A DNA stretch of 39,290 nucleotides from a virus. Below, piece by piece: positions 1-39,290 of this stretch (the first letter of the stretch is position 1; every line of letters begins with the position of its first letter). Below the pieces are notes generated by a model, which saw only the letters and a list, made by a program, of their open reading frames with translations, was not told the DNA's origin and did no database searches. Location: IMG/VR virus record IMGVR_UViG_3300035698_035383, positions 1-39,290 of that record. One strand, written 5' to 3'. Position numbers and translations under genes: made by a program.

Positions 1-183
1 ATGAAAACAACAATAAACATTAAAGGCCATCTGATTATTGAACCGGAAAATAAACTAGAGGCCTTAGCATTAACTCAGCTTAGTAAGACGTGTGAAAGTG
101 ACAGGGTGATTGATCGCCACTCCAAACGCCAAAGCACTCGAACTATCGGTTTCAATATGAAGCCAAAAGAGACTGATTCATAA
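1..183 (+). CDS. Small hypothetical protein (60 aa), possibly 5'-truncated
   Basis: The frame is open from the first base of the window. The ATG at position 1 may be the true start or an internal Met of a longer gene. The N-terminal half (TINIKGHLIIEPENKLEALAL) has alternating hydrophobic residues; the C-terminal half is polar and basic. No motif is recognised. It lies just upstream of a terminator-like hairpin (197-221) and reads in the same direction as the phage early genes, so it is probably the tail of an early operon. Function unknown. Confidence 0.4.
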   Translation: MKTTINIKGHLIIEPENKLEALALTQLSKTCESDRVIDRHSKRQSTRTIGFNMKPKETDS

Positions 184-196
184 ATTAACTCACCTG

Positions 197-234
197 TAGT
201 AAGTCCCACAGGGGCTAACTAGGACCGCTTTTTT
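197..234 (+). terminator. Hairpin with downstream T-run after the first gene
   Basis: The arms TAGTAAGTCCC (197-207) and GGGGCTAACTA (211-221) pair over 11 positions with one A-A mismatch and one T-G wobble, closed by a 3-nt ACA loop. A run of six T follows at 229-234, after 7 intervening bases. The gap before the T-run is long for a classical intrinsic terminator, so it may instead be an RNA-level regulatory hairpin. A related hairpin lies at 4070-4092. Confidence 0.45.
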
Positions 235-272
235 AACACCAAAACAACCATCTGCGTGAAAGGTACGTACAC

Positions 273-632
273 ATGACAATTCAACCTATTACTTACGACA
301 CACGTTATGCAGCTCAGCTTATTAAGTCATTCAACAATCTCCATCGTGGAGAAAAGATGCAATCCATGCTGGATGATTTGTTTTCATGGGGTGAGTCTTT
401 TGCACAAACATTATTTGAATTCAAAGAGGATGATTGTCTCTCGACTCTCTACAAGCCGGTTCATTCATTGGCTCCAAAGGATAGCTTCAAGACCCTTTAT
501 CAGGCTGTAAATAAAAGTGACCTCGTCACAGTTAAGCACATTCTTGACACCTACGCAAATCAAGTAAACGAGTACCAGGAAGTAATCGAGTTATTCGACT
601 ACCAATACGCGGAAACACTTTCACTCAACTAA
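273..632 (+). CDS. Hypothetical early phage protein (119 aa)
   Basis: Soluble, predicted mainly helical and acidic, with no signal peptide or membrane segment. The stretch with KSFNNLHRGEKMQSMLDDLF and the C-terminal helices (VKHILDTYANQVNEYQEVIELF) look like a compact helical domain. No family is recognised. A GAAAGG stretch lies upstream of the ATG at suboptimal distance. It is the first complete gene of the early module, so a small regulatory or anti-host role is possible but not shown. A 67-residue frame overlapping it is an out-of-frame shadow. Confidence 0.6.
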   Translation: MTIQPITYDTRYAAQLIKSFNNLHRGEKMQSMLDDLFSWGESFAQTLFEFKEDDCLSTLYKPVHSLAPKDSFKTLYQAVNKSDLVTVKHILDTYANQVNEYQEVIELFDYQYAETLSLN

Positions 633-662
633 CCGAAACCCAAGAGCAAGGAAACTATTTAA

Positions 663-1721
663 GTGATAACCATAATTAACGAAGAGCGTAGGAAGCTCTC
701 ACAAGAAGAATTTAACGCCATTATGAAAGAGCATGCGGCCTGGCAATACGACGATGATACAGGCACTCGTGCAGAGTTTTGCGGAGTTGACTTAACACAG
801 TGTGATCTGACTAAGCGTGATTTATCACACTGTATATTCCGGAATGCGAATCTTAAGTCCGTTAACTTTGAAGGGTCTGATTTAAGATTTACTACGTTCG
901 CAAGCTGTAACCTAAACGGGATAAAAGCGAAGGATGCCGACTTTTCAGAGTCTGTTTTCAAGTACTGTAATATTTCAAATTGTGAGTGCGAGGCCTCAAA
1001 CTTTACGCTAGCAAATTTCGAATATGTCAGTTTATTTGATTCTGATTTTGTTAATGCATCTTTCGGCGAGGCTATCTTAGAGGCATGCACGCTTAGGGAT
1101 TCACTCTTGAGTAGTGCTGACTTTAGTCGGTCTGAAATTGCTCACTGCCACTTCAGTCGATCAACTTTAAAGGGAGCTAGCTTTCAATTTGCATGTGTTA
1201 AAAACACTTCGTTTCAATCAGCGTTCTTGCAAAATGTAGACTTCAGAAATGCTCTCTTGGGCGACGTCGACTTCTCGGATAGTTGTATTTTCAACGTGGA
1301 CGTTTCGGGTGCGAACGTTTTCGATTGCAATTTCCTTAACACAAAAATCAAAGACACCGCATTAGCCGTTTTGTATGCAGGTTACTACACGGTCGTGTTC
1401 ATGAAGAGCGAAATGCTTATTGGGTGTATAAAAAAAACATACTCAGACTGGCTTGAAGTGGATGAGGTGGAAGCCGAAAGCCTCTGTGTGAATGATGGTG
1501 GCGACTTCTTTAAAACCTGGCGAGAACCCCTCTTCAAGATCAGGCACTCCCTGATAAGTATTCTCGGGGAAGTTCCAGGTGAGTTACCTCAGTCCGACAA
1601 CCCAATGGAAAACTTCCTACAGATTGAAGGGGTTAGCAAAAATGGACTTGATCAAAGAGACATCAATATTCAAGCCCGGGGTAGAGCGTACAGGATGATT
1701 CAAGAACCCAGCAATAACTAA
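663..1721 (+). CDS. Pentapeptide-repeat protein (352 aa)
   Basis: Starts at a GTG with an AAGGA sequence about 10 nt upstream. Residues roughly 43-235 are pentapeptide repeats of the A(D/N)(L/F)XX type (NANLKSVNFEGSDLRF, ADFSES, SADFSRSEI, VDFRNALLGDVDFSDS), which fold as a right-handed quadrilateral beta-helix. Residues about 243-300 form a distinct C-terminal part with YAGYYTVVFMKSEMLIGCIKKT and FFKTWREPLFKIRHSL. From memory, that tail resembles a region common in phage pentapeptide proteins (IGC, later a TW/WW motif). Some pentapeptide proteins mimic DNA and bind gyrase; whether this one does is unknown. Context is an early-gene region, so host or DNA-process modulation is a reasonable inference. 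Confidence 0.85.
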   Translation: MITIINEERRKLSQEEFNAIMKEHAAWQYDDDTGTRAEFCGVDLTQCDLTKRDLSHCIFRNANLKSVNFEGSDLRFTTFASCNLNGIKAKDADFSESVFKYCNISNCECEASNFTLANFEYVSLFDSDFVNASFGEAILEACTLRDSLLSSADFSRSEIAHCHFSRSTLKGASFQFACVKNTSFQSAFLQNVDFRNALLGDVDFSDSCIFNVDVSGANVFDCNFLNTKIKDTALAVLYAGYYTVVFMKSEMLIGCIKKTYSDWLEVDEVEAESLCVNDGGDFFKTWREPLFKIRHSLISILGEVPGELPQSDNPMENFLQIEGVSKNGLDQRDINIQARGRAYRMIQEPSNN

Positions 1722-1819
1722 CCAGAAAGGAGATTCGGCGAAGGCATAAAACAGCAAGCTTAATAATCATAGCTGCATGACAGCTTAACTAAACGAAGTT
1801 CAAGAGAGGAATTTAATTT

Positions 1820-2383
1820 ATGGAAGAGACTTTTGAGTTTTACACTAAGAACGGACTTAAGGTCACGATTGACCGTTCCGTTTTATTCACAAACTTTGAG
1901 TGCCAATCCCCTGACGGTTCAACTTGTTTTCTGTCTGTAGCTGATCTGACTTGGCACGCCAAAAAAAGTGGGAATACTCATTACACTTATGCCCGTTTAC
2001 CTGACGGTTCAACCATCTTGTTGCATCGTTTAGTTTTTGAAGGGCCAGCTGAATCGGAAGTAATTGACCACGTCAACGGTAACGGTTTAGACAACCGTCA
2101 AAGCAATCTACGATCAGCAACCGTAAAGCAGAATGCCCAAAACCAGCGGAAGACAGCGAGGCCAACTACCTCACGTTACAAAGGAGTTTATGCTCCACCA
2201 GGCAGGAGGGCACAAGCCTACATCCATTCAAACGGTCGCAAGATTCACTTAGGCACATTTGACTCTCAGAAGACAGCAGCGAGGGAATACGACAAAGCCG
2301 CCCTTGCTGAATTCGGTGAGTTTGCCAGTGTGAATTTCAAGTCGTCGAAGGATGCTTACAACGCTGAACCGTCCTTGAATTAG
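1820..2383 (+). CDS. HNH endonuclease with AP2 DNA-binding domain (187 aa)
   Basis: Free-standing homing-type endonuclease. The HNH region (about residues 72-112) shows HRLVFEG, VIDHVNGNGLDNRQSNLR and the usual N-x-x-N-Q tail (KQNAQNQRK). An AP2-like domain follows (about 118-175: SRYKGVY, AYIHSNGRKIHLGTF, TAAREYDKAALAEFGEFASVNF). The order HNH_3 then AP2 is the common arrangement in phage homing nucleases. The ATG has a GAGAGGAA Shine-Dalgarno about 9 nt upstream. It sits between unrelated early genes, as expected for a mobile nuclease inserted in an intergenic site. It may alternatively be a regular phage HNH enzyme. Confidence 0.92.
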   Translation: MEETFEFYTKNGLKVTIDRSVLFTNFECQSPDGSTCFLSVADLTWHAKKSGNTHYTYARLPDGSTILLHRLVFEGPAESEVIDHVNGNGLDNRQSNLRSATVKQNAQNQRKTARPTTSRYKGVYAPPGRRAQAYIHSNGRKIHLGTFDSQKTAAREYDKAALAEFGEFASVNFKSSKDAYNAEPSLN

Positions 2384-2396
2384 AAGGGCGAGTTGA

Positions 2397-2654
2397 ATGC
2401 AGGAATTAGAAGAAGCATTGCGGCCGAGTCAGTTCTCAATACCAAACAAAATAAAATATGAACAGATTCCGAAAGAACTAATTGATATCGACTGGAGTGA
2501 CCCAGAAGAAGAACCCCCTTCAGAATTAGACACACTTATGGGGGACTATTTAGCAGAACAAAATCACGAAAGGAAAAGGAAAATATTCAAACAATTCATG
2601 GAGTGTCAGGAGAGCATGTTCCAGAGAATTAGAAAGGAAGTTGTAACAAAATGA
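2397..2654 (+). CDS. Small acidic hypothetical protein (85 aa)
   Basis: Charged, low-hydrophobicity protein with a proline/acid-rich centre (IDIDWSDPEEEPPSELDTL) and a basic helical C-terminus (ERKRKIFKQFMECQESMFQRIRKEV). An AAGGGCGAG sequence lies just upstream of the ATG. Its TGA overlaps the ATG of the next small frame (ATGA at 2651-2654), which suggests coupled translation. Function unknown; the position before the recombination genes fits an accessory recombination or replication factor. Confidence 0.6.
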   Translation: MQELEEALRPSQFSIPNKIKYEQIPKELIDIDWSDPEEEPPSELDTLMGDYLAEQNHERKRKIFKQFMECQESMFQRIRKEVVTK

Positions 2655-2890
2655 TTTTATGGAAAGTCCTCTTAGTGGCCGGGGCCTTATTGGTGCTCAC
2701 TCACTATTTGGATGAGCAGGCCAGACGTAAAGGAAAGGAGAAACATGACGCAAGAAAACACAACAATTCAACAGGTGATTCAGAAAGGGAAGAGAGCCGG
2801 ACCACGGCGAATTATGGTGTATGGTACGCACGGGATCGGCAAAAGCACTTTTGCGGCCCAGGCACCCGGAGTCGTTTTTATCAGCACTGA
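2651..2890 (+). CDS. Possible small membrane protein overlapping the Sak4-like gene (79 aa)
   Basis: The start is an ATGA overlap with the previous gene. Residues 2-19 are strongly hydrophobic (ILWKVLLVAGALLVLTHYL), followed by a charged soluble tail, consistent with a single-pass membrane peptide. It overlaps the next gene by 146 nt in another frame, which is unusual and argues that only the first part may be under selection. The ATGA junction and hydrophobic N-terminus support translation; the long overlap speaks against the whole frame being conserved. Confidence 0.35.
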   Translation: MILWKVLLVAGALLVLTHYLDEQARRKGKEKHDARKHNNSTGDSEREESRTTANYGVWYARDRQKHFCGPGTRSRFYQH

Positions 2891-3494
2891 GGATGGGATA
2901 GCTGACATTGATTGTGAGTCTTTCCCGGTATGTAAAACGCTTGAGCAGTTTGGCGGTTACTTGGATTTGTTACTGAGAGAGGAGCATCCTTACCAAACGG
3001 TAGCCGTTGATTCTCTCGACTGGTTAGAGCGGCTTATTTGGCAATTCGTGTGTGAGAAGTACAAGGTAAAAACGCTTGTAGATCTTGGGTTTGGGAAGGG
3101 GTACGCGGAAGCTCTCAATATCTGGATGGAGATTCTTAAGAAACTAAGTGAGCTTCGAGAAGTCCGGATGATGGGAATTGTTTTGCTGGCTCACGCAAAT
3201 GTGAAAAAGTTTGATGACCCAGAAAGAGAGTCTTATGACCGGTACTCACCGAAGTTGCACGACAAAGCATCTGAAGCGGTTCAGGAATGGTGTGATGAGG
3301 TGCTGTTTGCCTCTTACAAAGTATTCACCCAAACGGAAGAGAAAGGATTTAGTCAAAAAACAAGAGGCATCGGGACTGGTGAACGAGTTCTGAGAACGAC
3401 TGAGAGACCATTTTGTGTTGCAAAGAACCGGCTTACAGGAATGCCGGACGAGATTTCTTTGTGCTGGGACAGTTACATTCAGCACCTAAATTAA
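2745..3494 (+). CDS. Sak4-like RecA-fold ATPase (AAA_24 type), phage recombinase (249 aa)
   Basis: The Walker A motif GTHGIGKST lies near the N-terminus (about residues 26-34), and VAVDSLDWLERLIW matches a Walker B-like strand plus helix. A later segment, GIVLLAHANVKKFDDP, resembles the sensor strand of RecA-fold ATPases. Length and motif spacing fit phage AAA_24/Sak4 proteins, which act in single-strand annealing or strand exchange with an SSB partner. I chose the ATG at 2745 because GGAAAGGAG lies 4 nt upstream (2732-2740); the upstream in-frame ATG at 2712 lacks such a site. A DUF669-like candidate SSB follows immediately, the usual Sak4 neighbourhood. Confidence 0.85.
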   Translation: MTQENTTIQQVIQKGKRAGPRRIMVYGTHGIGKSTFAAQAPGVVFISTEDGIADIDCESFPVCKTLEQFGGYLDLLLREEHPYQTVAVDSLDWLERLIWQFVCEKYKVKTLVDLGFGKGYAEALNIWMEILKKLSELREVRMMGIVLLAHANVKKFDDPERESYDRYSPKLHDKASEAVQEWCDEVLFASYKVFTQTEEKGFSQKTRGIGTGERVLRTTERPFCVAKNRLTGMPDEISLCWDSYIQHLN

Positions 3495-3511
3495 GAAGAA
3501 AGAGAGAATGT

Positions 3512-4039
3512 ATGAATTCATTGTTTGATGGGTTTGATGCGAATGAGGTAGAGCCGTCGGTCGGTTTTGAGGAGTTACCAGCCGGTAACTATGTCGCAAT
3601 CGTTGCGAGTTCAGAAGAGAAAGAAACGGCCAGCAAAACGGGTAGATACTTAGGCCTCAAGTTTCAGATTGTGGAAGGTCAATATGCTAATCGTGTTTTG
3701 TTTGCCAATCTGAATTTAGTTAACCCAAACCCCAAAGCTGTCCAGATAGCGAGAGCGGAATTGTCTGCCCTTTGTCGTGCAATCGGTACGCCAGTGATTC
3801 GCGATTCATCCGAGCTTCACGGTAAGCCCCTGGTGCTTAAGGTCGGATTTGAAAAAGACAAACAGACCGGCGAGATGAAGAATGCGATTAAGGGTTATGA
3901 AAAATACACTGTCGGTGATGCGGTTCAGTCACTCGTAAATCAGTCTGTTGGCCAGCCCGCTAATCATATACCGCCAGTGTCACCAGCTCAAAATAGCTGG
4001 ATGGGTGGCGGTGCAAATCCGAATGCCGTTCCATTTTAA
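3512..4039 (+). CDS. DUF669-like protein, candidate phage ssDNA-binding partner (175 aa)
   Basis: Starts at an ATG preceded by a purine-rich site (AAGAAAGAGAG); the open frame upstream has no better start. The core shows ELPAGNYVAIVASSEEKETASKTGRYLGLKFQIVEGQYANRVLFANLNL (residues about 18-65), the pattern of DUF669 proteins, which are often encoded next to Sak4 or Erf recombinases and probably bind single-stranded DNA through an OB-like fold. The C-terminus is proline/glycine-rich and ends in an aromatic (NAVPF), reminiscent of protein-interaction tails on SSBs. The SSB role is inferred from family and context. Confidence 0.8.
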   Translation: MNSLFDGFDANEVEPSVGFEELPAGNYVAIVASSEEKETASKTGRYLGLKFQIVEGQYANRVLFANLNLVNPNPKAVQIARAELSALCRAIGTPVIRDSSELHGKPLVLKVGFEKDKQTGEMKNAIKGYEKYTVGDAVQSLVNQSVGQPANHIPPVSPAQNSWMGGGANPNAVPF

Positions 4040-4069
4040 AATCTAAGATTGAGGCATGTCGTTTTCACA

Positions 4070-4096
4070 GGTAGTCCCTTCATGGGGCTACCATTT
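4070..4096 (+). terminator. Terminator-like hairpin after the DUF669-like gene
   Basis: The arms GGTAGTCCC (4070-4078) and GGGGCTACC (4084-4092) form a 9-bp stem with one internal T-G wobble, closed by TTCAT and followed by ATTTT. It lies in the gap before the helicase gene and could end or attenuate the upstream transcript. The AGTCCC/GGGGCT core with the same wobble recurs at 197-221. Confidence 0.6.
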
Positions 4097-4122
4097 TGAG
4101 GCTCTAATAAACTTTAAATAAC

Positions 4123-5838
4123 ATGGAATTAAGAAAATACCAAAGCGAGACCGTTGATGCGGTTTACCAATACTTGAATACGCGAAAGGGAAACCCGTGT
4201 GCTGTTATTCCTACTGGCGGTGGTAAGACTCCCATCATGGCGACTCTCTGTAAAGATGTTGCTGGTTGGGATGGGCGGACTCTTATTCTGGCGAACAGTA
4301 AAGAACTATTGCAGCAATCTGCTGATAAGTTAAACACTGTTTGTCCGGAAGTCTCAGCGGGAATCTACTCAGCTGGACTCAAGAGACGAGACACTGACGA
4401 GGCGGTAATTGTTGGTGGCATTCAGTCGATTTACAAGAAGGCAGCCGAGATTGGAAAGATTGATTTAATCTTAGTCGATGAAGCTCACTTGATTCCGCCT
4501 GATGGTGAGGGGATGTATCGACAGTTTTTGAAAGATATGGGAATCGTTAACCCAAGAAATCGAATCGTAGGCTTGACGGCCACGCCTTATCGGATGAAGT
4601 CGGGAATGATTTGTGGTCCTGGAAACATTTTAAATGATGTCTGCTACGAGGTGGGCGTTAAGGAACTCATAGACCAGGGTTACCTGTGTCCGCTAGTAAG
4701 TAAGAGAGGGAAAGGACACGCTGATACATCTGGTTTGCATACTCGGGCGGGAGAGTTTATTGCCTCAGAAGTTACCGACTTAATGGACACTGAGGAGCTG
4801 GTTAAGAATGCGGTTAAGGATGTTGTTAGCAAGACAGTTGATCGAAATTCGGTCTTGGTTTTCGCGGCGAGCGTAGAGCATGGGCAGCATATACAAGATG
4901 AGTTTCAGAATGAATATGGTTTCGAGTGTGGGTTTGTTTGTGACAAAACTAGTGATAAGGAAAGACTGAGAACGCTAGAGCGATTTAAGCAAGGCGACCT
5001 TAAATACCTGGTCAATGTAAACATCCTGACGACTGGTTTTGATGCACCGAATATCGATTGTGTTGTGCTACTAAGACCGACTCTTTCACCTGGTTTGTAT
5101 TACCAGATGGTGGGACGGGGGCTCAGGTTATTCGAAGGCAAGGTTGACTGTTTGATTCTTGATTATGGTGAGAATATTAAACGGCACGGGCCTATCGATG
5201 AGATTGAGCCACATAGTAAGCGTGCTTCTGGATCGGGTGATAGGGAAGCCGTTTTAAAGCTATGTCCAGAGTGTGAGACCTATGTTCCTGCTGGTGTTCG
5301 ACAGTGTTCTGAATGTGATTACGAGTTTGAAATCAAGGCCACTAAGCATCAACCTGTGGCCAGTACAGAGAGTGTGATTTCTACCGTCTCGCTCCCAGAG
5401 TGGTACACAGTTAACGCGGTGACTTATTCAGTACATCGGAAGAAAGGTTGGCAGGATGGCGACCCTCTCACCTTAAAGGTTAATTACCGGAGTGGGGTTG
5501 GTGTTTACTTCAATGAGTGGATTTGTATTGAACACGAAGGATTTGCAAAAACCAAGGCGGTTAACTGGTGGGCTAAACACTCAGAGGAACCGGTTCCGGA
5601 AACTACACCTGAGGCGGTTGAAATCTGTGAACGAGGCGGAGTAATCAAGCCGTCTCAGATCTTAATCAAGAAAACTCCTGGCAGTCAGTGGGCGGAAGTT
5701 ATTGACCACAACCTGCTTGAGCCACTCGTTGAGCTTAAGCGAAGGGAAATCCTGTTCGACTTTAAGACTGAAGAGAGTGAAGGCCCCAGCGAATGGGCGG
5801 CTGGTTTATTTTTTAACAGTAAAGAATCGAAGAATTAG
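4123..5838 (+). CDS. SF2 DEAD/DEAH-box helicase with C-terminal zinc ribbon (571 aa)
   Basis: Superfamily 2 helicase motifs are clear: Q-motif-like LRKYQ at residues 3-7, motif I PTGGGKT (30-36), motif II DEAH (119-122), motif III LTATP (151-155), and motif VI region YYQMVGRGLR. A four-cysteine zinc ribbon follows (CPEC at 381-384, CSEC about 13 residues later). About 165 residues after it contain KKGWQDGDPLTLKVNYRSG and VNWWAKHS, recalling the DNA-interacting tail of RadD-like and phage T5 D10-like helicases. Likely roles are fork remodelling or recombination-dependent replication. The ATG has no strong Shine-Dalgarno. Confidence 0.9.
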   Translation: MELRKYQSETVDAVYQYLNTRKGNPCAVIPTGGGKTPIMATLCKDVAGWDGRTLILANSKELLQQSADKLNTVCPEVSAGIYSAGLKRRDTDEAVIVGGIQSIYKKAAEIGKIDLILVDEAHLIPPDGEGMYRQFLKDMGIVNPRNRIVGLTATPYRMKSGMICGPGNILNDVCYEVGVKELIDQGYLCPLVSKRGKGHADTSGLHTRAGEFIASEVTDLMDTEELVKNAVKDVVSKTVDRNSVLVFAASVEHGQHIQDEFQNEYGFECGFVCDKTSDKERLRTLERFKQGDLKYLVNVNILTTGFDAPNIDCVVLLRPTLSPGLYYQMVGRGLRLFEGKVDCLILDYGENIKRHGPIDEIEPHSKRASGSGDREAVLKLCPECETYVPAGVRQCSECDYEFEIKATKHQPVASTESVISTVSLPEWYTVNAVTYSVHRKKGWQDGDPLTLKVNYRSGVGVYFNEWICIEHEGFAKTKAVNWWAKHSEEPVPETTPEAVEICERGGVIKPSQILIKKTPGSQWAEVIDHNLLEPLVELKRREILFDFKTEESEGPSEWAAGLFFNSKESKN

Positions 5839-5896
5839 GAAGAGAGTGTGTTCAAAAATGTTGCTGGCAAAACAAGTAATAAGCATTATAAAAATC

Positions 5897-5919
5897 TTTC
5901 AAATAATGATTATTTGAAA
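5897..5919. promoter_or_regulatory. Perfect AT-rich palindrome, candidate operator
   Basis: The arms TTTCAAATAA and TTATTTGAAA are exact reverse complements around a 3-nt TGA centre. AT-richness makes a terminator unlikely. Size and symmetry fit a dimeric repressor site. No promoter is confidently placed next to it. Confidence 0.4.
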
Positions 5920-6198
5920 TAGCCCATAGCAATGGGGCATAGAATGATTGTAGTAAATTTTCACGGCTCCCTGACGGTTCTTTTATGAGAAACACCCAAA
6001 CAGGCGGAAAACTCAATGCGTAAATCAATAGCAATGAACATGAGATACAGACACTTTTCAAGGTTATTCTAAATCGGCCCAAACTAAAACGGTTTTTATC
6101 GGACACAGAAAACTCCTCGGAACAATAGAGACTTAACAAAGACAGTTTAAACGATTGGTTAAGGTCACGCTACTTGAAAATGAACTTAACTATGGGTG

Positions 6199-6225
6199 TT
6201 ATTCTCGAGCAGTATTTGAGAATAA
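6199..6225. promoter_or_regulatory. Inverted repeat upstream of the small gene before prim-pol
   Basis: The arms TTATTCTC and GAGAATAA are perfect 8-bp reverse complements with an 11-nt spacer, ending about 36 bases before the next start codon. It is a candidate operator or a 5'-UTR hairpin. Confidence 0.3.
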
Positions 6226-6261
6226 TTGTCTTCTCCAGGGAACAAAATCAGAAAGGAAGAA

Positions 6262-6474
6262 ATGCACGTAACAGAAATCAGCACAACATCAATTGTACTA
6301 ACCGATAATGGCTGTCTGTTTTTGATAACTACAAAACCAATGGATAGTGCATCAAAAGTAGTTGGCCATTACGTCAATCAAGAAGGCCAATTGATAGCTA
6401 TCACCAGGGGCTCAACGCGAGCTGCTGAAATCAAAGATGCTGTTAAGAAACACTTTGGAAACCTCTTCAACTAG
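6262..6474 (+). CDS. Small hypothetical protein upstream of prim-pol (70 aa)
   Basis: I chose the ATG at 6262 because AAGGA lies 4 nt upstream; a longer in-frame TTG start at 6226 has no such site. The protein (starting MHVTEISTTSIVLTDNGCLF) alternates hydrophobic residues as a small beta domain, ending in a basic helix (AAEIKDAVKKHFGNLFN). No family is recognised. It lies 15 bases before the prim-pol gene and is probably cotranscribed, so a replication accessory role is possible. Confidence 0.55.
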   Translation: MHVTEISTTSIVLTDNGCLFLITTKPMDSASKVVGHYVNQEGQLIAITRGSTRAAEIKDAVKKHFGNLFN

Positions 6475-6489
6475 TCGGCAGGAAACCAG

Positions 6490-8544
6490 ATGAATAAAAC
6501 GCTAGAGATGGCGATTCAATACGTGAACTCAGGATTCAAGGTTCTGCCTTGTTATCCTAACGGCAAGAGGCCAGACGGTGACCTGGTACCCCACTCGTTC
6601 TACGATGCTTCCGACGATGAGGAAATCGTAGCCGAGTGGTGGACTAAGAAGCCTGACGCTAACTTAGCCTTAAGCACTGAAGGTTTGATTGTTGTTGACG
6701 TGGACATGATTGACCGGGCTAAGGAGATTGAGAATCCCTGGCCCCCTCATGTCAGTAGGGAGTTGATGCAGGGGGCGGTTGCTAAGTCTCCCAGCGGTGG
6801 GACTCATTACTTTTTCAAGAAGCCTGATTGGTTAGAAATTGGCATCTCAGCCGGTAAGGTGGCTAAAGGTGTCGATATCCGGACTGATGGCGGGATTATT
6901 CTTGTTGCCCCTTCAACAGTTAACGGTAAGGCTTACGAGTGGGTTCAAGGGTTTGAGCTTAGTAACGATTTACCCGAGCCGCCTGCCTGGTTGATTAAGG
7001 ATCTTGAGAAGAGAAGTTCTGTTCCGGTTGATTTAGGTGGAGAGGGAAACCGGATTCCCAAAGGCCAGCAGCATGACACGCTGTTTCGGTTTGCTTGTGC
7101 AATGCGGCGGAATGGTGCTTCCGCAACAGAAATCAATGCTGCCTTGCAAGTCATCAACCAGGAACGATGTGCGGAGCCAGGGACTTACGAAGCAATTGAG
7201 CGAATCGCCAAGGATGCCGGGAAGTATGAGCCTGATCAATTTACCGTGGCAGTTGTTGAAGACCATTTTAGTCAGGATTTCGGAACCAAAAAAGGCAACT
7301 CCGATATTTCCGATCCTGGCCTGTTACCGAAAGAGCTCTTAGCGGTTCCGGGCTTCATTGGTGACGTGATGAAGTTTAATTTAGAGGGAGCCATTAAGCC
7401 ACAACCGGAATTAGCCCTGAGTGCTGCATTATGTCTTCTGAGTGTGCTTACAGGCCGTAAGATTGCGGATGAGTACGACACCCGAACGAACGTGTATTGC
7501 TTGGGGGTTTGTCAATCTGGTGGCGGTAAGGAGCGAGCCCGACAGGTTAATAAGCGAATCCTTCAGGAAATCGGAGCAGATAAATTGATAGGGCCGGAGG
7601 GTATTGGCTCCCATGCTGGTCTGGTGACCTCAATTTCTGAAAGTAAGGCAGCGTTATACCAGCTTGACGAAATCGGGAGATTCTTAAAAACGGTGAGTGG
7701 GGCTTCTGCTGCTCCCCACCTTTACAACATTGTTACCGTCTTCATGAAGCTGTTTACATCGGCTAATTCGCTGTATATCGGGGATGCTTACGCAGACAGT
7801 ACGAAGGTAAAGCAAATCAACCAGCCCCATGCGGCGATGTATGGAACCACGGTCCCCCAGTCGCTTTACGAAGGGCTGACTACTGAAAGTTTAACAGATG
7901 GCTTCCTATCGCGAATCATGGTCTTTGAGGCCAGCAACAATGACCCGGAAACACAAAGGATTCAAAGCAAACCAATCCCCGAAAGAATTCTTAGTGCTGC
8001 AAAGTATTGGTTTGAATTCAATCCGGGTGGTAACCTGAGTTCTGAAAATCCACAGCCATTAGTTGTAGAGAATACCATCGAAGCTGAAAAGGTTTTCCGA
8101 GCGTTGGACGAGCAAATTAAGGTCGAACGCAGCAGCAATAATGCTGTGATCCTGAGTCAATGGACACGCACCAGCGAGAAGGCCCGCAAGCTTGCTTTAC
8201 TTTACTCCTGCTCTAAGAATTTCATGTACCCTGAGATCGACGAGGTTGCCGCTGAGCGGGCTTGTGAGCTGAGTAAGTATCTCACTCGCAAAATCCTTTT
8301 CGTCTCGTCTGAGTGGATTGCAGAGACTCAGTTCGAGGGTAAATGTAAGCGGGCATTCCGAGCAATTAAAGCGGCTGGAAAACCGGGAGTATCCAAGGCG
8401 GATTATTGTCACCTTACGAAGCACCTGCAACGGCGAGAGCGTGACGAAATAATTGAGACACTTTTGGCGTCTGGACAAATCACGATGGAAACCATGCCGA
8501 CAAATGGGGCTCCGAAGACAATTTACAGATCAGTCAAAAAATAG
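6490..8544 (+). CDS. Bifunctional prim-pol / DUF3987 replication protein (684 aa)
   Basis: The N-terminal 180 residues match the bifunctional primase-polymerase domain: AIQYVNSGFKVLPCYPNGKRP, the catalytic D70-V-D72 in VVDVDM, SPSGGTHYFFKKP, and GVDIRTDGGIILVAPS. The C-terminal part matches DUF3987, with GVCQSGGGKERARQ as a Walker A-like loop (K347) and ALYQLDEIGRFLKT as a Walker B-like acidic strand. The loop has GGGKE where GxGKT/S would be standard, a change seen in this degenerate ATPase-like group from memory. It probably starts phage DNA replication by priming and helicase-like unwinding. An AGGA site precedes the ATG. Immediately downstream lies an iteron-rich candidate origin. Confidence 0.88.
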   Translation: MNKTLEMAIQYVNSGFKVLPCYPNGKRPDGDLVPHSFYDASDDEEIVAEWWTKKPDANLALSTEGLIVVDVDMIDRAKEIENPWPPHVSRELMQGAVAKSPSGGTHYFFKKPDWLEIGISAGKVAKGVDIRTDGGIILVAPSTVNGKAYEWVQGFELSNDLPEPPAWLIKDLEKRSSVPVDLGGEGNRIPKGQQHDTLFRFACAMRRNGASATEINAALQVINQERCAEPGTYEAIERIAKDAGKYEPDQFTVAVVEDHFSQDFGTKKGNSDISDPGLLPKELLAVPGFIGDVMKFNLEGAIKPQPELALSAALCLLSVLTGRKIADEYDTRTNVYCLGVCQSGGGKERARQVNKRILQEIGADKLIGPEGIGSHAGLVTSISESKAALYQLDEIGRFLKTVSGASAAPHLYNIVTVFMKLFTSANSLYIGDAYADSTKVKQINQPHAAMYGTTVPQSLYEGLTTESLTDGFLSRIMVFEASNNDPETQRIQSKPIPERILSAAKYWFEFNPGGNLSSENPQPLVVENTIEAEKVFRALDEQIKVERSSNNAVILSQWTRTSEKARKLALLYSCSKNFMYPEIDEVAAERACELSKYLTRKILFVSSEWIAETQFEGKCKRAFRAIKAAGKPGVSKADYCHLTKHLQRRERDEIIETLLASGQITMETMPTNGAPKTIYRSVKK

Positions 8545-8555
8545 CTAGTTTTGAC

Positions 8556-8581
8556 CTTATTTACTTATTTACCTTATTTAC
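8556..8581 (-). repeat. Three tandem iterons, minus orientation
   Basis: CTTATTTAC, the reverse complement of GTAAATAAG, occurs three times at 8-9 bp spacing starting 11 bases after the prim-pol stop codon. It faces the forward cluster 100 bases downstream. Confidence 0.8.
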
Positions 8582-8683
8582 CGGGGGTGTCCGACCCTGT
8601 TAGAGAGAGAAAACGGGAATTACGGAAAACACTATAAAAATAGGGAAATGTGTAAGAGTGAATAATCCAATGTAATGTAGGTG

Positions 8684-8718
8684 GTAAATAAGGTAAATAA
8701 GGTAAATAAGTAAATAAG
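8684..8718 (+). repeat. Four tandem iterons, plus orientation
   Basis: GTAAATAAG occurs at 8684, 8693, 8702 and 8710 at a 9, 9, 8 bp period, followed directly by an AT-only stretch. A fifth exact copy lies at 8787 with two variants after it. Confidence 0.85.
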
Positions 8719-8845
8719 TAATAATACATATATAAATATACTATATATATAGACTTTAACGCCTCTCTCAGCCTCTGGGGCGAGCGGTAAATAAGTGGGA
8801 AATAATGGGAAATAAGGTAGGTGTAAACTTGGCAACGTATACAAA

Positions 8846-9250
8846 ATGAAAGGAGAGAGGTTTATCGCAAAAAAGAAGAGATCAAAACGGATCAATGCAA
8901 ACGAGAAAGGAAAGCGGGGTGAGCGTGAATTAGCAAAAATGTTGCAAGCTCTTTTTGGTGCGGCCTGTCGGAGAGGCCAGCAGTATTCAGGAATTGAGGG
9001 CGAGGACGTTGTGGGTCTGGAAGGGATTCACATCGAATGCAAACGAGTCGAGAAACTCAATGTCCTAAACGCAGTTGAGCAAGCCGTCAGGGACGCAGCG
9101 GGTGACGTCATCCCGATAGTCTGCCATCGCAAGGATAAGAAGCCTTGGTTGATGACTGTAGAGCTCGCCTTGGTCCCCGAGCTTGTGGAAGTATTAAGCA
9201 AATTTACTAGACAGGATGAAACGTTAGCGTATGACAAAGCAGAAAAGTGA
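8846..9250 (+). CDS. PDDEXK-type endonuclease, probably Holliday-junction resolvase-like (134 aa)
   Basis: After a basic N-terminus comes the nuclease core: EKGKRGERELAKMLQALFGAACRRGQQYSG, then EGEDVVGLEGIHIECKRVEKLNVLNAV with the acidic residue and E-x-K of a PDDEXK active site, then a strand/helix with VICHRKDKKPWLMTVE. Phage proteins of this size in replication modules are often annotated as resolvase-like or VRR-NUC-like nucleases. The ATG at 8846 has no upstream ribosome site, while a strong AGGAGAGAGG lies just inside the frame with only a non-standard ATC (8864) at the proper distance. The true start is therefore uncertain. It overlaps the next gene by 20 bases. Confidence 0.8.
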   Translation: MKGERFIAKKKRSKRINANEKGKRGERELAKMLQALFGAACRRGQQYSGIEGEDVVGLEGIHIECKRVEKLNVLNAVEQAVRDAAGDVIPIVCHRKDKKPWLMTVELALVPELVEVLSKFTRQDETLAYDKAEK

Positions 9251-9644
9251 TATGAGAGATGCGAAGAAATTTATTGGACGAATTGAAGAGGCCCTTCAAG
9301 GAATACACGGACCCGATCAGGCGTGTATTGCACAGGCGGGAATCAGGGTGGTTGATACGCTGTTAAGAAAAAATACTGACTACGGTTCCAGTGCATGGAC
9401 TCAACCACTATTGGCCCCTGACCTGACACCCGAGCAAGGTATGCGTACCAGGATGTCCGACAAGGTTTCTCGGCTTAATGGTTTACTGGGTGGCAAGCAT
9501 GCACAGGTTGAAGAGTCAGTTACAGATACTTTCTTGGACCTGGCTGGGTATTCAATTTTGTATGTTGCTTATGGGATCAGAGAGGCGGACGGAAAGCAAG
9601 AGTTAGAACGTGGGCCTCGTGGTGGTTTTCGGGATTATGTGTGA
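9231..9644 (+). CDS. DUF1599-like (nucleotide modification associated domain 1) protein (137 aa)
   Basis: The core LLRKNTDYGSSAWTQPLL, RMSDKVSRLNGLL and VEESVTDTFLDLAGYSILY matches the DUF1599 family (nucleotide modification associated domain 1), small helical phage proteins related to all-alpha NTP pyrophosphohydrolase folds. They are thought to act on modified or non-canonical nucleotides. Start choices are the ATG at 9231, overlapping the nuclease gene by 20 bases, or an in-frame ATG at 9252 just past its stop. The domain begins after residue 20, so both retain it. Its place among replication genes supports a nucleotide-metabolism role; activity is inferred. Confidence 0.8.
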   Translation: MTKQKSDMRDAKKFIGRIEEALQGIHGPDQACIAQAGIRVVDTLLRKNTDYGSSAWTQPLLAPDLTPEQGMRTRMSDKVSRLNGLLGGKHAQVEESVTDTFLDLAGYSILYVAYGIREADGKQELERGPRGGFRDYV

Positions 9645-9917
9645 TTGAATATGGTAATTGAAGACCTTACGAAAGAGTGGGTTAATAAAACTTTTCCATC
9701 TAGGAAAATCCCTTACTCAATACAGGTTTGTAAGATACATGGAACGGCAATGAGTGTTTACACAACAGCAAGAAAAATCGATTTCGAATGCTTCACTGTT
9801 TCGGCAACACGGTACAGCTACTGCAAAGAGTGTAAGGAGAATAATAAATTGAATTCCGGAAAGTCGAGAGGTGAAATAAGTTTCAAAAGCTATTTTTTGT
9901 CGGCGTCCCAGAGTTAA
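9645..9917 (+). CDS. Small hypothetical protein with possible zinc-binding cysteines (90 aa)
   Basis: Begins at a TTG directly after the previous stop, or at the ATG at 9651. It contains CKIHG in the middle and a later CKECKE, so a treble-clef or zinc-ribbon fold with CxxH and CxxC ligands is possible. A basic residue-rich tail follows. Many phage recombination endonuclease-like or host-takeover peptides look like this, but no family is recognised. Confidence 0.45.
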   Translation: MNMVIEDLTKEWVNKTFPSRKIPYSIQVCKIHGTAMSVYTTARKIDFECFTVSATRYSYCKECKENNKLNSGKSRGEISFKSYFLSASQS

Positions 9918-9957
9918 TTTTAAACTAGTTACTATGCTGTAGTAATCGCATCTACCT

Positions 9958-9975
9958 CCCGTCAGGAATGACGGG
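9958..9975 (+). terminator. Hairpin with GGAA tetraloop between replication and lysis modules
   Basis: CCCGTCA and TGACGGG form a perfect 7-bp GC-rich stem closed by GGAA, a GNRA-type tetraloop. There is no T-run after it (TACAAAG), so it is either a Rho-assisted terminator, an mRNA-stabilising hairpin or a processing site. It lies in the 120-base gap that separates replication genes from the exported-protein genes. Confidence 0.4.
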
Positions 9976-10037
9976 TACAAAGTAACTGCAGGGCTAAGGC
10001 AGTGATCTTAAAATCTTAATTCGAGTTTATCTACTAA

Positions 10038-10343
10038 ATGACTGAGTCAGACTTTCAAAGCCGGGTTATAGAAACCCTTGGCGAGATCAAGCAGGACCAG
10101 ACCGAACTTTTTACGAAACTCGAACGTTGTATTAAAGACACTGCCTTAAATGCCCAAAAAATCGCCTCAGTTGAATTAGAACTTGGTGGCGATCGAGAAT
10201 ACGACGGACTTAGAACAAAGGTTTCTAAGCTGCAGTCTGCCTTGGCCCGGAATGCTTGGTATTGGTCAACGGCTGTAGGGGGCTTAATAACCGCTGCTCT
10301 TTCTTACGTGGTTAGTTTATTTACTGGATCCAACAATAATTGA
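10038..10343 (+). CDS. XhlA-like coiled-coil protein with C-terminal membrane segment (101 aa)
   Basis: Residues 1-70 form an amphipathic helix typical of coiled coils (RVIETLGEIKQDQTELFTKLERCI and GLRTKVSKLQSAL). Residues about 74-95 are one hydrophobic segment (WYWSTAVGGLITAALSYVVSLF), followed by a short polar tail. This matches the layout of hemolysin XhlA-type and other holin-associated phage proteins. It may help membrane permeabilisation or act as a spanin-like partner. It overlaps the next gene by one base (TGATG). Assignment rests on architecture and position. Confidence 0.6.
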   Translation: MTESDFQSRVIETLGEIKQDQTELFTKLERCIKDTALNAQKIASVELELGGDREYDGLRTKVSKLQSALARNAWYWSTAVGGLITAALSYVVSLFTGSNNN

Positions 10344-10963
10344 TGAGTGACGAGAAAATCATAGCAGGACTTGTAACCCTGCTACTTCTGCTTCCGTCTG
10401 GCCATGCTAACGAGACGGACCAAGCCAATCCGTTAGGCTCTTTGGGCGTTATTGAATTAACTCCCCCAGGCGATTTAGGAGCAACCCCCCAATCAACTTA
10501 CCCAAGAGTTGATTTCCCTCGCTCCTATCGCACTCACAATTGGACCGGCTGGAATAATCAAGGCTCTTGCGTGCATGCCTCAATGGTGATGCTTTTTCAC
10601 TGGCAAGGCCAACACGAGATTGCTAAATGGTGGCAAGTCAATCATTCAGGTGGTGCTACCTGGAGTTCGTTGAGTCAAGATTTTGATAATGCTGGCATTG
10701 ATTACGCTCAAGTCACTAATGGTGATGTTGAGTTTCTTGAGAAAGCAATTAAGACTAATCGTGGTGCTGGCGTAACAGTTCAAGGTGGGGCTCACATGGT
10801 CATTCTGTGCCACTTAGACAGCAAGTGGGCTGGTATTTTGGACAACAATGACCCCAACAAAATCCAATGGCGTACAAGAGATAGTTTTTTAAGAGAATGG
10901 CGGAACAGTAACGGCTGGGCCGTTGTTCCCATCATTTCTACTCCCCCAAAAAGGTTACTGTAA
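10343..10963 (+). CDS. Exported C39-like (papain-fold) cysteine peptidase, possible lysin (206 aa)
   Basis: The ATG at 10343 overlaps the preceding stop. Residues about 4-23 form a Sec-type signal sequence (KIIAGLVTLLLLLPSGHA) with an AxA-like cleavage site. The mature part has the C39-like pattern: WNNQGSCVHASMVML with candidate nucleophile C76, GGAHMVIL with candidate H151, and ILDNNDP supplying an Asn/Asp. These peptidases cut peptide substrates outside the cytoplasm, sometimes in phages as peptidoglycan-directed enzymes. Coupling to an XhlA-like gene suggests lysis, but processing of another exported protein is possible. Confidence 0.65.
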   Translation: MSDEKIIAGLVTLLLLLPSGHANETDQANPLGSLGVIELTPPGDLGATPQSTYPRVDFPRSYRTHNWTGWNNQGSCVHASMVMLFHWQGQHEIAKWWQVNHSGGATWSSLSQDFDNAGIDYAQVTNGDVEFLEKAIKTNRGAGVTVQGGAHMVILCHLDSKWAGILDNNDPNKIQWRTRDSFLREWRNSNGWAVVPIISTPPKRLL

Positions 10964-10966
10964 TAC

Positions 10967-11710
10967 ATGAAATTTCTTGGTCGTTTTATTCCTGCCTTAT
11001 GCTGTGGATTCATGGTTACGGCTGTGGCCTTTATAGTGGTCGCTGAAATCGCAGGAATGCCTGAAGCCACAAAACCCATCGCCACTGCCGAAAAGAAAAT
11101 CGACATTCCTAACAATACTGACAAATGGTTCTTGAGCCTGTTTTTACCGGACAAATGGGAACAGAACCAAGGGTCCGTGAACCTGGTAAAGCAATTCAGC
11201 GAATCCTACGAACGTCACGACTGGCGATTAGTTGATTTGAAGAATAAGACGGTTTTCCAAGTCTACAATGAGTCAGATCCACATTATCAAAACCTATTTA
11301 AAAATGCCTGTCCGGTTTTACCGTGTGTCGTGATTCAATCACCAGATGGCAAGGTTCGCTATAAGGCTTCTGGAACTAACATACCGAGCAAGCCAGGCGA
11401 GCTATCAAAGAGTATTGAGATGCTAAGTAAGAACGGCTGGAAAGCCCCACCCGTAACAGAAACCACTCAACGGCGTTTTAGGCGTAGAGACCGTTGTGGT
11501 CCTGATGGTTGCCCTGATGAGCAAAACACACGCCCTCTGATTGACAAGAAAAGGTTGTTGCCAAACCTGGACCTTATTCCAGACACCATCTTACCTGAAC
11601 CACTCAAGAAGCTCAAAGAGATTAAGCAGACCGCGAAGACAGCAGGTCAAGCAGGCGTAATTATTTTCTTCTCAATTGTAGCTTTTCTCTTATACAAACT
11701 CTTCGACTAA
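10967..11710 (+). CDS. Two-TM hypothetical protein with thioredoxin-like central region (247 aa)
   Basis: Hydrophobic segments at both ends (about residues 8-29, FIPALCCGFMVTAVAFIVVAE, and 226-245, GVIIFFSIVAFLLYKLF). Between them lies a soluble region with VKQFSESYERHDWRLVDLKN and CPVLPCVVIQSPDGKVRYKASG, a strand-turn pattern that recalls a thioredoxin fold with a CxxxxC pair rather than the canonical CxxC. A linker with CGPDGC and proline-rich stretches follows. It begins 3 bases after the peptidase gene and is likely cotranscribed. It may be an envelope-spanning lysis or periplasmic redox protein; function is not established. Confidence 0.5.
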   Translation: MKFLGRFIPALCCGFMVTAVAFIVVAEIAGMPEATKPIATAEKKIDIPNNTDKWFLSLFLPDKWEQNQGSVNLVKQFSESYERHDWRLVDLKNKTVFQVYNESDPHYQNLFKNACPVLPCVVIQSPDGKVRYKASGTNIPSKPGELSKSIEMLSKNGWKAPPVTETTQRRFRRRDRCGPDGCPDEQNTRPLIDKKRLLPNLDLIPDTILPEPLKKLKEIKQTAKTAGQAGVIIFFSIVAFLLYKLFD

Positions 11711-11736
11711 ACCACTCAACCCCAGAGGCAGCACTA

Positions 11737-12186
11737 ATGCTAGATTTTCTATTTAACGGCGGTGAGTTATCACCGATCATTTACGTCGTACTTGGTGCAG
11801 TTGCTGTATGGGCCCATCTTCGTAAGAAGAACAGACAGAATACAGATGGTACAATGGGTGATACCAGCGACACCCGATTTCAAGACATGCTTGACGACTT
11901 AGCGTTAGAGCTCAACAGGCTGACATCAAATCTGAAAGACACAGGCTTTACTGAGTTGGTCCGAGTGCTTGAGCAAGTGATTCCAATCACTAAAACGATG
12001 AAGTCAACGTCTGAATTGAAAACGTTTAAGAACGATATCAGGCGATTGAATGACACTCTGCAAGACCCCAATCAACGAGGTACAGAGATTGGGACCGTCG
12101 TCGAAAAAGAGTTAGCTCGTATCAGTGCTGACCCTGTCCAGAAAGCCAAGTTGCAAGAGACACTGAAGAAGAATGGTGTCGTTTAA
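11737..12186 (+). CDS. Single-TM hypothetical protein with helical soluble domain (149 aa)
   Basis: Residues about 10-28 (LSPIIYVVLGAVAVWAHL) form a membrane anchor. The rest is charged, helical and coiled-coil prone (MLDDLALELNRLTSNLKDTGF, FKNDIRRLNDTLQDPNQ). It follows the lysis-like genes and precedes the terminase, where a small terminase is often found, but the membrane segment argues against that role. GAGG lies 8-10 bases before the ATG. Function unknown. Confidence 0.55.
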   Translation: MLDFLFNGGELSPIIYVVLGAVAVWAHLRKKNRQNTDGTMGDTSDTRFQDMLDDLALELNRLTSNLKDTGFTELVRVLEQVIPITKTMKSTSELKTFKNDIRRLNDTLQDPNQRGTEIGTVVEKELARISADPVQKAKLQETLKKNGVV

Positions 12187-12243
12187 TCTAGGCGACTTCC
12201 TGTCACTGACGGCACAATATAGTACAGCATAGGTTCTCCCGAC

Positions 12244-12257
12244 CACTATATATAGTG
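12244..12257. promoter_or_regulatory. Perfect 14-bp palindrome before the terminase gene
   Basis: CACTATATATAGTG is fully self-complementary and is followed by TTTT. The 227-base gap upstream of the terminase has no supported gene. It could be an operator or promoter element controlling late genes, or a weak AT-rich hairpin. Position at the lysis/packaging boundary is the main reason to note it. Confidence 0.35.
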
Positions 12258-12413
12258 TTTTATGGCATTCGCAAGTACCAACTACAGAGGTAACTTTACG
12301 GTTACATGCGAGGCTGGCCAAACCGCTTAATTTTCCAGACTAAAACCCTGGACCGCTTTATTCTAACTCGCCTTGCTGGCTGAGTTTTATTCTCTGCTGA
12401 TACCAGGATTTTC

Positions 12414-14540
12414 ATGGTTGCCCCTGTCAATTCAGAAAAGACTTTTGCAGAGAAAGAAGCAGACAGGGCGAGAACCTGGTCAGCTGAAAGAGTCGCCGCT
12501 TCTCAGGATGTTTATGAGCAATTTGGAAAGATCATTGACCGTGGCCCGCTTGACTGGAATCGCCGTCATCGTGGCGAAGAGAACTTCATTGAGTTCTGTA
12601 ACACCTATGCTAAGGAAGCCTTCTTCCTTAAATGGTCATCAAACCATTACCGAGCGGCTGAATGCATTGAAGATGCAGTTAGAAGCGGGTCCACGTTTGC
12701 CTTTGCTATGCCTCGCGGATCGGGAAAAACCACACTAGCAAGATGGGCTGTCGTCTGGGCAATCCTGACAGGCTTATCACCTTACTCGGTTTTGATTGCG
12801 TCATCGCAGGCAACCGCACAAAAGCTACTTAAGAACTTAAAAACAACACTGCGATTCAATGAACTTTTGGCCGAAGATTTTCCAGAAGCTATCTTGCCTG
12901 TCCGACATATTAAGGGCGAAGCAAGAAAAGCGACCGGCCAGAAGTTCAAAGGCGAACCTACTCTGATCGAGTGGACCAAAACCGCAATCGTACTTGCGGC
13001 TATTCCTGTTGAGTATTCAAAGTGTAACTCGTCTGTCATTGACGTAACTGGTATCGAAGGAGAAATACGAGGACGGCAATACGAAAGGCCAGACGGTAAG
13101 ATTATCCGTCCTACTTTCACGCTATTGGATGACCCGCAAACCCGCGAGAGTGCGAAGTCAACCAAACAGTCATCAGACCGGGTAGACATCCTGGCGGGTG
13201 ACATCGCCTACATGGCCGGACCAACTACACCAATGGGTGTAGTAATGCCTTGCACAATTATTAAGCAAGGTGACATGGCCGCTCAGATGCTGGATAAGAA
13301 ACTTCATCCAGAGTGGCACGGTGAGATCACAAAGCTGATGGATTCGTTCCCGACGAATGAAAAGAAGTGGGAAGAATACCGAAACATCCAAGAGGAGAGC
13401 TTTGTAAACGGTGGCAATGGTGAAGAAGCTACTGAGTTTTACCGGCGTCATCAGTCGGTAATGGACGAGGGGGCCAGTGTCAGTTGGCCAGAACGATTTA
13501 AGGACACTGAAGTTTCAGCAATCCAGCACGCCATGAACCTGAAGTTCAAGGATGAGGACGCCTTTTTTGCTGAGTACCAGAATGAGCCACGAACCGGACA
13601 AGACGATGAAATCAATTTGATTTCTGCTGAGGCCCTTGCTCTCAGAATACTACCAAACTGCAAGAGAGGCGTTGTACCGGCTTACGCTACCAGGCTGACC
13701 GGTTTCATTGACTTGAGTAAGAAAGTCCTCTGGTGGGGCGTCTGTGCATGGGACGACGACTTTACCGGAACCATTGTTGACTACGGAATCTGGCCAGAGC
13801 AAAAGACACGATACAACACGCTGGCATCCTGCAAAGTAACCATGCAGATGAAAAGGCTTGGTACATCAAAAGAAGTTTACATTCAAACCGGTTTAGAAAA
13901 ACTTACTGATTACCTCATTATGGAAAGAGTCTGGAAGTCAGAAGCAAAAGTAATGTTTGATGTAGAAAGCCTCTTAATAGATGAGGGCTGGGAGCAACAG
14001 ATTGTCCATGCTTTCTACCGCAGATGTAAACACAAGGGAATCATAACACCTTCAAAAGGTCGTGGGATTAAAGTTAGTGGAAAACCTTTAAACGACCCGA
14101 ACACGCGACCTAAGCCCGGCGAAAAGAGAGGCAACCACTGGAAGGAAGCCCCGACCAAAACCGGTATCAGGTCAATTCAATTTGACACCAACTATTGGAA
14201 GTCATTCTTTCACCAGCGACTTGAGTGTGATGTAAAAGACAAATCGGCATTCACACTGTTCGACCAAAAACGACACTATCACAGAATGTTTAGCGAACAG
14301 GTCACCGCAGAATATTACAACGAATTGAAACATGAGGGAACAGGCAACACCAAACAGGAGTGGAGCCAGTATCCAGACAAACCAGACAACCACTTTCTAG
14401 ATGTCTGCGTTGGCAACTGTGTGGCGGCTTCCCGGCTGGGAGCAAAACTTCCCATCTTGGAGTCAGGTCCAAAAGCACAGGCTAAGAAGCAGTTGAAACC
14501 ATCCGAGCGACAAGCATTAAAACGGAAGCGTAAACGTTGA
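12414..14540 (+). CDS. terL: Phage terminase large subunit (708 aa)
   Basis: ATPase-nuclease that packages DNA into proheads. Walker A is MPRGSGKTT (P100-T107, with K105 and T106), and FTLLDDPQ (D239-D240) fits Walker B. Around residue 430 the nuclease half begins (TGFIDLSKKVLWWGVCAW supplies an acidic residue after a strand). Later DVESLLIDEGWEQQIV and HFLDVCVG supply further candidate acidic positions. The length is on the long side, as in GpA-like and related large terminases. No small terminase is recognised upstream. The ATG follows CAGGA. The TGA overlaps the TTG start of a small zinc-ribbon gene. Confidence 0.9.
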   Translation: MVAPVNSEKTFAEKEADRARTWSAERVAASQDVYEQFGKIIDRGPLDWNRRHRGEENFIEFCNTYAKEAFFLKWSSNHYRAAECIEDAVRSGSTFAFAMPRGSGKTTLARWAVVWAILTGLSPYSVLIASSQATAQKLLKNLKTTLRFNELLAEDFPEAILPVRHIKGEARKATGQKFKGEPTLIEWTKTAIVLAAIPVEYSKCNSSVIDVTGIEGEIRGRQYERPDGKIIRPTFTLLDDPQTRESAKSTKQSSDRVDILAGDIAYMAGPTTPMGVVMPCTIIKQGDMAAQMLDKKLHPEWHGEITKLMDSFPTNEKKWEEYRNIQEESFVNGGNGEEATEFYRRHQSVMDEGASVSWPERFKDTEVSAIQHAMNLKFKDEDAFFAEYQNEPRTGQDDEINLISAEALALRILPNCKRGVVPAYATRLTGFIDLSKKVLWWGVCAWDDDFTGTIVDYGIWPEQKTRYNTLASCKVTMQMKRLGTSKEVYIQTGLEKLTDYLIMERVWKSEAKVMFDVESLLIDEGWEQQIVHAFYRRCKHKGIITPSKGRGIKVSGKPLNDPNTRPKPGEKRGNHWKEAPTKTGIRSIQFDTNYWKSFFHQRLECDVKDKSAFTLFDQKRHYHRMFSEQVTAEYYNELKHEGTGNTKQEWSQYPDKPDNHFLDVCVGNCVAASRLGAKLPILESGPKAQAKKQLKPSERQALKRKRKR

Positions 14541-14683
14541 GCGAATCAGGCGACCGTAAATCCTGTCCAAGATGTGGCTGTCATCAGCATGCAATCATTG
14601 AATCACGGCCAGTAGGCAAACGGACTCGACAAAAGAGAGAGTGCCGGAACTGCAGACACATATTCATTACGACTGAGAAATAA
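14537..14683 (+). CDS. 48-residue NrdR-type zinc-ribbon protein
   Basis: A TTG at 14537 overlaps the terminase stop (TTGA) and opens 48 codons ending at TAA 14681-14683. The translation holds CPRCGC, HAIIESRPVGKRTRQKREC and CRNCRHIFITTE: two CxxC pairs around an R-rich loop. This is the pattern of the N-terminal zinc ribbon of NrdR (CPxC, DSRP, RRRREC, C, FTTYE). The NrdR ATP-cone is absent. It could bind DNA or a terminase/portal partner; phage Com- or Ogr-like transcription regulators are comparable small zinc proteins. Too short for routine gene calls, but the match is good. Confidence 0.75.
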   Translation: MSESGDRKSCPRCGCHQHAIIESRPVGKRTRQKRECRNCRHIFITTEK

Positions 14684-14685
14684 AC

Positions 14686-14880
14686 TTGGCAGATACATCA
14701 GAACAAATATTAGAAAACGCGAATGCCCCAAAGAAAGCCACTATAGCCGGTGACTCTTTTGAGCAGCAGTCCATAGCAGACCAAATTTTAGCTGATGAAT
14801 TCTCGGCCAAAAAAGCAGCCGTAAAGAAAAAGGGCTTTGGTGCCATCTTCATGAAGATTAAACCAGGTGGAACTGTTTAA
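14686..14880 (+). CDS. Small head-joining candidate at the gpW position (64 aa)
   Basis: Starts at a TTG two bases after the zinc-ribbon stop and ends directly at the portal GTG. The sequence has SFEQQSIADQILADEFSAKKAA and a basic, glycine-ending C-terminus (FMKIKPGGTV). In lambda-type clusters a small protein between terminase and portal is the head-completion protein gpW, and small proteins with a comparable PGGTV ending are familiar to me there. Homology to gpW itself cannot be claimed. Role inferred from position. Confidence 0.6.
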   Translation: MADTSEQILENANAPKKATIAGDSFEQQSIADQILADEFSAKKAAVKKKGFGAIFMKIKPGGTV

Positions 14881-16353
14881 GTGAGTCCAATTCTAGACCA
14901 CAACGGGCGTGCATTCGGGTCGATCAAGTCCCAGAAGCCCAGCGTAAACAGCTATCACAGAGCCTTAAAGGCAAAATATGATGCTGCACAGACTACGATT
15001 GAGAATGAGCGGCATTGGGCGAACTCAGACGGTCTGAGTGCTAACGCTGCCAATAATCCTTCTGTCCGTCGGACTGTGCGTAATCGTGCCAGATACGAAG
15101 CCAACGAGGCGAATTCCTACGCTAAGGGGATGGTTTTAACCTATGCAAACGACGTCATTGGTCGCGGGCCAAGACTTCAGTTAAGCACGGGTGACAAGAA
15201 AGTTGACTCGTTCATTGAGCGGTTGTTTCACAGCTGGTCTAAAGAGATCAGGCTCGCCGAAAAACTCCGCACAATGCGACTCAGCAAGACAATAGATGGC
15301 GAAGGACTCGCACACCTCGTATTCAATGACAAACTTGAAAATGAAGTAAAACTCGACTGGCAATTATTCGAATCCGATGAACTTTCAACACCCGACTTGA
15401 CACAGGAAGACAAAAACGCGGTTGATGGGATTCGATTTGATCAATACGCAAACCCGAAAGAGTATCACAAACTTCGGCACCACCCAGGCAGTAACGACGG
15501 ATTTAATACTTACGAAAAGTACGACGTCTTAAGCCCAGAGTTTGTAATTCATCTTTACAGACAGGACCGACCAGGACAGGCTCGCGGTGTCTCAGAAATC
15601 GTAACGTCCTTACCGCTTCATGCTCAGTTAAGGCGTTACACGCTCGCAGTGATTGCAGCAGCAGAAACAGCAGCAGATTATAACGCTGTCATGTACACGG
15701 ACTCGCCACTAATTGAGCCGGACGTTAGCAGCGACGATGCTTACGACGTCATTGAGCTTGAGCGGCGAATGCTAACGATCCTGCCAGCACACTACAAGCT
15801 CGCACAGATAAAAGCCGAACAACCTACAACTTCATTCACACAATTTAGAGATGCGATTCTAAATGAAATAGCCAGATGTTTAAACATGCCGTTTAATATC
15901 GCGGCTGGTAATTCTTCTGACTACAACTATGCATCTGGTCGAATGGACCATCAGGTTTATTACAAAAACATTCGCATTGAGCAGCACCAGACAGAGGGTG
16001 TCGCCCTAGATAAAACCTTTAAAGCCTGGGCAAGAATGGCATCCCTATATGGTTTGATTCCATTTAATACAAGCCCTTTCAGACAGTGGGTTGTGAATTG
16101 GTACTGGGATGGAACAGAGCATGTAGACCCACAAAAAGCGGCCAATGCAACCAATACACGACTTAAAAATAACACAGTCACATACAAAGATATTTTCGCA
16201 GCAGAAGGCAAGGATTACGAGGCCGAGTTTGAGCAGATGGAGAGGGAGAAGATACTAATGAAAAAACGTGGCCTCACAACCGAGGACGTTTCAGAATCCC
16301 TAGAGAAAACCAAGAAAAAGAAAACCAGTAAGGAGAAAACAAAGGTTGCCTAA
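14881..16353 (+). CDS. Phage portal protein, lambda family (490 aa)
   Basis: Begins at a GTG directly after the previous stop. Portal-type features include RRTVRNRARYEANEANSYAKGMV, NDVIGRGPRLQLS, SKTIDGEGLAHLVF, VIHLYRQDRPGQARGVSEI, and the loop ILNEIARCLNMPFNIAAGNSSDYNYASGR. These match lambda-type (gpB-like) portals, which form the dodecameric DNA gate. The C-terminal 30 residues are lysine-rich and probably disordered. It overlaps the following capsid gene by 8 bases. Confidence 0.92.
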   Translation: MSPILDHNGRAFGSIKSQKPSVNSYHRALKAKYDAAQTTIENERHWANSDGLSANAANNPSVRRTVRNRARYEANEANSYAKGMVLTYANDVIGRGPRLQLSTGDKKVDSFIERLFHSWSKEIRLAEKLRTMRLSKTIDGEGLAHLVFNDKLENEVKLDWQLFESDELSTPDLTQEDKNAVDGIRFDQYANPKEYHKLRHHPGSNDGFNTYEKYDVLSPEFVIHLYRQDRPGQARGVSEIVTSLPLHAQLRRYTLAVIAAAETAADYNAVMYTDSPLIEPDVSSDDAYDVIELERRMLTILPAHYKLAQIKAEQPTTSFTQFRDAILNEIARCLNMPFNIAAGNSSDYNYASGRMDHQVYYKNIRIEQHQTEGVALDKTFKAWARMASLYGLIPFNTSPFRQWVVNWYWDGTEHVDPQKAANATNTRLKNNTVTYKDIFAAEGKDYEAEFEQMEREKILMKKRGLTTEDVSESLEKTKKKKTSKEKTKVA

Positions 16354-18418
16354 ACCATACATTATCGAAGCGACCGACGAGTTAGAAGGAATGATTCAAG
16401 GCTGTGAAGACCTTGAAAATTATGACATAGACATCCAAGCGGCTGAAGGCGAAGACAAGCCAGCTACGTTCTCTATGTCGGCTTACACTGGCGGAAAAAT
16501 GAGAGTGCCGTTCTTTCCCTTGCCTGTGATCGTTGATTTAGCCGGGATGTCAGTAACAAAAAAACCGCGTCCGATTTTGCGGGAACATAACTCGAATCGG
16601 ATAGTCGGACACTCGACGGAAATAGAAATCAAGCCGGGTTCCCTTGCTGTCTCAGGGATACTGTCGGCTTCAAACAGGGAATCCGCAGAGGTAATAAACT
16701 CAAGTAAGAAGGGGTTTCCCTGGCAAGCCTCAATAGGTGCGAGACCTGAGGAAATGATTCGTGTCGACCGTGGCGAATCAGTAACAGTAAACGGTCGCAC
16801 ATTCAAAGGGCCAGTACTTGTGGCTCGGAAGTCTGTTTTAAAAGAAATATCGTTCGTGGCTCTTGGTGCCGACGACAAAACAACCGCAAGAGTAGCGGCG
16901 AAATTTACTACTAACAAAGAGGTAAGTAACACAGTGGAATTTGAAGAATGGTTGACAGCAAAATTTGGAGATGGGGAGTTCACAGAATCGCAAAAGGAAA
17001 TCCTTCGGGCTTCCTATGAGGCTGAAGTAAACGGAGCAGGCGGGAGTGAGAATACCGGGCATAGCAATACTGACACATTAACCAGCGACGCGATTACTAA
17101 TTTCCGTGCATCTATGGCGACAGAAGCAACGCGACAGGCGGACTTACAAACAGTCTGTGCTTCACATCCCGCTATCCTGGCTGAAGCAATTAAAGAAAAC
17201 TGGACTCCGGACAAAGCAAAAGACCGGGTTGAACTCGCGGGACTTTATGCAAGCCTACCAAAGCCAGGTGAGCGGCAAGAGCATAGTGGACTCGATAACG
17301 TGTCGGCAATCGAGGCGTCCTTATGTATGACTACTGGTCTCAGCGAGAAAGATACTGGCAAGTTTTTCGATGAGAAAACAATGAACGCTGCTCTTGATAT
17401 GACCGACGTTCCGAGTTTAAGAACTTTGATGGTTCAGGTAATTCAAGCCACAGGCGGTCATGCTGGAATTGGTAGGATTACCGACACTATGATTAGGGCA
17501 GCCCTTTACGCTGACCAGCAGATCCGGGCGAGCGGCACTTCCACAATCAGCATGTCAGGCATTCTTGGCAACGTCGCTAATAAGCACATGATGAAGGCCT
17601 ATAATAAGGTTGAAAGTGTTTATCATGAGTTCTGTGATATTGACTCAGTTTCCGATTTTAAAGAGACCTCTTACTACTCCATGACGGGGCCAGGTACTTT
17701 CAAGAAAATTGGTAAGAATGGTGAATTAAAACACGGTACACTTGGTGAAGAGTCTTACAAGCAGTCGGTAGACACTGAGGGCTTGATAATTGCCTTGACT
17801 CGACAGGACATGATCAATGATAGCTTGAGTGCCTTTACTCGAATTGTTAAGGGATTAGGTCGGTCAGCTGCTATGACAGTTGAAGAGGCTGTTTTTACAG
17901 TTTTGCTTGCTTCAACAATGCACAGTGCCGGCAATAAAAATTTGTTGACAGGTGCAACATCGGTACTTGATATTGATGGCGTCAGCTTGGCGGAAGAAAA
18001 GTTCATTAAGCAAATCGGTCCGGACAAGAAACCGATTTTAGTTTCGCCAAAAATCCTGCTTGTACCTCCTGCTCTAAAAACAACAGCAGAAGACATCTAT
18101 ACAGAAAAGAAAATCCTGTTAGATACTGCAAAAGCCAAAACGGCGAATAATTCTCATGTCGGGAAGTATCGGTCCGTTTACTCACCCTATATGGACAATG
18201 ATATTATCCCGGGTGGAAGTGATAAAAAGTGGTACTTGTTCGCAGATCCTGCTGATATCGCCTCTTTTGTTGTGTCCTTCCTTAACGGAAAATCAGCACC
18301 CACAATCCAAAGTTCCGAAGCTGACTTCAGTACTCTCGGGATGCAGTGGAGAGCCTTCTTGGACTTCGGTGTTGATGAAGCAGACCATCGTGGTTCGCTA
18401 CGTTCTGACGGAGAGTGA
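16346..18418 (+). CDS. Prohead protease - major capsid protein fusion (690 aa)
   Basis: Starts at a TTG, overlapping the portal gene, with AAGGAG 11 nt upstream. Residues about 20-190 form a serine prohead protease: LREHNSNRIVG with candidate H81, FPWQASIGARPEE with candidate S129, and SVLKEISFVALGADDKTTARVAA at the domain end. After a linker (190-260) the rest is HK97-like capsid protein (SVSDFKETSYYSMTG, FTRIVKGLGRSAAMTVEEAVF, PILVSPKILLVPP, WRAFLDFGVDEADHRG). In many phages these are separate genes; here one chain must self-cleave or release the capsid part. The gene ends at a strong terminator. Confidence 0.88.
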   Translation: MPKPYIIEATDELEGMIQGCEDLENYDIDIQAAEGEDKPATFSMSAYTGGKMRVPFFPLPVIVDLAGMSVTKKPRPILREHNSNRIVGHSTEIEIKPGSLAVSGILSASNRESAEVINSSKKGFPWQASIGARPEEMIRVDRGESVTVNGRTFKGPVLVARKSVLKEISFVALGADDKTTARVAAKFTTNKEVSNTVEFEEWLTAKFGDGEFTESQKEILRASYEAEVNGAGGSENTGHSNTDTLTSDAITNFRASMATEATRQADLQTVCASHPAILAEAIKENWTPDKAKDRVELAGLYASLPKPGERQEHSGLDNVSAIEASLCMTTGLSEKDTGKFFDEKTMNAALDMTDVPSLRTLMVQVIQATGGHAGIGRITDTMIRAALYADQQIRASGTSTISMSGILGNVANKHMMKAYNKVESVYHEFCDIDSVSDFKETSYYSMTGPGTFKKIGKNGELKHGTLGEESYKQSVDTEGLIIALTRQDMINDSLSAFTRIVKGLGRSAAMTVEEAVFTVLLASTMHSAGNKNLLTGATSVLDIDGVSLAEEKFIKQIGPDKKPILVSPKILLVPPALKTTAEDIYTEKKILLDTAKAKTANNSHVGKYRSVYSPYMDNDIIPGGSDKKWYLFADPADIASFVVSFLNGKSAPTIQSSEADFSTLGMQWRAFLDFGVDEADHRGSLRSDGE

Positions 18419-18438
18419 TTCCGCAGAGAATTAATTCC

Positions 18439-18470
18439 ACTCCTGTCAGAACTTAACTGACAGGAGTTTT
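18439..18470 (+). terminator. Strong intrinsic terminator after the capsid gene
   Basis: ACTCCTGTCAG (18439-18449) and CTGACAGGAGT (18457-18467) form a perfect 11-bp stem closed by a 7-nt loop, followed by TTT. It lies 20 bases after the capsid stop. Partial termination here would lower expression of downstream tail genes relative to capsid. Confidence 0.85.
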
Positions 18471-18511
18471 AACACACAAACATTTAAAACGAAATTTGGA
18501 GTAAGTAAGTA

Positions 18512-18835
18512 GTGGCAACTTTTGAACAAGAAGGACGGTTTCTTGATTACACGCCGGTAGCAGACACGCCTGCCGGGACTGAAGTGGTAATTGGTGACCT
18601 ATTAGGAATCACACCCGTCGAAATCCTGGCGAACAAGTTAGGTTCTCTCGACACAGAGGGAGTTTGGACAGTAACAAAGGCAGCTGGAGCGGCTACCAAT
18701 GATGGGGTTAAAGCCTACCGAGTTATTGCCGATGGTGAGTGGCAAGAAGACCCCACAGACGCCGTACTCCACGGTTACTTTGTCGGCGATCAACTTTCCG
18801 CTGATACCGAATGTAAGGTAAGGCTTGCCCCCTGA
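18512..18835 (+). CDS. DUF2190-like capsid decoration protein (107 aa)
   Basis: The GTG start has TTTGGAG ten bases upstream. The sequence follows the DUF2190 pattern: FEQEGRFLDYTPVADTPAGTEVVIGDLLGITPVEILANKLGSLDTEGVWTV, then GEWQEDPTDAVLHGYFVG, a small beta-rich cement protein placed right after the capsid gene in many phages. The role in stabilising the shell is inferred from family and position. Its stop overlaps the next start (TGATG). Confidence 0.8.
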   Translation: MATFEQEGRFLDYTPVADTPAGTEVVIGDLLGITPVEILANKLGSLDTEGVWTVTKAAGAATNDGVKAYRVIADGEWQEDPTDAVLHGYFVGDQLSADTECKVRLAP

Positions 18836-19203
18836 TGGTTAATTTTATGCAGAAGGCGTCAGAGTGGGTTAGCCAGCAAATGGAAGCCCACACCTCTGTA
18901 TTAGTAGCCTACAAGCCTATTGTTGGCGATGACCTGGCAGACATTTCAGCAACTCCCGCAGAAAACCGGTTCGAGACTGATGAGGCGGACAACTGGTTTT
19001 CTGAGTTAGAGGTTCGTGATTTTATTATCAGAATTTCATTACTCAGCGGGTTTCCTGAAGAGGGCGACCTGATCGAAATGACGGTAAATGGAACCGTGCA
19101 AATTTACGAAGTACTACCGGTGCCAGGTGGAAAATGTTTTGACTTTGATTCTGTTTATCAGAATTCATACCGCATATTCACAAAGAGAGTTGGCTCACAG
19201 TGA
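18835..19203 (+). CDS. Head-tail connector candidate (122 aa)
   Basis: Small protein with a helical N-terminus (MQKASEWVSQQMEAHTSVL) and a beta-rich C-terminal half (VRDFIIRISLLSGFPEEGDLIEMTVNGTVQIYEVLP). Size, fold pattern and place after the decoration protein fit an FII-like head-completion or adaptor protein. No diagnostic motif is recognised. Start and stop overlap both neighbours, so translational coupling through the head-tail joining genes is likely. Confidence 0.6.
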   Translation: MVNFMQKASEWVSQQMEAHTSVLVAYKPIVGDDLADISATPAENRFETDEADNWFSELEVRDFIIRISLLSGFPEEGDLIEMTVNGTVQIYEVLPVPGGKCFDFDSVYQNSYRIFTKRVGSQ

Positions 19204-19619
19204 GTTTAATAGTTGATATTCCCGAGAGCCTAAAAGACTTTTTGAACGCTGGCACTTTCACGGAAGAGTTCACTGCAAAGAGGATTTATGTCCCTGTTTT
19301 TTCTATAGAGGGTGCTGAAGACCTGCAAGTCCTCGTTGCTCCCAGAGAAAACGAAAGGACTATCCGGAATAAGAAGCAGCAAGTTTCTGAGGTTCAAGTT
19401 GACGTTGCCATTTTCAAAAAGGTTATCAGCACGGAACCGGAGACAATTGACCCTCTGACAGATTTTGTTGAGGAGTTGGTCAAGTACCTGGAGTTTGAAA
19501 ACCAGTCCGGTCACAGCTGGCTTAGAACAACAAACGACCTCATCTACGATCAGGACTACTTGAGAGAACGTAAGATTTTCAGGAGTCGTATCCTCAACGT
19601 GTACCGCGAAAAAGCATGA
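19200..19619 (+). CDS. Tail completion/terminator candidate (139 aa)
   Basis: A GTG start overlaps the preceding stop. The protein has a helix-strand pattern with LVAPRENERTIRNKKQQVSEVQVDVAIFKKVIS and later FVEELVKYLEF, RKIFRSRILNVYREKA. The central edge strand with VDVAIFKK and a final RSRI strand resemble tail-terminator or minor tail proteins of the gpU/gpZ class. It overlaps the next gene by 4 bases (ATGA). Assignment is by order and fold impression. Confidence 0.55.
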   Translation: MSLIVDIPESLKDFLNAGTFTEEFTAKRIYVPVFSIEGAEDLQVLVAPRENERTIRNKKQQVSEVQVDVAIFKKVISTEPETIDPLTDFVEELVKYLEFENQSGHSWLRTTNDLIYDQDYLRERKIFRSRILNVYREKA

Positions 19620-20080
19620 CTCGGAAAAGGGTTGAAGTTTATAAAAAGCTGCTCACTGAAAAGGTTCATAAGGCGAATGTCAGAAACCTTTATCGAGTGG
19701 GCGGACTGATTAAAACAATCGCTCGCAGAAGCTTTAAGCGAGCAAGGCAAAAAAGACTCTCTGAAATGTCTCGGAGAGAACTTAGCAACTACAAACATAA
19801 AGTCGAGAAAGCCAAGAAAGAGGGAAAAGACAAACCTCGCAAGCCAGACATTTCCGCAGCGAAAGGCGAGAAGCCGTTAATACACGGTAAGTCATCCCCG
19901 TTGAAATTCTTGCTTCACTTTTTTGTTTACAAGAAACGGGAGTCAGTAGTAATTGGTCCAGAGGTGGCAGAGTCAAGGGTTGCTGGTGACATCGAAGAAA
20001 GAAACCCATTCATGGGACCGTCGTTAAAAGCAGGAGAAGACACAATTGATAGTTTTTGGAAAGATTCAGTTAAGGGATAA
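19616..20080 (+). CDS. HK97 gp10-like or tail-completion protein (154 aa)
   Basis: Highly basic protein. It begins with GGLIKTIARRSFKRARQKR, continues with a lysine-rich helix, and then shows LIHGKSSPLKFLLHFFVYKKRESVVIGPEVAES and the ending EERNPFMGPSLKAGEDTI. The pattern LKFxLxFxxYxxxxSVVIGP followed by NPFMGPxL is typical of HK97 gp10-type and related minor tail proteins. It is coupled to the upstream gene by an ATGA overlap and followed closely by the tail tube gene. Confidence 0.7.
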   Translation: MTRKRVEVYKKLLTEKVHKANVRNLYRVGGLIKTIARRSFKRARQKRLSEMSRRELSNYKHKVEKAKKEGKDKPRKPDISAAKGEKPLIHGKSSPLKFLLHFFVYKKRESVVIGPEVAESRVAGDIEERNPFMGPSLKAGEDTIDSFWKDSVKG

Positions 20081-20086
20081 AAAATT

Positions 20087-20521
20087 ATGACCGTCGGTTT
20101 AGACATGAAAATGTATTACGACACAACCGGAGCGGGTGTCACCGCTTGGGTTGAATTAGATATTATTGGTGACGTTTCTGTTGCTGATGCTTTTAATAAA
20201 TCAACTCGTAAGATTCGAAAGAACAAGGTTCAGAGAACCGTACTTGGACAGCGAGTACATGGGGCATCCATGCCTGTTACTTATATCAAAGATGACCCTG
20301 GCTGGATTGCGTTAAGAACGGCTTACGACACCAAAGCAATGATCGGTTTTGCAGCAATGTCTGAAGATATAGTCGCATCGGGATCTGAAGGAGTACAGGG
20401 TGATTACTACATCACCGATTTCCCAAGTGACCAGCCTCTAGAAGAAGACAATGTATACAACATTACAATCGAACCAGCCGCAGAAGCAGATGATGACCCA
20501 GAGCGGGTTGTTGTGGCTTGA
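20087..20521 (+). CDS. Major tail tube protein candidate (144 aa)
   Basis: An AGGGA site lies just before the ATG. The sequence (GLDMKMYYDTT, WVELDIIGDVSVADAFNKSTRKIRKNKVQRTVLGQRVHGASMPVTYIKDDPGW, and later YYITDFPSDQPLEEDNVYNITIEPA) has the beta-strand layout and VxDV.. acid patches of phage tail tube subunits. The short length and lack of a second tail-protein gene (no sheath) fit a siphovirus. It lies between the completion proteins and the assembly chaperone, the expected position. Confidence 0.75.
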   Translation: MTVGLDMKMYYDTTGAGVTAWVELDIIGDVSVADAFNKSTRKIRKNKVQRTVLGQRVHGASMPVTYIKDDPGWIALRTAYDTKAMIGFAAMSEDIVASGSEGVQGDYYITDFPSDQPLEEDNVYNITIEPAAEADDDPERVVVA

Positions 20522-20543
20522 TTTTATAAGGAGTAATTAAAGA

Positions 20544-20672
20544 GTGCCGAGAAATAGAGAACAATACGTAATGGTAAAAGGTAAGCGGGTAAAAATTACA
20601 GTAATACCTGTTTCCGAGATTGCCACTCAGGAAAATGAAGAACCAGAGATCAAAGAAGAAGAGGAGAACTAA
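20544..20672 (+). CDS. 42-residue basic/acidic peptide between tail tube and chaperone genes
   Basis: A GTG at 20544 follows a strong AAGGAG site (10-nt spacing) and opens 42 codons: a basic start (PRNREQYVMVKGKRVKITV) and an acidic tail (ENEEPEIKEEEEN). The good ribosome site and its fit in the small gap argue for translation. It ends 8 bases before the chaperone ATG. Function unknown; charge asymmetry suggests a small chaperone-like or adapter peptide. Confidence 0.5.
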   Translation: MPRNREQYVMVKGKRVKITVIPVSEIATQENEEPEIKEEEEN

Positions 20673-20680
20673 AACTCAAA

Positions 20681-21190
20681 ATGGCCAGTTTTGAAGACAG
20701 TAAAAAAAGAGTTTGGCGTGTCGATATGGACCTTGATGTCGCCAAACTTATTAGAAAAGAAACAGGTATCGACTTCGTTTCTGTGTTAAATGACCCGGTT
20801 GCTGCTGCCAAGTTGATGGCGAGCCTTAGTAAGGATCTTGAATCGCTTGGGCAGGTTGTTTACTACGCCTGTATTCCCCCTGATGGAGTTTCGAAGGACG
20901 AGCTTGTCAAGTCTCTTAAAGGAGATGTAATTCTTGATTCCTTTAATGCGGTTGATGAGGCACTGATTGATTTTTTCCCGAGCCGGGTAAGAGACGCAAT
21001 CAATCAAGCCAAGGCGAAGCAGAGGGAGATTGCAACAGAGATTCAGGACGAGCAAATGGGTCTCCTTCCGGAGAAACTGGAGTCAGCGGAGTTCCGGGAG
21101 ATGGTGACAAATTCAATACTTGGGAAACCATCTACCGAATCGCTGGACAGCTCGGTATCAATCCCGGCCCCTACACTCTCAGAGAGTTAA
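20681..21190 (+). CDS. Tail assembly chaperone, upstream frame (169 aa)
   Basis: Helical protein (VAKLIRKETGIDFVSVLND, KLMASLSKDLESLGQVVYYACIPPDGVSKDELVKSLKG, VDEALIDFFPSRVRDAINQAKAK) typical of phage tail assembly chaperones that load the tape measure. It lies between the tail tube and tape measure. The final part of this frame (PSTESLDSSVSIPAPTLSES) is low-complexity, while the overlapping -1 frame in the same bases encodes a conserved-looking motif, so a fraction of ribosomes probably shift into the downstream frame. Confidence 0.85.
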   Translation: MASFEDSKKRVWRVDMDLDVAKLIRKETGIDFVSVLNDPVAAAKLMASLSKDLESLGQVVYYACIPPDGVSKDELVKSLKGDVILDSFNAVDEALIDFFPSRVRDAINQAKAKQREIATEIQDEQMGLLPEKLESAEFREMVTNSILGKPSTESLDSSVSIPAPTLSES

Positions 21191-21195
21191 TCTGG
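21119..21195 (+). other. Candidate -1 frameshift region joining the chaperone frames
   Basis: In the frame of the downstream 66-codon gene these bases read TWETIYRIAGQLGINPGPYT then LRELIW before the ATG at 21196. There is no start codon upstream in that frame back to its stop at 20944. The upstream frame has CTT GGG AAA CCA (21119-21130). The shift must be -1 and probably occurs near GGGAAA, though the canonical X-XXY-YYZ phase is not met. Confidence 0.6.
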
Positions 21196-21396
21196 ATGTA
21201 CGAGGGACATTCTGACGCGACTGGGGTACAGCTCAGAAGCCTCGTAGCCGCCATCTACAACATAGCCCCTTGGAAGCCTGCTAGTAAGTGGTTTGAGGGT
21301 GAGAAGGACTTCAAGGGTCCGTCAGTTAAACAGCGAGTTTCAGGCAAAGAAGCAGTTGACGTTTTTGCTAGTGCAATGGGAATAAAGAGTGGCTAA
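21196..21396 (+). CDS. Tail assembly chaperone, downstream (T-like) frame
   Basis: Read alone it is a 66-codon gene from an ATG at 21196, but the same frame is open upstream to 20947 and the bases before the ATG carry a conserved-looking block: RIAGQLGINPGPYTLRELIW, MYEGHSD. From memory this is the LGIxPGPYTLREL..M.EG signature of phage tail chaperones that are made as frameshift extensions, as in lambda G/GT. I therefore read it as the C-terminal part of a fusion with the upstream chaperone. It overlaps the tape measure start by 8 bases. Confidence 0.75.
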   Translation: MYEGHSDATGVQLRSLVAAIYNIAPWKPASKWFEGEKDFKGPSVKQRVSGKEAVDVFASAMGIKSG

Positions 21397-23395
21397 CGGC
21401 GGGGCAATCAGAGCGGGTAGAGCGTTTGTAGAAATTTATACAGACGATACCAAACTACAAAAGGGCTTGCTCTCGGTTCGTAGGCAACTTAATTCACTTG
21501 CTGGGTTTGCGGCCAAGATAGCAGCAGGATTGTTTGCCGTCGGTGGGGCTATCGCCGCCCCTTTCTTTATGGCCATTCAAGCCGGTTCTGATTTAGAAGA
21601 GGTTATGAACAAATTTAATGTTGTCTTTGGTGAGAATGCAGAGGCTGTCAAAAAATGGGGGGACGAATACGGGAACCAGGTTGGCCGCTCTAAAAAACAG
21701 ATAGCCGACTTCATGGCATCCAACCAGGACTTACTGGTCCCGATGGGCTTTGAAGAGGATGCGGCCACAAAGATGAGTAAGCAAATTACTCAATTATCTG
21801 TTGACCTGGCATCATTCAATAACAAGCAAGACAAAGACACACTTCGAGACCTTCAAGCCGCCTTAACCGGTAGCGGCGAGGTGATGAAAAAGTATGGCGT
21901 GATTGTCTCTGAAGCTGCTGTGAAGCAAGAGCTGTTAAACATAGGCATGGACCCCAAATCGGTAACAGAGGCTCAGAAGGCTCAAGCCCGCTTAAATATC
22001 ATCATGAGGGGTACTACAGCCGCTCAGGGGGATGCAATTCGGTCGGCTGGGAGTTATGCCAATCGAAAAAAAGCACTAGCAGCGTCTATTCAAAATACAG
22101 CTGATAAAATTGGAACGGTATTACTCCCAATTATTACACCCCTTATAGCCAAGATGACATCAGGTGTGGAAGTAGTTGGTAAGTTTGTCGACGAAAACCA
22201 AGCTCTCGTAATCGGCATAGCTGGTACTGGTGCGGCCCTTATCGCAGCCGGTGGAGCTTTCCTTGGCTTAGCTGCTGCATCGTGGGTAATGAGTGCCGGA
22301 CTCGCGGCTGTAGGTGGCATGATTGCGATTGTAAAAACTGGCCTGCTCCTCTTGCTGTCACCAGTCGGCTTAATCACTGTCGGTCTAGCTGCGGCGGGAG
22401 GAGCTTTTCTATATTTCTCAGGAACGGGAGCAAGCGTTCTCTCATTTCTCGGTGATCAGTTTGACAAGTTTAAAGGGCGGAGTAACGAGACACTTGAAGC
22501 CCTCAAAGCCGCACTGAGTGCCGGGGATTACAAAACAGCGGCACAAGTCCTCTGGCTTGCTTTAAAGAGCGAATGGATCAGAGGTACTAATGCCTTAATG
22601 GAAAAGGTAGATGCCTGGACGGAGTTCTTTACAGCCTCTTGGGAAGGTGGAATTGATAACGCGGCCAAGTATTTCATAGATGCTTGGGCGGGGTTGCAAA
22701 AGGCGTGGGTGGTAGTGACTCAGTTTTTTGGTGATGCATGGGATACCGTCATCAATGGTATCACCAATGCTTGGAGAGCAGCTCAGACCTATATAGCAGA
22801 TACAGTGCTAAGCATCATTGCCAAGATAGACCCTGAGTTTGACCTAGATTCAGCTCGTAAATCATTGAATGAAGAAGCGAACTCCAGAAAGGAAAGTCGT
22901 AACGACGGTGTTAATGACCGTGTTACAGCCAGGGGGAAGAAGGCTGACACAGAACTCAAGAAGATTGAGTCTGACCGGTTAGGTGGAAAGGCGGAAGTAG
23001 ATGCTGAATACAAACGTGAGCAGGAAGCCCGCGACAAGAAAGCTAAAACAAAATCTCAAGAAAGGGCAGATAATCTGACAGCAGCAGAAAAGGCCCTGTC
23101 AGATGCTCGCCAAAAAGCAAAAGACTCAATCAAGGATGATAAGAAATCTGGACTCGCTGAAACCGCTGAAGGGATTGCTGGCAGTCCGGGAGCCGCTTCT
23201 CTTGCAAAAGCTTCCAGCTCATCCGGTGGTAGTGGTGACTTAAAAACCGAAGCCGGAGTTAAGCAACTCGCCACCCTGTTTAATAATTCTGGTGAAGGGA
23301 AAACGATTACAGAGTTGAAAAAACAGATCGTTCTATTAACAGGCATTTATTCTGAACTCAAGAATACAAAAAAACCAAAGATAGCAAAACTTTAA
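21389..23395 (+). CDS. Tape measure protein (668 aa)
   Basis: GTG start overlapping the chaperone frame. The N-terminal region (AGRAFVEIYTDDTKLQKGL, RRQLNSLAGFAAKIAAGLFAVG) and the block FMASNQDLLVPMGFEEDAATKMSKQITQLSVDLASFNN with LTGSGEVMKKYGVIVSEAAVKQELL are typical of TP901-type tape measure proteins. Hydrophobic segments lie at about 33-58 and 270-345, followed by a long helical charged region. Tape length scales with tail length; 668 residues would predict a tail of roughly 100 nm at 0.15 nm per residue (rule of thumb). Confidence 0.92.
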   Translation: MANGGAIRAGRAFVEIYTDDTKLQKGLLSVRRQLNSLAGFAAKIAAGLFAVGGAIAAPFFMAIQAGSDLEEVMNKFNVVFGENAEAVKKWGDEYGNQVGRSKKQIADFMASNQDLLVPMGFEEDAATKMSKQITQLSVDLASFNNKQDKDTLRDLQAALTGSGEVMKKYGVIVSEAAVKQELLNIGMDPKSVTEAQKAQARLNIIMRGTTAAQGDAIRSAGSYANRKKALAASIQNTADKIGTVLLPIITPLIAKMTSGVEVVGKFVDENQALVIGIAGTGAALIAAGGAFLGLAAASWVMSAGLAAVGGMIAIVKTGLLLLLSPVGLITVGLAAAGGAFLYFSGTGASVLSFLGDQFDKFKGRSNETLEALKAALSAGDYKTAAQVLWLALKSEWIRGTNALMEKVDAWTEFFTASWEGGIDNAAKYFIDAWAGLQKAWVVVTQFFGDAWDTVINGITNAWRAAQTYIADTVLSIIAKIDPEFDLDSARKSLNEEANSRKESRNDGVNDRVTARGKKADTELKKIESDRLGGKAEVDAEYKREQEARDKKAKTKSQERADNLTAAEKALSDARQKAKDSIKDDKKSGLAETAEGIAGSPGAASLAKASSSSGGSGDLKTEAGVKQLATLFNNSGEGKTITELKKQIVLLTGIYSELKNTKKPKIAKL

Positions 23396-23398
23396 GCA

Positions 23399-24301
23399 AT
23401 GGCGATTACTGATTTTGAATTAACTTTTGAGCGAGCCGGAGAGCTTGGTGAAGTTCGCACGTACAAAGAGCAGTACAGTGTTTTAGTCGACGATCTGAAG
23501 GACTACTACCTTGCAATTCTTAAGCACAAAAGTTGCCCCACCTTATTCAAGACAACATTCACAGGCGACAAGTCTGCCTTCTGTCATCGTATTAGTCCAA
23601 CTCCCGTAGCTGATACTAACGAATGGCTCGTTGATGTTGATTACACAACCGATATAGATGACCCGGACAAGGACCCGAACCCACTAAAACGGCCTGCAAA
23701 AGTCGACATCAAAGGCGTTAGCAAAACAGTACCCTCACTTCTGAATGCCAAGGGTTACCCGAATCTGAATACCGCTGGTGAAATCATCACCTCTCAGGCT
23801 GATTTACCTTTCCTTCAAATCGGCTTAAGGAAAAACATTCCCAGTTACCCTAAGTGGGTGTGGGACTATCTCGGAGGTGTCAATAAAACTGGGATCGTTT
23901 TTAAGAAACGATATTTTGCCCCTCGCACACTGAAGGTTGTGGACATTGATATTCCGGACAAGGTCTTTGAGAACGGTAAATGGTTTCATCAATTAAGCCT
24001 GGCCTTTGAATCAGACCCCAGAACTTTCGACGAGGTAAAAATCAACAGTGGTTTCCATGAGTTGGTGGAAGAGAAATATATACCATCAGGGCTTGACCCT
24101 GGAGAAGTAAACACAAGTACTAATTTTACGCGAAAAGTAAGGCGGCGGATCACAATTGGTAAAACGAAGGAATACCCTACAGAACCTCAACCACTCGATA
24201 AAGACGGAAAACTTTTAGTTAATCCAGAACCAAAAGACATTGTGATCCTGCGTCACAGAAACTTACAAGAACTCGATTTAAAGAAGCTACTTTTAAAATG
24301 A
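23399..24301 (+). CDS. Distal tail or baseplate-type hypothetical protein (300 aa)
   Basis: Beta-rich soluble protein starting ITDFELTFERAGELGEVRTYKEQY; other blocks are KHKSCPTLFKTTFTGDKSAFCHRISPTPV, YPKWVWDYLGGVNKTGIVFKKRYFAPRTLKVVDIDIPD and FHQLSLAFESDPRTFDEVKINSGFHEL. It directly follows the tape measure, where siphoviruses carry distal tail and tail-associated proteins. No family name is recognised. It overlaps the next gene by 4 bases (ATGA). Confidence 0.6.
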   Translation: MAITDFELTFERAGELGEVRTYKEQYSVLVDDLKDYYLAILKHKSCPTLFKTTFTGDKSAFCHRISPTPVADTNEWLVDVDYTTDIDDPDKDPNPLKRPAKVDIKGVSKTVPSLLNAKGYPNLNTAGEIITSQADLPFLQIGLRKNIPSYPKWVWDYLGGVNKTGIVFKKRYFAPRTLKVVDIDIPDKVFENGKWFHQLSLAFESDPRTFDEVKINSGFHELVEEKYIPSGLDPGEVNTSTNFTRKVRRRITIGKTKEYPTEPQPLDKDGKLLVNPEPKDIVILRHRNLQELDLKKLLLK

Positions 24302-26817
24302 ATAACCTAATATGGATCGGCGGTGCCCCAGCCGTTGCACAGGCCGGTGATGTAGTTTTACCGGGTGATATTGAAACAGGACAGGTCCTGAAAGCAACCA
24401 TTGGTTCGAAAACACTCCCATATACATTTCCTGGTGGCCCAATTAGGGAAGACGTTGTGGCAGCCTTCGTGGCGTTGTGGAATGATTCTGAGAACCCTGA
24501 GTTTAATGAAATTACAGCGAGTGATAACGGTGATGGATCATTTTCGATTACAGCTAACGAACCCGGAAAATCCTTTGTAGTTTCGTTTGCAATCGGATCA
24601 GGAGTTAACGAAATCCAGATTGTGACCGTTGGGAGTTCTGCCACGGGTGGAACATTCACACTGGACTTTGACGGCCAGGTAACAGCTCCCATTGTCTTTA
24701 ATGCGAGTGCAGCAACGGTACAAACGACTCTGGAGGCATTGAGTAATATTAACGTTGGTGATATCGCTGTGACGGGTGTTACTGGTGGGCCTTGGCCGGT
24801 GACTTTTCAGGGGGCATTGGCTGACACTGATGTTGCACTACTGAGAGCCGATTACGCTTTGTTGGACGGTACGAATGAAGAACAGGTTGTCACGCTGGGT
24901 ACGGCCACGGGTGGAACATTTACGCTGACTTATGAAGGCCAGGCAACAGCTCCCATCGCTCACAATGCGAGTGCAGCCGTGATACAAGCGGATTTAGAAG
25001 CTCTCAGCACTATCGGTGTGGGCAATGTCAGTGTGACCGGTTCAGGACCTTGGACGGTTGAATTCATCGGCGACTTGAGTACCTCTGATGTTAATCTGAT
25101 TGTGTTCGATGGAACGAATTTGACTGGAAAGCTTGCAGCGTCGGTTACCGAAACAACTACGGGCGGGGGTGGGACAAACGAGAAGGTGTATTTGCAATTA
25201 TCCAGTCCCTTTGCAACTGTCGGCGGTTGTAGAATTACTGGAAACGCCTCAGTCACAAGCGGAACATGGTCATTCTCGGTAACTGGACCGGCTACGATAA
25301 CAATCGGTCCGCTCCAGTGGGATGCCACGCCCGCTGACATCCAGGACGCTATCGAAGCACATGCGAGTATTGCTCCAGGTGGTGATTATGAAAACATGAT
25401 GCATCTTCGGTGGTCGGGCGGTATGTCTGGCAATTTGGCAGACGGTAGTTTCGTTGATGTTGGTTGGGCACCCGAATTTGGAGCCATTGACCAGTATCCC
25501 TATAACGTCCTAAGCGTAAATAGCACATCGTTGGTCGGCGGGACCTATACTGCCGGGAGTTCAAATGATGCAAATCCGCATGATGATGCTACCGAGTTTA
25601 CATCATTTTATGTCGAAGTCGACGGACAAAGAACAGACGATCTTTCCGTTTCGGCTACGCTTGCGGAAACTCAATCGGCGATTGAAGGCTTAGCGACGGT
25701 TGGCGAGGGAAACGTATTAGTGACCGGGCAAATTGTCGCTAATACGTTTATCAGGCATATCGAATGGATTGGAGATTTTGCGAATCAGGTAACGGGACTT
25801 GCAATTAACTTAGAGACCAATAGCTTCTATGGTACAAATTACGACGATACCGACTTCATAATAGTCCAGGGCCAAGCGGGCACCTCAGAAGTGCAAACCC
25901 TCAGCATCACAGGCAGCCCCGGTGCGGGGACATTCGCCCTGAATTACGATGGTGAGGATACGGCGTTTCTGGTTTACAATGCCAGTGCTGCAACGGTACA
26001 GGCTGAACTTGAATCATTGACGGGTATTGGGACTGGTGGTGTGGTTTGCACAGGCGGTGATTTACCGGGAACCGACATCACAATTACCTTTGCCGGTGGC
26101 CTATCTGGTCTTAATTTGAATGAGATTACAGCGGTGGCGGGAATCGTTGCCGAGTCCGTTACCGCTGGTGACGCTCCGACAGTAGACGTTACAACAACTC
26201 AAACACCAGTTAGCTATGTGACCACTGTTGCTAACGAAGGACCAAATGATTGGAACACGCCTTCAAACTGGGACCTCGGTATTTTGCCCGGAGAAGGTGA
26301 CATACTCCACATTATTGACGGACCAGATATCTATTATGGATTAGAACAGGACTCCTACACACTCGCAAAAATTGAGACGAGAAATAACGGTACACAAATC
26401 GGTTTACCTCGACGGGATGAAAATGGCTCTCTTGAGTACAGGCAGCGGTTTTTAAAGGTCAACGTTGATGAGATCATTATCGGCATTGGTGAGGGATCGG
26501 GAACTGAAGGACTTTACTTCGACCTTGACACCCATGATACCGACATCACGATTTACAATTCAGGGAGTAGTCAAAGTTCCGGATATCCTGTAATTCAATT
26601 CATTGGCGAGAATACGGCAAACAATAGTAAGCTCACAATTTTCGATGGCGAAGTTGGAGTTGGCGTATTACCGAAAGAATCAGCTTACTTTTCTCAAATC
26701 ATTATGTATGGCGGTTCGTTAACCAGTGGCGACGATGTCCATTTTGGTAAGTTCACTAAAATTGGTGGTGAGTGGATTTCTGACCGTACTGAAGTTGGTG
26801 GTGAAACCACATTATGA
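24298..26817 (+). CDS. Large repeat-containing tail fibre-like protein (839 aa)
   Basis: After an N-terminal domain (about 1-105: WIGGAPAVAQAGDVVLPGDI, ATIGSKTLPYTFPGG) come tandem beta-sandwich-like repeats of about 88 residues with the signature TGGTFTL.(F/Y).GQ.TAPI..NASAA..Q..LEAL. Clear units begin near residues 116, 204 and 542; two degenerate units lie near 305 and 430. The last 200 residues start NDWNTPSNWDLGILPGEGDIL and look like a beta-helix region. Such proteins usually build tail fibres or adhesion surfaces; host recognition is inferred. Coupled by ATGA overlaps on both sides. Confidence 0.7.
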   Translation: MNNLIWIGGAPAVAQAGDVVLPGDIETGQVLKATIGSKTLPYTFPGGPIREDVVAAFVALWNDSENPEFNEITASDNGDGSFSITANEPGKSFVVSFAIGSGVNEIQIVTVGSSATGGTFTLDFDGQVTAPIVFNASAATVQTTLEALSNINVGDIAVTGVTGGPWPVTFQGALADTDVALLRADYALLDGTNEEQVVTLGTATGGTFTLTYEGQATAPIAHNASAAVIQADLEALSTIGVGNVSVTGSGPWTVEFIGDLSTSDVNLIVFDGTNLTGKLAASVTETTTGGGGTNEKVYLQLSSPFATVGGCRITGNASVTSGTWSFSVTGPATITIGPLQWDATPADIQDAIEAHASIAPGGDYENMMHLRWSGGMSGNLADGSFVDVGWAPEFGAIDQYPYNVLSVNSTSLVGGTYTAGSSNDANPHDDATEFTSFYVEVDGQRTDDLSVSATLAETQSAIEGLATVGEGNVLVTGQIVANTFIRHIEWIGDFANQVTGLAINLETNSFYGTNYDDTDFIIVQGQAGTSEVQTLSITGSPGAGTFALNYDGEDTAFLVYNASAATVQAELESLTGIGTGGVVCTGGDLPGTDITITFAGGLSGLNLNEITAVAGIVAESVTAGDAPTVDVTTTQTPVSYVTTVANEGPNDWNTPSNWDLGILPGEGDILHIIDGPDIYYGLEQDSYTLAKIETRNNGTQIGLPRRDENGSLEYRQRFLKVNVDEIIIGIGEGSGTEGLYFDLDTHDTDITIYNSGSSQSSGYPVIQFIGENTANNSKLTIFDGEVGVGVLPKESAYFSQIIMYGGSLTSGDDVHFGKFTKIGGEWISDRTEVGGETTL
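24643..25100 (+). repeat. Tandem coding repeat, two near-identical units
   Basis: Two units, starting at 24643 and 24907 (264-bp period, 88 codons), share long near-identical DNA blocks, e.g. ACGGGTGGAACATT followed by AGGCCAGG/CGGCCAGG and ACAGCTCCCAT. Divergent copies occur at about 25921 in this gene and in the next gene, as protein-level repeats. The DNA-level similarity of the first pair suggests recent duplication. Confidence 0.8.
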
Positions 26818-27620
26818 CGGAAGCCGGGAATACACTTTCTGATGATACGGTCAGGAAGTTGAAAGCTCTGTTAGCGGCACATGAGAATAGAGGACTCTCG
26901 TTTGAAGAGGAAGTCAGAGAGAATCTACCTGGCATGCGGCCACCTGTCAGGTTTATCACAAAGGTCCCTTATTCAACGTATATAATCCGGACTTATCCGT
27001 CTTCAGAATACGATTATGCTGGGTCTGATTTGGACGGTGATAGCAGAAGCGGGCAGGAATACGTGGTGATGGTTGATGGGGAAACGCCAGTTCCCGTTTC
27101 GCTGATGCACTTTGATCCAGACGGAAACCACAAACAGATGATTTCGTTTGTGGGAGATGATATCAACGGTGAAATCAAACTGATTTTAAATGGAGCAGAA
27201 ACCACGCCCATTTCATTGGTACCTAGCATTCTGAGCGTTGATTACTTAACCGCAAAACTCGAAGTTCTGCCAGCTATTGGTAAAGGGAATCTTTCTGTTT
27301 CAATTTGGCCAGGCCGGTGGTTGGTTGAATTCGTGGGAAAGCTGGCCGGTGTTACCTTCGATCAATTCGAGGTAGACCACATAGAAACTGCGGTTTTCAA
27401 GGTCCACGTCTATGTTACCAACTGGGCTGATAGCCACGAAGATGACGAGGTGATTTATCCTATTCCTCTGGCGGGAGAATATGACGGGGATGACAATGTG
27501 ATTAATGACGCGGTGGCAGCCGGTTCATTCGGGACGGCAGACCCGTGGCCCGGCGTTGGCTTGGTGGTCAATGTGAATGAATGCCGGGACTATAACGGCG
27601 ATGGAACCCCGAATCTCTAA
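26814..27620 (+). CDS. Tail-associated protein with one repeat unit (268 aa)
   Basis: Starts with an ATGA overlap. The N-terminus is helical (TLSDDTVRKLKALLAAHENRG) with PGMRPPVRFITKVPYSTYI; the centre holds one copy of the same repeat fold (GDDINGEIKLILNGAETTPISL, LTAKLEVLPAIGKGNLSVSIWPGRWLVEFVGKLAG). The end reads NECRDYNGDGTPNL, which looks like a calcium-binding loop (DxNxDG). Likely part of the same adhesive tail complex as the preceding gene. Confidence 0.6.
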   Translation: MTEAGNTLSDDTVRKLKALLAAHENRGLSFEEEVRENLPGMRPPVRFITKVPYSTYIIRTYPSSEYDYAGSDLDGDSRSGQEYVVMVDGETPVPVSLMHFDPDGNHKQMISFVGDDINGEIKLILNGAETTPISLVPSILSVDYLTAKLEVLPAIGKGNLSVSIWPGRWLVEFVGKLAGVTFDQFEVDHIETAVFKVHVYVTNWADSHEDDEVIYPIPLAGEYDGDDNVINDAVAAGSFGTADPWPGVGLVVNVNECRDYNGDGTPNL

Positions 27621-27630
27621 GGTGGCCTGA

Positions 27631-28317
27631 ATGGGACAAAAAAATTGTAGTTTATCATTGATCAAAAAGCCCTGTCCGCGTGGTGTGTTTGATTGCCGTC
27701 GTTGTATGACGAAGATGAAAAATCAAGGAATCTGCTGGAAGGTTTCTGTCGACGAAATGACAATCGATCAGGTCGGAAGCACGCCCGCTTTTACTACTAA
27801 ACTTTTTTATGATTCACAGCATGGCCATCCGCTTGGTGAAGCGACTGACCTCGCAGTAGGTAGCGAGTCGACATGCTTTTCAGGAATTATGTCTCGAAGA
27901 TTTTTTATCGCAGAAAACGACCCGACATATTTCTTTAAAACTCCAACAAATACACTCGGCGAATCAATTCTTGAGATGAAGCTCACTTTGTATTTTAATG
28001 AGTTCTGGAGAATCACTGTCTCACTCAGAGCAGTCACTTTTGGCAGTATTCAAGTCGGCGGTTGGACCCACGATTATATTTGGTCTGCGCAAGCACACTA
28101 CATTTCAGAAGAATCTGGATGTATGCTCTGGGATGCTGTCACGTTCACAAAGACAGAGGAAAAATCATTGCAAGAATTGGAGACAACTGATCCTGATCCT
28201 CCCCCTACTGTCGATCCTGAATACACTTTTCCTGTGACGATTGATGTGCAGCATGTGTATGAGAATGGATTCAATGCACTCGATCCATTTCTTTATTTTC
28301 AAGCAGGGGAATTCTAA
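27631..28317 (+). CDS. Hypothetical tail-region protein with cysteine-rich N-terminus (228 aa)
   Basis: AAGGTGG precedes the ATG. The N-terminus has CPRGVFDCRRCMTKMKNQGICW, several cysteines that may bind metal or form disulfides. The middle, with FYDSQHGHPLGEATDLAVGSESTCFSG and MKLTLYFNEFWRITVSL, looks beta-rich, and the last 60 residues are acidic/proline-rich. No family recognised. It lies between fibre-like and glycosylation genes, so it may be a tail-tip or fibre partner. Confidence 0.5.
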   Translation: MGQKNCSLSLIKKPCPRGVFDCRRCMTKMKNQGICWKVSVDEMTIDQVGSTPAFTTKLFYDSQHGHPLGEATDLAVGSESTCFSGIMSRRFFIAENDPTYFFKTPTNTLGESILEMKLTLYFNEFWRITVSLRAVTFGSIQVGGWTHDYIWSAQAHYISEESGCMLWDAVTFTKTEEKSLQELETTDPDPPPTVDPEYTFPVTIDVQHVYENGFNALDPFLYFQAGEF

Positions 28318-28320
28318 TAA

Positions 28321-29346
28321 ATGCAACTAAAAGAGAAGCAACAGCTCTGCCAACAATGCCCAAAGAGGCGAAACCATTATTGCACTGTCCACGGTGACGA
28401 ATGGAAGCGGGTTATTAAACAGCTTCCAACATGCGAGGGTTGGGGCAATGTTCAGAAACCTGTCCAGGCCGAGAAATTAAGCCCCGTTAAAAACATGGCG
28501 ATAGTTTCATGCCATTTCAATCCATGTGGTTACTCGGCACCAGTTGAGAACTGTAAAAGGTTTCTTGGTGAGATTGGCCATCCGGTCACGCTGGTTGAAT
28601 TGTCGTTTAATGGCAGTTTCGAATTCGAGAACTCCATCAAGATTTGCGGCGACATCACAAAAAATAACATGTGGCAGAAAGAAAGAATGCTTAATATCGG
28701 CATTGAATCACTGCCGCCTGATGTTGACGCGGTGGCATGGCTTGATGCTGACATCGTGTTTACGAATCCCAACTGGTATGAAGACACGTTAAAGCTACTT
28801 AGGACCTGCCCAGTTGTGCAACTGTTCCAGCGGGTGGATTACCTCGGAAACAACGGCGACGTGATCCGACGGTGCAACAGTTGGGCCAACAATTACACCT
28901 GCGGCAATCAGGCAAAAAGCCACGGCCAACCCGGTTTTGCCTGGGCTGCCCGGCGTGATGCAATCCCTGATGGCATTTATGACAAAGATATTATCGGCGG
29001 CGGCGATTGCCATTTAATCGCGTCTTGGCTTGAAGAAACCAAATGGGTCGAACGGCAATATACCTCGTTAAAGCGGCCTGCCCTAGATTTTGCAAACTGG
29101 AAGTCAAAGCAGCTTCCCCGCGTGCAAGGGCGTATTGGATGCGTCAACGGTGCTGCGTTTCACCTTTATCATGGATCGCGTGAAAACCGGCAGTATGTTG
29201 ATCGATTGCAAATCCTACGTAATAACAATTTCGACATTGATGACATTCGAATTGGTGACAATGGCTTGTGGGAGTGGTCCAGCGACAAGCCGGGCTTGCA
29301 CGCAGACGTCGCCGATTATTTCCACGCACGAAAAGAGGATTTATGA
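28321..29346 (+). CDS. GT-A-type glycosyltransferase with N-terminal cysteine motif (341 aa)
   Basis: A zinc-like CQQCPKRRNHYC motif starts the protein. From residue 57 the glycosyltransferase core begins (NMAIVSCHFNPCGYSAPVENCKRFL); W140-L-D-A-D144 in AVAWLDADIVF is the DxD metal/nucleotide-sugar motif of GT-A enzymes. Further blocks are PGFAWAARRDAIPDGIYDKDIIGGGDCHLIASW and GAAFHLYHGSRENRQY, resembling the acceptor and C-terminal histidine of such transferases. Acceptor unknown: tail protein, DNA or cell surface. It overlaps the next gene by ATGA, forming a probable two-gene unit. Confidence 0.75.
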   Translation: MQLKEKQQLCQQCPKRRNHYCTVHGDEWKRVIKQLPTCEGWGNVQKPVQAEKLSPVKNMAIVSCHFNPCGYSAPVENCKRFLGEIGHPVTLVELSFNGSFEFENSIKICGDITKNNMWQKERMLNIGIESLPPDVDAVAWLDADIVFTNPNWYEDTLKLLRTCPVVQLFQRVDYLGNNGDVIRRCNSWANNYTCGNQAKSHGQPGFAWAARRDAIPDGIYDKDIIGGGDCHLIASWLEETKWVERQYTSLKRPALDFANWKSKQLPRVQGRIGCVNGAAFHLYHGSRENRQYVDRLQILRNNNFDIDDIRIGDNGLWEWSSDKPGLHADVADYFHARKEDL

Positions 29347-29969
29347 AATACTCAGAGTACCTTCAACAAAACCGGGGTACATTTTGGAGTTCACCACAAG
29401 CGAAATACATCAACAGCAAACGGGCGGGAAAGTCGTTGGCGATAGAATTAGGAATCCCGGTTCCAAGAACGTTTCCGATGCTACCTGATAACGTGATGAT
29501 TAAACCGGACAATGGGCACTCTGGCAAGCTGTGTCGGTCTTTCCTCAAGGCTGAAGATTGGATCTGTGAAGAACGCATCGTACATGACCACGAATTTCGC
29601 TTGTTTGTGTTTGGTAGAAAAGTGGTGATGCTGCAAATTGATAAATCATCAGAGCAGCCGGACGGCGTTAAAATCATCGGTCAATCGTATTATAAATATC
29701 CAGTCTGGGAACGACTCGACATCGACTCGAACCTGAGAAAGATTCCAAGTCTGAATATCGATGTGGAACCGCCGATCTGTTTACCGACGATGGTTGATCA
29801 TTCATTAAGACTTGCTGAGCGGTTCACATTGCCCCTGAGAGTCGATTGGTTCGTAAATCCCGAAGGTAAGCCGGTTTTCAACGAGATGTGCGTTACGCCG
29901 GGGCTGGTGGTAGCAGGACGCATCACGGAAGCCGGTGATACATGGCTGGGTTCGTTCCTGGCTGTTTGA
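29343..29969 (+). CDS. ATP-grasp-like protein coupled to the glycosyltransferase (208 aa)
   Basis: I chose the ATG at 29343 because it overlaps the previous stop (ATGA); a longer in-frame start is buried in the upstream gene. Motifs: MIKPDNGHSGKLCRSF (ATP-binding strand and loop, K/G-rich), CEERIVHDHEFRLFVFGRKVVMLQIDK, and LPLRVDWFVNPEGKPVFNEMCVTPG with D and NE as candidate Mg-ATP ligands. This pattern is that of ATP-grasp ligases, and I recall TupA-like members near glycosyltransferases. It may join an amino acid or carboxylate to a glycan or protein. Substrate unknown. Confidence 0.65.
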   Translation: MKYSEYLQQNRGTFWSSPQAKYINSKRAGKSLAIELGIPVPRTFPMLPDNVMIKPDNGHSGKLCRSFLKAEDWICEERIVHDHEFRLFVFGRKVVMLQIDKSSEQPDGVKIIGQSYYKYPVWERLDIDSNLRKIPSLNIDVEPPICLPTMVDHSLRLAERFTLPLRVDWFVNPEGKPVFNEMCVTPGLVVAGRITEAGDTWLGSFLAV

Positions 29970-30033
29970 TTATGAAAACAGGTACGCCAGCTGCGACAAC
30001 AACCGACGTACCCTAAACTACGGAAGGACCTAT

Positions 30034-30066
30034 ATGAGAGGCCACAACACGCAGTTATTTGCGTAG
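30034..30066 (+). CDS. Possible 10-residue leader peptide before the methyltransferase
   Basis: GGAAGGACC precedes an ATG at 30034 that reads MRGHNTQLFA then TAG, overlapping the methyltransferase TTG start at 30059. The ribosome site is better than any available to the methyltransferase itself. It may be a leader for coupled translation, or the true N-terminus of the methyltransferase separated by a +1 frameshift or sequencing error. Confidence 0.3.
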   Translation: MRGHNTQLFA

Positions 30067-30904
30067 AAGATATGTTGTGATAACAGGAAACAAATCAACG
30101 CTTAAGAAGTATCGGCAGCTTGAAGCAGTAAAGTTGAATTTAGGAGAGCCGTATTTTGAGTCTGGTGGAGTAGCGATTTACAAAGGGGATGCACTTGAGC
30201 TCGGGAACGATTTACCGCGTGAAGTATTTGACGCCTTAATTGTAGACCCACCTTACTGCTCTGGGGCGGCTGGTAGTGCGGTAGGTGCAGATCCAAAGTT
30301 AAAATATTGTGGAGACAAAAAGACGCTAAACAGGCCTTCCTTTGGTGGTGATTTTCGGGACCAAAGGTCCTTTAAGTATTGGTGCTCCCTTTGGATTGGC
30401 CAGGCTTTCAGAGCGTGTAAGGATTCAGCTTACGGGTTGGTATTTACTGACTGGCGTCAATTAGCAACTGTGACAGATGCTTTGCAGGCCGGCGGTTTTT
30501 GTTACAAGGGATTGGTTAGTTGGAATAAGGGTGGTTGTGCCCGGGCTCCGCATAAAGGCTTCTTTCGGCATCAATGCGAATATGTTCCCTGGGGCTCGAA
30601 GGGGAAGGTTGCCAAGCTGACTGACCGTGGTCCGTTTCCTGGCTGTTATTCGATTACTGTAAAACAGTCTGATAAGCACCACATGACCGGTAAACCGACT
30701 GCATTGATGCAACGGTTGGTTCAATGTGTTCCCGTTGGCGGTTTGGCTTTTGACCCGTTCTGTGGGTCAGGGACGATGTTGGTTGCATCGGTTTTGGAAG
30801 GCCGTCAGGCGGTAGGTTTCGAAGTCTCTGAGGAGTATTGTGAGATTGCTGCTCGTAGGCTTGAGGCCGTTCAGAGGGGTGAGTTGTTGAAGTTTGTGAA
30901 ATAA
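30059..30904 (+). CDS. Site-specific DNA methyltransferase, beta-class motif order (281 aa)
   Basis: Amino-methyltransferase for adenine N6 or cytosine N4. Catalytic DPPY (D63-Y66) comes first; the AdoMet-binding DPFCGSGT (232-239) is near the C-terminus, followed by GFEVSEEYCEIAARRL. This is the beta order seen in phage Dam- and M.MboII-like enzymes. The DPPYCSG variant has a Cys after the Tyr. The start is uncertain: TTG at 30059, GTG at 30077, or a link to the leader frame. As an orphan enzyme (no restriction partner nearby) it probably protects phage DNA or regulates phage genes. Confidence 0.85.
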   Translation: MRRRYVVITGNKSTLKKYRQLEAVKLNLGEPYFESGGVAIYKGDALELGNDLPREVFDALIVDPPYCSGAAGSAVGADPKLKYCGDKKTLNRPSFGGDFRDQRSFKYWCSLWIGQAFRACKDSAYGLVFTDWRQLATVTDALQAGGFCYKGLVSWNKGGCARAPHKGFFRHQCEYVPWGSKGKVAKLTDRGPFPGCYSITVKQSDKHHMTGKPTALMQRLVQCVPVGGLAFDPFCGSGTMLVASVLEGRQAVGFEVSEEYCEIAARRLEAVQRGELLKFVK

Positions 30905-30958
30905 TGATCAGTGAAGTACAGTCAGGTTTCAGTGTTGAAGTATAGGAATGTTATGAAA

Positions 30959-30998
30959 TTAAAACGGACCTAGAGGAATACCCAAAGGTCCGTTTTAA
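30959..30998. terminator. Bidirectional terminator between convergent genes
   Basis: TTAAAACGGACCT (30959-30971) and AGGTCCGTTTTAA (30986-30998) form a perfect 13-bp stem with flanking A and T tracts, so it works on both strands. It separates the plus-strand methyltransferase from the minus-strand RHH gene and marks the end of the late operon. Confidence 0.88.
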
Positions 30999-31011
30999 AA
31001 AATGGTGATTA

Positions 31012-31257
31012 TTAATTATCTGTAGGATGAGGCAAAAGTACCACTACTGTTTCTTTTTTGCTATCTTTTTCTCTAATTATGAGTTCGGATGACTTCTTTT
31101 TTTCTTGCCAAAGATATTCATATACAGCGAGCGCTGATCGTAGAACCTCAGCCATGCTATCAGCTTCTGAGTATTCTTTAAGACGTTCGATTCTGTCTTT
31201 GACATACTTTGGCATTTCAAGATTTATCCGAACTTTCTCCGGGATCTTTTGAGCCAT
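31012..31257 (-). CDS. Ribbon-helix-helix DNA-binding protein (81 aa)
   Basis: I chose the ATG encoding MAQKIPEKVRINLEMP; a longer frame from 31290 is possible. The strand VRINLEMP followed by helices YVKDRIERLKEYSEADSMAEVLRSALAVYEYLW is a clear RHH (CopG/Arc-type) fold, a dimeric DNA-binding domain. A polar C-terminal tail follows. It overlaps the 3' end of a membrane-protein gene transcribed in the same direction. RHH proteins often autoregulate their operons; inverted repeats lie in the divergent region upstream (31600-31910). Confidence 0.82.
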   Translation of the reverse strand: MAQKIPEKVRINLEMPKYVKDRIERLKEYSEADSMAEVLRSALAVYEYLWQEKKKSSELIIREKDSKKETVVVLLPHPTDN

Positions 31258-31573
31258 TGTTATTGCGTTTTGCTCCTTCCTGAGATGCACTTCTAAACAA
31301 GTGCATTAAAATAATTAGTGTTATACACACCATGGAAACAACAGCAACGGTTATACCGTCGTTCTGAATTGCTATTGTCGCTATGGCAATGATTGCAATT
31401 AACTCAAGAAAAAACCTTACTTGAGTTACTCGTTCAAATATAAATTTAATAAAACCAGAGTTTACACTTACCGAAGCAATGTCAGTTCTGGTTTCTTCAT
31501 ACTTGGCGTCGAGTTTTTGCCAAAGTTTATGATCTGGTCCTTTATTGTTTTCATCATCGCCCTTTCCCAGCAT
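31217..31573 (-). CDS. Two-TM hypothetical membrane protein (118 aa)
   Basis: AAAGGATTT precedes the ATG. The N-terminal 45 residues are soluble and charged (DHKLWQKLDAKYEETRTDIASVSV). Residues about 54-68 and 74-92 are hydrophobic (FFLELIAIIAIATIAI, ITVAVVSMVCITLIILMHLF), and the C-terminus is basic. The ends overlap the downstream RHH gene by about 40 bases, implying an operon. Small two-TM phage proteins can mediate superinfection exclusion or act as toxins held by a repressor; neither is shown here. Confidence 0.65.
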   Translation of the reverse strand: MLGKGDDENNKGPDHKLWQKLDAKYEETRTDIASVSVNSGFIKFIFERVTQVRFFLELIAIIAIATIAIQNDGITVAVVSMVCITLIILMHLFRSASQEGAKRNNNGSKDPGESSDKS

Positions 31574-31599
31574 AATAAATCCTTTATAACATGATGGAA

Positions 31600-31622
31600 T
31601 TTACTGCGTGCTTCACAGTAAA
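31600..31622. promoter_or_regulatory. Inverted repeat upstream of the RHH operon
   Basis: TTTACTG and CAGTAAA, 9-nt spacer, 27 bases upstream of the minus-strand membrane-protein start. This is a plausible autoregulatory operator for the RHH protein. Confidence 0.4.
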
Positions 31623-31719
31623 AATCCATCAAAAACAAAAATAGGGGTCCTGGCCGTAACAGCCAAATAGATAGTTCGCACATGTGAAGCTCCTTCGACA
31701 TAGGTTAATAAATTTTCAC

Positions 31720-31750
31720 TACCCGGTACTTGTAAACGAATTTCCGGGTA
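31720..31750. promoter_or_regulatory. Inverted repeat TACCCGG/CCGGGTA
   Basis: Perfect 7-bp arms with a 17-nt spacer. First of four closely packed inverted repeats; related CGAATT blocks follow it as direct repeats. Possible regulatory site. Confidence 0.4.
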
Positions 31751-31761
31751 CGAATTCCGAA

Positions 31762-31801
31762 TTGAATTAGCGAATATTTTTTTCCATTTTCGCTAATTCA
31801 A
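31762..31801. promoter_or_regulatory. Long inverted repeat with T-rich spacer
   Basis: TTGAATTAGCGAA and TTCGCTAATTCAA are perfect 13-bp arms separated by 14 bases that include seven T in a row. It can form a stable hairpin or bind a protein pair. Confidence 0.5.
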
Positions 31802-31812
31802 AAGCATGGTAT

Positions 31813-31849
31813 AACCACGCTATGGGCAAGTATTACACATAGCGTGGTT
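31813..31849. promoter_or_regulatory. Inverted repeat followed by a T-run (terminator or attenuator)
   Basis: AACCACGCTATG and CATAGCGTGGTT are perfect 12-bp arms with a 13-nt loop, followed by TTGTC. On the plus strand it resembles an intrinsic terminator. Its right arm shares three bases with the next inverted repeat, so the two structures could exclude each other. Confidence 0.5.
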
Positions 31850-31874
31850 TTGTCAATATTTGTTTTGACAAAAC
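31847..31874. promoter_or_regulatory. Inverted repeat overlapping a -35 element
   Basis: GTTTTGTCAA and TTGACAAAAC, perfect 10-bp arms with an 8-nt spacer. The right arm contains TTGACA, a consensus -35, so binding here would block the promoter. Confidence 0.55.
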
Positions 31875-31910
31875 ACTTAAAAAAACAGTTTAAATCATCC
31901 TGAGATGATT
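31865..31910 (+). promoter_or_regulatory. Promoter and operator for the secreted protein gene
   Basis: A consensus TTGACA (31865-31870) is followed after 18 bases by TTTAAA (31889), a fair -10. The inverted repeat AATCATC-CTGA-GATGATT (31893-31910) sits over the expected start of transcription. The transcript would carry an untranslated leader of about 80 bases to the ATG at 31981. Confidence 0.5.
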
Positions 31911-31980
31911 ATGCTTGATTATTGGAATGAATTAGAGATTAGCACGAAGAAGTTACCTCAAAAATAACTGGAGAGAAACA

Positions 31981-32706
31981 ATGAAGAAATGGACTTTAGT
32001 CCTACTCGCACTGCTCCCAACCCCACTACACGCCCAACCCACCACCATAATTCACATCTTAAATATCCACTACGTTACACCCGAAGTCTACGCAACCGAT
32101 TTAAAAGACCAGGACAGCACGCTTACTCAAGAGCAGATTGACAAGCAGTACTTTGAGTTTCTTAAAGGTGTGGAAGCGAGACAGAAGGATCAGGTAATCC
32201 TTCTCAGAAAGGCAATCAAACTATACAAACTCAAGGGAGTCTACATCGAAGGGCTGACTGAGAAGAACCACAAGGAAATAATGAAGTCGGTTGAGTCGAT
32301 GAAGGAGTACGAGAAAACTAAGGAAGACCCACCCGATGTATTCTTAGAGTTATTCGCCTGGCAAGACAGACTGGTACTCGGTGCGGCTGGTCAACTCGTG
32401 GTAAAAGGTGAGCTTGAAACCTTACTCGTTACAGAGGACTCAGAGGCCTTTGAGGCGGCTAACCCGGTCACGCCTGATGGAAAGGTTGTCTTTGACAAGA
32501 AGGCTGGCGAGAGGCGAGAGGACGCGATTGTAAGCAACCTGTTAAAGGGTAGCGAGGTGGTTGTGATTGTGCTTGGGGAAGATCACGACTTGGGTGATAA
32601 TATTAAACGGTTAGGGCCTGGAGTGGAGTATCGGCGGGTTGTTATGACGGATCGGTCGAGGAGAAGGGGAGAGCCACGAATTATAATTCGGAAGGTTGGG
32701 GAGTGA
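31981..32706 (+). CDS. Secreted TraB/ChaN-like hypothetical protein (241 aa)
   Basis: GGAGAG precedes the ATG. Residues 1-19 are a signal peptide (KKWTLVLLALLPTPLHAQ, cleavage after HA or AQ). The mature protein opens with IIHILNIHYVTPEVYATDL, and later shows GVYIEGLTEKN, LVLGAAGQLVVKGEL and REDAIVSNLLKGSEVVVIVLGEDHDLGDN. Paired histidine/acid motifs at the N- and C-termini with a VVxVxGxxHxL strand are the outline of TraB/PrgY/ChaN-type folds. It looks like an exported cargo (moron) gene expressed from its own promoter. Exact family uncertain. Confidence 0.6.
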   Translation: MKKWTLVLLALLPTPLHAQPTTIIHILNIHYVTPEVYATDLKDQDSTLTQEQIDKQYFEFLKGVEARQKDQVILLRKAIKLYKLKGVYIEGLTEKNHKEIMKSVESMKEYEKTKEDPPDVFLELFAWQDRLVLGAAGQLVVKGELETLLVTEDSEAFEAANPVTPDGKVVFDKKAGERREDAIVSNLLKGSEVVVIVLGEDHDLGDNIKRLGPGVEYRRVVMTDRSRRRGEPRIIIRKVGE

Positions 32707-32714
32707 TGAAGTGA

Positions 32715-33254
32715 CTAACCTTTTTTCTTTTTCTTTTTAGGCGGCTTTGAAACCATGATTTTTATGTGCCCTTCGTCATCGCGTTCTGCATGCCAATCAA
32801 TACCCAGTTTTTTAAATTTCTCAATTTGATCGAGCACGGTTTTGGATCGTATAGCTTCAGCCTGTGCTCGATATTTATCAGCTTTCGCTGAAGATAAATT
32901 TTCGATCGCGTCAGTAGTTGCTTGATTATGGTCAGTTATCGATTCAGTCAATTCAATTTCAACTTTAGCCTTTTGGTTCTGGATTTCACTTATTGCATTC
33001 TGGGAAACCTTCTTTTTAATCCAATTGTAAGTACTCTCAAATATCGCATAAGTTACAAAAAGCCCTGGTGAATTTACCATTACCAATAACTCTATAACAC
33101 GTGTGTTAAGAGTCTTCGGTGCATCGACATTTAATACCTCTGTTAGTGATTCAGCCCGACTTTCAAGTCTTTCATTTTCTCCCCCGATGTCTCCCAAATT
33201 TATTTTTGCAAGCTCTGGGTCTGGTCTGCCTTCAGGATGTGGTAGCTTATTCAT
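32715..33254 (-). CDS. Coiled-coil hypothetical protein with lysine-rich tail (179 aa)
   Basis: Last gene of the minus-strand cassette, coupled to the upstream gene by a 4-base overlap. It has a polar N-terminus, a moderately hydrophobic segment (VIELLVMVNSPGLFVTYAIF), a long helical region (QNQKAKVEIELTESITDHNQATTDAIENLSSAKADKYRAQAEAI), and ends in PPKKKKKKG. The hydrophobic stretch may be an amphipathic or membrane-associated helix. No family recognised. Confidence 0.6.
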   Translation of the reverse strand: MNKLPHPEGRPDPELAKINLGDIGGENERLESRAESLTEVLNVDAPKTLNTRVIELLVMVNSPGLFVTYAIFESTYNWIKKKVSQNAISEIQNQKAKVEIELTESITDHNQATTDAIENLSSAKADKYRAQAEAIRSKTVLDQIEKFKKLGIDWHAERDDEGHIKIMVSKPPKKKKKKG

Positions 33255-34171
33255 ACTTCCACTCCTACGTTCTCAGGGAGTAAGGTTTTCCCTTCAACGA
33301 CTTTCAAGCCCTCTCCTCCTAGTGAGCGATAGGACTCAGATATATAGTTGATAAATTCAGCCATCTCCTCTTTAGTAAAATCACACTCATCAAAATAGAC
33401 GGAAATTAAAGGTTCGGGGGCCGACTCCTCGAATCGTTTAGCAAGTTCTTCTGGTGACTCTTCCACCAATTCGCGTTCCCATTCCGCGACGGTTCTGCCG
33501 TAGTGTATCTTAGCATTTGTGTACCAGTCAGGTGGTGAACCGTGCCAGAGGTCTCCTAGTGGGCCGGGTTCTGACGCGTCGGTGACCTCGGTATTAAGTT
33601 CCTTAAGCAGCTTGTAATCCATTCTGGATGCGATCACGAGTTGTCTGGCGGCGGCATCGGCGGCATCGGCGGCATCGGCGGCATCGGCGGTGCTGTTGAA
33701 ATCGACGGCGTAGGCGGCGGTGCGAGCGTTTCTGGCGGCGGAGTGGGCGGCGGCGGCGGCGAAATCGGTTGCTCTGCCAGCGGCATAGATTTCTATGCCG
33801 CTGGCCCTCGTGGCATCGGCTTTGATTTCGGTTTCGGCGGCGTGGGCGGCAGCGGTAGTAGCACTGGCATAGACGGCGAGAATGTCGGCTGTGGTGGCGG
33901 CGATTTCGGCGGCGGCGAGTTCGGCGGCGATTTCGGCGGCGGCGGCGGCATCGGCCCTGGCGGTGTTGGCGTTGTTGATGTTGGCGTAAATCAGAATTCT
34001 ATATTCACTATTGAGATTAACAACCGCTTTTTTATATTTAGCTGTTGAACCTTTCCATGAAACCAAAAGCGGCTGAACCCGTAAGGCACAACGAATGGCA
34101 TACAAAGCTATTGAAGAAATAGAAAGCCCTTTCAATTCTTCCTCACTTGGTAACTCAACTTCATCACTCAT
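33251..34171 (-). CDS. Tripartite alanine-rich hypothetical protein (about 306 aa)
   Basis: I chose the ATG at 34171 (AGGTGA five bases upstream). Part one (about 1-60) has LSISSIALYAIRCALRVQPLLVSW. Part two (about 65-175) is an alanine-dominated helical region with short repeats (AAELAAAEIAA, four DAA units). Part three (180-306) has GPLGDLWHGSPPDWY and SVYFDECDFTKEEMAEFINYI followed by SESYRSLGGEGLKV. From memory this three-part layout occurs in alanine-rich hypothetical proteins of cyanobacteria and planctomycetes; I cannot name the family. The GC-rich Ala tract is compositionally unlike its AT-rich neighbours, partly because of Ala codons. Confidence 0.7.
   Translation of the reverse strand: MSDEVELPSEEELKGLSISSIALYAIRCALRVQPLLVSWKGSTAKYKKAVVNLNSEYRILIYANINNANTARADAAAAAEIAAELAAAEIAATTADILAVYASATTAAAHAAETEIKADATRASGIEIYAAGRATDFAAAAAHSAARNARTAAYAVDFNSTADAADAADAADAAARQLVIASRMDYKLLKELNTEVTDASEPGPLGDLWHGSPPDWYTNAKIHYGRTVAEWERELVEESPEELAKRFEESAPEPLISVYFDECDFTKEEMAEFINYISESYRSLGGEGLKVVEGKTLLPENVGVEV
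33650..33685. repeat. 9-bp tandem repeat inside the alanine-rich gene
   Basis: GGCGGCATC occurs four times in perfect tandem at 33650, 33659, 33668 and 33677, encoding DAA units on the minus strand. Because 9 is a multiple of 3, copy-number change would alter length without frameshift. More degenerate GGCGGC-rich sequence runs to about 33985. Confidence 0.9.
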
Positions 34172-34223
34172 CACTATCACCTATTACTAAGTTGGTTTAC
34201 TAACTTTTATGACTGCTGCTGAA

Positions 34224-35009
34224 TCATTCTGTTAGGTTTGTTTTTGTTGCTGATTGGGGGGCTTGGGCTTGGGACGGTTGGGACAGAGATTCTAATTCAA
34301 CAAGTTTTTCTTCCTGTTCTTCGACTCGTTTTGAGAGTACTTTTATTCTCTCCAGTTCTGCTAAGGACGATTCATATATTGATTTCATAGCGACATCCGT
34401 AGTTTTTAAATTACGTTCTATTGACCTCATCAGTCGTATCATTAATAGACAGAAGGCTATAAAAGTGATTATGCCAACTCCAATGAAATATTTCGCTCTC
34501 TCTTGTGAATTACTACCTTGCACAATAATGACACCCTCAGACTTAGAAAAAAATTCTGGTTGAATGTTTTGGTTGGTTATGATTCTGACGCCAATCATAT
34601 CCCCGGGGTTCATTAACCCGACACTCATTTCCATTTCAGACCAGTCACTTTTTCCTTCGACAACCTTGCCAAATTTACGCTTTGGATTAGTACTGTATGA
34701 TAGGTTTAATATCTTGAATTCAGCATTGTTTTGCTTATCTACAGGGAAAAAGAAATCAAATGGAACATCTTTGATCGGCAGGTTTCCAGAGTTCCAGATT
34801 TGAATTCTATGACTAAAAATTTCCTTAACTGGAATGTCATTAACTATAATCTTAACTTCATCAGTTGATGGATTCTTCATGAATACTTCGGATGGTTCGA
34901 TTGTGTAGGAGAGTTCCTTGTATTGAGTTGTGTAATAATAGACGCCAAGACTACACACTATTCCGACAAATAAAGGGTGTTTTATAATTGATTTGATTTT
35001 TTCGGACAT
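34224..35009 (-). CDS. Membrane-anchored protein: TM - beta domain - TM - coiled coil (261 aa)
   Basis: A hydrophobic segment near residues 10-26 (HPLFVGIVCSLGVYYY) is followed by about 150 residues with strand-rich, Ig-like sequence (VKEIFSHRIQIWNSGNLPIKDVPFDFFFPV, MNPGDMIGVRIITNQ). A second TM lies around 177-195 (FIGVGIITFIAFCLLMIRL), then a coiled coil (LAELERIKVLSKRVEEQEEKLVELESL). The extracytoplasmic domain is probably a sensor or partner-binding module. Two bases separate it from the similarly built upstream gene. Function unknown. Confidence 0.65.
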   Translation of the reverse strand: MSEKIKSIIKHPLFVGIVCSLGVYYYTTQYKELSYTIEPSEVFMKNPSTDEVKIIVNDIPVKEIFSHRIQIWNSGNLPIKDVPFDFFFPVDKQNNAEFKILNLSYSTNPKRKFGKVVEGKSDWSEMEMSVGLMNPGDMIGVRIITNQNIQPEFFSKSEGVIIVQGSNSQERAKYFIGVGIITFIAFCLLMIRLMRSIERNLKTTDVAMKSIYESSLAELERIKVLSKRVEEQEEKLVELESLSQPSQAQAPQSATKTNLTE

Positions 35010-35011
35010 TG

Positions 35012-35890
35012 TTATTGTTGATCTGTTGTAGGGTTAGAATCTATGGAAGTTTCCTGTGGGTGTTCAGTAGAATTGTTATTGCTTGAAAGCTTATCAAGCA
35101 AATATTTCACGCATATTAAACCGGGAATATAAATCATCAACAAGACCAACCAGTAAACCCAATTGATTTCTATCTTGTACCAAGAAGGCTGAGAGAGAAT
35201 AGGGAATTCTACAGAGGCCTCTCCCTTGTCGTGGACTAAACTAAAACTTGATTCCAAACTATACTGACTGGCTGGACTTGAAGAAGACCATCCGGTGACA
35301 AGTACAGACTCTTTGGGGTTTAGCTCACCAATTTCCACGCGTTTATAAGTGTAGCCAGAAAATAGCCGATCAAATTTTTCAACTGGCTCAGACATTACTT
35401 TTGTTTTTAAGCCATCTCCTTGAATCTGTATAAATATTGATTCAGGTACTATTAGGGTAATACCCGAAAGTTTATTGGTGCCTGTGTTTTTGACTTTTAC
35501 AGTGTATTGTCCCCCTATTCTCTCAAAAAGATGGGGTGTTCCGGGAAGCAACTCTGATATAAATTCATTTGAAAGATTATTTAAAATTCTCAATGTGTGA
35601 TTATTGGACTCTTCGGAAATCTCCTGGTCTTTCACTGACTCAGTATAAAATTTTTCCAGAGACTCTGATTCTAGTTGTTGGTATCTGTAGTTGAAATAAT
35701 CATCCATTGAAATTGGAAGCTGAAAACTAGTGTGTTCAATAGTTGCTGTTAAAGGCTGTTTAAGAGGTAAAACTACCCTGTCATATATTTGTATGAATGC
35801 TAATACGGTAGCTAGAGTTATTCCAACGGTGGAAATGACAGTTTTAATAATAACAGCTTTGTTTGATTGCTCTTTATTTTCTTCAGCCAA
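35012..35890 (-). CDS. Membrane-anchored protein: TM - beta domain - TM (292 aa)
   Basis: TTG start with ATGGAGAG upstream. An N-terminal TM (about 12-31, VIIKTVISTVGITLATVLAFIQI) is followed by about 200 residues ending in a beta-rich region (GGQYTVKVKNTGTNKLSGITLIVPESIF, KRVEIGELNPKESVLVTGW). A second TM lies at about 243-264 (VYWLVLLMIYIPGLICVKYLL), then a polar tail. It shares the TM-beta-TM layout with the next gene and lies 2 bases from it, so the pair likely acts together. The VKNTG and INPKE-type segments recall adhesin-like beta domains. Unknown function. Confidence 0.65.
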   Translation of the reverse strand: MAEENKEQSNKAVIIKTVISTVGITLATVLAFIQIYDRVVLPLKQPLTATIEHTSFQLPISMDDYFNYRYQQLESESLEKFYTESVKDQEISEESNNHTLRILNNLSNEFISELLPGTPHLFERIGGQYTVKVKNTGTNKLSGITLIVPESIFIQIQGDGLKTKVMSEPVEKFDRLFSGYTYKRVEIGELNPKESVLVTGWSSSSPASQYSLESSFSLVHDKGEASVEFPILSQPSWYKIEINWVYWLVLLMIYIPGLICVKYLLDKLSSNNNSTEHPQETSIDSNPTTDQQ

Positions 35891-35943
35891 AATTTCTCTC
35901 CATTTTGTAGTTAGTTCCTATTACTAGAACGCACCTACTCATC

Positions 35944-35968
35944 ACTTGGATTAAAAAAATATCCAAGT
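35944..35968. terminator. Inverted repeat downstream of the cassette's first gene
   Basis: ACTTGGAT and ATCCAAGT, 8-bp arms, 9-nt A/T spacer, followed on the plus strand by TTTTATT. It lies just after the stop of the minus-strand gene 35970-36539 and may partially terminate or separate it from the following four genes. Confidence 0.4.
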
Positions 35969-35969
35969 T

Positions 35970-36539
35970 TTATTCTTTAAAGAACACCGGATTCAAATCA
36001 AGGTCGTCTGAGATTGAGAAAACGTCAGTGAATATGAAATTGTCCCAGTTGATTCTATCGACAGTTGCCTTGTTGTAAGTGGTAGTAACGATCAGGGTTT
36101 CATTACTATTACCAAAAGTATCTACCAGAGCTGCTGATACTTTCACTGTAATCGAACCATATTCATAGCCCGAGTTCTTGACCGCTTCCAGTGTGTCGGT
36201 GACATCGGTTTGAATACCGGTCTTTGCCATTGATGGTGTCAAATTGTCGTCAGCGAAAATGTAGACGTCGATGTCGCTGCCTGACATTTTGATCTCAACA
36301 CGCTGGTTACCACGATTAGATTTGCCAAGAGTTTTTTCGATGTCGTGGTTCAGTCGCTCAACTGAACCTTTCGGCATTTCCTTATCTAGCTTTTCCTGTG
36401 CTACCTTTTGGGCTTCTTGGTACTCATCGACTTTTTTAATCGTCGTGTCGATTCCTTTAAACATCAGGAACCCACCAAGGATTATTATAAATAGACAGCC
36501 AAAAGCCATCTGACCACAGCCCGCTTTCTTCTTTGCCAC
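35970..36539 (-). CDS. Single-TM exported hypothetical protein (189 aa)
   Basis: I chose the GTG at 36539 (GAGAG eight bases upstream) over the TTG at 36554. The N-terminus is basic, then a TM (FGCLFIIILGGFLMFKGI), a helical spacer, and a beta domain with RVEIKMSGSDIDVYIFADDNLTPSM, SITVKVSAALVDTFGNSNETLIVTTTYNKATVDRINWDNFIF and FSISDDLDLNPVFF. The final motif set (NLT, LVDxxGN, ATVDxINWxxFxF, SDDxxxxPxF) recalls a domain in proteins of mobile elements and actinobacteria. First gene of the minus-strand cassette. Confidence 0.65.
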   Translation of the reverse strand: MAKKKAGCGQMAFGCLFIIILGGFLMFKGIDTTIKKVDEYQEAQKVAQEKLDKEMPKGSVERLNHDIEKTLGKSNRGNQRVEIKMSGSDIDVYIFADDNLTPSMAKTGIQTDVTDTLEAVKNSGYEYGSITVKVSAALVDTFGNSNETLIVTTTYNKATVDRINWDNFIFTDVFSISDDLDLNPVFFKE

Positions 36540-36906
36540 TGCTGATTCTCTCAATAAAGCGTGCCTGCTTTATTCTTCCAGTTATGACCTACAACCAGCC
36601 TACCAAAGCCTCATTCCTGATCAACTGTCAGATGAAAATGAGATCACATATTTACCCAAAATGTTAAAATATAACGGCAATCTTATTGACTGTACATTTC
36701 GGTTTGATATACTAGTCTATCGCTGTTAATTGATTCCAAATTTGCCTGGTGGCAACCGCGTTTGGCTCGCTGAAAGTAGCCAAAACCTCAACGCTTTTCT
36801 TCGTTCGGCCTGTATCGGAATCCGGGTCAAATCCAATCCCACGGAAGTCAGTAGCGTGTCTGCGTATGCCTGCTGAGCGGCTACCTCTGCGCAATGAGGT
36901 GATTCA
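36540..36906. other. Divergent regulatory region with plus-strand promoter
   Basis: No supported gene in 367 bases. It holds an inverted repeat (AATAAAGC/GCTTTATT, 36553-36574) just upstream of the minus-strand cassette start and a sigma70-type promoter facing right (36686-36713). Two 60-64 residue minus frames here overlap the promoter and have no ribosome sites. Confidence 0.55.
36686..36713 (+). promoter_or_regulatory. Sigma70-type promoter for the regulatory module
   Basis: TTGACT (-35, 36686-36691), 16-bp spacer, TATACT (-10, 36708-36713): each one mismatch from consensus. The expected start is near 36720, giving a leader of about 190 bases before the LexA-like gene. Confidence 0.6.
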
Positions 36907-37155
36907 ATGATAAGAATCATTAGTGCTAATTCATTTCAAGTCTATGCGTTTGTCGTCGAGTTCTATAACGAGCTGGGAGACTGGCCCCGATCCGAAAGCA
37001 TATTTCTCCACTTCAGAGACAAGCCCCGAGTGTTGGCCATTAGTATGGAAATTTTGCAACGTCACCACTTTTTGAAGTTCGATAGGGTTAGTGATCGTTA
37101 CCAGGCTGTCGGCAGGAAGCCATTACTGATGCCGTTCAAAGGGGTGGTTAGATGA
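36907..37155 (+). CDS. Small LexA-type winged-helix protein (82 aa)
   Basis: GAGGTGA lies 4 bases before the ATG. The sequence FQVYAFVVEFYNELGDWPRSESIFLHF...VLAISMEILQRHHFLKFDRVSDRYQAVGR follows the LexA N-terminal wHTH outline: helix, proline-preceded turn (GxxP), recognition helix, and a wing (xxFLKF..). No protease domain is present, so it would act without RecA-mediated self-cleavage. Likely a phage regulator. Its stop overlaps the start of a 31-residue membrane peptide. Confidence 0.6.
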   Translation: MIRIISANSFQVYAFVVEFYNELGDWPRSESIFLHFRDKPRVLAISMEILQRHHFLKFDRVSDRYQAVGRKPLLMPFKGVVR

Positions 37156-37247
37156 TTCAATATAGACTGCATAAATTGATGGAAGTCTTAGACAGCCCGG
37201 TCGGTTTCACGCTGATTTTTTTGACGGTTGGGCCGATGGTCGGGTGA
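37152..37247 (+). CDS. 31-residue single-TM peptide coupled to the LexA-like gene
   Basis: The ATG overlaps the previous TGA (ATGA). The translation MIQYRLHKLMEVLD then SPVGFTLIFLTVGPMVG has an amphipathic basic start and one hydrophobic stretch. Such coupled tiny membrane peptides in phage regulatory regions can be toxins or membrane effectors. Being only 31 codons, it is a suggestion rather than a firm gene. Confidence 0.4.
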   Translation: MIQYRLHKLMEVLDSPVGFTLIFLTVGPMVG

Positions 37248-37509
37248 CTGCGTCTTTTGTGTACATCATAAGAAAACGTTACATATGAATTCCCACTTTC
37301 TACAAGTCACCAAAACTATACGATCTATGCTTGAGTGTTAAATGTAAAAATAGGATCTGATTTTGTTTTTTCTATGTATGACGTTAGGTTTTGGTTTGCA
37401 TATCTTTTGCGATGTCAACTAAGCTTTGGCCACCGAAATAAAATTCAACACAACAACTGATTCCAAACGCGAAACAATCTCTTTCGATAAATTACAGCGA
37501 GGGACAATT

Positions 37510-38475
37510 ATGGAACGAGAAGATTTATACCGGAAAGACCTTCCCTTATATCTATATTACGAGACAGAACCACAAGTAGTGAGGCGACTAATAAATGATA
37601 AAGTCGAACTTAGCTATTGCCTAATTTTATGGAATTATGAAGCGATCACTCGATGTGAGCCATATATCCAAGATAGAAACATATTTCGAAAACTAGTTGA
37701 TGGTCGAATATCGTTTCATGAAACCAAAGCAAGCGGAAAACTTGATATCTATGGCCACTTAAACTTCTGCGTCCGGAATTTTCAAGAAGAAGGTTTAGCT
37801 GCTATAAAATCAAATGAGGACTATTTTGATGTACTTGCAATTTATAATTGTATATTCCAAAAATTAACGATTTGTTTAACTCGGATCGGTTCAATGAATG
37901 GGCTTTCCCTTCCTCGTCTTTGGGACTTTTATCTTCGCACTGTAGAACTGGGCGAATCTCTATGGGATTTTGAATCTAATGTTCCTTATACCGTTGGGGA
38001 ATATGGTAACTGCGAATCAGAAGAAGAATTTAACGATCTAAATACTCGGGACCATTTAATGCGGGCAATGATCGAATTAGACATGCTGGTGGCTAAAGTA
38101 AATCCAGACTTGCTAGTTTGGGGAGAACCTTATTTCAATTCTACAGAAGGGTTGGTAATCCAAAAAGACGAATACCCGGACTGTTCAATTAAGGTCCCTC
38201 AAGAGTTTTGTGATTCCAACTCAAAACCAATAGGACCGCTTCGGGGAAATGGTAATGATTTAGGAAAAGCGATTACTGGCGGTGATCGGAGAACCCTAAA
38301 AACTCATTTTGAAGGTAAGGCCATTTTTATAAGGAAAAGAGCAGCACACCACCTGGAAGTGTTTTTTACAAGCATTGATGAATATGAAAGATCAAAACAA
38401 AGCTTAGATGAAATCATTACCAAAAAGAGACAGCGAAAGCGGCACAAAACGACGGAACCCGACATGGATGAATAA
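37510..38475 (+). CDS. Hypothetical protein with possible C-terminal HTH-like region (321 aa)
   Basis: I chose the ATG at 37510 because GAGGG lies 6 bases upstream; a longer TTG start at 37426 is possible. Much of the sequence is helical and acidic (LWDFYLRTVELGESLWDF, MRAMIELDMLVAKVNPD). The C-terminal part NDLGKAITGGDRRTLKTHFEGKAIFIRKRAAHHLEVFFTSIDEYERSK resembles a specialised HTH (LGKAIGxxRRTLxxxxxxG) with a basic wing. A very basic tail follows. I recall similar C-termini in hypothetical planctomycete proteins. Probably a DNA-binding regulator. Confidence 0.6.
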   Translation: MEREDLYRKDLPLYLYYETEPQVVRRLINDKVELSYCLILWNYEAITRCEPYIQDRNIFRKLVDGRISFHETKASGKLDIYGHLNFCVRNFQEEGLAAIKSNEDYFDVLAIYNCIFQKLTICLTRIGSMNGLSLPRLWDFYLRTVELGESLWDFESNVPYTVGEYGNCESEEEFNDLNTRDHLMRAMIELDMLVAKVNPDLLVWGEPYFNSTEGLVIQKDEYPDCSIKVPQEFCDSNSKPIGPLRGNGNDLGKAITGGDRRTLKTHFEGKAIFIRKRAAHHLEVFFTSIDEYERSKQSLDEIITKKRQRKRHKTTEPDMDE

Positions 38476-38689
38476 GTCTTTTTTCAAAAACGACACGAAA
38501 GCGACAGAGAGCTACACGAATGTCACGAAGTTAAAACCCACGATAGACACACGAATTTATTCAGTAATACTGCCTACCATGCGAAACATAAATTTTACCT
38601 GTCAAGTCTAATGACTATAAAATATCACCGACTCAAACACTCAGATAGGCCCTCGAAACAGCAAGTGTAATTGCACGAAGAGATTTAAT
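38476..38689. promoter_or_regulatory. Gap with repeated CACGAA sites
   Basis: CACGAA occurs at 38494, 38515, 38524, 38550 and 38674 (most as ACACGAA), five same-strand copies in under 190 bases. Such clustering is typical of operator arrays. A 67-residue frame across this gap overlaps the previous gene out of frame and was not accepted. Confidence 0.4.
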
Positions 38690-38944
38690 ATGTACAATCC
38701 TAGCCAAGTAAAAACGAAAGACCGAGCTGCGGCGAACAGACCCGGCCTTTCTGACCAAAGCATCACCTTAAAAACTCACTCAGGTGACACAGTGGCTATA
38801 ATTAGTTATCGGCGTATTCGACTACGTCTTCAAGCATATATCGCTTTTAAATTCTTACCGGAATTATTTGCACATCCGGTCTCCTGGCTCTCTGCCCGGG
38901 CTCCACCCATGGATCAATCGCATTACGAATATCTTGCGACTTAA
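38690..38944 (+). CDS. Small hypothetical protein (84 aa)
   Basis: A purine-rich GAAGAGA lies about 7 bases before the ATG. It begins MYNPSQVKTKDRAAANRPGL and includes a moderately hydrophobic middle (RLQAYIAFKFLPELFAHPVSWL). No motif recognised, and residue use is not strongly gene-like. It could be a real small regulator between the HTH-like protein and the truncated last gene. Confidence 0.35.
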   Translation: MYNPSQVKTKDRAAANRPGLSDQSITLKTHSGDTVAIISYRRIRLRLQAYIAFKFLPELFAHPVSWLSARAPPMDQSHYEYLAT

Positions 38945-38954
38945 CTGTGCCTAC

Positions 38955-38989
38955 AAAAAAACTCGCCAGTAGCACTAACTACTGACGAG
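38955..38989 (-). terminator. Intrinsic terminator, minus orientation
   Basis: CTCGCCAGTAG and CTACTGACGAG form an 11-bp stem with one mismatch, loop CACTAA. On the minus strand it is followed by seven T (A-run 38955-38961 on plus). It would stop leftward transcripts from beyond the window; on the plus strand it is only a hairpin. Confidence 0.6.
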
Positions 38990-39041
38990 CGATGTTTGAT
39001 CAAGCACACAATTCAATTCACCCGCTAAGGATCTTTTTCAT

Positions 39042-39290
39042 ATGTGTGATCAAGACAATAATCATTTTACGCACTCCGCGTCAATCTCAGAAGACAAAAA
39101 CGACAAATTTAGGACAAATCCTGATAACGAATTCAATTTAGTAACTCAGGGCTTACAACTGCTTAAGTTACTGCCAAGCCGGTCTGGACCAATACCTTAC
39201 GTCCCGCGAACCGGTGAGTGGTTGATAGCTGATTGGGCAAGCTTCTTAGACGAGACTGAAGAGGCCCTGAAGCGAAAGTTCAAAGAATAC
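39042..39290 (+). CDS. Truncated gene running off the window (83+ aa)
   Basis: A frame opens at the ATG 39042 with CTAAGGA about 11 bases upstream and stays open to the last base. It starts MCDQDNNHFTHSASISEDKN and later reads LVTQGLQLLKLLPSRSGPIPYVPRTGEWLIADWASFLDETEEALKRKF. A polar N-terminus followed by a compact helical part could be the start of a DNA-binding or replication protein; not identifiable from the portion visible. Confidence 0.5.
   Translation, partial: MCDQDNNHFTHSASISEDKNDKFRTNPDNEFNLVTQGLQLLKLLPSRSGPIPYVPRTGEWLIADWASFLDETEEALKRKFKEY

Follow-up and report, generated by a model that had tools for sequence, protein, structure and literature searches.

Temperate phages keep superinfection-exclusion and conversion genes beside their repressor, integrase and endolysin genes. 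A well-described case is Ltp of Streptococcus phage TP-J34, a lipoprotein whose gene lies next to int in the lysogeny module and which blocks DNA injection (PMC3952083). A different kind of system is represented by the bacterial conflict systems with TRADD-N and effector-associated domains, in which domains such as TRADD-N, EAD, caspase and TIR are found (PMC8195603). The locus compared here with these systems comprises five minus-strand genes, A to E (positions 32,715-36,539), in a virus record of 39,290 bases, called the window below. An earlier note had read them as a five-gene cassette and a candidate for one undescribed, envelope-associated accessory system of a temperate phage.

Layout and composition of the region

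The source of the record is an uncultured tailed phage. According to PHROGs, the plus-strand backbone encodes a Sak4-like annealing protein, SSB, helicase, primase, RusA and a holin-like protein, as well as terminase, portal, head protease, tape measure, tail proteins and a DNA methyltransferase. The helicase is closest to those of Roseobacter, Acinetobacter, Synechococcus and Xanthomonas phages (about 40%). The terminase has its nearest viral relative in IMGVR_UViG_3300020156_000053 (43%), a record with no match to any ORF of the right arm of the window, and distant kin (25%) in phages such as D3112 and DMS3; no terminase relatives were found in the genome contigs. Scans detected no tRNA and no Rfam family. 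PHROGs recognised neither an integrase nor a repressor in the window, which leaves the description of this phage as temperate without a marker gene.

All five ORFs are present. Gene A (35970-36539) begins with GTG, and a TTG at 36554 would lengthen it. Gene B (35012-35890, 292 aa) begins with TTG and gene C (34224-35009) with ATG. For gene D (33251-34171) we chose an ATG preceded by AGGTGA, the listed GTG at 34180 being an alternative start, and gene E (32715-33254) begins with an ATG after GTAGGAG. These starts give gaps of 79 (A-B), 2 (B-C), 52 (C-D) and -4 bases (D-E), exactly as reported earlier. Genes B and C, separated by 2 bases, and D and E, overlapping by 4, look translationally coupled. 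Genes A, C and D can be taken as real because relatives were found, and the case for B and E rests on their length, spacing, start sites and architecture. At least one hydrophobic stretch is seen in A, B, C and E, and none in D.

The five genes differ in composition. Across 17 backbone genes, the third-position GC content (GC3) lies between 0.39 and 0.53. Gene A, with a GC3 of 0.476, falls within this range and has a synonymous codon preference like that of the backbone, whereas B (0.322), C (0.349) and E (0.313) fall well outside it. The value for D (0.536) is explained by its alanine-rich middle part, which is written almost wholly with GCC codons. Composition thus suggests that A is resident and that B, C and E were acquired, with the difference possibly reflecting amino-acid content as well as origin. 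Just 3' of the gene A stop lies a perfect 8-bp hairpin on the minus strand (ACTTGGAT / ATCCAAGT, 9-base loop, 35944..35968); the RNA fold of the whole 82-base stretch has z = -2.23. The hairpin is followed by no T run and is absent from the terminator scan list, hence it is not a textbook terminator, and it may mark a boundary between A and B-E. Because of this hairpin and of the composition of A, unlike that of B, C and E, the supposed cassette is probably two acquisitions joined together. The explanation that we prefer, with about an even chance of being correct, is that this is a mosaic accessory (moron) region, in which a resident exclusion-type gene A stands beside separately acquired genes B-E, and not one system.

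Upstream of gene A, at 36668-36713, promoter-like sites overlap on both strands, TTGACT-16-TATACT with TG on the plus strand and TGTACA-17-TATATT on the minus strand. The number of promoter-like sites in the surrounding region does not exceed that in shuffled sequences, and the promoter and terminator scans likewise gave results at the shuffle level.

Several features flank the five genes. On the minus strand, positions 31012-31573 hold a ribbon-helix-helix-like protein gene (phrog_8557, E=1.9e-6), preceded and overlapped by a gene for a 118-aa protein with a hydrophobic stretch. The GC3 of this pair (0.30-0.34) is low, like that of B, C and E, and the pair may have been acquired together with them. 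Two neighbouring near-perfect, operator-like palindromes (31762-31849; 16-base arms 94%, 17-base arms 88%) lie beside a TTGACA-16-AATACT site in the divergent intergenic region upstream of the pair. Between the two minus-strand blocks, the plus strand encodes a probably secreted protein of 241 aa (31981-32706, GC3 0.556) with a signal peptide-like N-terminus (MKKWTLVLLALLPTPLHA), for which neither a family match nor a plasmid relative was found. At the right end lies the plus-strand gene for a 349-aa orphan (37426-38475, GC3 0.324), for which Pfam, PHROGs, NCBIfam and PADLOC all gave no match.

Gene A and its phage relatives

The gene A protein has an N-terminal membrane helix (residues 6-34) and a beta-beta-alpha-beta-beta C-terminal domain that is predicted to face outside. 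Its N-terminus (MAKKKAGCGQMAFGCLFIIILGG) is a transmembrane segment without a lipobox. The AF2 model has a pLDDT of about 86-97 over most of residues 81-180; in it, two strands and a long helix are followed by another two strands, both long, and then by a short helix and one more strand. A fold search with this model against PDB gave nothing at E<=0.001, the best TM-scores being about 0.3, and the best viral match is an uncharacterised siphovirus protein.

Gene A matches three PHROGs families, all of unknown function: phrog_8263 (E=5.5e-7), phrog_25008 (1.4e-5) and phrog_25219 (9.7e-4). As a single sequence it has no close relatives in viral contigs. By tblastn, relatives were found in two isolate phages, ORF25 of Geobacillus virus E2 (ABI36843.1) and gp24 of Parageobacillus phage NIIg3.2 (UYL93717.1), both with E about 1e-7, and at 13 IMG/VR loci, one of which (L013) is Geobacillus virus E2 itself. 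Common to the relatives is a C-terminal domain in which the motifs LVDxxGN and KINWxNF occur. The N-terminal anchor varies: most have transmembrane helices, and apparent lipoprotein signals are seen in L011, L019, L022 and NIIg3.2. Members of the family come from phages with Gram-positive hosts and from at least one contig of high G+C.

The genomic setting of these relatives is a telling indication of function. At L009, L010, L011 and L022 they lie within the lysogeny module. The order at L010 is repressor, gene A homologue, serine integrase; a repressor is located directly upstream of the homologue at L011 and two genes upstream at L022. In NIIg3.2 the homologue follows a repressor and a recombinase, and in Geobacillus virus E2 it stands between an amidase and a recombinase. 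An endolysin or amidase precedes it by one or two ORFs at L017 and L019. Gene A in the window is beside neither an integrase nor a repressor.

Because the relatives sit where exclusion and conversion genes are kept, with Ltp as a precedent, exclusion is the likeliest function of gene A. Gene A is probably a lysogenic-conversion protein of the superinfection-exclusion type, with the exclusion activity itself being what we infer from the family, its anchoring and its location. Thus, the superinfection barrier proposed earlier for all five genes gains indirect support for gene A only, from relatives beside repressor, integrase and endolysin genes. In the proposed scheme, A would be a long-resident phage gene encoding an inner-membrane protein with its alpha/beta C-terminal domain turned outward, and would most likely hinder DNA entry or adsorption of other phages as a form of lysogenic conversion.

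Another possible interpretation is that gene A and its neighbours encode late structural or lysis-related membrane proteins, for example spanin-like or virion-associated ones. Several relatives do come after endolysin genes, and a spanin-like layout would likewise combine an anchor in the inner membrane with a domain outside it. However, gene A is on the minus strand, opposite to the late genes, the relatives at L009 and L010 lie inside repressor-integrase operons, which are not expressed late, and the holin-like gene of this phage is located elsewhere (10038-10343, plus strand). We consider this interpretation very unlikely.

The members of the gene A family are little-noticed phage proteins, anchored by membrane or lipid, that are repeatedly encoded beside repressor, integrase and endolysin genes, and together they offer inexpensive candidates for assays of superinfection exclusion.

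Genes B to E and their cellular relatives

By hydropathy, gene B consists of a transmembrane segment (12-36), an outside domain with a beta-rich stretch and a second transmembrane segment (242-266). Searches of viral contigs, phages and plasmids gave it no match, and nothing in Pfam or NCBIfam was above cut-off. Two matches in Bacteroidota genomes at E=0.005 were rejected, one being a methyltransferase-like protein and the other a broken frame. Gene B appears to be an orphan in the collections searched.

Gene C has a similar general plan, and the earlier observation that B and C share little visible sequence held, with no similarity detectable between them. Its N-terminal transmembrane segment (about 12-29) is a helix in AF2 below the 1.6 hydropathy cut; a beta-rich outside domain with NSGN and LMNPGD motifs, a second transmembrane segment (171-198) and a cytoplasmic helix or coiled coil follow. 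The single-sequence model of C (pLDDT 52) was too poor for use. No close relatives of C as a single sequence were found in viral contigs. A weak relative is the Scytonema plasmid protein BAZ19491.1 (30% identity, E=0.008), which has the N-S-G-N and N-P-G-D motifs in common with C. A two-row profile also retrieved a Bacteroidota chromosomal protein of the same plan (L044, E=4.8e-5). It is encoded by a lone gene among ordinary genes, by a ribonucleotide reductase-like gene, and no A, B, D or E was found in its neighbourhood.

Gene D has an N-terminal region, an alanine-rich, GCC-biased middle part with 9-base GGCGGCATC-like repeats and a C-terminal beta-alpha-beta-like domain; its alanine-rich character, pointed out earlier, is confirmed at 21% alanine. 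On the plus strand, antisense to the alanine-rich part, a glycine-rich frame of 135 aa is open (33641-34048); it is almost certainly just a consequence of the GCC repeats. The C-terminal domain (residues 253-296, numbered from the GTG at 34180) is 44% identical to the C-terminus of a protein from a Rhodothermales MAG (L024; E=2.6e-5 over the whole genome), the N-terminal half of which is Clp_N (Pfam E=2e-20). This protein was first fished out with a bait alignment of motif variants, and the relation was tested afterwards with the window sequence alone; in viral contigs, bait alignments with such variants retrieved nothing. A profile search found the domain in two more genomes of the same class (L029 and L030). 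In all three, a coiled-coil gene directly follows and overlaps the D-like gene, the three loci being orthologous and counting as one evolutionary case.

With a single sequence as query, the domain was not found in 295 other genomes of the phylum, and the profile gave no further convincing match among 345 genomes; more distant matches (E 0.002-0.05) were not accepted. With the alanine-rich part masked, D has no plasmid relatives, and its tail has none in phages. D had no Pfam match, and its C-terminal pieces had none even at E<=10 except DUF5897 at 0.28; Pfam may lack the bacterial versions of adaptor and effector domains such as TRADD-N, EAD, caspase and TIR. TRADD-N was considered from the literature and was unsupported.

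Gene E encodes a helical, coiled-coil protein with one weak hydrophobic stretch (53-72). No close relatives were found in viral contigs (as a single sequence) and none in plasmids, and E has no detectable similarity to the coiled-coil partner at L024. Because E has no detectable relation to that partner, the correspondence between D-E and the Rhodothermales pair is an analogy of arrangement. Tentatively, D-E may be described as a pair of genes in which the adaptor domain stays constant and the helical front part can be exchanged, a description that we regard as provisional.

The settings of these cellular relatives bring in the alternative that B-E are ordinary host chromosomal genes, carried by chance or belonging to flanking host DNA that became joined to the phage, and serve neither the phage nor defence. 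The low GC3 relative to the backbone agrees with it, as do the lone C-like gene in Bacteroidota and the position of the D-like pair of Rhodothermales among housekeeping genes. On the other hand, B-E are intact and tightly spaced between a phage-like methyltransferase and gene A, and their frames have been kept open, which suggests selection. This origin is rather unlikely in our view, with a chance that is far from negligible.

One system or a mosaic

Profile and structure searches thus yielded relatives for A, C and D, none for B and E, and no PDB fold for A. When A-E were compared by tblastn with the loci fetched by then, no locus gave convincing scores for two or more of them: A turned up in A loci and nowhere else, C was confined to the Scytonema locus and D to those of Rhodothermales. 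The sample was limited, with planctomycetes, myxobacteria and most proteobacteria outside it. The earlier note had named homologues that never co-occur as grounds for giving up its proposal, and the absence of any co-occurrence within this limited sample comes close to that outcome.

The proposal that A-E form one envelope-associated anti-phage system, with A, B and C sensing phage at the membrane and D-E as a cytoplasmic effector or signalling pair, is improbable. The genes are closely spaced on one strand, all but D encode at least one hydrophobic stretch, and the C-terminal domain of D is attached elsewhere to an unrelated N-terminal domain, an exchange of the kind known from conflict systems. 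Against this stand the composition of A, unlike that of B-E, and the distribution of relatives, with A loci lacking B-E, C relatives standing alone and Rhodothermales D-like genes lacking A-C. Moreover, no nuclease, protease, NTPase or pore motif was found in A-E, nothing was matched above cut-off in Pfam or NCBIfam, and PADLOC-DB 2.0 gave no defence family, only weak stray matches (cyclase for A, 0.0062; Cmr5 for E, 0.0057). Matches in Pfam, NCBIfam or PDB to TraL, IF-6, Cmr5, ribosomal uL18 and a surface-layer protein were rejected as chance-level or as due to helical or low-complexity stretches.

GC3, the hairpin after A and the absence of B-E from every A locus are the reasons for separating A from B-E in the mosaic that we prefer. 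B-E would have arrived in a separate acquisition, as one transcription unit of low G+C encoding membrane and helical proteins of a cell-like kind. Beta-rich domains of B and C would lie outside the membrane, and D-E would act as a translationally coupled, helical adaptor-type pair with the small C-terminal domain of D as its constant part; possibly, the envelope is sensed by B and C, with D-E relaying the signal. A stronger version, in which B-E are an undescribed membrane-to-cytoplasm signalling or anti-phage module, with B and C as sensors acting on D-E and the D domain, common with distant bacteria, exchanging its fronts, has in our judgement a small probability. The accessory, envelope-associated character suggested earlier is supported. 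The region appears to be fairly ordinary phage cargo, and no evidence was obtained for the five genes as one new system. Neither the gene A family nor D-E is yet a new system; they provide the most useful leads, namely the gene A family itself and the D-type C-terminal domain.

Comparison with known systems places each part separately. Gene A and Ltp of phage TP-J34 (PMC3952083) can be compared only in the way they may work: no sequence relation was found, and A has a transmembrane helix, not a lipobox. The likeness is that of a phage protein tethered outside the cytoplasmic membrane, the location of the gene in a lysogeny module being a feature of the relatives of A. With these relatives (the PHROGs families, Geobacillus virus E2 and NIIg3.2) gene A shares a homologous C-terminal domain and a membrane or lipid N-terminal anchor. 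Most of them belong to phages of Gram-positive bacteria, and they lie in lysogeny or lysis-integration regions, whereas gene A is the first gene of a minus-strand block in a phage for which no integrase was recognised. BAZ19491.1 and the Bacteroidota protein resemble C in the short N-terminal transmembrane segment and in the N-[SA]-GN motif of a beta-rich outside domain, but have no C-terminal coiled coil of equal length and are not next to B, D or E. The Rhodothermales unit differs from D-E in having a Clp_N front instead of an alanine-rich region, a partner not detectably related to E, and no B or C. It nevertheless has in common with D-E the C-terminal domain of D (41-44% identity over about 44 residues) and, next to it, a helical gene that overlaps, which suggests a small adaptor domain placed on different front domains across distant bacteria.
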